Assembly: GCA_031260285.1 (NCBI GenBank)
Contig: JAIRKD010000068.1
Span: 41,774 to 105,773, forward strand
Origin: Gemmatimonadota bacterium
GTDB taxonomy: Bacteria > Gemmatimonadota > Gemmatimonadetes > Longimicrobiales > Longimicrobiaceae
Direction: 5' to 3'
Length of the DNA: 64,000 nucleotides
Positions 1-64,000 of the stretch are shown piece by piece. How positions within the stretch are numbered: the first letter of the stretch is position 1; every line of letters begins with the position of its first letter. The notes beneath the pieces were generated by a model. It was not told the DNA's origin and searched no databases. It saw only the letters and a list, made by a program, of their open reading frames with translations. Made by a program: the position numbers and the translations under genes.

Positions 1-305
1 CTCCGGAACCAGCCGAAAAGCACACCAAGGCATACCACCGTCAGCGCCAGAAAGATGTACCGCGAGGCAGCCCCGAGGTGGAGACCGAACGCGGCGCCGG
101 TGTTGTAGATGTACGTCAGCCGGAAGAAGTCACCGAGCACAGGAACCGGCTCGTACAACGGCAGGAACCGCTGCGCCGCGTACTTCGCGAGCTGGTCGAG
201 CACCACAATCCCCGCGGCCAGCCCGCCGTAGGTCGCCACCTTCCGGCTGTCCGTCATAAGAAGACCGGCATCACCGGGAACCGTTACTCCAGCTTCTTCC
301 GTCAT
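1..305 (-). CDS. lspA: Lipoprotein signal peptidase (signal peptidase II), 3' end outside window
   Basis: Inner-membrane aspartyl protease that cleaves prolipoproteins ahead of the lipidated cysteine. Only the first 101 residues lie in the window, and the ORF track missed it. Translating the complement from base 305 gives MTEEAG, a membrane segment followed by LDQLAKY (the family DxxxK box), the YNTGAAFG box, and a second hydrophobic stretch (IFLALTVVCLGVLFG). The catalytic aspartates would lie beyond base 1. Its ATG overlaps the ileS TGA (ATGA), the common ileS-lspA arrangement, so the two are probably co-transcribed. A second in-frame ATG at codon 17 is an alternative start. Likely clients in this window are the lipobox proteins encoded at 12.8, 20.2, 28.7 and 31.8 kb. 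Confidence 0.9.
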   Translation of the reverse strand, partial: MTEEAGVTVPGDAGLLMTDSRKVATYGGLAAGIVVLDQLAKYAAQRFLPLYEPVPVLGDFFRLTYIYNTGAAFGLHLGAASRYIFLALTVVCLGVLFGWFR

Positions 306-3300
306 TCCGTCCCCAGAGGTTCAATCTTCAGAACACCGATCACCACTTCCCCACCTTCAAGATCAACGGAGCGAACGGCTGAACGGACTGAGTCATCCAA
401 CGTTTCCGTAACGGTCATCTCCAGAGCGAGCGTTTCGCCCATGATGAACTCCCGATGACTTTCGAACGCCTCATGCATCTCCGCGGGCGCGGCAACCGCG
501 AGGCGGATCCGGTCGGACACCGCAAATCCGGTCTCCTTCCGGAGTCTCTGGATCCGGCTGACCAGCTCCCGGGCCAGACCTTCAGCCTTCAGCTCCGGCG
601 TCACCACGGGATCCAGAGCGACGGTATAGCCGCCCTGTGCCTCAACCAGGTACTCTCCGGTCGCCGTCTGAAGGATCTCGATCTCGCCTTCGATGATCCC
701 GTACCGCTCTCCGTCCACCTCAACTTCAAGCGGCTGTCCGCTCCGGAAAGCGCTGAGGGCGGCGGAACCCAGGCTGCGCGCGGCTTCAGCGATCCGGGGG
801 GTAAGCTTCCCGTAGCGGGCGCCAAGCGCTCTGAAGTTCGGCCGGGCACTGAAGGTGACCAGTTCATCCGCGCCCTCTATAAGCTCCACGGAACGCACGT
901 TCAGCTCGTCACGCAGAATTTCCAGAAGCGCCGGCTCCAGCGTAATTCCCGCGGGGACAACCGCAAGCAGACGCCCCAGCGGCTGCCGGACGCGGATCCC
1001 CGCCTGATCCCGGGCCGCTCGACCCAGCGACGACAGACGACGGACCGCCTCCATCCCCGCTTCCAGCTCCGGATCACGGATCACAGCGGGGTCCGCAAAG
1101 CCCGCCAGGTGAACACTTTCACCCGTAAGCGCCCGGTGCAGCCAGTCCGAGAGGAAAGGCGCAACCGGTGCCATCAGCCGCGTCACATCCACCAGCGCCT
1201 TGTGCAGCGTGGCAAACGCGGAGCGTGTATCCACCTGATCCGCACCACCCCAGAACCGGTCCCGCGAGCGGCGGACATACCAGTTCGAGAGGTCGTCCAC
1301 GATAAAATCCGCAACCTCACGAACCCCATGGGTCAGATTATACTCGTCAAACTGCGTTGCAACCCGCTCCGCGACCTCGGCCAGCCGGGAAAGCAGCCAG
1401 CGATCGATCAAAGGGCGATCCGCCACTTCCGGAACATCACCCGCACCCGGCTTCCACCCCTCCAGATTGGCGTAGAGAGAGAGGAAGTGGTACGTGCTCT
1501 TAAGCGTCTCGAAGACCTTCTTGTGAACCTCCCGCACACCCGACGGATCAAACCGTTTCGGAAGCCAGGGATGTGAGCTGGACAGGAGGTACCACCGGAT
1601 TGCATCCGCCCCGAACTCCTCGATCGCGTCCCAGGGGTTCACCACATTCCCGCGGGACTTTGACATCTTCTGGCCCTCAGCGTCGAGGATCAGATCGTTC
1701 ACAACCACATTCCGGTACGCCGGTCCACGCCCGAGCAGTGTGGAGATCGCCATCAGCGAGTAGAACCAGCCACGCGTCTGGTCCACACCTTCACAGATGA
1801 AGTCAGCCGGGAAGTACTTCTCGCCTTCCTCCACATTTTCGAACGGATAGTGCCACTGCGCAAAAGGCATGGCCCCCGAGTCGTACCAGACGTCGATCAC
1901 CTCAGGCGTACGGTGCATCCGCCCGTCGCAGCCCGGTTGATCGCACTTCCAGCTCAGCTCATCGATAAACGGCCGGTGCGGATCAAACGGCTCCGGAAGG
2001 CTGCCGGCCTTCTCCCTCAGCTCCGCAAACGAGCCGATGAAGTTGAGGTGCTCCGGATCGGTCGAGCAGACCCATGCGGGCAGGGGGGTTCCCCAGTAGC
2101 GGTTCCGGGAGATCGCCCAGTCGACGTTGTTCTCCAGCCACTCACCAAAGCGCCCGCTCCCCACCTCCGGCGGGTACCAGGTGACCCGGGCGTTGTTCGC
2201 CAGAAGATCATCCCGCACCGAGGTTGTCCGGATGAACCAGGAGTCCCGCGCCATATACAGAAGCGGACTCTGGCAGCGCCAGCAGTGTGGATAGGAGTGC
2301 TCGTCACGGCTGTAGCGGAAGACCAGCCCCCGCTCCTTCATCCGCTTCACCAGCTCGACATCCGCGTCCTTCACAAACCGGCCTCCGACGCCTTCGGGGA
2401 AGTCGGACGGGAAGTTTCCCCGGTCATCCACCGGGCGAAGGACGGGCAGGTCGAACTCGACGCCGAGGGTGTAGTCGTCCGCGCCATAAGCGGGAGCGGT
2501 ATGGACAACCCCGGTTCCGTCTTCCGCGGAGACATAGTTCGCGGGAAGGACGCGCCAGGCGTTATCCGCGCGGAGTCCGCCATCCACCCAGTCAAACGGC
2601 CGTTCATACCGGAGCCCCACCAGCTCAGCCCCGCGATGAACCGCAACGATCTCCGCCTCCGCCCCGAACAGCGCGGGTACCCGGGCTTTCGCCAGGATCA
2701 GCCGGCGCCCCTCATGCGCGACCTCGGCGTACTCCAGATCCGGGTCAATCGCCAGCGCAACGTTGGAAAGCAGCGTCCAGGGAGTGGTTGTCCATACCAG
2801 GAAATGCCGGTTGGCGTCACCCTCTTCGATCACCCGGGCAGTGAAGTACAGCGACGGATCAAGAACATCCTTGTAGCCGAGCGCCACCTCATGGCTGGAG
2901 AGCCCCGTTCCACACCGCGGGCAGTAGGGAAGGATCTTGTGGCCCCGGTAGAACAACCCCTTGTCCGCGATCTCCTTCAGACTCCACCAGATGGACTCGA
3001 TATACTCCGGCCGGTAGGTGACGTACGGCTTCGAATAATCAAGCCAGTAGCCGATCCGGGCGGAAAAGCGTTCCCATTCCTCAGTGTAGGTGAGAACACT
3101 TTCCCGGCAGACCTCGTTGAACCGGGCGATCCCGATCTTCTCGATCTCCGGTTTCCCTGAGATCTTCAGCCGGCGCTCCGCCTCGATCTCCACCGGCAGC
3201 CCATGCGTATCCCATCCCGCAATGCGAGGAACGTAACGCCCCTGCATCGTGCGATACCGTGCAACCGCGTCCTTGATCGTCCGCGAAATCACATGGTGGA

Positions 3301-3484
3301 TGCCCGGCCGGCCATTCGCCGTGGGAGGGCCCTCGTAGAAGACAAACGGCTCCCCGTCCTTCGTCTGCTCAAGGCTCCGCCGGAAGGTGTCCTCGGCGCT
3401 CCAGGCGGCGAGAGTCTCTTCCTCCAGCGCTCCGGTGGTCCGGGGGAGGTCGGGAAAAGCTGCCCTGTCAGTCAACGCTTCCAT
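302..3484 (-). CDS. ileS: Isoleucyl-tRNA synthetase, IleRS2 type with swapped HIGH motif
   Basis: Cytoplasmic enzyme that charges tRNA-Ile. At 1060 aa it has the size of the eukaryote-like IleRS2 class (IleRS1 is about 930 aa), and the opening FVFYEGPPTANG resembles Thermus-type enzymes. The class I signature, normally HxGH, reads G61-I-H-H64 here, so its first and third positions are exchanged. KMSKS is intact at about 606-610. The CP1 editing domain is present (TTTPWTLLSN near 232), and cysteine pairs CPRC (188-191), CWRC (401-404) and CDQPGC (514-519) look zinc-binding. A C-terminal anticodon-binding region follows. It overlaps lspA by 4 bp and starts 54 bp after the nucleoside phosphorylase-like gene. 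IleRS2 enzymes are naturally poorly inhibited by mupirocin; that this one is resistant is inference. Confidence 0.97.
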   Translation of the reverse strand: MEALTDRAAFPDLPRTTGALEEETLAAWSAEDTFRRSLEQTKDGEPFVFYEGPPTANGRPGIHHVISRTIKDAVARYRTMQGRYVPRIAGWDTHGLPVEIEAERRLKISGKPEIEKIGIARFNEVCRESVLTYTEEWERFSARIGYWLDYSKPYVTYRPEYIESIWWSLKEIADKGLFYRGHKILPYCPRCGTGLSSHEVALGYKDVLDPSLYFTARVIEEGDANRHFLVWTTTPWTLLSNVALAIDPDLEYAEVAHEGRRLILAKARVPALFGAEAEIVAVHRGAELVGLRYERPFDWVDGGLRADNAWRVLPANYVSAEDGTGVVHTAPAYGADDYTLGVEFDLPVLRPVDDRGNFPSDFPEGVGGRFVKDADVELVKRMKERGLVFRYSRDEHSYPHCWRCQSPLLYMARDSWFIRTTSVRDDLLANNARVTWYPPEVGSGRFGEWLENNVDWAISRNRYWGTPLPAWVCSTDPEHLNFIGSFAELREKAGSLPEPFDPHRPFIDELSWKCDQPGCDGRMHRTPEVIDVWYDSGAMPFAQWHYPFENVEEGEKYFPADFICEGVDQTRGWFYSLMAISTLLGRGPAYRNVVVNDLILDAEGQKMSKSRGNVVNPWDAIEEFGADAIRWYLLSSSHPWLPKRFDPSGVREVHKKVFETLKSTYHFLSLYANLEGWKPGAGDVPEVADRPLIDRWLLSRLAEVAERVATQFDEYNLTHGVREVADFIVDDLSNWYVRRSRDRFWGGADQVDTRSAFATLHKALVDVTRLMAPVAPFLSDWLHRALTGESVHLAGFADPAVIRDPELEAGMEAVRRLSSLGRAARDQAGIRVRQPLGRLLAVVPAGITLEPALLEILRDELNVRSVELIEGADELVTFSARPNFRALGARYGKLTPRIAEAARSLGSAALSAFRSGQPLEVEVDGERYGIIEGEIEILQTATGEYLVEAQGGYTVALDPVVTPELKAEGLARELVSRIQRLRKETGFAVSDRIRLAVAAPAEMHEAFESHREFIMGETLALEMTVTETLDDSVRSAVRSVDLEGGEVVIGVLKIEPLGTE

Positions 3485-3538
3485 TCGATATTCCAGGTGA
3501 AACGCCCCGCCAGCCCGGCGCGACAGGGACGTTCACAA

Positions 3539-4384
3539 TCAAAGTTGATGAACAACCGCTTCCAGAACTTCACCAAGCCGCTCGAACCCCGCCCGGCTGG
3601 CGTACTCAGCTTCGGAGGGAGATACGGACGGGCTCCCCACGATTACGGGTGCAGCGGTCACAACACCCAGACCGAGGACCCGCATTCCACAATGTCCGGC
3701 GACAATGGTATACGGAGCGAACCCCTCTGCCAGGAAATCCGCGCCCGCCATGCGCCACATCTGTCGCTCAGCCGGTGTCTCCGGGATTCCCCCGGCGGTG
3801 ACCGCCCGAACGCCCTCCCGGAGGGTGAACTCCGCGGTGCCGGCAACATCCATCGCGAGACGACGCAACCCCTCATCGTAGGCTATGGTCATATCCGGGA
3901 AACGGGGACCGAACCGTTCATCGTTCGGACCGATCAGCGGATTGGTCCCGAACAGGTTGATATGATCCCGAACCAGAACCACCTCACCCGCCAACCACTT
4001 CGGCTCCAGTCCACGGACCGCTGCCGCGATGATCATTGTTTCCGCACCCAGAACCCGCGCGAGCCGGACCAGGAACGTACCAAGCGATGATAAGCTGCCG
4101 GAGAACCCGGGGGCGCTGTTCACAATCATCACTCCCCGCCCGGCAATCTCACCCGATCGCAGACGGACAGGCAGCTCCCCATCAGACGGGATATCTCTCC
4201 CCCACCCTTCCGGCCCGCCAGGGAGAAGTTCATCGATCAGAACGACCTCACCCTGCCTGAACCCGCCCGGAAACACCGTTGTTGTGGGTCCACCGCTCTC
4301 CACGACAATCAGGAGCTCCACCGGATGAGGCCAACGGCTCCGAAGCAGTGCCGCGGCCGCCTCGATCTGCTCGTACGCCGTCAT
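3539..4384 (-). CDS. Purine nucleoside phosphorylase-like protein with degenerate active site
   Basis: 281 aa, homologous to trimeric PNP, which cleaves purine nucleosides with phosphate. The match is clear in the centre: DHINLFGTNPLIGPNDERFG and RFPDM. However, the residues I know from human PNP are mostly absent. GSGLG is replaced by ESGGP, the GRFHxYEGY phosphate/ribose loop by NSAPGFSGS (Arg84 and His86 lost), GMSTVPE by AEGFAPY (Ser220 lost), and the purine-binding Asn of ITNKV by Ala in VTAAPV. A Glu survives in IPETPAE. The protein may be a pseudoenzyme or may have a changed substrate. The ATG at 4384 was chosen because its start (MTAYEQIEAAAALL) fits the family. The TTG at 4417 in the ORF track would overlap yggS by 20 bp. 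It follows yggS by 13 bp. Confidence 0.8.
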   Translation of the reverse strand: MTAYEQIEAAAALLRSRWPHPVELLIVVESGGPTTTVFPGGFRQGEVVLIDELLPGGPEGWGRDIPSDGELPVRLRSGEIAGRGVMIVNSAPGFSGSLSSLGTFLVRLARVLGAETMIIAAAVRGLEPKWLAGEVVLVRDHINLFGTNPLIGPNDERFGPRFPDMTIAYDEGLRRLAMDVAGTAEFTLREGVRAVTAGGIPETPAERQMWRMAGADFLAEGFAPYTIVAGHCGMRVLGLGVVTAAPVIVGSPSVSPSEAEYASRAGFERLGEVLEAVVHQL

Positions 4385-4397
4385 GTCCGGAAAGAGC

Positions 4398-5096
4398 TCA
4401 CGGGTCGCGCTCACCAAGCAGCGCTGTGCCGATGCGGACGAGTGTACTCCCCTCCTCCACCGCCAGTTCGAAGTCTCCGCTCATGCCCATCGACAGATGC
4501 CGCGACTGGAACCCCGGAAGCGAACCCGCCTCCTCCGCAAGCCGGCGTACAGCGCGGAATACCTCACGCACAACACCCTCGTCCGCGGTAAAAGGCGCCA
4601 TCGTCATCAACCCCACTACACGCAGACCCGGCAGAAGGCAGATCCCGCCAAGAGAATCGAGAGTACCCGGACCTTCGAGACCTCCTTTGGTTTCCTCGCC
4701 GGAAACATTCACCTGGACAAGGACCTCAACCTGCCGGCCTGAATCAACAGCCTCTTCGCTGAGCTTCTGAGCGAGCCGGATCGAGTCCACCGAATGGATG
4801 AGATCCGCCAGCTCAATCGCCTGCCGGGCCTTGTTCCGCTGGAGATGGCCGATCAGATGCCAGCGCGCGCCTTCCACCCCCGCCGCGTCGACCTTGCTCT
4901 CCAGCTCCTGAACGCGGTTCTCGCCGATGTTGACGAGCCCGGCCGCAAGCGCCGCACGCACCGCTTCCACCGGATGCGTTTTGGTGACCGCAACGATCTC
5001 AACGCCACGGGGGTCTCTGCCAACCCGGTGGCAGGCCGCCTCGATCCGGTCCCGGATCCCCGCAAGCCGGGCCGGAAGCCCTGAATAATCCATCAT
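4398..5096 (-). CDS. yggS: YggS/PLPBP family pyridoxal-phosphate homeostasis protein
   Basis: About 232 aa, single alanine-racemase-like TIM barrel that binds pyridoxal 5'-phosphate and buffers its level; no enzymatic activity is established for the family. The PLP lysine lies in EIVAVTKTHP. Other family signatures are GENRVQE, WHLIGHLQRNK, the LVQVNVSGEETKGG segment and the terminal LSMGMSGDFELAVEEGSTLVRIGTALLG. The track's GTG start at 5120 adds eight residues (VPGGKLR); the tandem ATG-ATG at 5096/5093 fits family length better. In diderms this gene often sits in cell-division or proline biosynthesis operons; here its neighbours are the PNP-like gene downstream and, across a 235-bp gap, cdaA upstream. 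Confidence 0.95.
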   Translation of the reverse strand: MMDYSGLPARLAGIRDRIEAACHRVGRDPRGVEIVAVTKTHPVEAVRAALAAGLVNIGENRVQELESKVDAAGVEGARWHLIGHLQRNKARQAIELADLIHSVDSIRLAQKLSEEAVDSGRQVEVLVQVNVSGEETKGGLEGPGTLDSLGGICLLPGLRVVGLMTMAPFTADEGVVREVFRAVRRLAEEAGSLPGFQSRHLSMGMSGDFELAVEEGSTLVRIGTALLGERDP

Positions 5097-5331
5097 CCGC
5101 AGCTTCCCGCCCGGAACCACCCGCCGCCGGAGGGTTCCGGCAGTCCTGGATCCGGGCTGTAACCCGATAAATCTAAGCCCGGTTTCCGCAGGAATGCAAA
5201 ACGCCGGGAGAATTGGATCCCGGCGTCATCAGCACACTCCCACAAAGTTCCCGGAGGCTCCCGATCATCCTCCGAACCGCTTTCCCGACCCACCTTCCCG
5301 GACTGCTCTCTCGGGTGCGCTCTGCCAGCAG

Positions 5332-6138
5332 TTACCGCGCAACCGGCTTCTGATCCTTTCCGGTCATGGCGATGGCAGCCGCAAGCGATTCACGGTTCAA
5401 TCCGCGCCGGAGCCGGCCCCGCGAGGCGAGCGAGATCTGACTGGTTTCCTCGGAGACCACTACCACGAGAGCATCTGTCTCTTCAGAGAGGCCGATCGCG
5501 GCCCGATGGCGCGTCCCCAGCCCCTTGTCCTCAACCGGAAACCGGGTGAGCGGCAGGATCGCGCTGGCCGCAACAATTGTCTCCCCCCGCACAATCACCG
5601 CGCCATCATGCAGCGGCGAGTAGGGAGTGAAGATCGTGGCCAGAAGCGGAGCGGAAACACGGGCCTGGATCACGGTACCCGTCTCGGCGAACTCACCAAG
5701 CCCGACCTCCCGCTCAATCGCGATGAGCGCCCCCGTCCGGGTCCGGGCCAGATCCACCGCCGCCTGGGCGATCTCCTCCGCGACCCGCGACTCCTCAAAG
5801 CGGTTGAAGAACCGGCGCCAGATCCGGTTCTGGCCGAGCTGGGCAAGTGCGTTTCTCATCTCCGGCTGGAACACCACCAGCGCCGCGATCGCGCCGAACT
5901 GGAAGACGTACTCCAGAAGCCCGCGCAGCAGGTCAAAACCGAGGATCCGGGAGATGACGTAAACACCGAAGAGCAGCAGCAGCCCGAGCAGCATCTGCAT
6001 CGCGCGGGTGCCGGCGAGCAGGATGAGAATCCAGTAGAAGACAGCCGCGACAACCAGGATCTCCAGGAGATCCTTCCAGTCGGGGGCGAGGAATCCTAAC
6101 TGTTCGAGCACGTTATCCGGCAGAGATTCCGGCGCCAC
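5332..6138 (-). CDS. cdaA: Diadenylate cyclase CdaA (c-di-AMP synthase)
   Basis: 268 aa membrane enzyme that condenses two ATP into cyclic di-AMP, a messenger for potassium and osmotic or cell-wall homeostasis. Three hydrophobic segments fill roughly residues 25-90 (ILVVAAVFYWILILLAG, MLLGLLLLFGVYVISRIL, FGAIAALVVF). The DisA_N catalytic domain follows, with DGA at 178-180 (SPLHDGAVIV) and RHR at 210-212 (GTRHRAA). Family length is about 270 aa. It overlaps folP by 26 bp, so the two are probably translationally coupled; folP-cdaA adjacency recurs in diderm lineages. No CdaR-like regulator follows; the next gene down is yggS after about 235 bp. Confidence 0.95.
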   Translation of the reverse strand: MAPESLPDNVLEQLGFLAPDWKDLLEILVVAAVFYWILILLAGTRAMQMLLGLLLLFGVYVISRILGFDLLRGLLEYVFQFGAIAALVVFQPEMRNALAQLGQNRIWRRFFNRFEESRVAEEIAQAAVDLARTRTGALIAIEREVGLGEFAETGTVIQARVSAPLLATIFTPYSPLHDGAVIVRGETIVAASAILPLTRFPVEDKGLGTRHRAAIGLSEETDALVVVVSEETSQISLASRGRLRRGLNRESLAAAIAMTGKDQKPVAR

Positions 6139-6979
6139 GGATCGCTGCGGCGACCTGTAACGCCTCGCGAACCATCTTCACGTCATGGACACGGAAGATC
6201 CCGGCGCCATTAAGAAAACCAACCACACACGCAGCAACTGTCGCCACACCCCGTTCCTCCGGCGGCGCACCCCCGATCAACGCTCCGAGAAACGCCTTGC
6301 GGGACGCTCCCAGAACCATCGGCTGACCCAGAACAGAAAGTTCCTTCAGGCGGGCGATCAGTTCAAGATTGTGATCAAATGTTTTTGCGAACCCGATCCC
6401 CGGGTCCACCGCAATCCGTTCCCGGTTGATTCCGGCATCCAGCGCCAGCGCCAGCCGCTCCCGGAGTTCGGCCGTAACCTCACCGGCCACATCAATATAA
6501 CGGGGATCATTCTGCATCAGTTCCGGAGTCCCGCGCATGTGCATCAGGACCACTCCGGCGCCAGCCCGCGAGATGACTCCGGCCATCTCCGGATCACCCA
6601 GGGCAGAGACATCGTTGACGATATCCGCCCCGGCGTCCAGCGCCGCCCGGGCCACTTCCGCCCGACGGGTATCCACCGAAACCGGAAGATCCCATCGGGA
6701 GCGGATCGCCCGGATCACCGGCACTACCCGGGAAATCTCAACCGCCGGATCGGGAGATCTGGATCCCGGCCGGGTGGACTCACCACCGATGTCGACCAGA
6801 TCAACACCCTCGTTCACCATGGCTGCAACCCGGTCAACCGCGGCTTCCGGGTCCAGATGGAGCCCCCCGTCGCTGAACGAATCAGGAGTGATGTTCAGCA
6901 CTCCCATCACAACCGGAGCGGAAAGATCAAACGCCCCGCTCCGATGCACCCAGCGAACGTGCTGAACGACAGGATGCAT
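6113..6979 (-). CDS. folP: Dihydropteroate synthase
   Basis: 288 aa TIM-barrel enzyme that condenses 6-hydroxymethyl-7,8-dihydropterin diphosphate with p-aminobenzoate in folate synthesis; it is the sulfonamide target. Seen in the sequence: VMGVLNITPDSFSDGG at the N terminus, VDIGGESTRPGS, DIVNDVSAL, the central VLMHMRGTP, ERIAVDPGIGFAKT and LGASRKAFLG. Length is typical. It starts 34 bp after the ftsH stop and overlaps cdaA at its 3' end, extending a tilS-hpt-ftsH-folP-cdaA cluster. Other folate genes are not in the window. Confidence 0.97.
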   Translation of the reverse strand: MHPVVQHVRWVHRSGAFDLSAPVVMGVLNITPDSFSDGGLHLDPEAAVDRVAAMVNEGVDLVDIGGESTRPGSRSPDPAVEISRVVPVIRAIRSRWDLPVSVDTRRAEVARAALDAGADIVNDVSALGDPEMAGVISRAGAGVVLMHMRGTPELMQNDPRYIDVAGEVTAELRERLALALDAGINRERIAVDPGIGFAKTFDHNLELIARLKELSVLGQPMVLGASRKAFLGALIGGAPPEERGVATVAACVVGFLNGAGIFRVHDVKMVREALQVAAAIRGAGISAG

Positions 6980-7013
6980 CAGCGGAACCGGCCCGGAAGC
7001 ACCGAAGGCTTCG

Positions 7014-8993
7014 TCAGGCCACCGAAGGCGAAAGGTCGCCTATTCCCGGCCCCGTCCGCGGCAGCTTCACCGGTGTCACAACCGAAACCTCATCCACCAC
7101 CTCCGCGGGAAGAGTCACCTCACGGACCGGCGGAAGCTGGCCACCCACCGCCAGAATCTCCACCTGCTCCCGATCCAGAGTCTCCCGTTCCAGGAGCGCG
7201 ACGGCAATGGCCTCAAGAAGCTCCCGGTTCGCCGCAAGAATCACCCGGGCCTGGTCATACGCTTCATCCAGAAGCCGCTTGACCTCCGCATCCACATGCT
7301 GCGCAGTCTGTTCGCTCACCTGCCGGCGCTGACCGATATCCCGACCCAGGAATACCTCCTGTTCCGAGTCACCGATCGCCATCGGGCCGATGAGGTCACT
7401 CATACCGAACTGGGTGACCATCCGCCGGGCCATCTGCGTAGCCCGCTCGATGTCGTTGCCCGCGCCTGTGGTAACCTTCTCCGCCCCGAAGATCATCTCC
7501 TCCGCCACACGCCCCCCGAAGAGCATCACCAAGCGCCCGATGAGGTAGTCGCGGCTGTAGGAGTGCCGATCCTCTTCCGGAAGCGAAGCCGTAATCCCCA
7601 GCGCCCGACCCCGCGGAATGATCGTGACCTTGTGAACCGGATCCAGCCCGGGAAGCTTCAGCGCCACAACCGCGTGACCGGCTTCATGATAGGCCGTCAG
7701 CCGACGCTCGCCATCGGAGAGCACCATGCTCTTCCGCTCCGCGCCGAGCATCACCTTATCCTTCGCCTCCTCAAGGTCGGCCATGTACACCTTGTCCTTG
7801 CCCTTCCGGGCCGCCAGCAGCGCGGCCTCGTTGACAAGGTTCGCCAGATCAGCCCCGCTCATTCCCGGTGTACCGCGGGCAAGCGTGATCACCTGAACGT
7901 CATCCGACGCGGGGACCTTCCGGAGGTGGACATTCAGAATCCCCTCCCGACCCTTCAGGTCCGGAGAATCCACAACAATCTGCCGGTCAAAGCGGCCCGG
8001 GCGCAGAAGCGCGGGGTCCAGCACATCCGGCCGGTTGGTCGCAGCGATCAGGATCACCCCGTCGTTCGCTTCGAAGCCGTCCATCTCGACAAGCAGCTGA
8101 TTCAGCGTCTGTTCACGCTCATCATGGCCCCCGCCGAGCCCCGCTCCACGGTGTCTGCCAACCGCGTCGATCTCATCGATGAAGATGATGCACGGCGCGT
8201 GAGCCTTCCCCTGCTCGAAGAGGTCCCGGACCCGCGAGGCACCCACGCCGACAAACATCTCCACGAAGTCCGAACCGGACATCGAGAAGAACGGCCGCCC
8301 GGCCTCGCCAGCCACCGCCCGCGCCAGGAGCGTCTTTCCGGTCCCCGGAGGCCCGACCAGCAGCGCGCCCTTCGGGATCCGGCCGCCCAGCCGCGAGAAC
8401 TTCTTCGGGTCCTTCAGGAACTCGACGATCTCCTGCAGTTCGTACTTCGCCTCATCCGCCCCGGCGACGTTATCAAACGTCACCTTGGGAGTGTCCGCCG
8501 AAAGCAGCTTCGCTTTTGACTTGCCGAACTGGAACGCCTTTGTTCCGCCCGACTGCATCTGACGGATGATGAAGATCCAGAAAGCGATGATCAGCACCCA
8601 GGGAAGGAAGTTGATGACCGTGCTCCACCAGTCACGGGCGGCGAGACGGGCTTCAACCTGGACCCCCGCCTCCTGCAACTGGGTCACCAGCCCTGGATCA
8701 TTCCATACAGGCAGGTTGGTCCGGAAGTGGGTGATCGGCCCCTGTTCACCCGCGACAGGAGTCCGGAACTCGCCTTCCAGCAGCTGCCCCTCGATAAATA
8801 CCGCCCTGGAGATGTTTCCCTTATCCAGCTCCTGAACAAGCTGATAGTAGGGAACATCCTGGCCGACCTCCCGCTGCCCCATCATCTGGATGAGGATGAG
8901 CGGGATCAGGAAAATGAGTGCCCAGAACGCGGTCACCTTGGAACGGTGTCCGAATCGGTTCTGGTTCGGTCCTTTAGAATCTCTTTCCGCCAT
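7014..8993 (-). CDS. ftsH: ATP-dependent zinc metalloprotease FtsH
   Basis: 659 aa inner-membrane AAA+ protease that degrades misfolded membrane proteins and short-lived regulators. Membrane segments lie at about 20-37 and 127-145, flanking a periplasmic domain. Walker A is GPPGTGKT (214-221), Walker B IIFIDEID (about 269-276), and the second region of homology is [20 protein letters not shown]. The zinc site HEAGH is at 436-440. The C-terminal tail is short and ends in LSPSVA. An SD-like GAGGAAG precedes the ATG. Upstream, beyond 225 bp, is hpt, as in the conserved tilS-hpt-ftsH order; folP follows by 34 bp. Confidence 0.98.
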
Positions 8994-9183
8994 TATAGCC
9001 GCTTCCTCGCGATACTCCCGCCGTCATTCCTGTAAACTCACGCAGAGCCGGCTCCGGAAAAGCTGCCCGGAGCGACCCGCTCTCAGTAACCGGACTTCCG
9101 AAAAGACACCCGAACCATGAAACTCCAACCGGACCTCCGGTGAGGTTTCTCTCTCACCTGCCCGCCCGCAAGGGGTGATGGAA

Positions 9184-9210
9184 GCAGGGCCTTACATGCA
9201 ACGCCCCTGC
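9184..9210. repeat. Degenerate REP-like palindrome (copy 2 of the 51.1-kb element)
   Basis: GCAGGGCCTTACATGCAACGCCCCTGC is 27 nt and is a decayed copy of the perfect 28-nt palindrome at 51,137-51,164. The right arm is identical and the left arm has a 1-base deletion and substitutions. It lies in the 225-bp hpt-ftsH gap, beside a second hairpin on the minus strand (CCCGCCT-CCGGC-AGGCGGG, about 9222-9240). Confidence 0.7.
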
Positions 9211-9218
9211 CCCTTCCC

Positions 9219-9794
9219 CTACCCGCCTGCCGGAGGCGGGATACTCCCGATAAAAGGCAGCTGCCGGTAGTTCTCATTCCAGTCGAGACCGAACCCGACC
9301 ACAAATGCATCCGGCGTATCAAAGCCAACCCATCGAGGTTCGAGAACGAGCTTCGACGCCAACCGTTTATGCAGCAGCGCACAGAGCTCCAGCGACCGCG
9401 CGCCACGTTCCAGAAGGTGCGGGACGATCCGGTTGATCGTTGTTCCGCTGTCAACAATATCTTCTACAAGAAGAACATGTTTTCCGTCCAGAGAAGTCGC
9501 GGGATCATAGAGAAGCCGGACCTCTCCGGAGCTTGCTGTACCGCTTCCGTAGCTCGATGCAATCAGGAAATCGACACGCACCGGCCGCCGGATCGCCCGT
9601 ACAAGATCCGCGACAAAAATGAATGTCCCCTTCAGCACCCCGATCAGAACGACTTCTTCACTGTCGGGACAACCGGAATAGAACGCATCGATCTCCCGAC
9701 CCAGCTCAGCGATCCGCCGGGCGATCTCTCCGGCAGAGAAAACCACCTCTGCCACGCCATCACTCCGCGAATCCGATTCCACCGCTTCATCCAT
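9219..9794 (-). CDS. hpt: Hypoxanthine (guanine) phosphoribosyltransferase
   Basis: 191 aa purine-salvage enzyme that transfers phosphoribose from PRPP to hypoxanthine or guanine. The PRPP loop is VLLVEDIVDSGTTI and the pyrophosphate loop lies in VVLIGVLKGTFIFVADL. The C-terminal substrate segment reads WVGFDTPDAFVVGFGLDWNENYRQLP. It overlaps the tilS stop by 8 bp and precedes ftsH, matching a conserved tilS-hpt-ftsH order. The last residues read through a GC-rich hairpin, so the 3' end may also act as an attenuating structure; that is inference. Confidence 0.95.
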   Translation of the reverse strand: MDEAVESDSRSDGVAEVVFSAGEIARRIAELGREIDAFYSGCPDSEEVVLIGVLKGTFIFVADLVRAIRRPVRVDFLIASSYGSGTASSGEVRLLYDPATSLDGKHVLLVEDIVDSGTTINRIVPHLLERGARSLELCALLHKRLASKLVLEPRWVGFDTPDAFVVGFGLDWNENYRQLPFIGSIPPPAGG

Positions 9795-11196
9795 CCCGGA
9801 TCAGGATCTCCAGAGCGTCAGTCCCGGCTGCGTCAACGCCGGACGCCGGGCCGATCCCGGCGATCCAGAGAATTGTGCCCGCGGCATCCACCAGAACCGG
9901 CAGCCGGGCTCGTTCTCCGCCGGGAACCCGTCGGTCGATCAGGAGCTTTTTCACCATCCGTGTTCCCGATGCCAGGCGGATCCGGTCACCCGGTGCGCGC
10001 GCCCGCAGCAGAAGCGGGAAGGCGCAACCATCCACCGGAAGCTCTGCGATCCACCGCACATCACCGGGAGGAGCACCTTCAGCACCGGATGAACGAACCT
10101 CCACCCGGTAGACAGCTCCACCCAGCCGAACCGTTCCCTGAAAGGCCGTCGAACTCTCCGGCCGTGGAATCTGCAGGGGAGAATCAGGCGGGAGCGAAGC
10201 GGCTCGTTCGATGCGAACCCGATCAAACTCCGACCGGACCCGGACCCCGTCAGCGAGTTCAAGGACCCGGCCGCTGGGAATCCCGGTAATAAACGAGATC
10301 ACCAACCGGGTTCCCGCCCGGTCCGGCACAACTCCGAAGTGTCGCAGGGCTTCGCGAATCAGGCGGGACGAGATGGCCGGATGACAGGCCTGTATCCGAT
10401 CACGGGCAACCAGCAGACTTTCCCCGTCGGATGTGACCACAGTCGGGTACAGGTCGCGCACAATTGCATCCCAGCCATCTTCGGACTCCCGCGCGAGCTC
10501 AGCAAGCGCAACAAGATTCCGGCGAGCGGCCGGAGCAAACTCGCGCTCGATCAGCGGCAGCACCCCCAGACGGAGCTGATTACGCGCGGGGCCGGCCTCC
10601 AGATTGGTGGGATCAGTGCGCCAGGAAAGCCTGTTCCGGGTGGCAAACTCCTCCAGCTCCTCACGCCAGAAACCAAGCAGCGGGCGGAGAAGACCGGCAG
10701 ATGTGACCGCCGGAATCCCGGCGAGCCCGGTGATCCCCGTCCCGCGAAGGATACGGAAAAGGACGGTTTCCGCCTGATCGTCCGCATGATGGGCGGTAAC
10801 GAGGTAGTCCGCTCCCGCCCGCTCACGGGCCTCCCGCAGGAAGTCGTACCGGACTTCCCGGGCGCGCGTCTCACCCGACAGGCCGGGCAGTATGGCAGTC
10901 GTTTCGAGCGGAACCCCCCAGGCAGCACAGAGCCCGCGCACCCAGGCGGCATCCCCCGCGCTGGACGGTCGCATCCCGTGATCCAGATGAGCAGCGCTGA
11001 CCATCAGAGGGAGGCCCTGCGTCCGGAAACGGAGCAGATAGAGAAGGACGGTGGAATCCAGCCCGCCGGAAAAGGCGACCAGCAGATGAGCGGGCCGGTC
11101 TCCGACCCCCAGAGAGTGAAGCGCGCTCCGGAAGCGAGCATCCAGCGGTTCAGCGGAGGCGTGGGAGGCCCACTCCCGGCGGGGGACTTCAGCCAT
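9787..11196 (-). CDS. tilS: tRNA(Ile)-lysidine synthetase
   Basis: About 469 aa. TilS converts C34 of tRNA-Ile(CAU) to lysidine with ATP and lysine, changing its decoding from AUG to AUA. The PP-loop N-type ATPase motif is SGGLDS (LLVAFSGGLDSTVLLYLL), followed by HLDHGMRPSS, VTAHHADDQAET and a C-terminal substrate-binding domain ending in LVDAAGTILWIAGIGP. The ORF track start at 11,406 reads 70 residues back into the neighbouring phosphodiesterase frame. The ATG at 11,196 (MAEVPRREW) leaves 16 bp after that gene and gives family length. It overlaps hpt by 8 bp. Confidence 0.95.
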   Translation of the reverse strand: MAEVPRREWASHASAEPLDARFRSALHSLGVGDRPAHLLVAFSGGLDSTVLLYLLRFRTQGLPLMVSAAHLDHGMRPSSAGDAAWVRGLCAAWGVPLETTAILPGLSGETRAREVRYDFLREARERAGADYLVTAHHADDQAETVLFRILRGTGITGLAGIPAVTSAGLLRPLLGFWREELEEFATRNRLSWRTDPTNLEAGPARNQLRLGVLPLIEREFAPAARRNLVALAELARESEDGWDAIVRDLYPTVVTSDGESLLVARDRIQACHPAISSRLIREALRHFGVVPDRAGTRLVISFITGIPSGRVLELADGVRVRSEFDRVRIERAASLPPDSPLQIPRPESSTAFQGTVRLGGAVYRVEVRSSGAEGAPPGDVRWIAELPVDGCAFPLLLRARAPGDRIRLASGTRMVKKLLIDRRVPGGERARLPVLVDAAGTILWIAGIGPASGVDAAGTDALEILIRDG

Positions 11197-11212
11197 TACG
11201 GAACGGGAAAGC

Positions 11213-12148
11213 TCACGGAACGGGGGCGGGATCGGGAGCTCCCGGGGGAGGACGCCGGCCGGAACGCTCCACCAGCACCCGCGCGAGCCGGTCCGGACGA
11301 TCAGTGATGATCCCGTCCACTCCGTTGTCCAGCAGCAGGTGCATGTCGGAAAGTTCGTCCACCGTCCAGACATGAACTGCGAGGTTCCAGGAGTGTGCCA
11401 CCTCAACCAGTTCCCGGGTGGGGATCAGCTGACTGTTGTGCCGGATCGGGAGCTGGAGAGCATCAACCCCGGGGGGAATCAGGACTTTCCCCAACCGGAG
11501 CTGTGCAACAAACAGCTTCAGCTCCCGGGCCGAGGCGCTGACCGGCATCCCCAGCTTCATCAGCTTTCTCCGGTCCCGGGCCCTCTCCCCTGCGATCAGC
11601 ACCCGTCGTTCCGCGCCTGCATCGCGAATCGCCCGCAGAACCGCGTCCTGGGTACGCCCGTCCTTGATCTCGATGTTGACCCGGGCCGCGGGAAACTCCT
11701 GGAGGACCTCGGAAAGCGTTGGAATGCGGATTCCGATGCCGCGGAAGGGGTACGTCCGGCCTCCGTCCGGGGTGAACCGGTACCCGGCATCAAGCTCCCG
11801 GACCCGGGCAAGATCAAGCTCCGCGATCGCTCCGGAACCTCCCGTGGTACGGGCCAGCGTGGGGTCGTGAAAGACGACCGCATGACCATCGCGGGTGGGC
11901 TGAACATCCAGTTCGAGGATGTCCGCGCCCCACCACTCCAGTGCCCGACGGAAGGCGGGAAGGGTATTTTCGGGAGCCAGAGCGGAACCACCCCGGTGCG
12001 CGATCAGCAGCGGCGCGCCGGCGAGGTAGGGAAAGCCCGGGCGACAGGAGCCGGAACCCCAGGCCCGGAAGAGACCAACCCCGAGCGAACCGATGATGGA
12101 GGCGAGCAGCGCGCCTCCCGCCCTATCCTCGCGCTTCGAGGACTTCAC
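11213..12148 (-). CDS. Glycerophosphodiester phosphodiesterase
   Basis: 311 aa GDPD-family enzyme hydrolysing glycerophosphodiesters to glycerol 3-phosphate and an alcohol. The TIM-barrel core begins with LLIAHRGGSALAPENTLPAF, then ADILELDVQPTRDGHAVVFHDPTLARTTGG, which supplies the metal-binding Glu/Asp and the catalytic His pair (HRGG and FHDPTL). It continues with NIEIKDG and ends near WTVDELSDMHLLLDNGVDGIITDRPD. An N-terminal hydrophobic stretch (GALLASIIGSLGVGLFRAW) suggests export or a membrane anchor. The C terminus is a short Pro-rich tail. It overlaps the upstream hypothetical gene by 26 bp and leads into tilS. Confidence 0.92.
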   Translation of the reverse strand: MKSSKREDRAGGALLASIIGSLGVGLFRAWGSGSCRPGFPYLAGAPLLIAHRGGSALAPENTLPAFRRALEWWGADILELDVQPTRDGHAVVFHDPTLARTTGGSGAIAELDLARVRELDAGYRFTPDGGRTYPFRGIGIRIPTLSEVLQEFPAARVNIEIKDGRTQDAVLRAIRDAGAERRVLIAGERARDRRKLMKLGMPVSASARELKLFVAQLRLGKVLIPPGVDALQLPIRHNSQLIPTRELVEVAHSWNLAVHVWTVDELSDMHLLLDNGVDGIITDRPDRLARVLVERSGRRPPPGAPDPAPVP

Positions 12149-12611
12149 GTTCCTCCCGGCTCAGCCCGTAGAGTCGATAAAGCGCCAGATCAATCAGATG
12201 CCCGGTCATCGCCCGGGCCCAGACGAGGTCCTGCGAGTCCGCCCCGCGACCCAGCTCCTCTGTGGCCGTCACCTGCCGCTCAGCGAGGAAGCAGAGAATC
12301 TCCTCAACCACCTCGGGCCTCGGCGTGAGACTGGGGCTTCGCGGGAAGTCGTCAGGCGGGGGCAGCAGCGCATCAACAAAAGCGAGAAAGCCGGGGAACA
12401 CAAGCTCTGTAAGCGGTCCGCCACCGACCCGTTCCTCGTCGGTCAGCTCTTCCCACGCAAGTTCGTTCCAGTAAAGCTCTTCCGCTTCCTTGAGCAGGTA
12501 CTCACGACCTTCGGGCGCAAGCGGCTCCCTTCCGGAGACAAGCGGAAAAACCGGTTTCCCGAGCGTTTCGAGCATCCGTGTACGACGGGCCTCAACGAGA
12601 GAGTGCGGCAT
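12123..12611 (-). CDS. Hypothetical protein upstream of the phosphodiesterase
   Basis: About 162 aa; I do not recognise the family. It is mainly helical and acidic with Glu-rich segments (YLLKEAEELYWNELAWEELTDEE, then PEVVEEILCFLAERQVTATEELG) and a C-terminal LYRLYGLSREEREVLEARG. No signal peptide, membrane segment or metal motif is visible. The ORF opens at 12,746, but codons before the ATG at 12,611 (MPHSLVEARRTRML) have weak GC third positions, so I place the start there; an ATG at 12,677 is possible. It overlaps the phosphodiesterase start by 26 bp, so coupling is likely. Confidence 0.6.
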   Translation of the reverse strand: MPHSLVEARRTRMLETLGKPVFPLVSGREPLAPEGREYLLKEAEELYWNELAWEELTDEERVGGGPLTELVFPGFLAFVDALLPPPDDFPRSPSLTPRPEVVEEILCFLAERQVTATEELGRGADSQDLVWARAMTGHLIDLALYRLYGLSREEREVLEARG

Positions 12612-12769
12612 TCCTGAAGGGGGAGCGGGAGTGGTTCTCGGCGGAGACAGACGGGACGGAGCTCCGCCTGTCGGCATCGGAGGATAATGCCACCGGAATG
12701 CGGCGGTCAGCAAGCCCGCCTGTGTCAAACCTGAGGAAATACCCACCGGAGATGTTCAAAAATAGAGCC

Positions 12770-12798
12770 TTGCCCATCAATATTCCCGCAATTATTTT
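12770..12798 (+). promoter_or_regulatory. Putative sigma-70-type promoter of the Bor-like lipoprotein gene
   Basis: TTGCCC and TATTTT are separated by 17 bp, in a short AT-rich stretch that contrasts with the GC-rich surroundings, 44 bp upstream of the ATG at 12,842. It is placed correctly for the only rightward gene in the first 41 kb. Confidence 0.45.
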
Positions 12799-12810
12799 GC
12801 AGCTGTAAAT

Positions 12811-12844
12811 TGCTGCGGCTCTTCATCTGCTGCGGCTCTTCATG
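12811..12844 (+). repeat. 17-bp tandem duplication covering the start codon
   Basis: TGCTGCGGCTCTTCATC is followed at once by TGCTGCGGCTCTTCATG. The second copy ends in the ATG of the Bor-like gene; the first has ATC at that position. No Shine-Dalgarno sequence is evident, so the duplication forms the whole translation-initiation region. Confidence 0.75.
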
Positions 12845-13135
12845 AAAACAAGACTTTCGCTTCTGGGGCTGGTCCTGCTTACCGGATGCTATCATGCAAC
12901 AATCGAGACCGGCCTTTCCCCGTCTCCACAGATTGTTGAGAAATCCTGGGCAACCGGATGGCTGAATGGCCTCGTGCCTCCCTCGACCGTTGAAACACAG
13001 CAACGGTGCTCAGAAGGAGTCGCAAAAGTCGAAACACAAATCTCCTTTCCGAACATGATCGCCAGTATTATGACCGGTGGTATTTACTCGCCAATGGCGA
13101 TTAAAGTAACGTGCGCGCAGTCAGCACGCCGTTGA
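12842..13135 (+). CDS. Bor/Iss-family lipoprotein
   Basis: 97 aa. The signal peptide MKTRLSLLGLVLLTGC ends in a lipobox (L-T-G-C16), so it should be lipidated and exported to the envelope. The second half closely resembles phage lambda Bor as I remember it: CSEGVAKVETQISFPN, then SIMTGGIYSPMAIKVTC, against Bor CGGAENVVKTETQQTF and LGFITLGIYTPLEARVYC, including both framing cysteines. Bor/Iss proteins of lambdoid phages and ColV plasmids raise serum resistance in E. coli; the role here is unknown. It runs against the surrounding minus-strand genes, with its own AT-rich promoter region and no phage genes nearby. A hairpin shared with the convergent GntR gene follows. Confidence 0.75.
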   Translation: MKTRLSLLGLVLLTGCYHATIETGLSPSPQIVEKSWATGWLNGLVPPSTVETQQRCSEGVAKVETQISFPNMIASIMTGGIYSPMAIKVTCAQSARR

Positions 13136-13179
13136 TTCCATCAGGGATGGTGATTGTATCTGAGCCCTCCTGATTTCCC

Positions 13180-13216
13180 GAAACGGGAGACTCTTTCACT
13201 GAGGGTCTCCCGTTTC
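13180..13216. terminator. Hairpin between convergent bor-like and GntR genes
   Basis: GAAACGGGAGAC pairs perfectly with GTCTCCCGTTTC across a 13-nt loop, and the GntR stop codon lies in that loop. No T-run follows on either strand, so it is a weak or Rho-assisted bidirectional terminator candidate. Confidence 0.5.
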
Positions 13217-14341
13217 CGCATTCAACCGGGCGATCAGCCGTCCGACCGTTCCACTGGAGTCCGCCCCCAGATACCGGGGATGAATTTCAATCCCGCCCGC
13301 CCGCCCGGCGGAAAGCGCACTCCCGGCGGCTTCCGTGATCAGAAGGGGAATGGAACGATCCACCACTCGCATCGCCTCCCCGTCACCCACGGGAATGATA
13401 CGCAGACGGTCCCGCGTGGACGCGGAAAGCAGCTTCGCCAGCCGGTCTCCGAACTCCCGATCCACACACAGCAGATTGACCGGTCCATTCTCAAGCCGGG
13501 AACGGATTGCATCCACAATGGACGGCTCCGGAACCACAATCGCGACAGGTTTCCCGATCGCGCGGGCAAGTCGCGCCAGCGAGGCATGATAGGGCGTGGT
13601 CACAACCAGATCCACATCCGCGAGGTCCCGGGTGATCCGCTCTTCCTCCTTCGGATCAGTCAGGGATCCACAGCGCAACGGATAGACCCGGAGGCCGAAT
13701 CTGCGGCGCAGCTCCCCGGTAAGCCCGACGCGCAGATCTTCGGTGGCGTCCACACACGCGCACGAGATCTCACGGGCACCGAGATAGCGCCGGACAAGCG
13801 CCGGCATCGCAACCAGACCCTCCGGCTGATCCGCAGCACTCGCTACCATGCGGGAAAACCACTCCGGCGGGGCGGCAGGAAGGACTTCCTCAGAGGCCGG
13901 GATGGACAGGAACACACCGGATCGCGCTCGCAGCTCAACAACGCCTTCCGCTTCAAGAACCCGATACGCCCGCTCAGCCGTCTTCCGGTTGATTCCCGCG
14001 TGAAGCGCAAACTCCCGGATGCTGGGGAGCCGATCTCCGGCCCGCAGATCTCCGGCGTATACGGCGCCGGCCAGTCGCTCGCGGAAACGGGCAATCAGCG
14101 CCGCGGTGGTTGGCCGACCCCGCGCTCCACGACCACCATCAAGCGTGTCCAGGAGAATGGGGTGCTGACCCTCCGCCGGTGGCGACAGCGGATGACCGGA
14201 GCTGTCAGTCGCTCCCGCACCCTCCATTGGTCCAGCTTCGCAGATCCCACCCTGACCACTACAATTCTCTTGCTTCTCATCCGGCACAGAAGGATGGCTG
14301 ATCCCGGACCCGGATGTTGTGCCTGCTACTGCTCTGATCAC
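13196..14341 (-). CDS. GntR-family transcriptional regulator with a substrate-binding-protein-like effector domain
   Basis: Up to 381 aa. A GntR winged helix lies at roughly 75-150 (RLPSIREFALHAGINRKTAERAYRVLEAEGVVELRARSGVF). The remaining 220 residues resemble a periplasmic-binding or LacI-type sensor: VDLVVTTPYHASLARLARAIGKPVAIVVPEPS and NGPVNLLCVDREFGDRL. No aminotransferase domain is present, so it is not MocR-like. The start is uncertain: the track uses a GTG at 14,341, an ATG at 14,227 (MEGAGAT) is plausible, and the first 60 residues look low-complexity. The target and ligand are unknown; no operon partner is visible, and it is convergent to the Bor-like gene. Confidence 0.8.
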   Translation of the reverse strand: MIRAVAGTTSGSGISHPSVPDEKQENCSGQGGICEAGPMEGAGATDSSGHPLSPPAEGQHPILLDTLDGGRGARGRPTTAALIARFRERLAGAVYAGDLRAGDRLPSIREFALHAGINRKTAERAYRVLEAEGVVELRARSGVFLSIPASEEVLPAAPPEWFSRMVASAADQPEGLVAMPALVRRYLGAREISCACVDATEDLRVGLTGELRRRFGLRVYPLRCGSLTDPKEEERITRDLADVDLVVTTPYHASLARLARAIGKPVAIVVPEPSIVDAIRSRLENGPVNLLCVDREFGDRLAKLLSASTRDRLRIIPVGDGEAMRVVDRSIPLLITEAAGSALSAGRAGGIEIHPRYLGADSSGTVGRLIARLNAETGDPQ

Positions 14342-14574
14342 CTGCTCACCACACAGCTTTACTTCGTACTTCCCTATCGCGCTTTCTCCCCGTCACGGGA
14401 ATCCGTCGCACATTCAGAAAGCTGTCTTTGCACCAGTCGTACCGGGGCGGATTCCGGGAATCACAAAAACGGGGAAAGTGTGGAAATGCGCAGACTGGAA
14501 GAACGGAGAACTGCAAGCAGAAAAAACAGCGGAGGCGGGGAAAAAGGTGGAGACGGGAAAGCAGAAATGGAGCG

Positions 14575-14616
14575 ATTGTGAGGATGAAGTTGTGAGAATG
14601 ATGTTGTGAGAATGAA
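14575..14616. repeat. Three tandem 14-bp repeats downstream of the tRNA pair
   Basis: ATTGTGAGGATGAA, GTTGTGAGAATGAT and GTTGTGAGAATGAA lie head to tail. They sit in the 361-bp non-coding stretch 14,342-14,702 between the GntR gene and the tRNAs, which otherwise holds only the tRNA terminator and a purine-rich tract; I see no gene in it. Confidence 0.8.
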
Positions 14617-14647
14617 AGACCGCGGGGACAACAACCGGCGGGACCGG

Positions 14648-14686
14648 AAAAACCAGAAGCCCCGCCATCCAGGGATGACAGGGCTT
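14648..14686 (-). terminator. Intrinsic terminator of the ftsB-tRNA unit
   Basis: Read on the minus strand, AAGCCCTGTCATCC pairs with GGATGGCGGGGCTT (14 bp with two G-U pairs, CT loop), followed by CTGGTTTTT. It lies 17 bp past the 3' end of the downstream tRNA. Confidence 0.85.
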
Positions 14687-14702
14687 TCCGATATTACCCG
14701 AG

Positions 14703-14776
14703 TAGCGGAGGAGGGATTCGAACCCCCGACACGCGGATTATGATTCCGCTGCTCTAACCGACTGAGCTACTCCGCC
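14703..14776 (-). tRNA. tRNA-Met (CAT), elongator (tRNA-Ile2 not excluded)
   Basis: A 74-nt cloverleaf read from 14,776 down. Acceptor GGCGGAG/CTCCGCT has a G-U at 1-72, the D arm is GCTC-AGTCGGTTA-GAGC, the anticodon arm GCGGA-ATCATAA-TCCGC gives CAT, the T arm is GGGGG-TTCGAAT-CCCTC, and the discriminator is A. CCA is not encoded. It lies 5 bp after the initiator tRNA. Sequence alone cannot fully separate elongator Met from lysidine-modified Ile(CAU). Confidence 0.93.
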
Positions 14777-14781
14777 AAAAG

Positions 14782-14855
<74 letters not shown>

Positions 14856-14892
14856 ACAAGAACCTGAAACTAACCCCTTTTGACCACCGGGG

Positions 14893-18108
<3,216 letters not shown>

Positions 18109-18471
18109 GGCAAGGTGACTACCAGGAGGACCATGGCACGACGATTCATGGCATGTCTGACCGGTCGAAGGATCAGACAAACGATCGTACGATCCATCAG
18201 ATGGATCAGTGGAACGATGAGTCACGACCGGAGGATGGATGCAGAAATGGAAGCAGACATCAGGGCAGCGATTGAATCCGGACCGGACACAGCGATAGCG
18301 CCGGAGAAAGATCCGGAAGCGAAGCTGGAGCCGGGAAAGGGAGAGCCCGTGTCCGGGGCATGAATCACGCCCCGGTGCACAACAGATGCTGCGGAAAGAT
18401 TCTGGAAAGGATTCATACCCCGCACAGGCCGGAGGTATCGCGGGATCAGTGAAGAATCCGATGCTTCCCGG
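18109..18471. other. Intergenic stretch with back-to-back palindromes
   Basis: 363 bp between nnr and the zinc-ribbon gene. It contains ATCGTACGAT (18,184-18,193) immediately followed by the palindrome GATCCATC-A-GATGGATC (18,191-18,207), about 80 bp upstream of the nnr start; these look like operator sites but no regulator is known. A rightward 82-codon ORF here lacks convincing coding character. Confidence 0.4.
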
Positions 18472-18666
18472 CTATTTATGGCTCTGGCTGACTGAACGTC
18501 CGAAGCTGATCTCTCCGTTGTCAATCCTGATGTTGAACCCGCACTCGGGATTGTTGCAGACCCATGCCTTGAAGGTGATCGGGGCACCATCCCTCCCGTA
18601 GTCGGACAGAGGAACCAGTATACCCTTACCACACTTCCCACATTCCGGCAGTTCGATTTCCCCCAT
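18472..18666 (-). CDS. Small zinc-ribbon protein
   Basis: 64 aa. Two knuckles, CGKCGKG and CNNPECGF, flank a short beta segment (ILVPLSDYGRDGAPITFKAWVC), a layout typical of rubredoxin-like or topoisomerase-type zinc ribbons. The function is unknown; RNA polymerase-like or nucleic-acid contacts are speculation. I take the ATG at 18,666, preceded by GGAG-CAG, rather than the track start at 18,789, whose 41 extra residues are not protein-like. It lies 82 bp after the Minf_1886-type gene on the same strand. Confidence 0.7.
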   Translation of the reverse strand: MGEIELPECGKCGKGILVPLSDYGRDGAPITFKAWVCNNPECGFNIRIDNGEISFGRSVSQSHK

Positions 18667-18748
18667 CTGCTCCGCCCTTCCTCTTCGGTTACAGCAACTT
18701 CCACCGACCTGAATACAGAGAAGAAGAGCAAGCGCTGTTCCAGTGGAT

Positions 18749-19135
18749 TCAACTGCGCAGAATGCCCGACCATGGATAATTTGTCTCAAACTCCTCTTCG
18801 AAACTGTAGACGTCGTCGAAGGTCTCGATGTTATCCTCCGGCCGCTTGATCAGCACTCCGAGTTCGACCAGCGCAAAGACAATTTCACCGAGATCGCGGG
18901 TAGTACAGATCCCCCAGTATTGCAGGACGGAGCGGGCCAGGAGACCCCAGCGTTCCCGGGCGAGATCACGACATCCGTACGCAAGCTCCCGCCCGCTGAT
19001 GTGCCGGGGCTCACCCAGACGATCAATCGTGTAGTGCAACCCCGAGAGAATGAAGATGTACGCCGTCTCGTGGTAGGCGGGATACCGCCAGCGGAGCCGG
19101 TCGATGACACTCTCGGCGAGAAGGATATCGCTCAT
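18749..19135 (-). CDS. Minf_1886-family conserved hypothetical protein
   Basis: 128 aa. It matches a family I remember as Minf_1886: an N-terminal segment beginning MSDILLAESVIDRLRWRYPAYHETAYIFILSGL, the core RHISGRELAYGCRDLARERWGLLARSVLQYWGI, then DLGEIVFALVELGVLIKRPED and an aromatic C terminus (FEEEFETNYPWSG). The family is widespread in Planctomycetes, Verrucomicrobia and Gemmatimonadota-like bacteria and has no established function that I know. Mostly alpha-helical, no membrane or export signal. It is followed by the zinc-ribbon gene. Confidence 0.8.
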   Translation of the reverse strand: MSDILLAESVIDRLRWRYPAYHETAYIFILSGLHYTIDRLGEPRHISGRELAYGCRDLARERWGLLARSVLQYWGICTTRDLGEIVFALVELGVLIKRPEDNIETFDDVYSFEEEFETNYPWSGILRS

Positions 19136-19382
19136 CGGGGGGATCTGTGCGTGCCTGGATCCGGCGCCTTGCCTGTGTCGTCACACCCGTTCTTCATGGG
19201 AGCTCCATCCGGGATATACACCCACCCAAGCTAGAATCGCCTTCCGGACAGAGCAAGTACGGAGGATACGTCCGTCGCACCACAGCTCACCCCAGGTGAA
19301 CAGGTCGCGGGATCAACCGCGGACCACACAGAGATCATGTCCGGGGTCACGGGCGAAGAGCATCCGGGATCGTGCCCGAAGA

Positions 19383-20009
19383 TCATATCCGGTAAAGCAC
19401 GGTACTGCCCAGACGTTCAAGAGTGACCCGACCGGAGGTCCGTTCGATGAGGAAGCGCTGCAGGGGCTCAACCTCTGCGTCCGGAACGTCGAAGGAAACC
19501 GTCGCCTGCTCTTCGACAAACGAGTACTCCTGGCGGGTTGCCCCGCTCCGCTCCAGACCGTGCATCACAGACGATGTGTCACCAAAGGCGTAACGTACGC
19601 ACAGTCGTTCAGCGTACACCCCTCGCCGGCGGGGGGCTGCGGAGAGCGCTTCCGCGGCAGCCTCTCCGTAGGCGCGGACAAGGCCACCCACACCAAGCTT
19701 CGTTCCGCCGAACCAGCGTGTGACGATGACAGCGGTATCCACCAGCTGGTCTGAATCAATCGCGGCAAGAATCGGGGCGCCGGCGCTTCCTGAGGGCTCC
19801 CCCGCATCAATCGCCCGCCAGAGACCGTCGCGGAACCGCCAGGCCGCACAATGATGGGTTGCATCAAAACGAACCCGTCCGCGCTCTTCAAGCACCAGAC
19901 GGGCCTCCGCCTCATCCTCAACGGGAAAGGCAAAGGCGAGGAAGCGGGAAGCCCGGACCCGGATCTCCACCTCCGCGGAAGCGGCGAGGGTATTGAACTC
20001 CCGTATCAA
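19383..20009 (-). CDS. yigZ: YigZ/IMPACT family protein
   Basis: 208 aa, UPF0029 family. The N-terminal domain carries the signature SRFLAFAFPVEDEAEA, ATHHCAAWRF, DAGEPSGSAGAPIL and VTRWFGGTKLGVGGLVRAYG. A C-terminal ferredoxin-like DUF1949-type domain follows. Homologues include yeast Yih1 and mammalian IMPACT, which touch translational control; the bacterial role is unclear. The gene stands alone, with about 230-250 bp of non-coding DNA on each side. Confidence 0.93.
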   Translation of the reverse strand: MIREFNTLAASAEVEIRVRASRFLAFAFPVEDEAEARLVLEERGRVRFDATHHCAAWRFRDGLWRAIDAGEPSGSAGAPILAAIDSDQLVDTAVIVTRWFGGTKLGVGGLVRAYGEAAAEALSAAPRRRGVYAERLCVRYAFGDTSSVMHGLERSGATRQEYSFVEEQATVSFDVPDAEVEPLQRFLIERTSGRVTLERLGSTVLYRI

Positions 20010-20241
20010 ATATCACCCTGCCTTATTCATGCGAGGGCGTGTGAAGGTCGTTGTCTCCCGAGATCGTGTGGTTCTGCTTACACGTCCTCCGGGGAGAGCA
20101 GGCGCGTCACCGCCTTTTTCTCGAATCCTTCTCCGCGCCGCGCCATTTCTCCTTCAGGTGCCGCCGTCGTTTCTCTTATTCTACCCGGGCGACAACGATT
20201 CTGACATGGAGAAGGTCTCCTTTCGCACGCTGGCCGAGGGC

Positions 20242-21330
20242 CTATCCCTGGGGTGCGGCGCCGCAGCCGATCCGTCTGGTACTCACTACGAGGTTGTCGA
20301 AGTACCTCTCCTGTTCTCTGGGCGCGCCGTCATTCCAGAAGTTCTCCAGGAAGAACGCGTTGATTCCGTACTCGTTGTATCCGCCGACCCAGTTCAGGTT
20401 GGTGGATGATGCCTCCGGCATACCGTTGATCCAGAGTTCCTGGGCACCATTCGCGTGTCCGGGTGAGAGCTCGGGATCGTTGAGCTTCATGTGGGCCTCG
20501 ACGCAGTGCCAGACTCCGACATGGCGTTCATCAAAGATCGGCGTCGAACCTCTTCGAATACCGAGCCACCGCAGATGCTGGAAATCGTTGTACCGGGTTG
20601 TATGAACATGCCCGGCGGCGTCGGTTCCGGATGCGGGATCGAGCGCGAGATAGTTTCCCCCCTGTCCGCTTGACCAGACGTGGCCGATCGCCGCCTGCTG
20701 CCAGTTGGATCCGGCAAAGACGGTCAGACGGGCGAACTTGTCCCCCCCACCTCCGGACCAGCCGGGCTCGTTCCTCACCCACACTCGCCAGTATATCTCA
20801 CGGTAGTTCTTTCCCTCTGTACCTGGAACAGACCGGAAGTAGGAAGAAGGTGTCCGCCCGAACGCCAGCTTGAGCGAACCTGCGTCCTCCCGACCGCGAG
20901 TGTACCGGGCTCTCATTCCGATGGAGCTGCCCACTCCGACTGCCGCCTGCCTGACGAAGGAATCCCCCCCGCGATCATACTCGTAGTACTGACTGAGCCG
21001 GTCTGCTTCGAAGTCGTCACACCAGATCCATGCATCATCGGGTTCCTCGCACTCACGGACGAGCGACTTCGGCTTCGGTTCCGGCTCCTTCGGTTCCGGC
21101 TCCGGTTCAGAATCAGGGGGAACCGGGTCGGGCGGCTCCGGTTCCGGAAACGTGGAATCGGAAGGAAGTGGATTGGGAGGAACAGAATCGGGGAGCTCAT
21201 CCCGTGGAGGCACCACCCCGCCAGGAACCATCGGAGATGAACAGGACGCAGCGCTCATAATGAGAAGCGAGCTGATTGCTCTTCTCAGCGGTGACCGGGC
21301 ACCTGACGTCAACATCAGGCTCATCATCAA
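20242..21330 (-). CDS. Lipoprotein with Pro/Glu-rich stalk and polysaccharide lyase-like (LamG-type) domain
   Basis: 362 aa. The signal segment ends in a lipobox (SSLLIMSAASC), then a stalk of about 60 residues built from PEP/PEPEPK repeats, like wall-spanning or cell-surface spacers. The C-terminal 250 residues look like a concanavalin-type beta-sandwich: WCDDFEADRLSQYYEYD, NYREIYWRVWVRNEPGW, HVGVWHCVEAHMKLND, QELWINGMPEASSTNLNWVGG and YFDNLVVSTRRIGC. These motifs recall alginate or heparan lyase-like LamG folds; catalytic activity is not shown. It is probably an outer-membrane surface glycan-binding or degrading protein. The gene is single. Confidence 0.75.
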   Translation of the reverse strand: MMMSLMLTSGARSPLRRAISSLLIMSAASCSSPMVPGGVVPPRDELPDSVPPNPLPSDSTFPEPEPPDPVPPDSEPEPEPKEPEPKPKSLVRECEEPDDAWIWCDDFEADRLSQYYEYDRGGDSFVRQAAVGVGSSIGMRARYTRGREDAGSLKLAFGRTPSSYFRSVPGTEGKNYREIYWRVWVRNEPGWSGGGGDKFARLTVFAGSNWQQAAIGHVWSSGQGGNYLALDPASGTDAAGHVHTTRYNDFQHLRWLGIRRGSTPIFDERHVGVWHCVEAHMKLNDPELSPGHANGAQELWINGMPEASSTNLNWVGGYNEYGINAFFLENFWNDGAPREQERYFDNLVVSTRRIGCGAAPQG

Positions 21331-22007
21331 CCTCTGTGTATCTCAGAGTGTGCAGCGATTCCGGCGCGAGGTGAGCGGGAAGCGGATCGGATGGGCTGCA
21401 AGCGCAGGCCGCCCCAATGGCCGCCCTCTGGCAGGGATTACGCCCCGGCCCGCACCCGCCTGCCCGGAAATCGCAAACACGTTCTCAGCTCGTTGGTAAA
21501 GAATATATCTGCCGTGAATGTGCCTAACTGATAACGATAACAGCTGTCTGTCAAGTTTTCGAGATGAATGACTTCTCTGTCCGGGTGCCCCTGGACGGCT
21601 GTTACGGAAACTCTGCCCGGAGGATAAGAAGCAGCAGATGGAAATGACTACGACAGAACGGATCCGGAGGCTATGGAGCGAGGTGATCCGGAGGCGAGCG
21701 TGGTACAGCGGCCGGGGGCGGGACCCGGCGCGCGCGCCTGATCCGGAACTGGCGGAGAAGCCTGCGAAGCGTCAGCGCTCCACTACCCGATACAAAGACC
21801 GGATTCTGCGGGAGGCCCGTGCCTGTACTCAGCCGGGGACAGGTCACCCTGCGACCACGCCCCGGGAGAAATTTCATATCCGGACTATCACACATGTCGG
21901 GATACCAGAAAAATCGGCCGGAGCATTACGCTCCGGCCGATTTTCGGTATGATCGCCTTCCACGATCAACACCCGCCATCAATGTGGCATCACCGCACAC
22001 CCATCCG
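21331..22007. other. 677-bp intergenic region upstream of the LamG lipoprotein
   Basis: The stretch 21,485-21,560 is AT-rich, with a minus-strand TTGACA (21,549-21,554) and a GATAACGATAAC direct repeat just downstream of it, so it may hold the lipoprotein's promoter with a leader of about 200 nt. No good -10 box was found. The rightward 104-codon ORF at 21,638 ends inside the ino1 terminator and is not accepted. Confidence 0.35.
21910..21945. terminator. Bidirectional terminator of the ino1 operon
   Basis: AAAATCGGCCGGAGC-ATTAC-GCTCCGGCCGATTTT is a perfect 15-bp stem with A and T tracts at its ends, so it can act on both strands. It lies 60 bp past the ino1 stop codon. Confidence 0.9.
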
Positions 22008-23354
22008 TCAGCGGATTTCCGCCTCGACAGCCGGAGCCTGGTAGTACTCCAGCCCGAGGTGGGTGATCTGGTCCTCGCCCATCATCCAGCGGAGCGTGTT
22101 CTTGAGCTTCGTGTGCTGAATGAACAGGTCATGCTCCGGATAGATCCCCGGCGCGTGCATCGGGCTCTTCAGGAAGAACGAGAGCCACTCCTGGATTCCG
22201 GAGAATCCGGCGCGAGCCGAAAGGTCGAGGAACAGCGCCAGGTCAAGAACAATCGGTGCGGCCAGGATGCTGTCGCGGCAGAGGAAGTCCACCTTGATCT
22301 GCATCGGGTAATCAAGCCACCCGCGGATGTCGATGTTGTCCCACCCTTCCTTCGCGTCGCCGCGGGGAGGGTAGTAGTTGATCCGGACCTTGTGGTAGTA
22401 GTCCTTGTACAGCTCCGGGTGCAGCTCGGGCTGAAGGATATACTCAAGAACCGAGAGCTTCGACTCTTCCTTCGTCTTGAACGACTCCGGATCGTCGAGA
22501 ACGGCGCCGTCACGGTTACCGAGGATGTTTGTGGAGAACCACCCATCCAGACCGAGCATACGAGCCTTGAGGCCGGGCGCGATGACGGTCTTCATCAGCG
22601 TCTGGCCGGTCTTGAAGTCCTTGCCGGCAACGGGGACCTGGTTCTGCGCGGCGAGATCAAGCAGCGCCGGGAAGTCCACCGAGAGGTTCGGAGCACCGTT
22701 TGCGTACGCAACGCCTTCCTTCAGCGCGGCATAGGCGTAGAGCATGCTCGGCGCGATGCTCGGGTCGTTGGCGTCGATCGCTGCCTCAAATGCCGCCAGC
22801 GTCTCATGCGTCGGACCCTGCTTGATGAAGACCTCGGTGGATCCGCACCAGACCATGACCAGACGGTCACAGCCCTTTTCCTCGCGGAAGCGGCGGATAT
22901 CCGCACGCAGCGTCTCAGCCCACTGACGCTTCGAGGTACCGGGGATCACATTGGTGCCTTCCAGCCGCTTCACATAGTGCTGGTCGAAGGCAGCCGGCAT
23001 CGGCTCGATTCCCTTGAGGAAATCCGCGATCGGTTCCAGATGGGTGTGCCGGTCAAGCACGCCCGCCTTCACGGCTGACTCGTAGGCGTTGTCCGGGATC
23101 GGGTCCCAGGCGCCGAATACGAGATCATCCAGCCCGGCGAGAGGAACAAAATCCTTGATCTTCGGCGACCGTCCCTCGTTGCGCTTGCCAAGACGGATCG
23201 TGGCCAGCTGAGTGATGCTGCCGATCGGACGACCCAGGCCACGGCGTGCCAGCTCGACACCCGCGATGAAGGTGGTCGAAACGGCTCCCAGGCCAGGGAG
23301 AAGGACGCCGAGCTTACCCCGCGCGGGCGCGGGGGATTTTCTGTTGGCTGTCAC
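22008..23354 (-). CDS. ino1: Inositol-3-phosphate synthase
   Basis: 448 aa NAD-dependent enzyme that cyclises glucose 6-phosphate to 1L-myo-inositol 1-phosphate. The N-terminal Rossmann fold reads KLGVLLPGLGAVSTTFIAGVELA. Family signatures are MVWCGSTEVF, VPVAGKDFKTGQTLMKTVIAPGLKARMLGLDGWFSTNILGNRDG (catalytic lysines), KVRINYYPPRGDAKEGWDNIDI and MQIKVDFLCRDSILAAPIVLDLALF. It overlaps the upstream CDP-alcohol phosphatidyltransferase by 4 bp (ATGA), so inositol phosphate made here probably feeds that enzyme. Confidence 0.96.
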   Translation of the reverse strand: MTANRKSPAPARGKLGVLLPGLGAVSTTFIAGVELARRGLGRPIGSITQLATIRLGKRNEGRSPKIKDFVPLAGLDDLVFGAWDPIPDNAYESAVKAGVLDRHTHLEPIADFLKGIEPMPAAFDQHYVKRLEGTNVIPGTSKRQWAETLRADIRRFREEKGCDRLVMVWCGSTEVFIKQGPTHETLAAFEAAIDANDPSIAPSMLYAYAALKEGVAYANGAPNLSVDFPALLDLAAQNQVPVAGKDFKTGQTLMKTVIAPGLKARMLGLDGWFSTNILGNRDGAVLDDPESFKTKEESKLSVLEYILQPELHPELYKDYYHKVRINYYPPRGDAKEGWDNIDIRGWLDYPMQIKVDFLCRDSILAAPIVLDLALFLDLSARAGFSGIQEWLSFFLKSPMHAPGIYPEHDLFIQHTKLKNTLRWMMGEDQITHLGLEYYQAPAVEAEIR

Positions 23355-24043
23355 GAATTTTTCCGCGTATCAGAGGTTACTTTCACCCGCTTCCGATCCA
23401 CCATCACTGGCTCAGACACTGGAGCGGCAGTGTTGCGATACACCCAGACAATCCGCTGAAAAGCGGTGAAGTTTGTGAGTACCGCCATGACGATCAGCAC
23501 TACCGTCAGCACGGCGCCCTGGAATGCGCCCCCGAAGATAAGCGCTGCGCCGCCGATGAGCACGACCCGCTCGGTGCGCTGCATCATCCCGATACTGCAA
23601 TTGAGGCCGAGCGCCTCCGCTTTTGCCCGCGTATATGAAATCATCAGCGAGCCAGCGAGCGCAAGCGCCACCGTGTAGACCATCCAGGGATACCCGAAGT
23701 CCGGATGGCCACCGCTGTACAACGAAAAGATCCCGATAAAGACAGCAACCTCGGAGATCCGGTCCAGCGTGGAGTCGTAGAACGACCCGAACACCGACGC
23801 CATCCCCGTACGGCGGGCGACCTGGCCGTCAATGATGTCCATCAGCCCGCCCAGCAGCACAAGCAGGCCTCCGACACGGGTATGACCCATGAAGAAGGCA
23901 ACCGCTGACGACAATGTCACCAGGAACCCCACCGTTGTCACGTAGTTGGGGTTCACATTCCGGTCGACCAGCGGCTGATAGAGGAACGCCAGCAGCTGGA
24001 CAGCCCGGTCCTGCACGTGTTTCGGTAAATTAACAGCTGCCAT
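23351..24043 (-). CDS. CDP-alcohol phosphatidyltransferase, probable phosphatidylinositol phosphate synthase
   Basis: 230 aa integral membrane enzyme. The family motif D-x2-DG-x2-AR-x8-G-x3-D-x3-D is complete in DIIDGQVARRTGMASVFG followed by SFYDSTLD. The later segment SYTRAKAEALGLNCSIG and QRTERVVLIG resembles actinobacterial phosphatidylinositol phosphate synthases as I remember them. About six hydrophobic stretches are visible. Coupling to ino1 by an ATGA overlap points to inositol 1-phosphate as acceptor, giving phosphatidylinositol phosphate; this specificity is inference. A phosphatase completing phosphatidylinositol is not visible in the window. Confidence 0.85.
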   Translation of the reverse strand: MAAVNLPKHVQDRAVQLLAFLYQPLVDRNVNPNYVTTVGFLVTLSSAVAFFMGHTRVGGLLVLLGGLMDIIDGQVARRTGMASVFGSFYDSTLDRISEVAVFIGIFSLYSGGHPDFGYPWMVYTVALALAGSLMISYTRAKAEALGLNCSIGMMQRTERVVLIGGAALIFGGAFQGAVLTVVLIVMAVLTNFTAFQRIVWVYRNTAAPVSEPVMVDRKRVKVTSDTRKNS

Positions 24044-24055
24044 GGATCCAGTATC

Positions 24056-24418
24056 TCAGGGAAGGATGATCCGGCTCTGATCACCAACCTCGATGCCGCG
24101 GGCGATCTGCTCGTTGATCCGCGCCATGAGCCGCTCAAAATTCGCCTGTGCGGCAACTACCATCTGATAGATGTCACGCTGCTGGATCTGCTCCGCCACT
24201 TCAGCGTAGCTCTGCTGAAGCTCGGGCGACGGCTCGCGCCCTTCACGCAGCGCGGTGGTGATCTCCTCTTCCAGATCCGCGATGCGGTTCATGAGTGCCA
24301 CCGCCTCGCGATCTTCGCCGAGCCGCTCGTTGGCCCGCTTCATCGCCTTGTACTCGTCCGTAAACGAGATCAGCCGCCCTATATCCCGGGCGCGTTCCTC
24401 GATTGATTCCATCGACAT
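24056..24418 (-). CDS. YlbF/YmcA-family protein
   Basis: 120 aa, all helical and strongly charged: EYKAMKRANERLGEDREAVALMNRIADLEEEITTALREGREPSPELQ, then IYQMVVAAQANFERLMARINEQIARGIEVG. The layout matches the Com_YlbF family. In Bacillus, YlbF, YmcA and YaaT form a complex that affects RNase Y and development; a role here is not known. It lies 45 bp downstream of prmC and 12 bp upstream of the phosphatidyltransferase, so it belongs to that operon. Confidence 0.8.
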   Translation of the reverse strand: MSMESIEERARDIGRLISFTDEYKAMKRANERLGEDREAVALMNRIADLEEEITTALREGREPSPELQQSYAEVAEQIQQRDIYQMVVAAQANFERLMARINEQIARGIEVGDQSRIILP

Positions 24419-24463
24419 GGTGTCTGCTCCTCTTCTTCTCAGCCCCGGAACCGCCGGGAAACG

Positions 24464-25348
24464 CTATACCGCCGGAAGGCGTTCCGCAAAGACCAACCTG
24501 TCCCGGCCGGCATAGTCCTTCTGGACCCGTGGCGCACCAAACGCGCCCGTTTCACGGACGAGTCCGGCAACAGCGAGACCCTGTGATGCACCGATCTCGA
24601 TCGCGAGCAGGCCACCCTGGCGCAGATGATCCGGTGCATGAGCCACAAGCGGACGGATCACATCCAGCCCGTCCGGTCCCGCAAAAAGCGCCATGGATGG
24701 CTCCCACTCCACCACCTCCGCGTCCATTCCGGAGCGCGCGGTCTCCTCAACATACGGAGGGTTCGACACAATCACGTCGAAAGACTCCCTCCCGACCGGG
24801 AGATAAAGCGCGCCCGGCCGGAAGTCCACCCTGCCCTCCGCACCCACCCGGCAGGCGTTCTCTTTCGCCAGATCCAGGGCGTCCTTCGAGGCATCGGTCG
24901 CGACAATCTGTCGAAAGTGTCCCTCGACGAACAGACTGAGCGCGATCGCACCGGATCCGGTGCCGATATCCAGCGCATCAAGAGTGTCCGGCTGACGACG
25001 TGCCGCCCAGGTGAGGACCTCACCCACAAGCAGCTCGGTTTCCGGTCGGGGGATCAGCACCCGACGGTCCACCGTCAGCTCCAGCTTCCGGAACGACGCG
25101 GACCCCTCGATATACTGGAGCGGTTCATTCCCCATCCGGCGGCGGAGCCGGACCTTGTACTCAGCCAGCTCCTCCCCGGTGAGCGGCCTCTCGAACTGCA
25201 GGTACAGATCAAGCCGCCGAAGCCCGAGCACGCTCGCGAGAAGCCGTTCCGCGTTGAGGCGCCCCTCCAGGAAGCCTCGCTCAGTCAGGTATCCGTCCGT
25301 CCAGCGGATGAGTTCAACAGGAGTCCAGACACGATCTGTCCGGCTCAA
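24464..25348 (-). CDS. prmC: Peptide chain release factor N5-glutamine methyltransferase
   Basis: 294 aa SAM-dependent enzyme that methylates the GGQ glutamine of release factors, speeding termination. The N-terminal helical domain includes [30 protein letters not shown]. The SAM site is [15 protein letters not shown] and the catalytic NPPY lies in [15 protein letters not shown]. It overlaps its substrate gene prfA by 4 bp (ATGA), the usual pairing. Confidence 0.97.
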
Positions 25349-26406
25349 GCCGCCCTCTCCTCCTGGCCAGCGAGCCGGAGCCGCTCGATCAGATCCTCCA
25401 GCTCACCATCCAGCACCTGCGGAAGCGCATGGGTGGTAAAACCGATCCGGTGATCGGTCACCCGGCTCTGCGGAAAGTTGTAGGTGCGGATCTTCGCCGA
25501 CCGGTCTCCGGTTCCGACCTGGAGCTTCCGATCCCGGGCCCGCTCCGCTTCCTGCTCCGCAACCCGCATGTCAAGAAGCCGCGAACGCAGGACGGAGAGC
25601 GCCTTGTCGCGGTTCTTGTGCTGGGACTTCTCATCCTGGCAGGTCACCACGAGACCTGTCGGCAGGTGGGTGATCCGCACGGCGGAGTCGGTTGTATTCA
25701 CTGACTGCCCACCCGGACCGGAAGAACGGTAGACGTCAATCCGGAGGTCACCCTCCTCGATTCTGACATCAACTTCTTCCGCCTCAGGCAGAACCGCCAC
25801 GGTAGCGGCGGAGGTATGGATCCGGCCCTGATTCTCGGTAGCAGGGATCCGCTGAACGCGATGAACCCCCGATTCGTAACGCAGATCACCGTAGGCGTTT
25901 GCGCCACGCACCGCGAAGATCGCCTCCTTCACACCACCCGCCCCGCCTTCGGAGGTGGCAAGAAGCTCAACCCGCCAGCCCCGGCCCTCCGCAAAGCGGG
26001 TGTACATCCGGAAAAGGTCACCGGCAAAAAGAGCGGCTTCATCCCCACCCGTCCCCGCGCGGATCTCAACAACCGCATCCCGGTCGTCAAGCGGATCACG
26101 GGGCATCAGGAGACGCTTGAGATCACGCTCTCCAGCTCCCGACTCAGCCTCCAGGCGGGAGACCTCACCGCTCGCAAAGGCTTCCATCTCGGGGTCACCG
26201 GCGGCTTCGCCGAGAAGCTCCCGAGCGTCTTTCAGCTGAGAAAGGATCGAGTCCCGTCGCGTAATTGCGGCGACAGTTTCGGAAAGCTGCGCATGCTCGC
26301 GCGCGACTTCGCGGAGCCGGCTCTGATCGTTGATGACCGCCGGATCCGCGAGGAGGGATGAAATCTCCTCGTAACGACGCACCACCTCTCGAATCCGGTC
26401 GTCCAT
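25345..26406 (-). CDS. prfA: Peptide chain release factor 1
   Basis: 353 aa, recognises UAA and UAG stop codons. The RF1 codon-recognition tripeptide PAT is in [23 protein letters not shown], and the peptidyl-transferase motif GGQ is in [20 protein letters not shown] use the ATG at 26,406 ([14 protein letters not shown]), which aligns with the family N terminus; the track's GTG at 26,445 adds 13 residues. It follows rpmE after 85 bp, as in many genomes, and overlaps prmC. Confidence 0.97.
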
Positions 26407-26491
26407 GGACGAATCGCGCGCAGCAGAGAAAAGTGGTGTCGTCACGTCTTACAGCGTGAAAGCCGGGGCGGGCAGGCCCCGGCTCCACGAA

Positions 26492-26707
26492 TCACTTCCC
26501 GGCGCCCGCGTCGCCGCCGTACCGCTGACGGAACCGCTCAACACGACCGGCGGTGTCCACCAGCTTCTGCCGACCCGTAAAGAACGGATGGCAGGCAGCG
26601 CAGATTTCGACTGAAATCTCGTCCTGTGTGGAACGCGTCTGGTAGGTGTTTCCACAGGCACAGATAACCGTGGTCACCCGGTAGTTCGGATGGATGTCCG
26701 CCTTCAT
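26492..26707 (-). CDS. rpmE: 50S ribosomal protein L31
   Basis: 71 aa. Start [10 protein letters not shown]; the zinc-binding (C+) form is shown by the cysteines in [13 protein letters not shown] and [11 protein letters not shown]. The GAGGTGA Shine-Dalgarno 5 bp before the ATG at 26,707 decides the start; the ORF track's extra 37 residues are untranslated leader. It heads the rpmE-prfA-prmC group. A 143-bp promoter region separates it from the upstream oxidoreductase gene. Confidence 0.97.
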
Positions 26708-26763
26708 ACCACTCACCTCACGAAGAGCGCGAAAACCCGACACGGCAGTACCGCCCGGGTTCA

Positions 26764-26791
26764 CACATAAAAGTTGAACACAATCCTTCAA
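26764..26791 (-). promoter_or_regulatory. Putative promoter of rpmE-prfA-prmC
   Basis: On the minus strand TTGAAG and TATGTG are separated by 16 bp in the only AT-rich stretch between the oxidoreductase stop and rpmE, about 57 bp ahead of the rpmE ATG. Confidence 0.45.
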
Positions 26792-26850
26792 ATTAACGCA
26801 GAAACCCGGCGAATGCAACCGCGATCTCCTCCGAAGGAGGTCCGCGCCGG

Positions 26851-27864
26851 TTATCCGAATCTGACTTCAGAGCGGGTTTCAGCCGACCGGTACGCTCCCT
26901 CGACAATTGTCATGAGAGTGATCTGATCAACGGGTGTATCCATCCGGGTACCTGCGCGGACGGCTTCGCAGAACAGCTCCAGCTCACGGCGGTAGGTAGC
27001 GGTGAACTGGTTCTCACCGCTGTCCGCGATGGCCGGAGCGAGGTTGCGAACTCCCTGCTCACCTTCCTGAAAGATGCGCAGCGGGGGGAAGACGCCCGAG
27101 CCCCGGGAGCCGAGGACCCGGAGGTATTCGTGCTCGCGGTCCGCGATCAGTGCCCAGGTCGCTTCAAGATCAATCACCCGACCGTCGGTGAGCTCAAGCA
27201 TGACCAGCGCGGAGTCTTCAACATCGCCGTTGTCCATCGCGTGCAGGTGCGCAACCACGCGGGCCGGCTCCGGGAAGCCAAGCAACCAGAGGGCGAGGTC
27301 GAGCATCTGGACTCCGAGGTCCATCAATGCGCCGCCGCCGGCGCCCGTCTTCCGGAGACGCCAGTCACGGGCGGAGCGGGCGAGGCGCCGGTTGAGCCAC
27401 CCCGCGCGGAGGTAACGGATCTCGCCAAGATCACCCCGGGCAATGGAAGCGCGGAGCGCCTCGTGATCGGGGCGGAAACGCTGATTCATCCCGATCATGA
27501 GCCGTCCCGAGTCTCCCGCGGCGGCGACAACCCGGGCCGCGCCCTCGCTGGTCAGCGCCAGTGGCCGCTCACAGAAGACGTACTTCCCCGCTTCCAGTGC
27601 CTCAATAGCCTGCTGCTCGTGGGCGTTGCTGGGAGTGCAGATGAAGACGCCGTCAACGGCGGGATCCTTCCAGATCTCTTCCGGAGTGCCGTAGACACGG
27701 GGTACACCAAAACGGTCCGCAAGCGTCCGAGCCCGGGACCGATCAACATCGGAAAGGCCGGCGATCTCCACACCCGGAAGTCGCTTGAGGATCGGCAGGT
27801 GGGTGACCTGAGCGATGGAGCCGGTTCCCAGAATAGCGACGCGAGCGGTGTTCGGAGCGGTCAT
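26851..27864 (-). CDS. Gfo/Idh/MocA-family oxidoreductase
   Basis: 337 aa NAD(P)-dependent dehydrogenase of sugar-like substrates. The Rossmann fold begins [18 protein letters not shown], with [29 protein letters not shown]. The conserved EKP motif, whose Lys takes part in hydride chemistry, reads ERP (Arg100) here. The C-terminal domain has [20 protein letters not shown]. The substrate is unknown. It is 3 bp from the end of the outer-membrane protein gene and on the same strand. Confidence 0.9.
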
Positions 27865-27867
27865 GAA

Positions 27868-28563
27868 TCAGTGAGCCAGGCCGGCGAAGCCGGACGATGG
27901 GCGTGGGAGGGTCCAGTAACCGCCAACGGTTGCGCCTGCGTAACGCACATCGCTACCCAGCATGAACCGGCCCTCTACGAGCAGTGCAAGTGATGAGGCC
28001 AGATGAACGGATGACCCCACAAGTCCCCCGATACCGGGAGCAACCGAATCGAGGAGATCCTCGACAAAGGTACCATTGATTGATTCACCGCTGCCGTTCA
28101 GCAGGTGAAGTGACAGACCGGCACCGAGATATGGCGCAATCGCCCGGTTTCCGAAAAGAAGGAAATGCCCGTCCAGCGAGAACTCAAGGTCACTGAAACG
28201 GACTTCACCGAGATCAAGAGTCTCCGGACAGGTGGCGTTCTCCTGCCGTTCGCAGACCAGGACAATCTGTGATGCAAGCCGCTCAACTTCCGCATTGTTC
28301 AGCGACGAGCTCCAGAACCTGGCAGTCGGCATGATGCGGACGCGTGGACCGATGAACCCGAGATCCGCGCGGATCGCAACGCCGGTGGTCGGTTCAATCC
28401 GGGTAGCCCACACCCGCATCGCATCCATCCCGACACCTCGGAACTCCATACCCGCGAAGTCGTATCGCGGGAGAAACTGAGCCACCGCCGGTCGTGCCAC
28501 CCCCGCGAGGACAGATGCCACCAGCAGCGCAAACGCCAACCGCTTCAGAGAGGGATGTAACAT
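27868..28563 (-). CDS. Secreted protein, probable outer-membrane beta-barrel
   Basis: 231 aa. A signal peptide (LAFALLVASVLAGVARPAVAQ) is followed by alternating beta-type segments such as GVAIRADLGFIGPRVRIMPTARFWSS, LEFSLDGHFLLFGNRAIAPYLGAGLSLHLL, LALLVEGRFMLGSDVRYAGATVGGYWTL, the pattern of small OmpA/OmpW-like barrels in which 'YLGAG' and 'EGRF' segments recur. Two internal cysteines (CERQENATC) may form a disulphide. No specific family is recognised. The oxidoreductase gene follows by 3 bp. Confidence 0.75.
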   Translation of the reverse strand: MLHPSLKRLAFALLVASVLAGVARPAVAQFLPRYDFAGMEFRGVGMDAMRVWATRIEPTTGVAIRADLGFIGPRVRIMPTARFWSSSLNNAEVERLASQIVLVCERQENATCPETLDLGEVRFSDLEFSLDGHFLLFGNRAIAPYLGAGLSLHLLNGSGESINGTFVEDLLDSVAPGIGGLVGSSVHLASSLALLVEGRFMLGSDVRYAGATVGGYWTLPRPSSGFAGLAH

Positions 28564-28650
28564 CCCCGCCGTCCTTTCCGTTCCCTTCCCCTGCCGGGCT
28601 CAATATCCGTCGATACATCCGTGAGGGAAAGCGGTTCGCTGACCAGGAGC

Positions 28651-29955
28651 TCAATAGAGACGGGTGAGGACCGTGTCCCGGTAGTACGCGCTGAGGATTG
28701 TCCGGTAGTCCTGCCCCGCGCGGGCCCGCCCCATGGCGCCGACCTGGCACATCCCGATCCCGTGTCCCCATCCCATCCCTTCCGCGGTAACCGTCCGGAG
28801 CTGACCCCGGGTATCGCTCTCGATACGCAGGTCGAATTTTGAGCTGTTCAGGATCGTTCCGACAGGGGTGGGAAAGATCCATCGGATCCTGTCACCACCC
28901 ACGATAAAGTCACCGTTATCCGTAATGATCCGCATCGCTCCGATCCGGCCGGAGGGGGTGAGCCGGTCGATCTCGAAGGAGCGGATCGCGCCGGGGCCCC
29001 GGACACCGGTACTCGAAAGTGAGTCCGCGAGGGTACGGTTGAGGATGGTCTGAAGCTCATCCGCGGTCCAGGTGGTGGTCCACCGGAACCGGCTGGAGCT
29101 CACATCAAACGCCTCACCGGTCGCGGGGTTGGTATCAACCACGGACCGCAGATACGGCCGGGGTACTTCCGGCCATACCTCTTCGATCGCGGCGGTCACA
29201 CCTGCACAGGTCGAGTGATAAAGCGCCTCGATCGGCTCACCCCGGTAGGTCAGCAGTTCGCCGCGGGTAGCCCGGACCGCCGCGGAAACAGGCTCGTGTT
29301 CACCTCCCGCTCCACCATACACCTGGTCGTCCACAGTGGCGAAGACATCAAAGCCGAGTGCTGAGCGTCGACCCAGGAAGCGCATCGCGTAGGTGCGGGC
29401 GGCAACGGCCTGCGCGCGTGACGCTTCAAACAGCTCTTCCCCCACCCGGCCGATCTCAAACGGGACAACGCCGAGCAGGTAGCTCTCCATGTCCACAACA
29501 TTGATCGCCGTCACACCGCGGGCTCCCGGGACCACCGTCACCGTGCCCCGGTAGGGAGCTCCGCTGATCAACACCATCCCGTCGTTCTCCGGGCGGAGGG
29601 TCAGGCGTTCACGGACCGGATAGGTACTTCCACCCGCGGAAACAACCAACCCGCCAGCAGGGTCGCGGGTAACCCGCACCCGGGTCTGCGCGGGCTCGCG
29701 CGCCAGGAGCTCTCCCGAGGCTGCATCGATGAGAGAAAAGGCGGTTGCAGCTCCCAGCTCTACCTGCGCAGAGTCAACAAGCACCCCCACGCGAACAAGG
29801 GGCACCTCCCCCGATACCGGCGGTGTGACCGGAGCGGGAGTCCGGACCGGACCGCAGGCACCGAGGAGCACGCCAAGTGACGCGGCAAAAGCAGCAGACC
29901 GCCTGGCGCTAGACCAGCGTCCGTACCGCGTCTTCCGCCCGGTTGAGAGTCTCAT
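28651..29955 (-). CDS. SpoIID/LytB-domain lipoprotein
   Basis: 434 aa. The N terminus has a signal segment with lipobox (SLGVLLGAC) and a Pro-rich linker, so it should be anchored in the envelope. The SpoIID domain shows [55 protein letters not shown] and [31 protein letters not shown]. In sporulating Firmicutes SpoIID is a lytic transglycosylase; in non-sporulators the domain probably remodels peptidoglycan. The ATG at 29,955 overlaps the hemL 3' end by 47 bp; no later start precedes the lipobox. The track start at 30,171 runs inside hemL. Confidence 0.88.
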
Positions 29956-31198
29956 CGATGTCCCGGTCTCCGTGTGCCGTGGAAAGGAACCCGGCCTCAA
30001 ACGCCGAGGGGGCAAAGAATACACCCCGATCCAGGCAGGCATGGAAGAAGGCGCGGAAACGGGCGACGTCACTCTGCTGGGCTTCAGCAAAGGAACGAAC
30101 CGGGTTTTCGGAGAAGAAGATCCCCCACATCGAACCCAGCGACCCTCCGGTGACGGGGAAGCCGGCGTCACCGATCACGCGGGTCAGGCCATCCAGAAGA
30201 CGGCGCGTCCGGGCTTCCAGTTCAGCGTACGGATCGGTATCGCGCAGGATACGCAGCTGGGTGAGACCCGCCGCCATGGCCAGGGGGTTTCCCGAGAGGG
30301 TGCCCGCCTGGTAGATGGGCCCGACCGGAGCCACCTGGCGCATGATCTCCTCACGGCCGCCGTAGGCACCGACCGGCAGACCGCCACCAATCACCTTCCC
30401 GAGGGTGGTGAGGTCGGGCTCAATGCCGAAACGCTCCTGTGCCCCACCCCGGGAGACGCGGAAGCCGGTCATCACCTCGTCAAAGATCAGGAGGGCGCCA
30501 TCGCGGGTGGTGATCTCCCGGAGCGCCGGGAGGAACGCCGGATCGGGCGGGATGAAGCCGCCGTTCCCAACCACCGGCTCAACAATGACCGCCGCGATCT
30601 GGCCCGGCCATGCCGCAAACAGCTTCTCCAGCGCCTCAACATCGTTGAAGGGCGCGGTCAGCGTAAGCTTCGAGAGATCGGTCGGAACCCCGGGTGAGTT
30701 GGGAAGTCCAAGTGTCGCCACTCCCGATCCCGCTTTGACGAGGAAGGAATCACCATGTCCATGGTAACATCCCTCGAACTTCAGGATGAGTTCACGACCC
30801 GTGAAGCCGCGGGCGATACGGATCGCGGTCATCGTTGCCTCGGTGCCGCTGTTGACGAACCGGAGCATCTGCATCGAAGGAACAAACTCCCGCACAAGCT
30901 CAGCGAGCTCCACTTCCGCGGGGGTGGGCGCGCCGTAGGAGGTACCCAGGCGGGCGGCTTCGGAGACCGCGCGGATCACCTCCGGGTGCGCATGGCCGAG
31001 AATCATCGGCCCCCAGGAGAGGACGTAGTCGATGTATTCGTTCCCGTCCACATCCCAGAGCCGGGATCCTTCCGCCCGGGCGACAAAAAACGGCTCTCCG
31101 CCAACGCCTCGGAAGGCACGAACGGGAGAATTCACGCCACCCGGAGTGATCGCGGAGGCGCGCTGAAACCAGTCGTGAGAGATGGGACGGTTATTCAC
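29909..31198 (-). CDS. hemL: Glutamate-1-semialdehyde 2,1-aminomutase
   Basis: 429 aa PLP enzyme that makes 5-aminolevulinate from glutamate 1-semialdehyde in C5-pathway haem synthesis. Evidence: [20 protein letters not shown] at the N terminus, [45 protein letters not shown] and the PLP lysine in [17 protein letters not shown]. Length is typical. It overlaps yajQ by 4 bp and the SpoIID-type gene by 47 bp. Other haem genes are outside the window. Confidence 0.97.
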
Positions 31199-31698
31199 GA
31201 GCGGAAGTTCCCGAACTGGAGTTCAATTCCGAAGTCCTTTTCCCGCAGATACTTGATCACGTCCTGCAGGTCATCAATCGAAGCCGACTGAACGCGGACC
31301 TGTTCATCCTGGATCTGCGCCTGGACTTTCTTGAAGCCACCGTCCTTGATCGACCGGATGATCTCCTTCCCCTTCTCCACGGGGATGCCCTGCTGCAGGC
31401 GGATCACCTGGCGCACCTTCCCCCCGGAGGCAGGTTCGATTTCACCGTAGTCGAGGTTGCGGATCGGCACATTCCGCTTGATCAGACGCGTCTGCACCAC
31501 ATCGATCAGGGACTTCAGCCGATAATCATCGTCAGCGGTAAGCGTCAGTGAGGGAGCATCCTTGTCAAAGTCGATCTCTGCCGCGGAGCCCTTGAAGTCG
31601 TAACGCTGCCCGACCTCCTTCCGCGCCTGATTAATCGCGTTATCAACCTCCTGGAGGTCGATATCGGAGGTGATGTCAAAGGTGGAATTTTTGGCCAT
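31195..31698 (-). CDS. yajQ: YajQ family nucleotide-binding protein (UPF0234)
   Basis: 167 aa. It begins [38 protein letters not shown] and continues with [10 protein letters not shown]-like ([25 protein letters not shown]) and [42 protein letters not shown], all family signatures. YajQ proteins bind nucleotides or RNA, and some bind cyclic di-GMP and act with transcription factors; no such partner is visible here. It overlaps hemL by 4 bp, so translation is probably coupled. Confidence 0.96.
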
Positions 31699-31816
31699 AC
31701 GAGGGTTCTCTCCTCAGAAATCCGGAAACAGCCCGGAACGGAAATCAGGCGGAGGACAGAGAGCGGAGGTCGGAAGACAGATCAACCAACACCCCGATAC
31801 TCTCTGTTTCCGGTTC

Positions 31817-32755
31817 CTATTGAACGTCGTATACCTGCGCGCCGGCCGGTGGGCTCCAGCGGAAGATATCGTCCTCCAGAGTCATATTCGGCCGGAGATC
31901 GGTAAGCTCCAGAGTCCGGACGCTTTCGTTCTGCTCGGTGATCTCGAACCGGCGAACAAGATTATCCGTCGTGTCCACCCAGAGCCGGACCTTCCGGTAG
32001 GGGGAAGCTGATCGCGGCGTAAGAGTCAGCGCGTGCGTCTGACGGCCGGCAACCGTTTCAGTTCCGGTCTTTACGACCTGGAAGCGCTGGTTCGCATTAC
32101 TCAGGAACTCCCGTTGCAGGTCGATGCTCTGCCCGCCCGCGGCGAGAGTCGCCCGCATCACCTGATTCGGATCGATGCCCGGGTGGTACATCCAGACGTA
32201 CTGCCCGTCCGCGAGGATGATGTCACCCGCCGGCTCGGCGAAGCGCATCAGAAACCGGTCAGGAGCGCGGTGGTACATCGTTCCGCGGCTGCGCTGGGTG
32301 CCTCCGAGGAGGGGCACCTCAACCGTCTGCGTGAACTCCGCGCGCATGGAGCGCAGCTGCGCGTACGTCCGTTCCGCCGCGTCGAGAATGCTCTCCGCAT
32401 CCCCGCTGACTCCGGAGGCTGACGGTGCGGTTGTGGGAGCGGCCGGAGCGGCGGGTTGCTGAACTGGCGCCCCGGCTGCTGCTGATGCGGCCGGAGAGGT
32501 CGCGGCCGGTACAGGTGGTGCGCCACCGGGTGAAGGAACGCCGGAAGCAGCTTCCTCCGCCGGGGGAGTTCCCTGAGGAGGCCCGACCGGCAGATCAATC
32601 GGGGCCACTGAGGGGGTGTCTACCGCGACCTGAGAGACAACCGGTTCACGCGTCCGGGGCGCGGAACGGTCGCCACAGGCGGCCAGAGCGGAGAGTGCCA
32701 GAACCCCGGGCAGAACCCGGGAGATGACGGCGTATCCGAAAAATCGAGCTTTCAT
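31817..32755 (-). CDS. lolA: LolA-like outer-membrane lipoprotein carrier, itself a predicted lipoprotein
   Basis: 312 aa. LolA normally ferries lipoproteins across the periplasm from LolCDE to LolB. The LolA fold occupies the C-terminal 185 residues: LRSMRAEFTQTVEVPLLGGTQRSRGTMYHRAPDRFLMRF, DGQYVWMYHPGIDPNQVMRA, AYDVQ-type end. Unlike classical LolA it has a lipobox (ALSALAAC27) and then about 90 Pro/Ala-rich residues before the domain, which suggests a membrane-tethered form. Start at the ATG 32,755 (MKARFFGY); the track's 32,785 adds an arginine-rich leader. It follows ftsK, as lolA often does, after a 150-bp gap. Confidence 0.85.
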   Translation of the reverse strand: MKARFFGYAVISRVLPGVLALSALAACGDRSAPRTREPVVSQVAVDTPSVAPIDLPVGPPQGTPPAEEAASGVPSPGGAPPVPAATSPAASAAAGAPVQQPAAPAAPTTAPSASGVSGDAESILDAAERTYAQLRSMRAEFTQTVEVPLLGGTQRSRGTMYHRAPDRFLMRFAEPAGDIILADGQYVWMYHPGIDPNQVMRATLAAGGQSIDLQREFLSNANQRFQVVKTGTETVAGRQTHALTLTPRSASPYRKVRLWVDTTDNLVRRFEITEQNESVRTLELTDLRPNMTLEDDIFRWSPPAGAQVYDVQ

Positions 32756-32904
32756 TCGTCTTCGACGAGGAGTCGCAAATAGCAATCAGAACAGCACTAT
32801 TACCAGCCGACTCCTAAAGAGTGGCAACGCTCTGATAATGTTCCCCGGGGCGGCCAGGGTAACGGCTCCCGCATACCCGTCAGCCCGAGGCCGGATATCC
32901 AGCC

Positions 32905-35340
32905 TCAGTCGTCCGGGAAGAGCTGGGAGAACTGGATAAAATCGATCAGTACTTCCCGCGGCTTCGAGCCGTTGGCTCCACCCAGAATCCCCGCGTTCTC
33001 CAGCTGATCGATGATCCGCGCCGCTCTTCCGTAGCCGATCTCCAGGCGCCGCTGGAGAAGCGAGGTTGAGCCACCACCATGCTGGATACAGAGCGAAGCC
33101 GCCTGCTGGAAGAGCTTGTCCCGATCCCCGGGATCATCCGCCGCTTCCATATCATCAACGCTGTTCTCCCGGGCCCGGACGATCTCCAGGATGTCCTGCT
33201 CCCGCGAGGGATCTGCCTCACCGCGCATCTCCTTCTCCGCCTTCTCCTGCGCGCGTTCGCGGTACCAGTCCATCAGCTCTTCCGTATCATCCGTCGAGAG
33301 ATAGGCCCCCTGTATCCGCAGAGGGTCGCTCCTGCCCGGCGGAAGGAAGAGCATGTCGCCGTTCCCCAGAAGGGTATCCGCCCCGTTCTGGTCGAGAATG
33401 GTACGCGAATCCACCTTCGAGGAGACCCGGAATGCGATCCGGCTCGGGAAGTTCGCCTTGATCAGACCCGTGATCACATTCACCGACGGCCGCTGCGTAG
33501 CCAGGATCAGATGGATCCCGATTGCGCGGGCCTTCTGGGCCAGCATCGCAAGCGGCTTCTCCACGTCTCCCTGCACCGTCATCATCAGGTCCGCGAGCTC
33601 ATCAATGATGAGTACGATGTACGGAAGCGGGCCGTCCCTGTAGATGAACCGGTCCGGATCTCCCTCCTCACCCACCGGCACCGGGGAGCGGATCAGATGC
33701 CCGTCAGAAACCCGCTTGTTGAAGTCCTGCAGATTCCGGACGTTGTTCGAAGAGAGCAGCGCATACCGCCGCTCCATCTCGATCAGCGCCCACTTCAGCA
33801 CCCCGGCCGCGTCATTATTGTCAGTAACAACCGGATGCCGGAGATGGGGGACATCGTTGTAGACGCTGAGCTCCACCATCTTCGGATCCACCATCAGCAG
33901 ACGCAGCGTCTGAGGCGAATGCCGGTAGATGAGCGAAGTGATGATCGTGTTGATACAGACTGATTTACCCGAGCCTGTCGCACCCGCGATCAGCAGATGT
34001 GGCATACGGGCGAGGTCAGCGATGTATGGCTTTCCGGAGATATCCTTGCCGAGCGCAAGCGGAAGCGCGGCACTGCTCGTCCGGAAGGCAGCCGACTCGA
34101 TCACCTCACGGAAGAATACCGTTTCGGGCTCCAGATTCGGGATCTCGACACCAACGGCGGCTTTCCCCGGGATCGGCGCGACAATACGCACCGACGCCGC
34201 ACGCATGGCCAGCGCGAGGTCCGCCTCCAGGTTCGCGATTCTGGCGACCTTCACGCCGGGCGCCGGGCTCACCTCAAACTGCGTGACCGCCGGTCCGGTG
34301 GTTGTACCAACAATCTCACCCTCAATCCGGAAGGTGGCGAGTTTCTCAACGAGAACCTTGCCCATACCGTCCAGCTGACGGCGATGGCGCGCCTCATCCC
34401 GGGGCGGAGCGTCGGTAAGCAGCTCCGTGGAAGGCAGGTCCGACGATCGAGGGTCACCGGAGTCCGGCAGGGTTTCGATAACCGGCTGTTTCTTTCCACG
34501 GACGGGTACCGGCACCCGGGGAGGGAAGCTCCCGGGAGGCAGCGTCTCCACCAGGGGCGGAGCCTCAACAACAGAAGAGCGTGAGACCAGGGGGGGGAAC
34601 GGACTGTCCTCGTCCTCATCATCGGGGTCGAGCGACAGGAGCACCCCGCGGGCCGGCCGGACAGGGCGCGCGGAGCTCTCCGGAATCGGATCAACCTCAT
34701 CATCATCCTCGGCCTCCGTTTCACTGGAGGGCCCGGCAAGCCAGTCGCGAAAGGATGCGAAGAGCGTGGCCGCGGTTTTCGAACCTGAGGAGAGTGCCGC
34801 GCCGCCAGCCATGATTCCGCGGATCGGATCCCACCCGAGGGTGATGGTGAACACCGCCGCGAGAACAAAAACCACCACCAGAGTGGCGCCTACCCAGCCG
34901 AGGGCAGCCGCCAGAGGAGCACCCAGCGCACGCCCGATCCATCCCGTTGAACCGGGGAGATCACCAACGGGCAGTACAAGGGTGAAGATTCCTGTAGGAA
35001 CAAAAAGAAGCAGACCCGTGAGGAGGATTCCGGCGCGGATCACCTGACGCCGCTGCATCCACCCCGCGAGGGAAGCAGCGCCCAGCGCGGGGAAGGCCGG
35101 GACAAGGAAGGCCGAGACCCCCAGGAGGCTCTTCCCCCACCTCGCGAGAGCGCGTCCGACGCTTCCCACGATGTTACCCGTGGGGAAGAGACGGGCGCCG
35201 AACTCTCCGAGGATCGCAAGTGGAACGAGGCTGAGCGCGAGCAGGATCGCGAGCAGCATCAGAGCGAGAGTCCAGACGACGCGCTGCAGGTGTTCGTCGA
35301 CAAGGATCGAGTCGTTACCCGCCTTGGGCCGTCCTGGCAT
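32905..35340 (-). CDS. ftsK: DNA translocase FtsK/SpoIIIE
   Basis: 811 aa septal DNA pump that clears the terminus region from the closing septum. Four membrane segments fill residues 20-185 (for example TLALMLLAILLALSLVPLAI and LVVVFVLAAVFTITLGW). An acidic, Pro-rich linker follows to about residue 320. The motor has Walker A GATGSGKSVCINT, Walker B YIVLIIDELADLMMT and LILATQRPSVNVITGLIKANFPSRIAFRVSSKVDSRTILD. The C-terminal gamma winged helix (LCIQHGGGSTSLLQRRLEIGYGRAARIIDQLE) should read KOPS-like sites. It starts 9 bp after comB and is followed by the LolA gene. Confidence 0.97.
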   Translation of the reverse strand: MPGRPKAGNDSILVDEHLQRVVWTLALMLLAILLALSLVPLAILGEFGARLFPTGNIVGSVGRALARWGKSLLGVSAFLVPAFPALGAASLAGWMQRRQVIRAGILLTGLLLFVPTGIFTLVLPVGDLPGSTGWIGRALGAPLAAALGWVGATLVVVFVLAAVFTITLGWDPIRGIMAGGAALSSGSKTAATLFASFRDWLAGPSSETEAEDDDEVDPIPESSARPVRPARGVLLSLDPDDEDEDSPFPPLVSRSSVVEAPPLVETLPPGSFPPRVPVPVRGKKQPVIETLPDSGDPRSSDLPSTELLTDAPPRDEARHRRQLDGMGKVLVEKLATFRIEGEIVGTTTGPAVTQFEVSPAPGVKVARIANLEADLALAMRAASVRIVAPIPGKAAVGVEIPNLEPETVFFREVIESAAFRTSSAALPLALGKDISGKPYIADLARMPHLLIAGATGSGKSVCINTIITSLIYRHSPQTLRLLMVDPKMVELSVYNDVPHLRHPVVTDNNDAAGVLKWALIEMERRYALLSSNNVRNLQDFNKRVSDGHLIRSPVPVGEEGDPDRFIYRDGPLPYIVLIIDELADLMMTVQGDVEKPLAMLAQKARAIGIHLILATQRPSVNVITGLIKANFPSRIAFRVSSKVDSRTILDQNGADTLLGNGDMLFLPPGRSDPLRIQGAYLSTDDTEELMDWYRERAQEKAEKEMRGEADPSREQDILEIVRARENSVDDMEAADDPGDRDKLFQQAASLCIQHGGGSTSLLQRRLEIGYGRAARIIDQLENAGILGGANGSKPREVLIDFIQFSQLFPDD

Positions 35341-35349
35341 ATTCTCTCG

Positions 35350-36093
35350 TTACTGCGTCGCGGGAACCGACGAGGGCAGAATCGTGATACTGCGCTCGTG
35401 AAGAACGGGAATGATGTCCCGCGTATCCACCCGGGCGCAAACCGCGAGATCTTCGGCGAGGCCTGCCTCGATGATCCCCTGCCCACCCGCGGCGAGCTGG
35501 AACATCGGGACATCCACCCCGAACTCGCGAGCAAGGACCCCCGCCGCGCGGGCGCCGTCGTTCAGCGTCCAGTCTCCCGGCCGCGCATCCATCAGTGCCT
35601 GGGCGAAACGTCCCGCAACGGTGACGTCTTCCAGCGCGAAGTGGCGTTCTCTGCCCGAGCAGAGGAAGACCGGCTCAGCCCCGGTGCGGACAAGCTGCTC
35701 CACCAGCGCAGAGAGGTTGGAGAGCGCGCCGATATAGACACGTTCCGCGTTCACCGTAAGCGACATCGCCGCGGTGCCGTTGGTGGTGGTGATGACGATG
35801 GTTTTGCCACCCACCCGATCGGGAGTGAACTCACGCGGCGAATTACCCAGATCAAAGCCTTCGATGGGAAGGCAGCGGCGCTCCCCCGCGAGCAGGACTT
35901 CAGCGCGTCCGAAGTTGTTCGCGAGATGGATGGCCTCCTCGATGGAGCCCACCGGGAACACCGAACGGGCACCCGCACCGAGTGCTTCAACAATCGAGGT
36001 TGTAGCGCGCAGGATATCCAGCACAACCACCGTACGCCCCGCCAGCGCCGAAGCCCCGATCTCGCCAGGGCTCATAAACACATCCAGCCTCAT
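35350..36093 (-). CDS. comB: ComB-family 2-phosphosulfolactate phosphatase
   Basis: 247 aa Mg-dependent acid phosphatase. The family signatures [44 protein letters not shown] and [12 protein letters not shown] are present, with VLCSGRE-like [19 protein letters not shown]. ComB acts in archaeal coenzyme M synthesis, but many bacteria carry it without the pathway, so the true substrate here is unknown; comA and comC are not in the window. It overlaps accC by 4 bp and precedes ftsK by 9 bp, so it is embedded in the fatty-acid operon. Confidence 0.9.
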
Positions 36094-37445
36094 ACAGCTT
36101 CCGCCTTTTCCAGTACCATCCGCTCAAGGAACTTTGTATCAATCGTACCCGCCAGGAAGTCGGGGTGATCAAGTACCTCAAGAAGAAAGGGAATCGTAGT
36201 GTGTACGCCCTCAATGACAAAGGAGGCAAGGGCGTTACGCATTCTCGCGATCGCTTCCGGGCGGTCCGCACCGTGGACGATAAGTTTTGCGAGAAGCGAA
36301 TCGTAGAACGGGGGAACCTTGTACCCCGCGTATACATGGGTATCCAGCCGGACTCCCGGCCCACCCGGAGGATGGAAAGTCTGGATCTGACCGGGTGAAG
36401 GCGAGAAGTCGCGCGCCGGATTCTCCGCGTTGATCCGGCACTCGATTGCGTGTCCACGGAGCTCAACCGGACCCGGCCGAACCGTAAGCGGAAGTCCCGC
36501 CGCCGCCCGGATCTGCTCCTTGATCAGATCGTACCCGGTGGTCATCTCGGTGACCGGGTGTTCCACCTGGATCCGGGTGTTCATCTCCATGAAGTAGAAG
36601 CCGCCGTCCTCATCAAGCAGGAACTCGATGGTACCGGCGCCCACATAGTTGATCGCGGATGCACCCCGGACCGCCGCCTCACCCATCTTCTGACGGAGTT
36701 CGGGGGTCAGCGCGGGGGATGGCGCCTCTTCAATCAGCTTCTGGTGACGACGCTGCACCGAACAGTCGCGCTCGCCGAGATGGATCACGCGGCCGTGCTG
36801 GTCCCCGAGAATCTGGAACTCGATGTGACGGGGTCGCCCGAGATACTTTTCGAGGTAGACTGTATCGTCACGGAAGGCTGCGCCGGCTTCGTTCCGGGCC
36901 ATTGTGTACTGCCGGGCGAACTCCGACTCATCGCGGGCGACGCGCATCCCCTTCCCGCCCCCGCCCGCGGCAGCCTTCACAAGCACCGGGAAGCCGATCT
37001 CGCGGGCGGCGACAAGCGCCTCGTCCACATTGGAGATCGCATCGGTCCCCGGCACAATCGGCACACCGACCTCAAGCATCGTGCGACGCGCCGCGGCCTT
37101 GTCACCCATCAGCCGGATCTGCTGGGGGGTCGGCCCGATGAAGGTGATCTGGCTGCGCTCGCAGATCTCCGAGAACTCCGCATTCTCTGCCAGGAACCCG
37201 TACCCCGGATGGATTGCGTCCGCGCCGGTGATCTCGGCCGCCGCGATGATACGGGGGATATTGAGATAGCTCTCGCGGGCGAGCGGAGGACCGATGCAGA
37301 CGTCCTCATCCGCAAAACGGACGTGAAGCGAATCACGATCCGCCTGGGAATAGACCGCAACGGTCCGTATCCCCATCTCTTTGCAGGCACGGATGACGCG
37401 CAGCGCGATTTCGCCACGGTTGGCGATCAGGATCTTACCGAACAT
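36090..37445 (-). CDS. accC: Acetyl-CoA carboxylase, biotin carboxylase subunit
   Basis: 451 aa, carboxylates biotin on AccB using ATP and bicarbonate, the first half-reaction of fatty-acid synthesis. It starts [26 protein letters not shown]; the ATP-grasp glycine loop is [12 protein letters not shown], followed by [40 protein letters not shown] and the catalytic [16 protein letters not shown]. It lies 12 bp after accB and overlaps comB by 4 bp. The carboxyltransferase genes accA and accD are outside the window. Confidence 0.98.
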
Positions 37446-37457
37446 GGGCAGCCGGGC

Positions 37458-38021
37458 TCACGCTTCAGGTTCGATCCGGAAGAGAATCTGACCGAACTCA
37501 ACCGGCTCGGCGTTCTCCACGCGAATCTCGCGAACGATGCCCTGGACCTCGGCCTCAAGCTCGTTCATGAGCTTCATCGCTTCCAGAACGCAGAGCGTCT
37601 GGCCCTTCACCACCCGGGAACCGACCTCGACATAGGAGGGCGCTTCGGGCGCCGGCGAACGGTAGAAGGTTCCTACCATCGGAGAGGCGACGTCCACCAG
37701 CTGCGGGCCCTGACGCTCGGGCGCTGCAGCGGGCTCAGCCGCGGCCGGGGCCGCAACCACGGGGGCCGCCTGAGCAACCGGAGCGCTTGCCGCGCGGACC
37801 GCCGCCACGCCCGGATCCACCGAAGTGGCCAGGATCTGACCGGGCGACTTGACGATGCGGATCTTCGTACCGCCCCGCGCGATCTCAAGGGAGTCGATCC
37901 CGCTCTCGTCCACCGCCTCGATCAGGCCGCGGACAAAATCAAGATCCACAATCTGACGTTCCGAGCGGGAGCTCTCGCTCACCGTGCTCTCGCTGTTGGC
38001 GTTCCCCCGGGACTTGCTCAT
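37458..38021 (-). CDS. accB: Acetyl-CoA carboxylase, biotin carboxyl carrier protein
   Basis: 187 aa. N-terminal dimerisation-type segment ([34 protein letters not shown]), then an Ala/Pro-rich flexible linker, then the biotinyl domain with thumb-region sequence [25 protein letters not shown] and the biotin-accepting lysine in [18 protein letters not shown]. It starts within the last codons of efp (4-bp overlap) and is followed by accC after 12 bp, the conserved efp-accB-accC order. Confidence 0.97.
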
Positions 38022-38584
38022 TTCCCGACACGCTCCAGATACTTGTCCTCGCGGCGATCCACCCGGATCGCCTCGCCGATCTCCAGGAAAAGCGGAACCT
38101 GAACAACCGCGCCCGTCTCGAGCCTGGCCGGCTTGGTACCGCCCGTCGCCGTATCACCCCGGACACCCGGGTCGGTGTCTACGATCTTCAGCTCGACAAA
38201 GTTGGGGAGTTCCACCGAAATGATCTGATCATTATGGGCGAGCCCCTCACACTCCATATTCTCCTTGAGGTACAGGAGCTGATCCTTGCCGATCACATCA
38301 CGGGCAAGGGGGATCATCTCAAACGTCTGCTGATCCATGAAGTAGTAGAGATCACCATCGGTGTAGCTGTACTGTACAGCGCGCCGTTCCAGACGCACCT
38401 CGTCGATCTTTTCACCCGCCCGGAAGGTCCGCTCGAGGACCGCGCCGGTCAGCACGTTCTTGAGCTTGGTGCGCACAAATGCGCCACCCTTTCCCGGCTT
38501 CACATGCTGGAAGTAGGTGATGGTATAGAGCCCGCCTTCGAGCTCCATCGTCAACCCATTACGAAAATCGGCGGTACTCGCCAC
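38018..38584 (-). CDS. efp: Elongation factor P
   Basis: 188 aa, three beta-barrel tRNA-mimic that rescues ribosomes stalled at polyproline. The tip loop is [14 protein letters not shown] with Lys32 at the position that is modified in many species (by EpmA-type lysylation in E. coli; no modification gene is visible here). The C-terminal signature [29 protein letters not shown] is complete. It has a 4-bp overlap with accB. The many Pro-rich linkers encoded nearby are typical client sequences; that link is inference. Confidence 0.97.
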
Positions 38585-38614
38585 GGGATCTCCTGTTGTA
38601 TTTAGTCGTCCAGT

Positions 38615-39076
38615 TCAGGCGGGGGAAACACCGCCAGCTCCCTGCATGCGCAGGAAGTCAACCATCCCCCGAAGCCCGAGAACATAGCTGTCCGGGCCGA
38701 AACCGACCACCACACCCACCGCGCGATCGGAAAGATAAGATGCGTGCCGGAAGGGCTCGCGGGCAAAAACGTTGGAGAGATGGACCTCCACAAACGGGAT
38801 CCGGACCGCCAGCAGAGCGTCTCTGATACCGACGCTGGTGTGGGTGTAGGCCCCCGCATTGATGACCACTCCGTCCGCCTCTCCCGGCAGGCTGTGGATG
38901 TGATCAATCAGCTGACCTTCCCCGTTTGACTGGAAGTACGTGACCTCCGCCCCCAGTGAACGCCCCAGCTCAACAAGAGACAGGTTGATATCGGTGAGCG
39001 TGAGGCGCCCGTAGATCGCCGTCTCCCGACTGCCGAGCGTATTCAGGTTCGGGCCATGAATCACACGGATCTTCAA
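38615..39076 (-). CDS. aroQ: 3-dehydroquinate dehydratase, type II
   Basis: 153 aa dodecameric enzyme of the shikimate pathway. Signatures: [19 protein letters not shown] at the N terminus with the catalytic tyrosine, [41 protein letters not shown] and [41 protein letters not shown] with the catalytic histidine. It overlaps the TPR gene stop by 4 bp and lies 30 bp before efp, the common aroQ-efp arrangement. Confidence 0.97.
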
Positions 39077-41034
39077 CGCTTCAGACTCCTGAGCCAGGCC
39101 TGGAAGGATTCGATATCGTCATCATCATTATCATTACTACTTGCATCGCCCGCGACATCCACGGCAGAAACAGCGGTTGCAACCGGATCCGTATCGTTCA
39201 ATGAGACCGCCGGTTCCGCCTCCATGTCCGTATCAGCGACGTTCCCCGTGAGCTCCTGAAGCAAGGCTCCATGGCCGGACCCGTCCGCTGATCCCGGTAC
39301 AGACGACAGTTCCGACAGATCCATCACGCCGGAGTTCTCCTCCATGTGATGCTGCGTGGGGTCCGACTCATCGCCGGATCCGGGGAAGAGCTCGGACGAG
39401 GGATCAGTGGGATCAGACGACGCAGCCGCTGGCAGATCCGACGGCAGCTCAGCCGAGGGAAGAGAAGGCGCGACCACAAGCGGGATCTCCCAGGGGAAAA
39501 GATCGTCGTCAGGCAGATCCGGGGCAGAGGCAGAAGCGTTCGCGAAGGACGGCCCCGAAGACTGCTCCGGAACAACATCCGATGACTCTCTCTCCGCGAT
39601 CACCCATCCCTGCATAAAGGGAGAGAAGGGATCCGCAAAGGAATCATCACCCACCCCATCAACAGCGGATCCGGTGGTTCCGGAGTTCCGCGCCAGGGGG
39701 GCCGGGTCGTTTTCCGAAGATACTTCCGGCAGCGCTTCCCCATGCCAGACGGGGAGGTCCATGAGAGGATCGAGGGCTTCGTCAGACGCCGGAGAAACCG
39801 GATCCGCTTCAACGGTCCACTCATCGGGGAGTGCGACAGAAGCTGAGACCAGCCCTTCCCCGACTCCGAGCGGCACATGAACCTCCCCATCAGAAAGCCG
39901 GGTCAGTTCCACTTCGACGATCAGGGTTTCCTCTACTGTCAGGCTCCCCCCGGACGGCGCGTCCAGAGCCTCAGCGGCGGGTGCAACAGCTTCTTCCGCC
40001 GCCGGGTCCGCTGCTTCGACGCGGATATCCGCGGTACGACGTTCCGGAGCTGCTGCGCCTTTGAACCCACCAGCGAGCCGCTCGACCCGCTCAAGGCGCT
40101 CCATCAGGCGGGGGGCCTCACCGCGCCCGCGGATCAGTTCCCGGTAAACCAGGATCGCGCGGTCGTAGACTCCCTGACGGGTGTAGAGCTCCGCGATCGT
40201 CTCGGTGACGAGGATTTCCTCACCATCGTACAGAATGACATCGCGGGCGGCTGACACCGAAGGCGTCGCGAGGGCCGGTTCGGGTTCCGGGGCGGAGAGA
40301 TCCGAAGCAGAAGAAGTATCAACCTCCAGGACCGCGGACGCTGCTTCTGCTTCCAGAGCTGGCTCAACCACCGGAAGCCCGGCCTCATCAACCGGGGCCG
40401 GCTCCTCCACCACCTCACCATCCAGGACCGCCTCACCATCCGAGGCAGAGACAGCTGTTTCCTCTGTCCCGGAAGAGTCCTGCGTCAGGACAGGTGACGG
40501 GGAATCAGCACTGGTCTCCGGGTTGCCAGCGGCGTCTGCGGGATCGGACGCGGAAGGCTCATCATCCGGGGCCGTGAGGAGTCCGGCGGGGACTTCCGGA
40601 GCATCAAGCAGAGTGAGTTCCACAATCGCCAGACGGGCTTCTTCGTTCCCGGGGTCAATCTCCAGCACCCGGGTATACCAGTGGCGGACGCCCGACTGAT
40701 CCCCCGCGCGAACCGCAAGTTCACCCAGAGACCGGACCGCGACGAGGTTCCGGGGATCCGCAGAGAGGACCTGCCGGAACGCATCCTCCGCCGCGTCAAC
40801 CCGCTCCTGATCGGCGAGACAGCGGCCGAGCATCACCCGTGCGCTGACGTAGTCAGGGTGCGCCGCGATTCCCTCATCAAGCACCGTAATCGCCCGATCA
40901 ACAGCTCCCGCCCGACGATAGGCGTTTGCGAGCGGCACAAAATAACGGCCTGAAGGGTTCTCCGCGCACTTGCCTTCGAGCCGGTCGATCTCGGCGCGAA
41001 GATCTGCGCGGATTTCGGTGGAAATCGCGGTCAT
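39073..41034 (-). CDS. TPR-repeat protein with long acidic disordered region
   Basis: 653 aa. Residues 1-150 form tetratricopeptide repeats ([60 protein letters not shown], ending [19 protein letters not shown]). A second TPR-like pair near 290-340 reads [28 protein letters not shown]. The rest is Ser/Asp/Glu/Pro-rich low-complexity sequence ending [13 protein letters not shown]. No signal peptide, so it is probably a cytoplasmic scaffold; partners are unknown. The track ORF runs 153 codons further upstream without protein-like sequence; the ATG at 41,034 (MTAISTEI) is chosen. It is the promoter-proximal gene of the aroQ-efp-acc operon. Confidence 0.8.
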
Positions 41035-41761
41035 GACACCAGCAGCATTTGGAAACGGCGTCGAAAACGGAAGGTTGGATCGGGGGAAGGAAGTTACATG
41101 GGCCGCTGGTGGAGTGTCAACCGAATCGCCATGGTCACAGACCCGGGGCGGGAACACCACGGCACCCGGAGCACAGGCACCGCAACCCGATAAACGGGAA
41201 GAACAGAAGCGTGACCAGCCGGAGAAGACCCGGAACGGGAGAACGGGAGAACGGGAGAACGGGACGAGGAGGAGGAGAGGAAAAGAAGAGAGACGGACCG
41301 GGAACGGCGCAGAACCGCGGGAAGAACCGGAACAAGCAGAGAGCGCTGGCGTATGGCGATTGAATCCGGCGGAAACGATGTGGCGACTCCCGGCAAATGC
41401 GGAACTATGTGGTGGAAACCTCAGGCGAGGTCCGGCGTTGCATGTGGACGCCGCCCTGTCTATTTTCAGAGGCTTTTTACCAGCGTGATGCACTTATGTC
41501 ATCATGTGATGTTTTCGTTGTTCTCCCCGCGCATGGGGGACCGGGCGGGTTCTGCTGCGATGAGTGCGGCGGTCTCGTCAGCATTTTTCTCCGCGCATGG
41601 GGAAGCGGCGCACGCGTGAGGCTTCCCGCTTTCCCCTGATCTTATGATTCGCCAGGCTCCCCGTGTGAACCGCGCTGGAGCGGGAACCCGGTGAATCGCG
41701 CCTGACTGCGGCACCCCGTCGTGGGGAGTCGCGTTTGCTTCGACTGGAGTGAGTTTCGACG
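41035..41761. other. 727-bp divergent intergenic region (TPR gene and ppiD)
   Basis: This is where the long leftward block meets rightward ppiD, so promoters for both should lie here; none is convincing. It holds the 8-bp tandem repeat at 41,237 and a twice-occurring TTCTCC(CC)GCGCATGGGG element (41,521-41,538 and 41,587-41,602), each with short inverted CCCC/GGGG or CC/GG arms. ORFs in the track here look like chance frames. Confidence 0.5.
41237..41260. repeat. Three tandem copies of GGGAGAAC
   Basis: A 24-bp simple repeat in a purine-rich stretch (continuing GGGACGAGGAGGAGG), in the divergent intergenic region. It could vary by slippage. Confidence 0.8.
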
Positions 41762-43600
41762 ATGATGCGAGAGCTGCGGGAAAAGACGAAATGGGTCATG
41801 GTGATTGTGGCCCTGACGTTTGTCGGGCTGATGGTGTTCCAGTGGGGGATGGACATCTCCGGACGCTCCGCGGTGGGGCGGACGGGTGAACTGGGCCGGG
41901 TGAACGGCGAGCCTGTTCCGTACGACCAGTACAACGCCGCCTATCAGGCTCTCTACGATCAGGCCCGCGCCCAGTATGGTACGGCGCAGCTCTCCCGCGA
42001 GCAGATCCGGGAAATCGAGAACCGGGCGTTTGATGAGGTTGTCAACGAGATCCTCATCGGTCAGGAACTTCGCCGGCGCAACATCCGGGTCTCGGACAGT
42101 GAGATCATCCAGGCCGCCCAGTGGATGCCGCACCCCGACCTGATGCAGAACGAACTCTTCCTCACGGACGGGCAGTTCGACATCAGCAAGTACCAGCAGT
42201 TCATCTCCGGACCCTCCGCGAATGAAGACCTCCTCCGTCAGCTGGAGGTCTACTACCGCTCAACGATCCCCCGTTCGAAGCTGATCCGTCAGATCACTTC
42301 CGGGGCGTATCTGAGTGATGCGGAGCTCTGGCAGATCTGGCGTGACCGGAATGAGACGGTGACGGTTGAATATGTTCCGCTGAATGTATCCGTGCTTGTT
42401 CCGGGCAGCGTTGAGGTATCGGACAGCGAGGTCCGCGAGTACTACAACCAGAACAAGAAGCGTTTTGTGCGGCCGGCTACGGCCCGCATGACGCTGGCGT
42501 ACATCTCGAAGGCGGCTACCGCGGCGGACTCGGTTGCGGCCTACCAGAAGGCGCTGGAGCTTCGTCAGGAGATCCTGAACGGCGCCCCGTTCGCGGAGGT
42601 CGCTGCGCGTGAGTCTGACGATCCGGGTTCGAAGAACTCGGGTGGAGATCTCGGCACCTTCACCAGCGAACAGATGGTGCCCGCGTTCTCGGAAGTCGCC
42701 TTCTCCCTGCCCGTCGGCGAGGTATCACAGCCAGTACAGACGGAGTTCGGCTTCCACCTGATCCAGGTCCGTGAGCGTACGGGGAACCAGGCTTCCGCGA
42801 GCCATATCCTCGTTTCGTATGATCCGGGTGATGAGGCACTGGACGCGCTGTACGTGCGGGCTGACTCGCTGGAGTCACTGGCCGGGCGCGGTGGGATTGA
42901 GCGGGCCGCGGGTGCGGTAGGCGCAACCTTCCGGACCGGCGTAGTTGTCACGGCGGACGCAGCGTACGTCCCCGGAATCGGCAGCGCGATCGAGGCGCTG
43001 GAGTGGATTGAGGAGAACCGCAGCTCGCCGGAGCCGACACAGGTCAGCTCGGTATTCGAGACGCCGGAAGCGTTTTACATCGTTGCGGAGGAGGACTTCC
43101 TTCCCGCCGGCCAGATTCCGCTCGCGGAGGCGACTCCCGAGATCCAGCGTCAGCTGATTGTTGATCACAAGCTGGAGCAGGCCCGGACGATCGGTGAAGC
43201 GATCGTGGCGGAAGTCCGGGGCGGAAAGTCACTGGAAGAAGCCGCGGGCTCCCGCGGGCTGACGGTGGAGACCGCAGGTCCGATCACCCGGCTGAGCTTC
43301 AACCCCGCCTTTGGTCAGACCAACGCGGTTGTGGGCGCTGCTTTCGGGGTACCGGTCGGCCAGGTGAGCAATGTGGTGGGAACGCCGGGTGGCCTTTACC
43401 TCGTCCGTCCGACGGATCGCACCGAGGCGAGCCGCGAGGAGTTCGAGGCGCAGAAGGAGATCATCCGTCAGTCGCTGCTCTATACGATGCAGCAGGACGC
43501 GCTTGCACGCTGGATGGAGGATATCCGGCGCGAGGCAAACATCATCGACCGGCGCGCGGAGATGCGCGTCGGGCGGGCCACGGGAAGCTCGGCGCTCTGA
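41762..43600 (+). CDS. ppiD: PpiD-type periplasmic peptidyl-prolyl isomerase/chaperone
   Basis: 612 aa. A single N-terminal membrane anchor (WVMVIVALTFVGLMVFQWGM) leads into a SurA_N-like chaperone region (GRVNGEPVPYDQYNAAYQALYDQARAQYG, NEILIGQELRRRNIRVSDSEII). A parvulin domain lies near 240-340 (GAPFAEVAARESDDPGSKNSGGDLGTF, EVAFSLPVGEVSQPVQTEFGFHLIQVRERTG), followed by a second, weaker parvulin-like copy (SASHILVSYDP). PpiD helps exported and outer-membrane proteins fold near the Sec translocon. An ATG-ATG start follows GGAGTGAG. It is monocistronic, with a strong terminator 55 bp after the stop. Confidence 0.92.
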   Translation: MMRELREKTKWVMVIVALTFVGLMVFQWGMDISGRSAVGRTGELGRVNGEPVPYDQYNAAYQALYDQARAQYGTAQLSREQIREIENRAFDEVVNEILIGQELRRRNIRVSDSEIIQAAQWMPHPDLMQNELFLTDGQFDISKYQQFISGPSANEDLLRQLEVYYRSTIPRSKLIRQITSGAYLSDAELWQIWRDRNETVTVEYVPLNVSVLVPGSVEVSDSEVREYYNQNKKRFVRPATARMTLAYISKAATAADSVAAYQKALELRQEILNGAPFAEVAARESDDPGSKNSGGDLGTFTSEQMVPAFSEVAFSLPVGEVSQPVQTEFGFHLIQVRERTGNQASASHILVSYDPGDEALDALYVRADSLESLAGRGGIERAAGAVGATFRTGVVVTADAAYVPGIGSAIEALEWIEENRSSPEPTQVSSVFETPEAFYIVAEEDFLPAGQIPLAEATPEIQRQLIVDHKLEQARTIGEAIVAEVRGGKSLEEAAGSRGLTVETAGPITRLSFNPAFGQTNAVVGAAFGVPVGQVSNVVGTPGGLYLVRPTDRTEASREEFEAQKEIIRQSLLYTMQQDALARWMEDIRREANIIDRRAEMRVGRATGSSAL

Positions 43601-43654
43601 TTTCCCTCCGCCTGGTGTTCAGGGCACGGGAGGGCTGACAGGGTGGGAGTACAG

Positions 43655-43690
43655 AAAGAGGGGCCTCCGGGAACGGGGGCCCCTCTTTTT
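43655..43690 (+). terminator. Intrinsic terminator of ppiD
   Basis: AAAGAGGGGCCTCCG pairs with CGGGGGCCCCTCTTT (15 bp, one G-U, GGAA tetraloop), followed by a T-run (TTTTT). The remainder of the 346-bp gap 43,601-43,946 holds only the palindrome at 43,830. Confidence 0.95.
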
Positions 43691-43829
43691 GCATGGCGGT
43701 GGGTATGTCGCGACGGACCTCTTGCCGCCTGTGGGATCTGCAGGGTCCGATAGGTCCCGGATATGAGGGTTATTCTGGCGTGGCACAAAGGGGCTGGGGA
43801 AACACAGATACGGGCGGAGCAGGCGGATC

Positions 43830-43847
43830 GGTGGGTTCGAACCCACC
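43830..43847. repeat. REP-like palindrome
   Basis: GGTGGGTTCGAACCCACC is a perfect 18-bp palindrome followed by CGTAC. The core resembles the GCGGGTTT-AAACCCGC element at 56.2 kb. It lies between the ppiD terminator and the DUF4321 gene. Confidence 0.65.
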
Positions 43848-43946
43848 CGTACACATACCCACAAAACAGTGCGGGGGAGACAGGTTTCACCCCGTCCCCC
43901 CGCGCTTTCCCTGCCCCGGACTCTTCTCAGCCCCTGCAGCCGCCTC

Positions 43947-44222
43947 TCAGAACCAGGAACGTGCGGCGAGCCAGATGATCAGGAACCCGACAATGCTGAG
44001 GGCATTGAGATGGAAGACCAGCGGACCGAGAGTCACGCCGAATGCAACCAGATCGATCACCAGCGGTCCGAAAGCCGCTGCGACGGATGTGGTGAAGAAC
44101 TCTCTCGAAGCGCTGTCCGGCATAAAACGGACGGCGAGTTCGGTGAGCAGGGCCCCGAGAACGAGGCCTGAGAGCAGAACAGCAACAACGCGGCCGATCC
44201 GCCGCTGAAAAGTGACGTTCAT
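43947..44222 (-). CDS. DUF4321-like small membrane protein
   Basis: 91 aa, three hydrophobic segments: VVAVLLSGLVLGALLTELAV, FGPLVIDLVAFGVTLGPLVF and NALSIVGFLIIWLAARSWF. The pattern, in particular the final 'fG..lk.N..SilG' type segment (LGPLVFHLNALSIVGF), matches DUF4321 as I remember it. No function is established. It starts 36 bp downstream of the polyprenyl synthase stop, on the same strand, and is probably its operon partner. Confidence 0.75.
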   Translation of the reverse strand: MNVTFQRRIGRVVAVLLSGLVLGALLTELAVRFMPDSASREFFTTSVAAAFGPLVIDLVAFGVTLGPLVFHLNALSIVGFLIIWLAARSWF

Positions 44223-44258
44223 CAGGATTTCAGGCCCGGGCTGGTAACGAGTCGCAAA

Positions 44259-45263
44259 TCAGCGGTTCCGCTCAACGGCATAGAGGATACTCTGTTCAAG
44301 CGAATTGAGCGCGGGGCCTCCGGGCAGCTTCTCAAGCGCATCCGCCGCGTTACCCGCAAACTCCAGCGCTCTGTTTCTGGCATAATCCAAGCCGCCGTGA
44401 GCCGTCACAAGCCTGACCACCGCAGCGATCTGAGAGTCGTCGGGTTCGGAGGTCGCGAAGAGATCCTCCACGCACTCGCGATCCGCGGCGTTGAGCTCGG
44501 GAAGGACAGCAATGAGCGGAAGGGTCACCTTGTGTTCACGCAGGTCGAGGCCGGCGGGCTTTCCGGTGACGGCTTCATCCGCCGTATAGTCGAGAAGATC
44601 GTCCGCGATCTGGAAGGCCATCCCGAGCTCGTAACCAAAACGGGCGAGCGGAGCCCGGTACGCCGGATTCCCCGCAAAGGCACCCAACTCGCAGGCCGCC
44701 GACATGAGGGACGCTGTCTTGCAGCCGATCAGCTGCATGTAGTCACCCTCGCCGAACTCCAGCGCATCAAAGGATGCAAGCTGGCGGAGTTCGCCCACCG
44801 ACATCGCATTGGAGGCGCCGGCAAGGATCCGCACCGGTTCGATATCCCCGAGGCGGGCGAGTTCAGAGATGGAGCGGGAGTACAGGTAGTCACCCATGAT
44901 GATCGACACCTGGTGACTCCAGATCGCGTTGATCGTGGGCATCCCGCGCCGCATCACGGAGTGGTCCACGGCATCGTCATGGACAAGCGTGGCCAGGTGA
45001 ATCAGCTCGATCACCGCCGCGAGTGTCTCCGCCCGGGCGGTCCGCTCCGAACCGATCTCGTTGCAGAGCAGGAGCAGGCTGGGGCGGAAGAGCTTTCCGC
45101 GGACCCGCAGCAGGTACTCGTTGATCTCGCCGACCCCCTCGAAGTCAGCGACGAGAATCCGGCGGAACTCGTCAACGACACGGTCGAGACGGTCTGCCAC
45201 GGGGGCCTGGATCCGGGCAAGCTCGGACGGATCGGCGATCGGAGGTTCTTGCTGTTGTCGCAT
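44259..45263 (-). CDS. ispB: Trans-polyprenyl diphosphate synthase (octaprenyl-type)
   Basis: 334 aa enzyme that extends isoprenyl diphosphates to the side chain of a respiratory quinone. The first aspartate-rich motif is LVHDDAVDHSVMRRG (DDxxD) and the second is IADDLLDYTAD, preceded by YELGMAFQ. The sequence FEGVGEINEYLLRVRGKLFRPSLLLL is typical of long-chain enzymes. Chain length cannot be read reliably from sequence. It is divergent from the helicase gene, with a 147-bp shared promoter region, and followed by the DUF4321 gene. Confidence 0.92.
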   Translation of the reverse strand: MRQQQEPPIADPSELARIQAPVADRLDRVVDEFRRILVADFEGVGEINEYLLRVRGKLFRPSLLLLCNEIGSERTARAETLAAVIELIHLATLVHDDAVDHSVMRRGMPTINAIWSHQVSIIMGDYLYSRSISELARLGDIEPVRILAGASNAMSVGELRQLASFDALEFGEGDYMQLIGCKTASLMSAACELGAFAGNPAYRAPLARFGYELGMAFQIADDLLDYTADEAVTGKPAGLDLREHKVTLPLIAVLPELNAADRECVEDLFATSEPDDSQIAAVVRLVTAHGGLDYARNRALEFAGNAADALEKLPGGPALNSLEQSILYAVERNR

Positions 45264-45410
45264 TTACGGAGCTCAGTAGGTCGGTTCGGGTGCGGGAAGG
45301 TAATGGCGGGCGGAGCGGGTTGTAAAGGCAGCGATCGCCTCCCGGCCACCCATCTCTTAGATTTGAGGGATACAGAGCGTCCCGTTCACCCGTCTTTTAC
45401 GGAGGATTCC

Positions 45411-48131
45411 GTGCAGATCCCCACCATACCACCCTCCGAGCGGTACCCTGGCCGCCCGAGCGGTGGGCGGATCGTGGTGATCGCGCCGACACGCGCGGCC
45501 TGTGAAACGATCGAGCTGGGGATCTCCCTCACTCACATCGAGACAGTGCTGATGCGGGAACACGGCGACGACCTCCGCCGTCTCGCCGCATCAGGTCGGG
45601 GTTTCGGCATTGTGGCGGGGACCGGAACGGGGAAGACCCTCGCGATCCGGCCGATCGCAGAGGAGGTCGTCGGGCTTCCGCTGACCGTCGGGGTTGTGAA
45701 CCGGGAACGCGAAGCAACCCCGGAGACCCCGGGATGGAATGTTGTCATCGTCACCACAGGCATCGCGCGGCGCTGGCTTCAGGATGCGCTGATCACGGGG
45801 GAAGATACCCTGGTTGTGGATGAGATCCACCAGACCAGCGCTGAACTTGAGCTCTGCCTGGCGCTGGGGAAGCGTGCAGGGTGCCGTTTCATCTGGCTCT
45901 CCGCCACGGTTGACCCGGCCTTCTACGCCCGGTACCTGGATTCCGCCGAGGTCATCGAGACTACCGCGTTCGACCCGCGTCTGGCGGCGAAGGTCGGGGT
46001 TGTATCCACCACCAATCCGCTCTCGTTTCTGGATGAACGGTTCCTGCGGCGGGTGGTCCGTGACCAGCGCGGGGTCGCGGTGTTTGTACCGACACGGGCG
46101 GGAACGGAAACCATCGCGGAGCAGGTCGGCGAGAAATGGGAGCGGATCTTCACCACCTTCTATCATGGCGGCGAACCGGTCTCCAAACTCCGTCCCTTCC
46201 TGGAAGGTGATGCACCCCACCCCTACCTGCTCTCCATGACGGCGGCGGGTCAGTCCGCACTGAATATCCGCGGGCTGGACACGGTGGTGATCGAGGACGC
46301 GCAGTTCACTACCCTTGTGCGCGGCGGGAAGAGCGTGCTCACCCGGATGCCCCTCGGATCAAACGAGATCCTGCAGATGGCGGGTCGGGTGCACGGCCGG
46401 GTGGAGGATGGTGAAGTGTGGATCCTCTCGGAACGGGAGATCCGGTTTGATGCGCTCCGGCCCGTTGAACCGAACTTCCAGCTTGCGGGCGACCCCGAAC
46501 GGGTGGCGCTGACGTGCGCGGATGTCGGAGTCTCCGCGGACGATCTGGAGCTGCCGGTTCCGCTGGACCGCATCGCCTACCGCCGGGCGGTGACGAGACT
46601 TACCGAGCGGGGGCTGATCGCGGGGTCCCGGCTTACGGAGTACGGCCGCAAGATCGAAGTCCTTCCGGTGGACCGGACCTGGGGGGAGCTGCTGGTAAAC
46701 GCTGAGGAAGAGCTGATCCCGGTCATTGCAGCCTGTGCTTCCATCGAGTCACTTCACCGGATGACCCGGCAGGACCGGAACATCCAGGCGTACGTAACCC
46801 CGGGCAGTGACCATCTGACCGCCTACCGGCTCTATGAGGACGCACTGCGGAGCTGCGGTTCGATGGGAAGCGTCTTCGGGCTGCCGCGGCATATATTTGA
46901 TCCGGAAGCGCTGGCCGTCTGGGGAGAGGAACGCGGTGTGCTCACCCGCGCAATCGAGGATACGGCGCTGGCGCTGGCTTCGATCTACCGGTCGCTTGAG
47001 CTGCCGTTGCCCACAGCCCTTCCCCGGATGTCAGCCCGTCTGGCGGAGAGCTGGCGCGACCTGCTTGCGCGGGTGATGCCCTTCGACCTGGTGATCGACG
47101 AAGAAACCAGCTGGGGAGAGCAGGTCCGGGTATCGCAGACCAGTGTATGCTCGAACTGGGGCGCGGTTGTGGGGGATCTCCGCTATTTCTCGGACCGGTT
47201 CGGCCGGACGCGCGGCGGGATTGAAGGTACGCAGATCTCCTGGGAGCTGCTCTGGAAGTACGCCACCTCGGACGACGGCCGGGTTGTGTACGATCCCGCC
47301 AACCGCCGCGCTCCGTTACGACTGCGCCGGGTGCGCAGCTACCATGGCTTCGAGCTTGATGCGGACGACATCAACCTGACCGTATTTCCGGCGGAGCTGG
47401 CGGCTCAGGCCCGGCGGGTGCTCGCGGAGGCGATGGCCGCGGGAACAGCGATGCACCGGGACACCCGCGAGAACCGCGAGGTCTTCCGTGAGCTCCGCGA
47501 AATCCATCGACGGTCCTCCGGAACCACCCGGGACGCCAGTGAGGCACGGCTGGCGGACTACTTTGAGCAGAGACTTGAAGGTATCAATTCGTTTGAGGCC
47601 TTCATCAATCTGGATCTCTCCCTGAAGGCTGATGAGTTTGTTTCCAGGGAGGAACGCGGAAAGTGGCTGGCGCTTCCCGGCGAGATCACGATCCTGGGTA
47701 CGCAGGTACCGCTGGATTACGCTCTGGAGGATGGCATCGGGGTGGCGCGGGCCCGCATCAACGAGAAGCTTCTCTGGCGGATCCGGGAGGAGGATGTTCC
47801 GGAGATCGACCGGCCGCTGCGCTGGGCGGTGCTGCGCGGGAAGCGGGGCTCGATCCGGGCGGATACAATCGAAGAAGCACGGGAGCTCGCAACGCTTTCT
47901 CGCTCTGAGCTGGAAGCGCGGGAAGGCCGGGATGAGAAGGATTCAGCGCCGGGCGGGGGCCGGAACAGCGGGCCACGCGGGCATGGAGGCCGTGACCACC
48001 GTGGAGGCAGAGGCGGTCAGGGGAGCGGTGATGGTCGAGGTGGTGGTACGGGAGGCCGCGACAGAGGGCCGAACGGGGGGAAACGTGGAGGCGGTCCGCC
48101 TCGGGGCGGCCGGCGCAGACCACGGCATTAG
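45411..48131 (+). CDS. DExH-box helicase with C-terminal RGG-rich tail
   Basis: 906 aa from a GTG start decided by GGAGG 5 bp upstream (the track ORF runs 338 codons further back through the opposing ispB gene). Superfamily 2 motifs: I GTGTGKT (70-76), II DEIH (137-140), III LSATVD, V-like AAGQSALNIRGLDTVVIEDAQ, VI QMAGRVHGR. A long C-terminal half (residues 300-845) lacks the clear HrpA/DEAH-specific domains I know. The last 60 residues are a Gly/Arg tail (GGRDHRGGRGG, GGKRGGGPPRGGRRRPRH), an RNA-binding, disordered type. It probably remodels RNA or RNP, but the substrate is unknown. A poly-T tract follows. Confidence 0.88.
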   Translation: MQIPTIPPSERYPGRPSGGRIVVIAPTRAACETIELGISLTHIETVLMREHGDDLRRLAASGRGFGIVAGTGTGKTLAIRPIAEEVVGLPLTVGVVNREREATPETPGWNVVIVTTGIARRWLQDALITGEDTLVVDEIHQTSAELELCLALGKRAGCRFIWLSATVDPAFYARYLDSAEVIETTAFDPRLAAKVGVVSTTNPLSFLDERFLRRVVRDQRGVAVFVPTRAGTETIAEQVGEKWERIFTTFYHGGEPVSKLRPFLEGDAPHPYLLSMTAAGQSALNIRGLDTVVIEDAQFTTLVRGGKSVLTRMPLGSNEILQMAGRVHGRVEDGEVWILSEREIRFDALRPVEPNFQLAGDPERVALTCADVGVSADDLELPVPLDRIAYRRAVTRLTERGLIAGSRLTEYGRKIEVLPVDRTWGELLVNAEEELIPVIAACASIESLHRMTRQDRNIQAYVTPGSDHLTAYRLYEDALRSCGSMGSVFGLPRHIFDPEALAVWGEERGVLTRAIEDTALALASIYRSLELPLPTALPRMSARLAESWRDLLARVMPFDLVIDEETSWGEQVRVSQTSVCSNWGAVVGDLRYFSDRFGRTRGGIEGTQISWELLWKYATSDDGRVVYDPANRRAPLRLRRVRSYHGFELDADDINLTVFPAELAAQARRVLAEAMAAGTAMHRDTRENREVFRELREIHRRSSGTTRDASEARLADYFEQRLEGINSFEAFINLDLSLKADEFVSREERGKWLALPGEITILGTQVPLDYALEDGIGVARARINEKLLWRIREEDVPEIDRPLRWAVLRGKRGSIRADTIEEARELATLSRSELEAREGRDEKDSAPGGGRNSGPRGHGGRDHRGGRGGQGSGDGRGGGTGGRDRGPNGGKRGGGPPRGGRRRPRH

Positions 48132-48189
48132 AAGGATGGATCGTCTTTCCTTTTTTTTCTTTTGAACAATCCTGAGGGAGAACAACACG

Positions 48190-48588
48190 ATGGCGCACGA
48201 TCACCATCATGGTCATGACCATGATCACAGTCACGAAGAAGGAATGGTTGGCCTGGCGCTCGGATTCCGGATTTTCGAGCACGAGGGAGCGTTCTACTGG
48301 GCGGAGGCGGAGATCGCGCCGTACGTGGACGAGCCGACCGAGCTGGGCGTTGCGCTTGTCTTCCATCCACTTGACGGGCTCAACCCCGCAGAGAGTGAAG
48401 AAGACAGCGAATGGCCAGCCTGGCCCATCGATATTGATGACGAGCTGAACCTGGGAACGGGTGGCTCTCTGGAGGCACAGTTCGCCTCGATCGTCCGGCA
48501 GCTGCATGGCCTGGATGTCACCCGGCTCCGGCAGTACCTCGAACTCGCGAAGCAGATCGCCGAGGAAGACGAAGAAGACGAGGGCTGA
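48190..48588 (+). CDS. Small acidic protein with His-rich N terminus
   Basis: 132 aa, family not recognised. It opens MAHDHHHGHDHDHSHEEG, eight histidines within 14 residues, a nickel or zinc-binding style sequence, then a folded-looking middle (MVGLALGFRIFEHEGAFYWAEAEIAPYVDEPTELGVALVFHPLDGL) and a helical, acidic end (LRQYLELAKQIAEEDEEDEG). No signal peptide. GAGGGAG lies 9 bp ahead of the ATG. It is 58 bp after the helicase gene and shares its strong terminator at 48.7 kb, so the two may form one unit. Metal storage or delivery is speculation. Confidence 0.7.
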   Translation: MAHDHHHGHDHDHSHEEGMVGLALGFRIFEHEGAFYWAEAEIAPYVDEPTELGVALVFHPLDGLNPAESEEDSEWPAWPIDIDDELNLGTGGSLEAQFASIVRQLHGLDVTRLRQYLELAKQIAEEDEEDEG

Positions 48589-48714
48589 GGAGACAGGGGT
48601 GGGCCAGAAGTCACCGGGCCGGACAAAGGTTCGGAGATGATGAGGACCTGAAGAAGAAGAAGAAGGACTGAAGGGAACGAGGGTCAGAAGTATCAGAAGT
48701 AATCGAAGCGCTGG

Positions 48715-48764
48715 AAAAGCAGAGGCGTCCCCGCCGGATCCGGTGGAGACGCCTCTGCTTTTTT
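48715..48764. terminator. Strong bidirectional terminator between convergent genes
   Basis: AAAAGCAGAGGCGTC pairs with GACGCCTCTGCTTTT, and the interior (CCGCCGGATCCGGTGG) also self-pairs, giving a stem of more than 20 bp. T-runs exist on both strands. It separates the His-rich gene from the PHP gene. Confidence 0.95.
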
Positions 48765-48858
48765 CTTTTCTTCTCTTTCAGATCCGCGGTTCCGTTCCGC
48801 GCGGGCAACTCACCACAGCAGTTGAGGCCGCGGAATCCGGGACGGAACGGGCGGTTGA

Positions 48859-49527
48859 TCAGGAAGGCGCGGGAGAGATCCGGTTCATGATCTTGGCCCA
48901 GTTGGAAGCCAGTCTGTAGACGGGTGAGGTACTGATCGTTCCCGTCACCCGGGCCGCTGAAAGTGCCGCCAGCAGTGACTCCCGGTTCTTCTCGAAGTGT
49001 GGAAGTTCAACGTACCCCCGGCCCAGTTCCGCGATGGTGTGCGCGTCAGAACCGCTCCCCATCAGCTTCCCCCGTTCCGTTGCCCATTCAAGCGCGCGAC
49101 GGTTCAGCGATGCGGGGAAACACCGGGCGTTGTGGACCTCAACCACATCAATCAGTTCCGCGAGAGAATCCAGCAGCCGGGGGCTTCCCGCTCTTGATCC
49201 GTCAAACGGGTGCGGAAGGTAGACAATCCCTCCCTGATCATGGATGCGCTCACAGGTCTCGCGCGCCGGGGTGCCTCTGGGGATCAGGGTATGGAGAAGG
49301 ATCCCGATCACATCAAAGCCTTCCCGGGTCTTCACCTCCTCACCTACCACAATCCGCTCGGGGTCCCGCTCACGCAGTTCGAATGCGCCCCGGATCTCGT
49401 TATGGTCGGTGACAATCAGCCGATCAAGACCCCGTTCGCGGGCTGCCCTGAGGATCGCGCCAGGAGCGTTCCGGCAGTCGAAGGAACGGTAGGTATGCAG
49501 GTGCATGTCCATGCGGAGCGTGGTCAT
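48859..49527 (-). CDS. PHP-domain metal-dependent phosphoesterase
   Basis: About 222 aa. The metal ligands of the PHP fold are visible: MDMHLHTYRSFDC (HxH), LIVTDHNEIRGAFEL (DHN), VGEEVKTREG (E), YLPHPFDG (HP) and GSGSDAHTIAEL (DAH). Substrates for stand-alone PHP proteins include nucleoside bisphosphates and small phosphoesters; none can be assigned. The ATG at 49,527 (MTTLRMDMHLH) overlaps the coaE stop by 3-4 bp (ATGA), so the pair is translationally coupled; the track start at 49,569 lies inside coaE. Confidence 0.88.
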   Translation of the reverse strand: MTTLRMDMHLHTYRSFDCRNAPGAILRAARERGLDRLIVTDHNEIRGAFELRERDPERIVVGEEVKTREGFDVIGILLHTLIPRGTPARETCERIHDQGGIVYLPHPFDGSRAGSPRLLDSLAELIDVVEVHNARCFPASLNRRALEWATERGKLMGSGSDAHTIAELGRGYVELPHFEKNRESLLAALSAARVTGTISTSPVYRLASNWAKIMNRISPAPS

Positions 49528-50141
49528 CCCCGCGCCTCCACTTCCGACCGGAGCTCGATCGTTGTCCATATCCGCGCCGCCTGCTCCTCCAGCTCCGGGA
49601 GGGAGCCATGGTTGTTGATGATGAGATCCGCACGGTCCCGCTTGATCCGGGAGGGAAGCTGCGCGGCGATCATCCGGTCTGCCTGCGCGGGGGCAACCCC
49701 ACGCAGGGTGATGAGGCGTTCCCGACGAACCGCTTCCGGAGCGTCGACAAGCACCACCAGGTCAAATCCCTTCTCCAGACCCGTCTCAAAGAGAAGAGGG
49801 ACATCGGAGACAACCACTTCCCTTCCCGCCTCCGCCGCGGCGGCCACCATCTCCTCCCGTATCCGTCCGATCAGGGGATGGAGCAGGGATTCCAGCCAGG
49901 CACGTTCCTCAGGATCGCGAAAAACGATGTCGCGCAGGGCGGTCCGGTTGAGCTCACCCGAGGGCAGAATGACCCCGGAGCCCCAGCGCTCCGCGATGCG
50001 GGGGAGGGCTTCCCCACCCGGCGCAACCACAAGCCGGGAGAGTTCATCAGAGTCGATGATATACGCCCCCCGCGCGCGCCAGACAGCGGCAACTGTGGAC
50101 TTCCCTGAAGCGATATTTCCCGTAAGCGCGACGTTGAGCAT
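49524..50141 (-). CDS. coaE: Dephospho-CoA kinase
   Basis: 205 aa, last step of coenzyme A synthesis (phosphorylates the 3'-OH of dephospho-CoA). P-loop LTGNIASGKST, then YIIDSDELSRLVVAPGGEAL (CoA-domain Asp), HPLIGRIREEM, VVSDVPLLFETGLEKGFDLVVLVDAP and the lid RMIAAQLPSRIKRDRADLIINNHGSL. Length typical. It overlaps the PHP gene; an inverted repeat lies just upstream of its ATG. Confidence 0.96.
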   Translation of the reverse strand: MLNVALTGNIASGKSTVAAVWRARGAYIIDSDELSRLVVAPGGEALPRIAERWGSGVILPSGELNRTALRDIVFRDPEERAWLESLLHPLIGRIREEMVAAAAEAGREVVVSDVPLLFETGLEKGFDLVVLVDAPEAVRRERLITLRGVAPAQADRMIAAQLPSRIKRDRADLIINNHGSLPELEEQAARIWTTIELRSEVEARG

Positions 50142-50151
50142 GGATCGCTAA

Positions 50152-50168
50152 CGATCGCCAGGCGATCG
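50152..50168. promoter_or_regulatory. Inverted repeat upstream of coaE
   Basis: CGATCGCC-A-GGCGATCG is a perfect 8+1+8 palindrome starting 11 bp upstream of the coaE ATG and could be an operator or a leader hairpin. The rest of the 322-bp gap 50,142-50,463 has a TTGACA (50,387) of uncertain meaning and no gene I can support. Confidence 0.4.
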
Positions 50169-50463
50169 CCGGACAGGAGTCGAGTACGGACCCGTGGACC
50201 GGATCGGTTATCGGGCTGATGAAGCTGAAACGTAAGACCAAACCGGGATCCCGAGAAGATACGGCATCTGTATTTTCATGGTTATCCGACCGGATGTCAC
50301 CCGATCACCGGATGACAAACCACCCGCTGGCATCCCGGTCAGCATGGCGCTGAAGCGAACTTCATCCGACTTTCTGTCCGAAGTTCCTTGACAGAAGACG
50401 GCGGCATGACGACAGTACCTGTGTATTACCCCGCTGGTCACCCCCATACGACGGAGACGTTTC

Positions 50464-51105
50464 ATGAAGCAACAACCCCGGTATGCACCGCGACGGCTGG
50501 CGACCATCACGGGCGCGCTGATGGCCGCAATGCCGCTGACGGCGCTGGCCCAGGCTCCGACACAGGCCACGTACCTTACCGCTGAGCAGATCGCCACGGT
50601 AAACGCGCTGCCCGGTGTGGACAGACAGATCATCAGCACCGACATCGGCAAGCTGAACCTTGCGGTCGGGATTGTTCACCGGACCGCGGTTGCGGCGCGG
50701 CCGATCAGCACCTCCGCGGCCGCAGCCGCCGATCAGGCGTGTGGCACATCAAGCGCGGCAGACGTTCCCGGCACCGCATCGGGGATTGCGCACGACCATC
50801 AGACGGAGACCTACATCATCACCTCCGGCTCAGGCACACTGGTGACGGGCGGATCGATTCTGAACGGCCGCAAGTCGGCTCCGGAGAGTTCGGTGACCAC
50901 AACGCTGAACGGACCCTCGTGCAGCGGGGTGATCGGCGGGCAGGGGGTCATCAGTCGCGTGGTGAAGGTGGGTGACGTGATTGTCATTCCCGCCAACGTT
51001 CCGCACGGCTGGTCGCTGATCGAGGACCATGTGGATTACCTGAGCGTCCGACCGGATCCGGACCGCGTTCTGGCCCGGGATTATGTGAACCCCGCGCTGG
51101 ATTAA
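50464..51105 (+). CDS. Secreted cupin-domain protein
   Basis: 213 aa. Tat/Sec-like signal peptide (RRLATITGALMAAMPLTALAQA), so it is periplasmic or secreted. A single cupin barrel: motif 1 HDHQTETYIITSGSGTLVTGG (His, His and Glu metal ligands) and motif 2 GDVIVIPANVPHGWSLI (fourth ligand His). It ends in SVRPDPDRVLA. GGAGACG lies 4-5 bp ahead of the ATG. Substrate and enzymatic activity are unknown. It stands alone, with a palindrome 30 bp past the stop. Confidence 0.85.
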   Translation: MKQQPRYAPRRLATITGALMAAMPLTALAQAPTQATYLTAEQIATVNALPGVDRQIISTDIGKLNLAVGIVHRTAVAARPISTSAAAAADQACGTSSAADVPGTASGIAHDHQTETYIITSGSGTLVTGGSILNGRKSAPESSVTTTLNGPSCSGVIGGQGVISRVVKVGDVIVIPANVPHGWSLIEDHVDYLSVRPDPDRVLARDYVNPALD

Positions 51106-51136
51106 AGTTGATTGTGGGGGTCTGGAACCCTCGAAT

Positions 51137-51164
51137 GCAGGGGCGTTGCATGCAACGCCCCTGC
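51137..51164. repeat. Perfect 28-bp REP-like palindrome
   Basis: GCAGGGGCGTTGCA followed directly by TGCAACGCCCCTGC. A decayed copy lies at 9184-9210. Followed by AACTTTT, it might also terminate the cupin transcript. Confidence 0.85.
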
Positions 51165-51314
51165 AACTTTTCCAGCCGACTCCAGGCGGTTTTCCTCCCT
51201 CTTTGTATTTCTGATGGACCCGGAACGATTCCCGGAGGTAATGAACCTGACTATTGGATCTCAGCCCTGAAGTCGGGGGGCTGACCGGCGGGATTCCGTT
51301 CTCCCAGATCATTG

Positions 51315-54050
51315 ATGAATCGCAAGCGTATTCTGCTTATCAGCGCCGGGGCGGTTGTGGCGCTGGTGGTTCTGTTGACCACCATTCTGGTTTTTGCCTT
51401 CCCCGCGGAACGGGTGGGAGCGCTCGCGGCGGATAAGGCGAGCACGGCGCTGGGGAGGGAGATCGGTGTGGGGAAGGTGCGGCTGCGGCTGTTCCCTGTT
51501 CTTGCGGTATCGCTGGAGAAGGTGACGGTTGGCGCCTCCTCTCCGGATGCGGATGCGCCGCTCGCCTCCATTGCGCGCATTGATCTCCGGCCCCGGCTGC
51601 GTCCGCTGCTGAGCCGGGAGCTGCGGATCCGTTCGATCATCATTGATCAGCCGGAGATCGTAATCGCGGTTGACTCCACGGCCATGCCGGAGGAAATCGA
51701 GGAACCCGCTCCATCCGGGGAAGCCGCGTTCTGGGATGATGCAACCTTCGAGATCGAGCTGATCCGCATCAACAACGGATCCATCGAGTATCGCGACGCG
51801 GCAACAGCGGGTATGATCGCGTTGAAGGAGCTGAACGAGGAGATCCGGCTGGACGGCCAGCTCCGGGAGGGTCAGCTCGCCACGCTCCGGCTTACCGGAG
51901 GGCTGAAGATCGGGAGCCTGACGGTGGATCTCCCGGACAGGCTCGGTGTTCCGATCCGGGACGCAAAGGTCGAGATTGAGCATGATGCGCTGCTTGATCT
52001 GGCTGGCGAGAGCGCGCAGATCAACCGGTTTGCGCTGACCCTCCAGGAGTTGACGCTTGAAGGTTCGGGTGAGGTTACGGCCTGGTCGGACTCCACGGCG
52101 CGCTCGGTTGCGCTGAAGCTTTCCACCGGCGAGACGGCGCTGACACCTCTCCTGGCTTCCCTTCCCCCCAGCTGGCGGAGCTGGCCGGCGGGAGCGGCGG
52201 CCACCAGGGAGTGGACCGCTGGCGCTGGGAGCGCCCGGCTGGATGTGACGGTTGACGGCAGGCTGGGCGCGGGGGAAGTCCCCTCGGTGAACGGATCGCT
52301 TGATCTGAACGGTGTTGCGCTCACCCGGGGAGGTGACCCGGTGGTGACGGATCTGGGAGGCCGGCTGGTGTTCTCGGATGAAGCCGCTTCAACAGAGGGC
52401 ATCAGCGGCCGGCTGATGGGCGCGCCGCTGGAACTCCGCTTCAACCTGCAGGATCTGGCCGCACCGGTTGGCCAGGCTTCGGTCGCAACACAGCTCGACC
52501 TGAGCCGGGCAGCGGCGCTGGAACTCTTCCCCAAAGGATGGACGGCGGGGGGAATAGTGGCGCTGGATCTCGCGGTTGCGGGTCCGGTCAAGGCGCCGGC
52601 GGAGCTGGCTGTGGATGGTTCTGTCACCCTCACCCGGATCGGGGTCCGCGCGCCGGAATGGCCTGCGAGGCTGGATATCAGCGGAGGAACCCTCCGGTTT
52701 GCGGGGACGGACGTTGTCGGGAGCGCCCTGGCCGGCAGCTTCGGGGAGAGCGATCTGCGCGCGGATTTCTCCGCCAGCCAGTGGCTTCCCTTCGCGATGG
52801 GAACACCGGGAGTGGTGCCCGACATCACCTTCGCGGCGGAGTCGCGGGTTGTAAACCTCGACCAGATCTCCCCTTACGACCCCGCACAGCCGACGTATCC
52901 GGAAGTTGCGTTTGCGCACCTCGCCGGTGGCACGGTACGAGGACTGAGTCCCTCCGCGATGGCGGATTCGCTCGGGCTGAGCCGTCCCGAAATACCCGCG
53001 ATCAACGCTCGGGGGCGTTATTCAGCGGGCCGTTTCACGATGACGGGAGATACGTATGAGAACCTCGAAGTGCAGCTGGCACTGAAGGATGGCCGGCTGG
53101 AGATCCCCTCCGGGGGGATGAATCTCCTTGGCGGGAAGGTCGGGTTTGCGGCGAGGCTGGATCCCCCCGCGGCGCCGGGAGCTTCCGCGCCGCTCCAGAT
53201 TCAGTACACGCTGGATGGGATCGGGGCCCAGCAGTTCTTCACCCGCTTCACCGCGTTCCGTGACAATATCAGCGGAGGCCTCCGTTCAAGCGGCTCATTT
53301 ACGCTGGCTCTGGATGATCAGCTTCTTCCGGTGATCACCTCCGTCGGGGGGACGGGGAACCTTACGGTCCTCAGTGGACGGATCATCAACTGGTCAGCGG
53401 TCAAGGCGGTGGGAAGCCAGCTCGGGATCACGCTGCTGGACACCCTTTCCTTCCGGGACTGGGATGGACACTTCGCGGTGACGGGGCCAAAGATCTTTCT
53501 GACGGAAACGGTGATGAACGCCGGGGAGCTGACAGTGCGGGCGGGGGGCTCCTTTGATATCGCCGGAAGCCTGGACCTCAGCGGGACGGTGTACCTCAGC
53601 CCGACCATCGCCGCGGCGGCGCGCGGCCGACTGGGGACGCTGGCAACCGCCGCGGGTGGAAAGGACGGTCGCATCCCGGTGGGCTTCCGGATCTCCGGAT
53701 CTTCAAAAAACGCCTCCGCGTCGCTGGACCTGTCCGAAGCGGGAGCAAGGCTGGCGGATCGGGCAAAGGAGGAGGCCGAAGCACAGCTTCGTTCCCGAGC
53801 CACAAACGTTGCGGAGAAGATCTTCGGAACAGACCTCCCCGCGGTGGCCTCTCCGACTGAAACCATCGACTCCGTGCGTCAACGGATCGAGTCCACCGTC
53901 ACCGACCGGCTGCGAGGGCTGCTTAATCCGCGTCAGCCGACTGCTCCGGGAACAAACACCACACCCTCGGGGGGAAGCCCGGACGGGACTTCCGGCAACA
54001 GCGCGGGCGGCAGCTCTGATGATGACCCGGATGGCCCCTCGGGCAGATGA
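51315..54050 (+). CDS. AsmA-family protein
   Basis: 911 aa. Short cytoplasmic start, one membrane anchor (ILLISAGAVVALVVLLTTILVFAF), then a long periplasmic repeated beta structure with the AsmA N-terminal pattern (GREIGVGKVRLRLFPVLAVSLEKVTVG, IARIDLRPRLRPLLSRELRIRSIIIDQPEIVI) and the C-terminal AsmA segment (LTVLSGRIINWSAVKAVGSQLGITLLDTLSFRDWDGHFAVTGPKIFL). AsmA/TamB-like proteins bridge the envelope and are linked to lipid transport to the outer membrane. A Ser/Asp/Gly-rich tail closes the protein. Start at the ATG 51,315 directly after the track's TTG. It is monocistronic. Confidence 0.9.
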   Translation: MNRKRILLISAGAVVALVVLLTTILVFAFPAERVGALAADKASTALGREIGVGKVRLRLFPVLAVSLEKVTVGASSPDADAPLASIARIDLRPRLRPLLSRELRIRSIIIDQPEIVIAVDSTAMPEEIEEPAPSGEAAFWDDATFEIELIRINNGSIEYRDAATAGMIALKELNEEIRLDGQLREGQLATLRLTGGLKIGSLTVDLPDRLGVPIRDAKVEIEHDALLDLAGESAQINRFALTLQELTLEGSGEVTAWSDSTARSVALKLSTGETALTPLLASLPPSWRSWPAGAAATREWTAGAGSARLDVTVDGRLGAGEVPSVNGSLDLNGVALTRGGDPVVTDLGGRLVFSDEAASTEGISGRLMGAPLELRFNLQDLAAPVGQASVATQLDLSRAAALELFPKGWTAGGIVALDLAVAGPVKAPAELAVDGSVTLTRIGVRAPEWPARLDISGGTLRFAGTDVVGSALAGSFGESDLRADFSASQWLPFAMGTPGVVPDITFAAESRVVNLDQISPYDPAQPTYPEVAFAHLAGGTVRGLSPSAMADSLGLSRPEIPAINARGRYSAGRFTMTGDTYENLEVQLALKDGRLEIPSGGMNLLGGKVGFAARLDPPAAPGASAPLQIQYTLDGIGAQQFFTRFTAFRDNISGGLRSSGSFTLALDDQLLPVITSVGGTGNLTVLSGRIINWSAVKAVGSQLGITLLDTLSFRDWDGHFAVTGPKIFLTETVMNAGELTVRAGGSFDIAGSLDLSGTVYLSPTIAAAARGRLGTLATAAGGKDGRIPVGFRISGSSKNASASLDLSEAGARLADRAKEEAEAQLRSRATNVAEKIFGTDLPAVASPTETIDSVRQRIESTVTDRLRGLLNPRQPTAPGTNTTPSGGSPDGTSGNSAGGSSDDDPDGPSGR

Positions 54051-54233
54051 AGCTGGAGAGCTTTCGACCTCTCTGGGGAAGGATCCAGCTGAGCCCCTGA
54101 TCGCTCAGGAACCTTCGCTGGACAAGTCGTTCCTCCAGCCATCAGCGTTTCTGAGACCGCCTTGTTGACGAGCCGCCTTATTGACCGGGCTCCTGTTCAC
54201 TGAGCCGTCTTTCAGAGTCGTCATTCTCTCTCA

Positions 54234-54271
54234 AACCGTTGTTTCCCTCCGGGGGAACAGCGGTTCTTTTT
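54234..54271 (+). terminator. Intrinsic terminator upstream of gltD
   Basis: AACCGTTGTTTCCC pairs with GGGGAACAGCGGTT (14 bp, two G-U pairs, TCCG loop) followed by CTTTTT. It is 184 bp past the asmA stop. Confidence 0.85.
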
Positions 54272-54561
54272 CGAACCGGGAACGGATGCGTCCATCACCA
54301 TGGACTGGCGAGTTTCCCCTCCCGGAGGGAGTAAGATTTTTTCCGCAGCACCGCTCATTTATTGCGTTCAACCCCGGATTCCGCGAGAATCTTTCGATAT
54401 CGTATGTGTTATACGGCATCCTGATACGCCGGGGAGTCGCATCGGACGAACTTCCATGGCAGGGAGGCGCGTGCCTGAAATCGCGCGTCGGGCCGTCCGC
54501 TCTCCGCCGAGCTCTTGCCGGCGGCCGGGCTTCTGATCTTCCGAAGAATCGAGTTGCAGAC
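54272..54561 (+). other. 290-nt leader region of gltD
   Basis: Non-coding stretch between the terminator and gltD. It contains a short hairpin-plus-T-run (CTCCCGGAGGGAG then ATTTTTT, about 54,318-54,344) and an AT-rich patch (CGATATCGTATGTGTTATAC, from 54,395) that may hold the promoter. I recognise no riboswitch. Confidence 0.35.
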
Positions 54562-56016
54562 ATGGGAAAGCCCACCGGGTTTCTGGAGTATCCCCGGGTT
54601 GTTTCGATCAGCCGGGAGCCCCTGGAGCGGATCCGGGACTGGAAGGAGCTCCATGGCCATCTTCCGGAAGAGACGCTGAAGGAACAGGGAGCCCGCTGTA
54701 TGGACTGCGGGGTGCCCTTCTGCCATACGGGCCGGATGCTTGCCGGCCAGACGACAGGATGCCCGCTCAACAACCTCATCCCTGAATGGAACGATCAGGT
54801 CTCCCGGGGGAACTGGCGCCGGGCGCTGGACCTCCTGCACGAGACAAACAACTTCCCCGAGTTCACCGGCCGTGTCTGCCCCGCCCCCTGTGAAGGGGCG
54901 TGTGTGCTGGGGATCAATGACGCGCCGGTCACAATCAAGAGTATCGAAGCCGCCATCATCAACCGTGGCTGGGAGGAGGGGTGGATCGCGCCTTCCCCTC
55001 CGGCGGTCCGTACCGGGAAGAAGGTGGCGGTGATCGGCTCCGGCCCTGCCGGACTGGCCGCCGCGGCGGAGCTGAACCGGGCGGGCCATCAGGTGACGGT
55101 CTTCGAGCGGGCAGATCGGATCGGGGGGCTGCTCACCTACGGCATTCCGCAGATGAAGCTGGAGAACGCGGTGGTCCAGCGTCGGGTTCAGCTGCTGGCG
55201 GATGAGGGGGTTGTATTCGTGACAGGTACGGAGGTGGGCCGGAGCTACCCGACGGAGAAGCTGCGGTCGGAGTTTGATGCGGTGGTGCTCTGTGGCGGGT
55301 CAACCGTCCCGCGTGATCTGGATATCGAGGGGCGTGACCTGGAGGGGATCCACTTTGCCATGGACTTCCTGTCAGCCACGGAGAAGAGTCTTCTGGACAG
55401 CCATCTGGAGGATGGCAACTTCATCTCGACCAGCGGCCGGAATGTCGTAGTGATCGGTGGCGGCGATACGGGAACCGACTGTGTCAGCACTTCGATGCGG
55501 CATGGGTGTGAGAGTCTGGTCCAGCTTGAAATCCTCTCCCGCCCCCCTGATGAGCGGGCATCGGACAACCCCTGGCCGGAGTGGCCGAAGGTGTACAGGC
55601 TGGACTACGGCCAGGAGGAAGCCGCGGCTGTCTTCGGATCGGATCCCCGGCAGTATACGGTCTCTACACGCCGGTTTATCGGCGAGGCGGGTCGGGTCCG
55701 GGCGGTGGAGGTGGTTGAAGTGCGTCAGGTGGAGGGGAGGTTCGAGGAGGTTCCGGGAAGTGAGCGGGAGATTCCTGCGGATCTGGTTTTCCTGGCGATG
55801 GGGTTCCTCGGCCCGCAGCGGGAGGGGTTGATTTCAGAGCTCGGGGTGGCGCTGGATGCACGCGGGAATGTGACGGTGGATGAGCAGCAGATGACAAGTG
55901 TGCCGGGTGTCTTTTCGGCGGGGGATATGTCGCGCGGGCAGTCGCTTGTGGTCTGGGCGATCGCGGAGGGGCGGAAGGCGGCCCGGGGGGCGGATGGGTT
56001 TTTGATGGGGCGGTGA
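54562..56016 (+). CDS. gltD: Glutamate synthase small subunit (or GltD-like NAD(P)H oxidoreductase)
   Basis: 484 aa. Supplies electrons from NADPH to GltB for glutamate synthesis. N-terminal Fer4_20 region with iron-sulphur cysteines ([41 protein letters not shown]), FAD site [46 protein letters not shown](P) site [21 protein letters not shown] and C-terminal [26 protein letters not shown]. The ATG at 54,562 ([12 protein letters not shown]) gives the standard length; the track start at 54,181 is non-coding leader. No gltB is adjacent, which is unusual; it may be elsewhere, or this may be a stand-alone GltD-like enzyme. Confidence 0.92.
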
Positions 56017-56206
56017 GGGACTTCCCCGAGAGGGGGGTCCGGGCGCGGAAAGGTGGATTGGGGAAGGAAGGGATGAGGGCTGCCGCGGGGGCGCGGGGTA
56101 GCTCTTGGAGCCGGTCAGGGCCTCCTCAATCTATAGGCGGGGTTGCCGGCGAATACGCGGTGGCCCCGTTTGCGTCCGGAGTTAGGTCGATTGGGTTGAA
56201 CAGGGG

Positions 56207-56235
56207 GTAGAGGCGGGTTTGAAACCCGCCTCTAC
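56207..56235. repeat. REP-like palindrome downstream of gltD
   Basis: GTAGAGGCGGGTTT-G-AAACCCGCCTCTAC, 14-bp perfect arms and a 1-nt centre. It lies in the 312-bp stretch 56,017-56,328 between gltD and the toxin island; apart from a GC-rich tract nothing else is seen there. It marks the composition boundary of the island. Confidence 0.85.
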
Positions 56236-56328
56236 AAGTTGATTGATTTCCAGTCTGCGACCGGCGATCTCGGTGTTTTGATTTGACAAGCACCGGCCTT
56301 CGGAGTCTATCCAGATAGACAGTTCAGT

Positions 56329-56775
56329 TTACATTTCCTCTTTGCTAAAAGAGCGGGCGCGCTCAAGCACAATTTTTTCAAGCTGAGAAAACACCTGAAA
56401 ATCCCCCTGAAAGATATCAGAGGCAGACGCCAAAAGGGATTTTGAATACATATCCATAATACGGGATATTTTCCCAGGAGCTTTGCGTCGAAACATCCGA
56501 CCTACCGGTGACGGTTTGGCATGGCGTAATTCTATCAAATCGTCGGCATCGTATCCAACTACTGACATGCAGTCCTCATCCGGATGCAGTCTTGATAAAT
56601 AGACGAATATCCTTAGCTCCTGCCATTCAACTACAATTCTCATTGACGCCATATTGTTGGCGCAGCACAAGGCTATAGTTCTATATGAAACAAAATGCGA
56701 TTTCTCTACAAGATTCCATGCACAGCACATATCATTTGTGCTTTTTCGCAGCTCATTCAAGTAATTATTATCCAT
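56329..56775 (-). CDS. Putative immunity protein, paralogue A (family not recognised)
   Basis: About 148 aa. It is a clear paralogue of the gene at 57,606-58,076: shared MRIVVEW.E.R.F, YDADDLIELRHAKPSPVGRMF against FDVDGLLLIRPVDNSPVGKMF, SR....Y...L, and GDFQVFSQLEKIVLERAR against GNFQVFQQLKELVMTRAR. Low GC and lack of any export signal fit a cytoplasmic immunity protein of a polymorphic toxin locus; function is inference. Start: ATG at 56,775 or TTG at 56,787. Immediately upstream lies the IS3 remnant, so any original upstream gene and promoter have been cut off. Confidence 0.65.
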   Translation of the reverse strand: MDNNYLNELRKSTNDMCCAWNLVEKSHFVSYRTIALCCANNMASMRIVVEWQELRIFVYLSRLHPDEDCMSVVGYDADDLIELRHAKPSPVGRMFRRKAPGKISRIMDMYSKSLLASASDIFQGDFQVFSQLEKIVLERARSFSKEEM

Positions 56776-56789
56776 TGTTTGATTCAATC

Positions 56790-57284
56790 GCCGACGACTT
56801 CACGCATGAATGTCCAGCTGTCATGGTCGATCACGGCATGAGTAGGGCGTATGTCGTGCGAGTGCTGGAGGAGATTGCAGCGCTTCGGGGCTATCCCAGT
56901 GCCATTCGAACCGATCATGGACCGGAGTTTCTCAGCCGGGCGTTCCTTGGGTGGATGCAGAAGAAGGGTGTGGAGCACAAGCTCATTGAGCCAGACAAGC
57001 CGATGCAGAACGGATTCATTGAGAGCTTCAACGGGAAGTTCCGGGATTAGTGTCTCAATGAGCACTGGTTCACAAACCTTGCGCAGGCTCGGGCGATCAT
57101 CGAAGAATGGCGAGTGGACTATAATGAAGTTCGGCCCCATAGTAGCTGTGGACGGGTGCCACCCGCTCCGTTTGCTGCCCGGTACCGAGTTGAATACCCA
57201 AGACGATCAAGAATCCCCCACCCCTGGGCTTTACAGTTATCTCTGGTACGGCAAAGAGGGGCAGGTCAACATCACGCACCTTGA
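56790..57284 (+). pseudogene. IS3-type transposase (OrfB) remnant
   Basis: Integrase-core fragment. It begins abruptly at ADDFTHECPAV, with the helix-turn-helix and first catalytic Asp missing, then shows IRTDHGPEF (second Asp), KPMQNGFIESFNGKFRD (Glu) and, after an in-frame TAG at 57,048-57,050, CLNEHWFTNLAQARAIIEEWRVDYNEVRPHSS. The family normally reads DECL at the stop, so a single GAG-to-TAG change explains it. The second part stays open to TGA at 57,284. Dead by both truncation and nonsense mutation. It lies opposite and between the two paralogous immunity-type genes. Confidence 0.88.
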
Positions 57285-57605
57285 ATAGAACATCAACGAT
57301 GACGAACAATACTCACGCGATGGCGCTCGGCAATTCCCCGCCGAGCGCCATTTTAACAGAAAACACCTTTTTTTGAATCGCTTTGACTAAGACATCATCC
57401 CCGATCCCCTGTTACCCGACCCATCGCTCACTCGTGTTGCGAACGGCAGATCAGATATACACTCTGCTGACAGCAGTATCGGCTTCCACCGCTATTTTGA
57501 CAACATCTCGGGCAGAATATCTATTTCGAATTTTACAGACCCCCACCCCTGATATTATCGTGTCATAGTACTTCAATTATTTGAGGAGCCCACAGACCCA
57601 AGGGC
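57285..57605. other. Non-coding stretch between the IS remnant and immunity paralogue B
   Basis: 321 bp, AT-rich, no gene supported. It holds the hairpin at 57,321 and a 12-bp direct repeat (CCCCCACCCCTG at 57,215 and 57,540) whose second copy may be debris of the IS end. A hairpin GAGCCC-GGGCTC on the minus strand (57,583-57,605 area) lies right after the paralogue B stop. Confidence 0.4.
57321..57354 (+). terminator. Terminator-like hairpin after the transposase remnant
   Basis: TGGCGCTCGGC-AATTCCCC-GCCGAGCGCCA, 11-bp perfect stem, followed by TTTT; a second T-run (CCTTTTTTT) comes 13 bp later. Oriented to stop rightward transcription. Confidence 0.7.
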
Positions 57606-58076
57606 TCAATTCAGTTTGTCCAGCTCTCGAGCTCGGGTCATCACCAATTCTTTAAGTTGTTGAAACACTTGAAAATTACCCGTTAGCACGTCATCTCCTT
57701 GTTCCGTTAATGCATCCGCATACCGTTTCAACAATCGCGAGACTACCTTCAAGTCTCCCCTCGAAAACATTTTGCCAACCGGTGAATTATCCACGGGACG
57801 AATAAGCAATAGACCATCAACATCAAAGGCCTTCCAGCGTTCATTTCCAGGATGGATGGGTGGGTTTTCATCAACTATCTGCCCATCTTCGAGTTCGTAG
57901 ATCGTCAAAAACGGGCGTGACTCCATCCACTCCACGGCGACTTTCAAACCCGTCGTCGCATTGACGTACAGAACTGCAGCATAGTGACGTCCATCGTCAC
58001 GACGAATCACGTGAAGACCAAAACGTGTAACCAATGGACGCATGGCGTCCTCAATAACGGCAATCAGTTCCTTCAT
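57606..58076 (-). CDS. Putative immunity protein, paralogue B (family not recognised)
   Basis: 156 aa, paralogue of the gene at 56,329. N-terminal amphipathic helix (ELIAVIEDAMRPLVTRFG), a beta-rich centre (AAVLYVNATTGLKVAVEWMESRPFLTIYELEDG), the loop PVDNSPVGKMFSRGDLKVVSRLLKRYADAL and a helical end (GNFQVFQQLKELVMTRARELDKLN). No signal peptide; small cytoplasmic protein. It starts directly at the end of the DUF4259-like gene with no spacing, so it is in the same operon as the RHS toxin. Role as immunity protein rests on position, size and composition. Confidence 0.7.
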   Translation of the reverse strand: MKELIAVIEDAMRPLVTRFGLHVIRRDDGRHYAAVLYVNATTGLKVAVEWMESRPFLTIYELEDGQIVDENPPIHPGNERWKAFDVDGLLLIRPVDNSPVGKMFSRGDLKVVSRLLKRYADALTEQGDDVLTGNFQVFQQLKELVMTRARELDKLN

Positions 58077-58499
58077 CTACGCTGGGAGATCGTCTGATAT
58101 CCTCAACAACAACGACCTGGTTGAAGCCAGCCATGCTCTGTATTCATTGCTCTCGCTCCACAGTTCCCTCAACTCTGAATCAGACGACAAGATCCGCTTC
58201 AGGGCGTGCCGAGCGTCAGTCAGCAGCTTTGACGAGGAACGAACTGGATGCAAGGCAATCCAATCATCTATAATTCCTGCATCGATATCTGTTTCAGAGC
58301 TTAATCCCGCAGCTTTTACCAAGATTGCGATTGCCGCCAAGGCTACAGATGCAACATCAGCATTCAAATAGCCGTTCTCGGAATCAATCACCTGCTGAAT
58401 GGCCTCGGCTATCGGATCAAGTCGGTCTTGACTGACCAACTCCGATATCCAGTCCTGTGCGGAATCGTTGCCAAACGGCGTATGCGACCATGTCCCCAC
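58077..58499 (-). CDS. DUF4259-like protein, probable immunity gene
   Basis: About 140 aa. The start MGTWSHTPFGNDSAQDWISEL matches the DUF4259 opening (GxWGxGPFxNDxAxDW) as I remember it, and the rest is helical (AIQQVIDSENGYLNADVASVALAAIAILVKAAG). The GTG at 58,499 is used because AAGGA lies 9 bp before it and it starts at the family motif; the track uses a TTG at 58,508. DUF4259 proteins recur in polymorphic toxin immunity loci, which fits its place two genes after the RHS gene. It abuts paralogue B with no gap. Confidence 0.7.
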   Translation of the reverse strand: MGTWSHTPFGNDSAQDWISELVSQDRLDPIAEAIQQVIDSENGYLNADVASVALAAIAILVKAAGLSSETDIDAGIIDDWIALHPVRSSSKLLTDARHALKRILSSDSELRELWSESNEYRAWLASTRSLLLRISDDLPA

Positions 58500-58581
58500 A
58501 AGCACCAATCCTTCAATAGGTTGCGAACAGCCCGCGTTGACCCCTGTCCCTGTCTTTACCAGATTTTATGAGGAACAGAAT

Positions 58582-59046
58582 TCATTGCTGATGCAAGTGT
58601 TTACCATTGACCTCAATGATATCCTCAATGAGTTTCGTATCATTTACGATAGTCCTGACTGGATACGCCATTTGTTCCTCCGACAACCTATCAATCGGCC
58701 ATTCACTTTCACCATCCCATAACCACCATCCAACTACTTCCTGATTACGCAAATCTTTTACAGGCGCCCGGAACACAGGAAAATCTATTTCTCCTGCCGG
58801 GACAGGGATGTTAGCAACCAATCTCACGATATTTTTGTTGACGGCAGCCTGCAACGGAAAGAAAATTCTAAGCAAAGAATGATCTTCAACGATACCACTA
58901 AGGTCTTCAGGAATGTCCGAATACAACCCAGGTAGCACCCGAACAAGCACCCCCATGAGTTTGTTTCGGTGTGTATATTGAATATACGCAAGACCTTTAT
59001 TCGTTTCGAGCTCAAATACATCACCGATTTTGACTGGCTTTCCCAT
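58582..59046 (-). CDS. Imm26-like immunity protein
   Basis: 154 aa, low GC. It begins MGKPVKIGDVFELETNKGLAYIQYTHRN, the KxGDvF opening of the Imm26 family as I remember it, then LVRVLPGLYSDIPEDL, FFPLQAAVNKNIVRLVANIPVPAGEIDFPVFRAPV and GWWLWDGESEWPIDRLSEEQMAYP. Its ATG lies 4 bp after the RHS stop codon, the classical position of the cognate immunity gene, so it is the best candidate to neutralise the GIY-YIG tip. Cytoplasmic, no export signal. Family assignment is from memory and moderately sure. Confidence 0.7.
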   Translation of the reverse strand: MGKPVKIGDVFELETNKGLAYIQYTHRNKLMGVLVRVLPGLYSDIPEDLSGIVEDHSLLRIFFPLQAAVNKNIVRLVANIPVPAGEIDFPVFRAPVKDLRNQEVVGWWLWDGESEWPIDRLSEEQMAYPVRTIVNDTKLIEDIIEVNGKHLHQQ

Positions 59047-59050
59047 AAAT

Positions 59051-62000
59051 TCAAAATCCCGGAAAGTTAACCGTACGAAGAATTTCTCTTCCCCTTACCA
59101 ACGCATTTTTATATGCTGGATTACTTGGGGAGATACTGTTGATCATATTCGTCAGCGGTCCTCCATTCTTGGATAGACCCATATGTTCAATCAACACCTG
59201 CTCGACCGCACGGGCATCTGTCCTTGAAAGTCGACTCAGACCTGGAATAACATCGATAGACATACTACGCTCGCGAAGATGAGTCGCGGCACGGGCTGCG
59301 ATATTTTTTGTAATACCAACATAATTTCCCGCGGTTGAGATGTACACAGACGTTTCCCCTGTTGCTATTGCTGCTTTCGCACCAATCGTCATCTGCGTCA
59401 TTTTCGCGCCCAGCATTTCCGTGCCGCCAAGAGGAGCAACCGCTAACATACCTGCGATCTCGAGAGGCTTTTCCACGGCCGAAACCCTTGCGCCCACACA
59501 TACCAAAGCCTCTGTTAAGTCGTTGGGGTGGCACGGATCCAGCCCGAACGGATCGGAGAAGTTGATCGGATCCCCTGCCGCGTACCCATACACATTGAGC
59601 CCGCCTGCAATCCCGATGGGATCGATCTGGGTAAACTGTCCGGACTCGGGGTTATAGTACCGGTTCCGTCGGTAGATCAGTCCGTTCTGATCCCTGGATC
59701 CAGCGACAAGCGACCCGTACCAGTGGAATCCGCGACTCTCCCCGAGAGTATACCGTGCCCCCGCAAGATAGGCTCTCATGTCCTCATCCCCCGGAAACAA
59801 CGCGTTCTGACAGCACTTTGCGCCGTTTGCGTCCGTAGCCATGAAGATCGAGCGCGTGCCACTGTGCAGGATCACCAGATTGGCGTATGCCTGCTGGTAG
59901 GGGAAGCTCTCCCGGCGGATCACGCTGAGCGGCTGGTCAATCCCCAGACCATGGGTGTAATTGATCTCAATGGTGGACTCCAGAATATTCTGCGGTGCGG
60001 CCGCCTGGGTCCGTTTCTCATAAATGATCTGATCGCCGTCCCAGACCGTATAGGTCTTCGGGCTGGTGCAATTCGTGAGACAGGGGTTCGACCCCGTCTT
60101 CCAATCCGTCGTGGCCGCCACGCCCAGATTGCAGCCCCAATCAACACCACTCGGACAGGCGTTCATGTCCCGCATGATATCCGTATAGATCCGCCGGCCC
60201 AGAGCATCATACCGATATTCGACAAACTCTCCATCCGAATCCCGTGAAAAGTCGGCGAAACAGGTCCACGGCTGCCCGTTTGACGTACAGGGGAAAGTCT
60301 TCTCCTGATAATTCGACAGTTCAGCGCGTTGCGTGAAGCGGAGTTTCTGATCCGCGTCATACCAGCTCACATTACGCGACCGGGACGTCACATTCTCAAA
60401 CAGATGATAACCAGGAGATCCAGATGTACGCCTCCAGTCGTGGGACACCCCTGCCGTGATCACGTCCGTCACATTCCCCGCGGCACTCCGGATCTCCCTC
60501 AACAACTTCATATCGTCCCAGTCCTGGAACGGGTTCAAGGCGCATTCCGGTGTCTGGCAATCAGGCAGGCGCGGTGTTGTTCCGCTCTGTCTTCCCGGAC
60601 CCGTATAGCTCCACTCGTGCCGCGAGTCGTTCACCGGCCGATAGGCGTTTGCCTTGACATACCCGTCCGGAGCGACCCGGAACTCCTCTTTCTCGTTCGG
60701 ATGGCCTACCGACATCAGATAGCCGAGACCCGAATAGGCATAGCCGGTAACCTTACTATTGTAGCTGTCCTGCAGGACCTTCCCGCGTTGATCATAGATG
60801 TACGAGTATGCGCCAACCAATGCCGCGACCCCGCTTTGTCCACCCGTTGCGGACCGGGTCAACAGGCGACCTTCTCTGTCGTAGGTGTAGTTCTCCGCAA
60901 TCCCGTTGGGCAGGGTGAGCTGGGTCAGCTCATTTCTGACATTCCAGGAATAGGTATAGGACTTCCCGAAGATATCCTTGATCACAGTGAGCGCACCCGT
61001 CTGCAGATCATACTGATATCCCTGGGGTCCGTAGACACCGTTCTGGCCCAGAGAAGTCCGCCGCCCGTTCCGGTCGTAGGTGATCCCGAGGTAATACCGG
61101 AACGTCGACTCTCCTTTTACGGTGAGGGTATCCCCGCGAAGTGCCCCGTTCGGATAGTAGGAGCGTCCCACACGGGAATATCGGTTCGTTGCCGACCGCA
61201 TTGTTCCTGTGACGGCATCATAGGTGAAGTTGGCTGTATCCGCCGGAATCACCAATCCAGCACTCTTGAAGGGGAAGTGCATCGTTGCCGGAGCAGGTTT
61301 CGGAACAATACCCGGCACAGTATCACAAAGGCTGTAACACCAGGGCGAATCCGGGAAAGACACACTCGGAACAATTTTCCGGACGAGCCGATCAAGCTGG
61401 TCATAGGTCATCAATACGGCGGGGCTCCCCCCGGAGCTGACTGATATCGGGTTCCCCGCTGCGTCGTAGCTGGTGACGGTCGGCAGATAGTTGGGGTTCG
61501 GCTTGTAGGGGTCGTACGTGAAGTTCTTCTTCACTCGTCCAAGAGCGTCATACTCCGTGGAGTCACGCAGCAGCCCCAGAGCCCGCACCGCGGTGACATA
61601 GCCACCCCGGTCGTAACGCTTCTGTACCGTCAGAATCTCCGCTCCCGTATAGGTGGTATCCTTGACGGTGACACTCACACCCATCGCGGGACCCTGCCGC
61701 GTTGTCAGTGTGTCCCGGTCCATCGCGTCATAACGGAAGCGCTGGACCTCCCGCCGCCCTGTTGCATCAATCGGAAGAAAGATGGAATCCACCCGACCCG
61801 TTGTGTTTCGAAAGGTGGTGGTGATCACGCCGGATGGAGTGGTCTGCTTTTCCAGGTTGCAGCGCGTGTCGTAACCGTAGGTGATCGCATCGGTCTGCGT
61901 TCCGATTGTGGGCTCGATCACCTGGGCCGGAAGCCCCGCGCAGCTTCCCGTCATATAGGTGAAGTTCACCCGGGAGGAAGAACCACGTCCGTCCTGTACC

Positions 62001-64000
62001 CAGCTTGTATTCCCATTGGCCAGATACGCCATCTGAACAAAGTCGTCTTCGGGCTGGGTGACCTTTGTGGGAAGAAAGGGATGAAGCGAATCCGCATATT
62101 CGTACACCGTCGCCGCATCCCGGCCATCATTGTACGGGTTGACCTGTGTCGTCCGGATCAGGGCACCTCGCGTACTGAAGGCCGCCCTGGTTGTATAGCC
62201 ATTGGGCGCACGCACCTCCGTCACCAACGCCGGGAAGCGGAAATCCTCCCGGAGGAGTCTGGTTTCAGCGCCCAGCGCGTCGCGGATCACCGTGGGCGCG
62301 CCCCAGCGATCCGTCCAGATCCGCGTCACCGTGGTGTCCGTGCGGGGTCCGTTGATCACCGTCATCGCTTCGGTCAGCACCACCGCCGTCCGCTTCGGGG
62401 TGACCCCGGTGCCCACCTTGAGCCCCACCACTTCCACCGGGCTGAAGGTGGTACGCAGGTTCAGGCGGCTGGTCCCCGTATCCGCAACCACGGTTGCGAA
62501 GCGATTCCCCTCCGCTGTGTAGCTGTAGCTGTTGCGCGTCCCGCGCTTGTCGGTCCGGCTGCTCACCAGACGACTGGTGGTGTTCGGGTAGCTGAACCGG
62601 GTGCTCAGCAGCGTATCCGACGGACTGTCCGGGTCCTGGATGTACCGGATCCGGCCACCCCCTCCCGCCAGCGTCGTAAGAGCAACCATTGTCACGCGGG
62701 AAACCGTTGTGGCGCCTGTCTGCGGAGGTGAGGTGACCGTGTAGTTCCCCATCGCGCCTGCCGCCGGCCAGCTGACGGTGTACTCCTGACGGGTAATCCC
62801 CGCAGGCGCAGGCAGCTGAATCGCCGACAGGCGACTGTAGCTGTCATACTGGAAGCGGGTGGAGTGCCCCAACCGACTGACGGTGGAGTCCTGCAGACCC
62901 GTCGCGCTGAAATACACCTTTGTCTTGTCCGGCAGGTCATGGACGTATGAGACCTGCGTACCCACCGTGATCTTCCGGATGGAATCTGCACCCGCCATAT
63001 CCGGATGGATCGCCTTCCATTTTGTCGGATTGCTGGTTGTGGTGGGCTCAAACAGCCGCGTGCTGCCATCCCCACCCACCCAGAGCAGATTGTTCCCCTC
63101 TGGAACCAGCCGTTCAATTCCCGCCAGCCACCACCCCGCTCCAAATGGCGAGTTCATCCGGTTCACAATCACCAGCTTCCCGGTCCGGGTGACCGTGTTT
63201 GCGCCCTGTTTCACTTCCAGTCTGTAATCGTACAGCCCGGTGGGATCATTGGAGGTGGCCTCAAAGCCAAGCGCGATCCGCCGTCCCTGACCCGTGCTCC
63301 ACCCCGAGGTTGCCCAGGACCCGGTGGCCCGCGTTGTCCAGCTGGTGGCAGTGGTCGCCTTGACCTGGAGAGTCGCGGTCACTGAATCGGTCGATGAGAC
63401 ACCCGTCGGCAGCCAGACGTTGGCAGCCACGACAGGCATGGGCGCCGCGTGCTGGCTGTTGTACAAGAGCGTGGGCGCGCGATCTACGCTCATTGCCTGC
63501 GTTGCGGGGAGGCCATGCACCAGCCGCAGGTCGCCACATTCGTAACCCGCTCCCTCACCCGCGGAAGCTGCAACACAGTAGGATCGCTCGATACTGGTGC
63601 CCGGATTCACCGTTTCGACTTCCGCCCAGAGCGCGTTCTGCATGGAGAGGCTGAGAGTTCCGATCCCCTGATACCCCGCCACCGCGCCCCCACTGCCGCT
63701 CACCAGCAGACGCACCGTCCCCGTATCCAGCGGAATGGTCCCCATGTACTTCATCTTTGCGGTGGTACTTTGTCCTGCATTCAGCGCAACAGAGGTGGGA
63801 GATACGCTGCAGTCGGAGATCGGTGCGGTGATGCAGTCCGGCTCCAGGGTGAAGTTCCCCGAGACACCGGACACGTTCTGAATGGTGAAGGTGACGCTGT
63901 CTGCTACTCCGGGCTGCCCCTGACGGGTGGCTCCGCCAACCGGGGTCACCGCAACGGTCCCCATATTGACGATCACATTGCCTGATGCAGTCACCGTATA
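59051..64000 (-). CDS. RHS/YD-repeat polymorphic toxin with GIY-YIG nuclease tip (5' end outside window)
   Basis: More than 1647 aa; the N terminus lies past base 64,000. Order seen: immunoglobulin-like export or adhesion segments (LEPDCITAPISDCSVSPTSVALNAGQ), the FGAGWWLAGIERL start of the RHS barrel, many YD-type repeats (YDALGRVKKNFTYDPYK, YTYDREGRLLTR), and the conserved core end YNPESGQFTQIDPIGIAGGLNVYGYAAGDPINFSDPFGL. The last 162 residues are the variable tip: SVYISTAGNYVGITKNIAARAATH, then RAVEQVLIEHMG and LTNMINS give the Y, YVG, R, H, E and N of a GIY-YIG nuclease. GC falls sharply in the tip. Secretion is likely to be Sec- or contact-dependent, but the route is not visible. Confidence 0.93.
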   Translation of the reverse strand, partial: YTVTASGNVIVNMGTVAVTPVGGATRQGQPGVADSVTFTIQNVSGVSGNFTLEPDCITAPISDCSVSPTSVALNAGQSTTAKMKYMGTIPLDTGTVRLLVSGSGGAVAGYQGIGTLSLSMQNALWAEVETVNPGTSIERSYCVAASAGEGAGYECGDLRLVHGLPATQAMSVDRAPTLLYNSQHAAPMPVVAANVWLPTGVSSTDSVTATLQVKATTATSWTTRATGSWATSGWSTGQGRRIALGFEATSNDPTGLYDYRLEVKQGANTVTRTGKLVIVNRMNSPFGAGWWLAGIERLVPEGNNLLWVGGDGSTRLFEPTTTSNPTKWKAIHPDMAGADSIRKITVGTQVSYVHDLPDKTKVYFSATGLQDSTVSRLGHSTRFQYDSYSRLSAIQLPAPAGITRQEYTVSWPAAGAMGNYTVTSPPQTGATTVSRVTMVALTTLAGGGGRIRYIQDPDSPSDTLLSTRFSYPNTTSRLVSSRTDKRGTRNSYSYTAEGNRFATVVADTGTSRLNLRTTFSPVEVVGLKVGTGVTPKRTAVVLTEAMTVINGPRTDTTVTRIWTDRWGAPTVIRDALGAETRLLREDFRFPALVTEVRAPNGYTTRAAFSTRGALIRTTQVNPYNDGRDAATVYEYADSLHPFLPTKVTQPEDDFVQMAYLANGNTSWVQDGRGSSSRVNFTYMTGSCAGLPAQVIEPTIGTQTDAITYGYDTRCNLEKQTTPSGVITTTFRNTTGRVDSIFLPIDATGRREVQRFRYDAMDRDTLTTRQGPAMGVSVTVKDTTYTGAEILTVQKRYDRGGYVTAVRALGLLRDSTEYDALGRVKKNFTYDPYKPNPNYLPTVTSYDAAGNPISVSSGGSPAVLMTYDQLDRLVRKIVPSVSFPDSPWCYSLCDTVPGIVPKPAPATMHFPFKSAGLVIPADTANFTYDAVTGTMRSATNRYSRVGRSYYPNGALRGDTLTVKGESTFRYYLGITYDRNGRRTSLGQNGVYGPQGYQYDLQTGALTVIKDIFGKSYTYSWNVRNELTQLTLPNGIAENYTYDREGRLLTRSATGGQSGVAALVGAYSYIYDQRGKVLQDSYNSKVTGYAYSGLGYLMSVGHPNEKEEFRVAPDGYVKANAYRPVNDSRHEWSYTGPGRQSGTTPRLPDCQTPECALNPFQDWDDMKLLREIRSAAGNVTDVITAGVSHDWRRTSGSPGYHLFENVTSRSRNVSWYDADQKLRFTQRAELSNYQEKTFPCTSNGQPWTCFADFSRDSDGEFVEYRYDALGRRIYTDIMRDMNACPSGVDWGCNLGVAATTDWKTGSNPCLTNCTSPKTYTVWDGDQIIYEKRTQAAAPQNILESTIEINYTHGLGIDQPLSVIRRESFPYQQAYANLVILHSGTRSIFMATDANGAKCCQNALFPGDEDMRAYLAGARYTLGESRGFHWYGSLVAGSRDQNGLIYRRNRYYNPESGQFTQIDPIGIAGGLNVYGYAAGDPINFSDPFGLDPCHPNDLTEALVCVGARVSAVEKPLEIAGMLAVAPLGGTEMLGAKMTQMTIGAKAAIATGETSVYISTAGNYVGITKNIAARAATHLRERSMSIDVIPGLSRLSRTDARAVEQVLIEHMGLSKNGGPLTNMINSISPSNPAYKNALVRGREILRTVNFPGF

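Follow-up and report, generated by a model that had tools for sequence, protein, structure and literature searches.

The only isoleucyl-tRNA synthetase (IleRS) gene, ileS, detected in the genome of a Gemmatimonadota bacterium encodes a type 2 enzyme whose class I signature reads GIHH in place of HxGH. With a probability of about 0.9, we regard this protein as a sole housekeeping type 2 IleRS with a natural GxHH signature, predicted to be insensitive to mupirocin and inherited from an ancestor of the Gemmatimonadota. The swap as such has already been described; what is new is its near-universal presence in this phylum.

Within the window, the 64,000-nucleotide stretch of DNA analyzed here, ileS occupies positions 302-3484 of the minus strand as an intact reading frame of 1060 residues, with an ATG start and zero internal stops. 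The product scored 889.5 bits against the NCBIfam ileS model TIGR00392, passing its curated cut-off of 621.4. By Pfam, the protein comprises the class I core and an anticodon-binding domain (PF00133 and PF08264), followed by a C-terminal PF19302 domain (DUF5915) at residues 855-1051; no other C-terminal family was listed, the zinc finger of IleRS1 proteins included. The swapped signature lies at residues 61-64 (3293-3304, minus strand; codons GGC ATC CAC CAT), and a canonical KMSKS motif is found at residues 606-610 (1655-1669, minus strand), both as the first-pass annotation had read them. Between the two is the segment TEEWERF, residues 134-140 (3065-3085, minus strand), whose residue Trp137 aligns with Trp130 of P. 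megaterium IleRS2 (PmIleRS2), a conserved tryptophan near the HxGH motif that was mutated and tested in PMC10485003.

In a gapless alignment, the segment EGPPTANGrPGIHH pairs with EGPPTANGlPHVGH in PmIleRS2 and with EGPPTANGlPGVHH in the GVHH mutant of that enzyme (8c8w), so the register of the motif is unambiguous and GIHH is not misplaced. The same mutant is the best PDB match of the window enzyme, at 944 bits, with canonical-motif PmIleRS2 chains at 933-939 bits and PmIleRS1 at 372-380 bits; E-values for the PmIleRS2 structures reached down to 7e-283. We built a tree from 89 IleRS proteins; in it, the IleRS1 sequences, including that of E. coli, are set apart from the IleRS2 sequences by a branch 1.92 long with full (starred, 100%) support. 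The query falls among the latter, nested within Gemmatimonadota enzymes that all carry GxHH (nearest in the tree set, 62% identical). The tree-building software flagged a meeting of long branches, those of the type 1 and the HYGH sequences, which leaves the placement of the HYGH group unsure; the position of the query does not depend on it. The structure matches, the C-terminal DUF5915 domain and the tree all support the first-pass annotation in assigning the enzyme to IleRS2, the eukaryote-like type 2 form, and the alignment with IleRS1 and IleRS2 sets that it had called for groups the query with IleRS2, motif in register. A residue that co-varies with the swap was also sought at the position of PmIleRS2 His582, which precedes KMSKS. 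This position is Leu in the window enzyme; among GxHH enzymes it is Leu, His, Phe, Met, Val or Gln, with Leu and His also occurring among HxGH enzymes, and it was rejected as a clean partner of the motif.

To place the motif within its lineage, we surveyed relatives and the phylum. GxHH occurs in 75 of the 80 best GTDB relatives, which span many phyla, and HxGH in the other 5. We also scanned 298 Gemmatimonadota genomes, each at least 80% complete: the GxHH pattern turned up in 284 of them and the HxGH pattern in 5; for the 257 high-quality genomes in this sample, the GxHH count is 247. Two genera that seemed to lack GxHH under a pattern restricted to GPPxANG proved to have the variants GPPTSNA and GPPTANA, with GxHH present. 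Recurrence at the same place in so many relatives and phylum genomes means that GIHH is neither a chance occurrence nor a sequencing error. The motif is inherited across the phylum and is not special to the source organism, and its near-universality weakens any inference about recent exposure of this organism to mupirocin.

The 14 genomes without GxHH are of several kinds. Three have a type 2 enzyme with HYGH (G034, G096 and G140), two have type 1 enzymes (G178 with HLGH and G097 with HLGT), and G293 has a fragment resembling type 1. Four hold type 2 fragments that do not include the region with the motif (G011, G188, G290 and G297), and in the remaining four no ileS scored above the cut-off (G077, G114, G132 and G218), probably reflecting assembly gaps. 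In a few Gemmatimonadota, then, the GxHH gene is replaced or supplemented by HYGH or type 1 versions. The type 1 IleRS of G097 (locus L122), of the same class as the source organism, has HLGT for HIGH and AMHKS for KMSKS and is the only ileS-like gene above the cut-off in that genome. G006, of the same order, has two full type 2 ileS genes (L169 and L177), one GxHH and one HYGH, with the GxHH copy beside lspA. In G140 (L133), of the same class, the HYGH ileS lies between a purine nucleoside phosphorylase (PNP) gene and lspA in the orientation opposite to both, which suggests that it replaced a GxHH ileS in place. Outside the phylum, an HTGH enzyme from Candidatus Zixiibacteriota (L053) is nested among the GxHH enzymes of its group with branch support of 80-86, a possible reversion besides that reported for Deinococcus-Thermus.

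The first-pass annotation had stated that GxHH is tolerated in IleRS2 but not in IleRS1 and confers hyper-resistance, which matches the published work (PMC10485003, 2023). The tree in that study contained 163 IleRS2 sequences, 86 of them with G/AxHH, and this motif occurred in no IleRS1; GxHH versions of two IleRS1 enzymes were inactive, and swapped IleRS2 enzymes were active with the mupirocin Ki up about 170- to 800-fold. The natural ALHH IleRS2 of D. radiodurans has a Ki of 6.6 mM, which became 823-fold lower once the motif was changed to HVGH. Introducing GVHH raised the Ki of P. megaterium IleRS2 to 460 µM and that of T. thermophilus IleRS2 (TtIleRS2) to only 35 µM, so how strong the resistance is varies with the enzyme that carries the motif; the published values for swapped-motif enzymes thus run from 35 µM to 6.6 mM (PMC10485003). 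The main text of that paper does not name the Gemmatimonadota, and our literature searches found no papers on IleRS from this phylum, its inhibition or activity included.

The mechanism that we propose for the window enzyme is drawn from its homology to the enzymes of PMC10485003. Gly61 would fill the first motif position, and His63, at the third, would stand in for the absent first histidine at the transition state of isoleucine activation, with the shifted tip of helix α1 in IleRS2 making room for it beside the adenine. The same arrangement is predicted to spoil mupirocin binding by 2-3 orders of magnitude beyond ordinary IleRS2, so that the Ki would lie between high micromolar and millimolar values, and the window IleRS would by analogy have very low mupirocin sensitivity. 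The trait would have come from the Gemmatimonadota ancestor and not have been acquired by the source genome.

Why the motif exists is a separate question, on which a competing account leaves the identity of the enzyme untouched. GxHH could be a neutral or ancestral alternative, as good as HxGH in the IleRS2 fold, with mupirocin resistance a by-product for which the motif was never selected in this phylum; we give this account an even chance. It fits the near-universality of GxHH in Gemmatimonadota and its frequency, in our tree, in Ignavibacteriota, Balneolota, Cloacimonadota, Zixiibacteriota, Chloroflexota and some Bacillota. It also fits two published observations: the kcat/KM of the natural ALHH enzyme of D. 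radiodurans is similar to that of canonical IleRS2, and the ancestor of one IleRS2 clade was inferred to have had GxHH already (PMC10485003). However, engineering the swap into canonical IleRS2 impaired the kinetics by as much as 10-fold, so some backgrounds pay for the change, and the authors of that study favor antibiotic pressure (PMC10485003).

The copy number and surroundings of the gene point to a housekeeping function. A single match above the NCBIfam cut-off was found in the genome (2.76 Mb, 98.15% complete, 110 contigs), upholding the earlier expectation of an only ileS; no second ileS was found there, the weaker matches being partial, below the cut-off and within genes of related class I synthetases. 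A second copy hidden in a gap between the 110 contigs is possible but unlikely. The 5' part of lspA (signal peptidase II; PF01252) occupies positions 1-305 of the minus strand, its start overlapping the ileS stop by 4 bases, and the ileS-lspA housekeeping position noted in the first pass is thus correct. The lspA gene extends past the window edge (5531-6079 in locus L090), and rluD follows outside the window. Where the flanking sequence of a relative is long enough, lspA is in most cases encoded downstream of ileS in the same orientation, as a rule immediately next to it or at a distance of about 500 bases; a PNP gene lies upstream of ileS in many relatives, and the order PNP-ileS-lspA is kept across much of the phylum. 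The neighborhood is a conserved housekeeping context. Upstream of ileS, no T-box or other RNA element reached the Rfam gathering level.

The window has its own PNP homologue upstream of ileS, at 3539-4417 of the minus strand (PF01048, 78 bits). Most relatives keep the sequence MSTVPEVIVA at this locus; the window protein has LAEGFAPYTIVA there and is poorly conserved in its N-terminal part, and a relative of the same genus (L170) retains MSTVPE. Three better PNP_UDP_1 matches occur elsewhere in the genome, and the window homologue is probably degenerate or altered. Two adjacent tRNA genes are found at 14703-14855, also on the minus strand.

It is very improbable that the window IleRS is a resistance paralogue like plasmid-borne MupA, serving beside a sensitive housekeeping IleRS1. 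The protein does match the MupA and MupB models, at 845.5 and 830.4 bits, yet both scores are far under the curated cut-off of 1900, and membership was rejected; moreover, the genome has no second ileS, and the gene sits in the chromosomal ileS-lspA-rluD context. Less probable still is that the enzyme lacks activity or serves some other function for want of the catalytic first histidine, the loss of which cuts activation about 1000-fold in several class I synthetases (PMC10485003), given that it is the sole ileS product of its genome, with an intact frame and a normal KMSKS, and that IleRS2 enzymes with GxHH show activity in vitro (PMC10485003).

Our preferred reading, a sole housekeeping enzyme with an inherited GxHH signature, extends a known active-site swap to a phylum in which the swap is the rule. 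It is likely that nearly the whole phylum has run on a swapped-motif enzyme as its only IleRS since its ancestor. The phylum as a whole would then have an intrinsic, target-level insensitivity to mupirocin, and GxHH would count as a stable alternative to the canonical catalytic signature instead of an exception driven by the drug. The prevalence of GxHH in Gemmatimonadota bears on whether the motif arose through drug resistance or as an old alternative signature, and members with HYGH or type 1 replacements, together with the one genome that has both motifs, offer natural comparisons for cost and sensitivity.

Among known systems, the window IleRS most resembles the G/AxHH IleRS2 enzymes of S. 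griseus and D. radiodurans, the latter with ALHH (PMC10485003): all are type 2, with the first and third HxGH positions exchanged and KMSKS intact, and such an enzyme can be the sole housekeeping IleRS. Unlike them, the window enzyme has GIHH and belongs to a Gemmatimonadota lineage. With PmIleRS2 (8c8u, 8c8v, 8c8w and 8c9d) it shares homology over residues 21-1032, a motif in register and a tryptophan near the motif; wild-type PmIleRS2, however, has HVGH in a genome that also encodes an IleRS1, whereas the window enzyme has GIHH and stands alone. MupA and MupB, the acquired mupirocin-resistance enzymes, belong to the same IleRS2 family; in contrast to them, the window ileS falls far under the curated cut-offs and is a chromosomal, single-copy gene in a housekeeping place.
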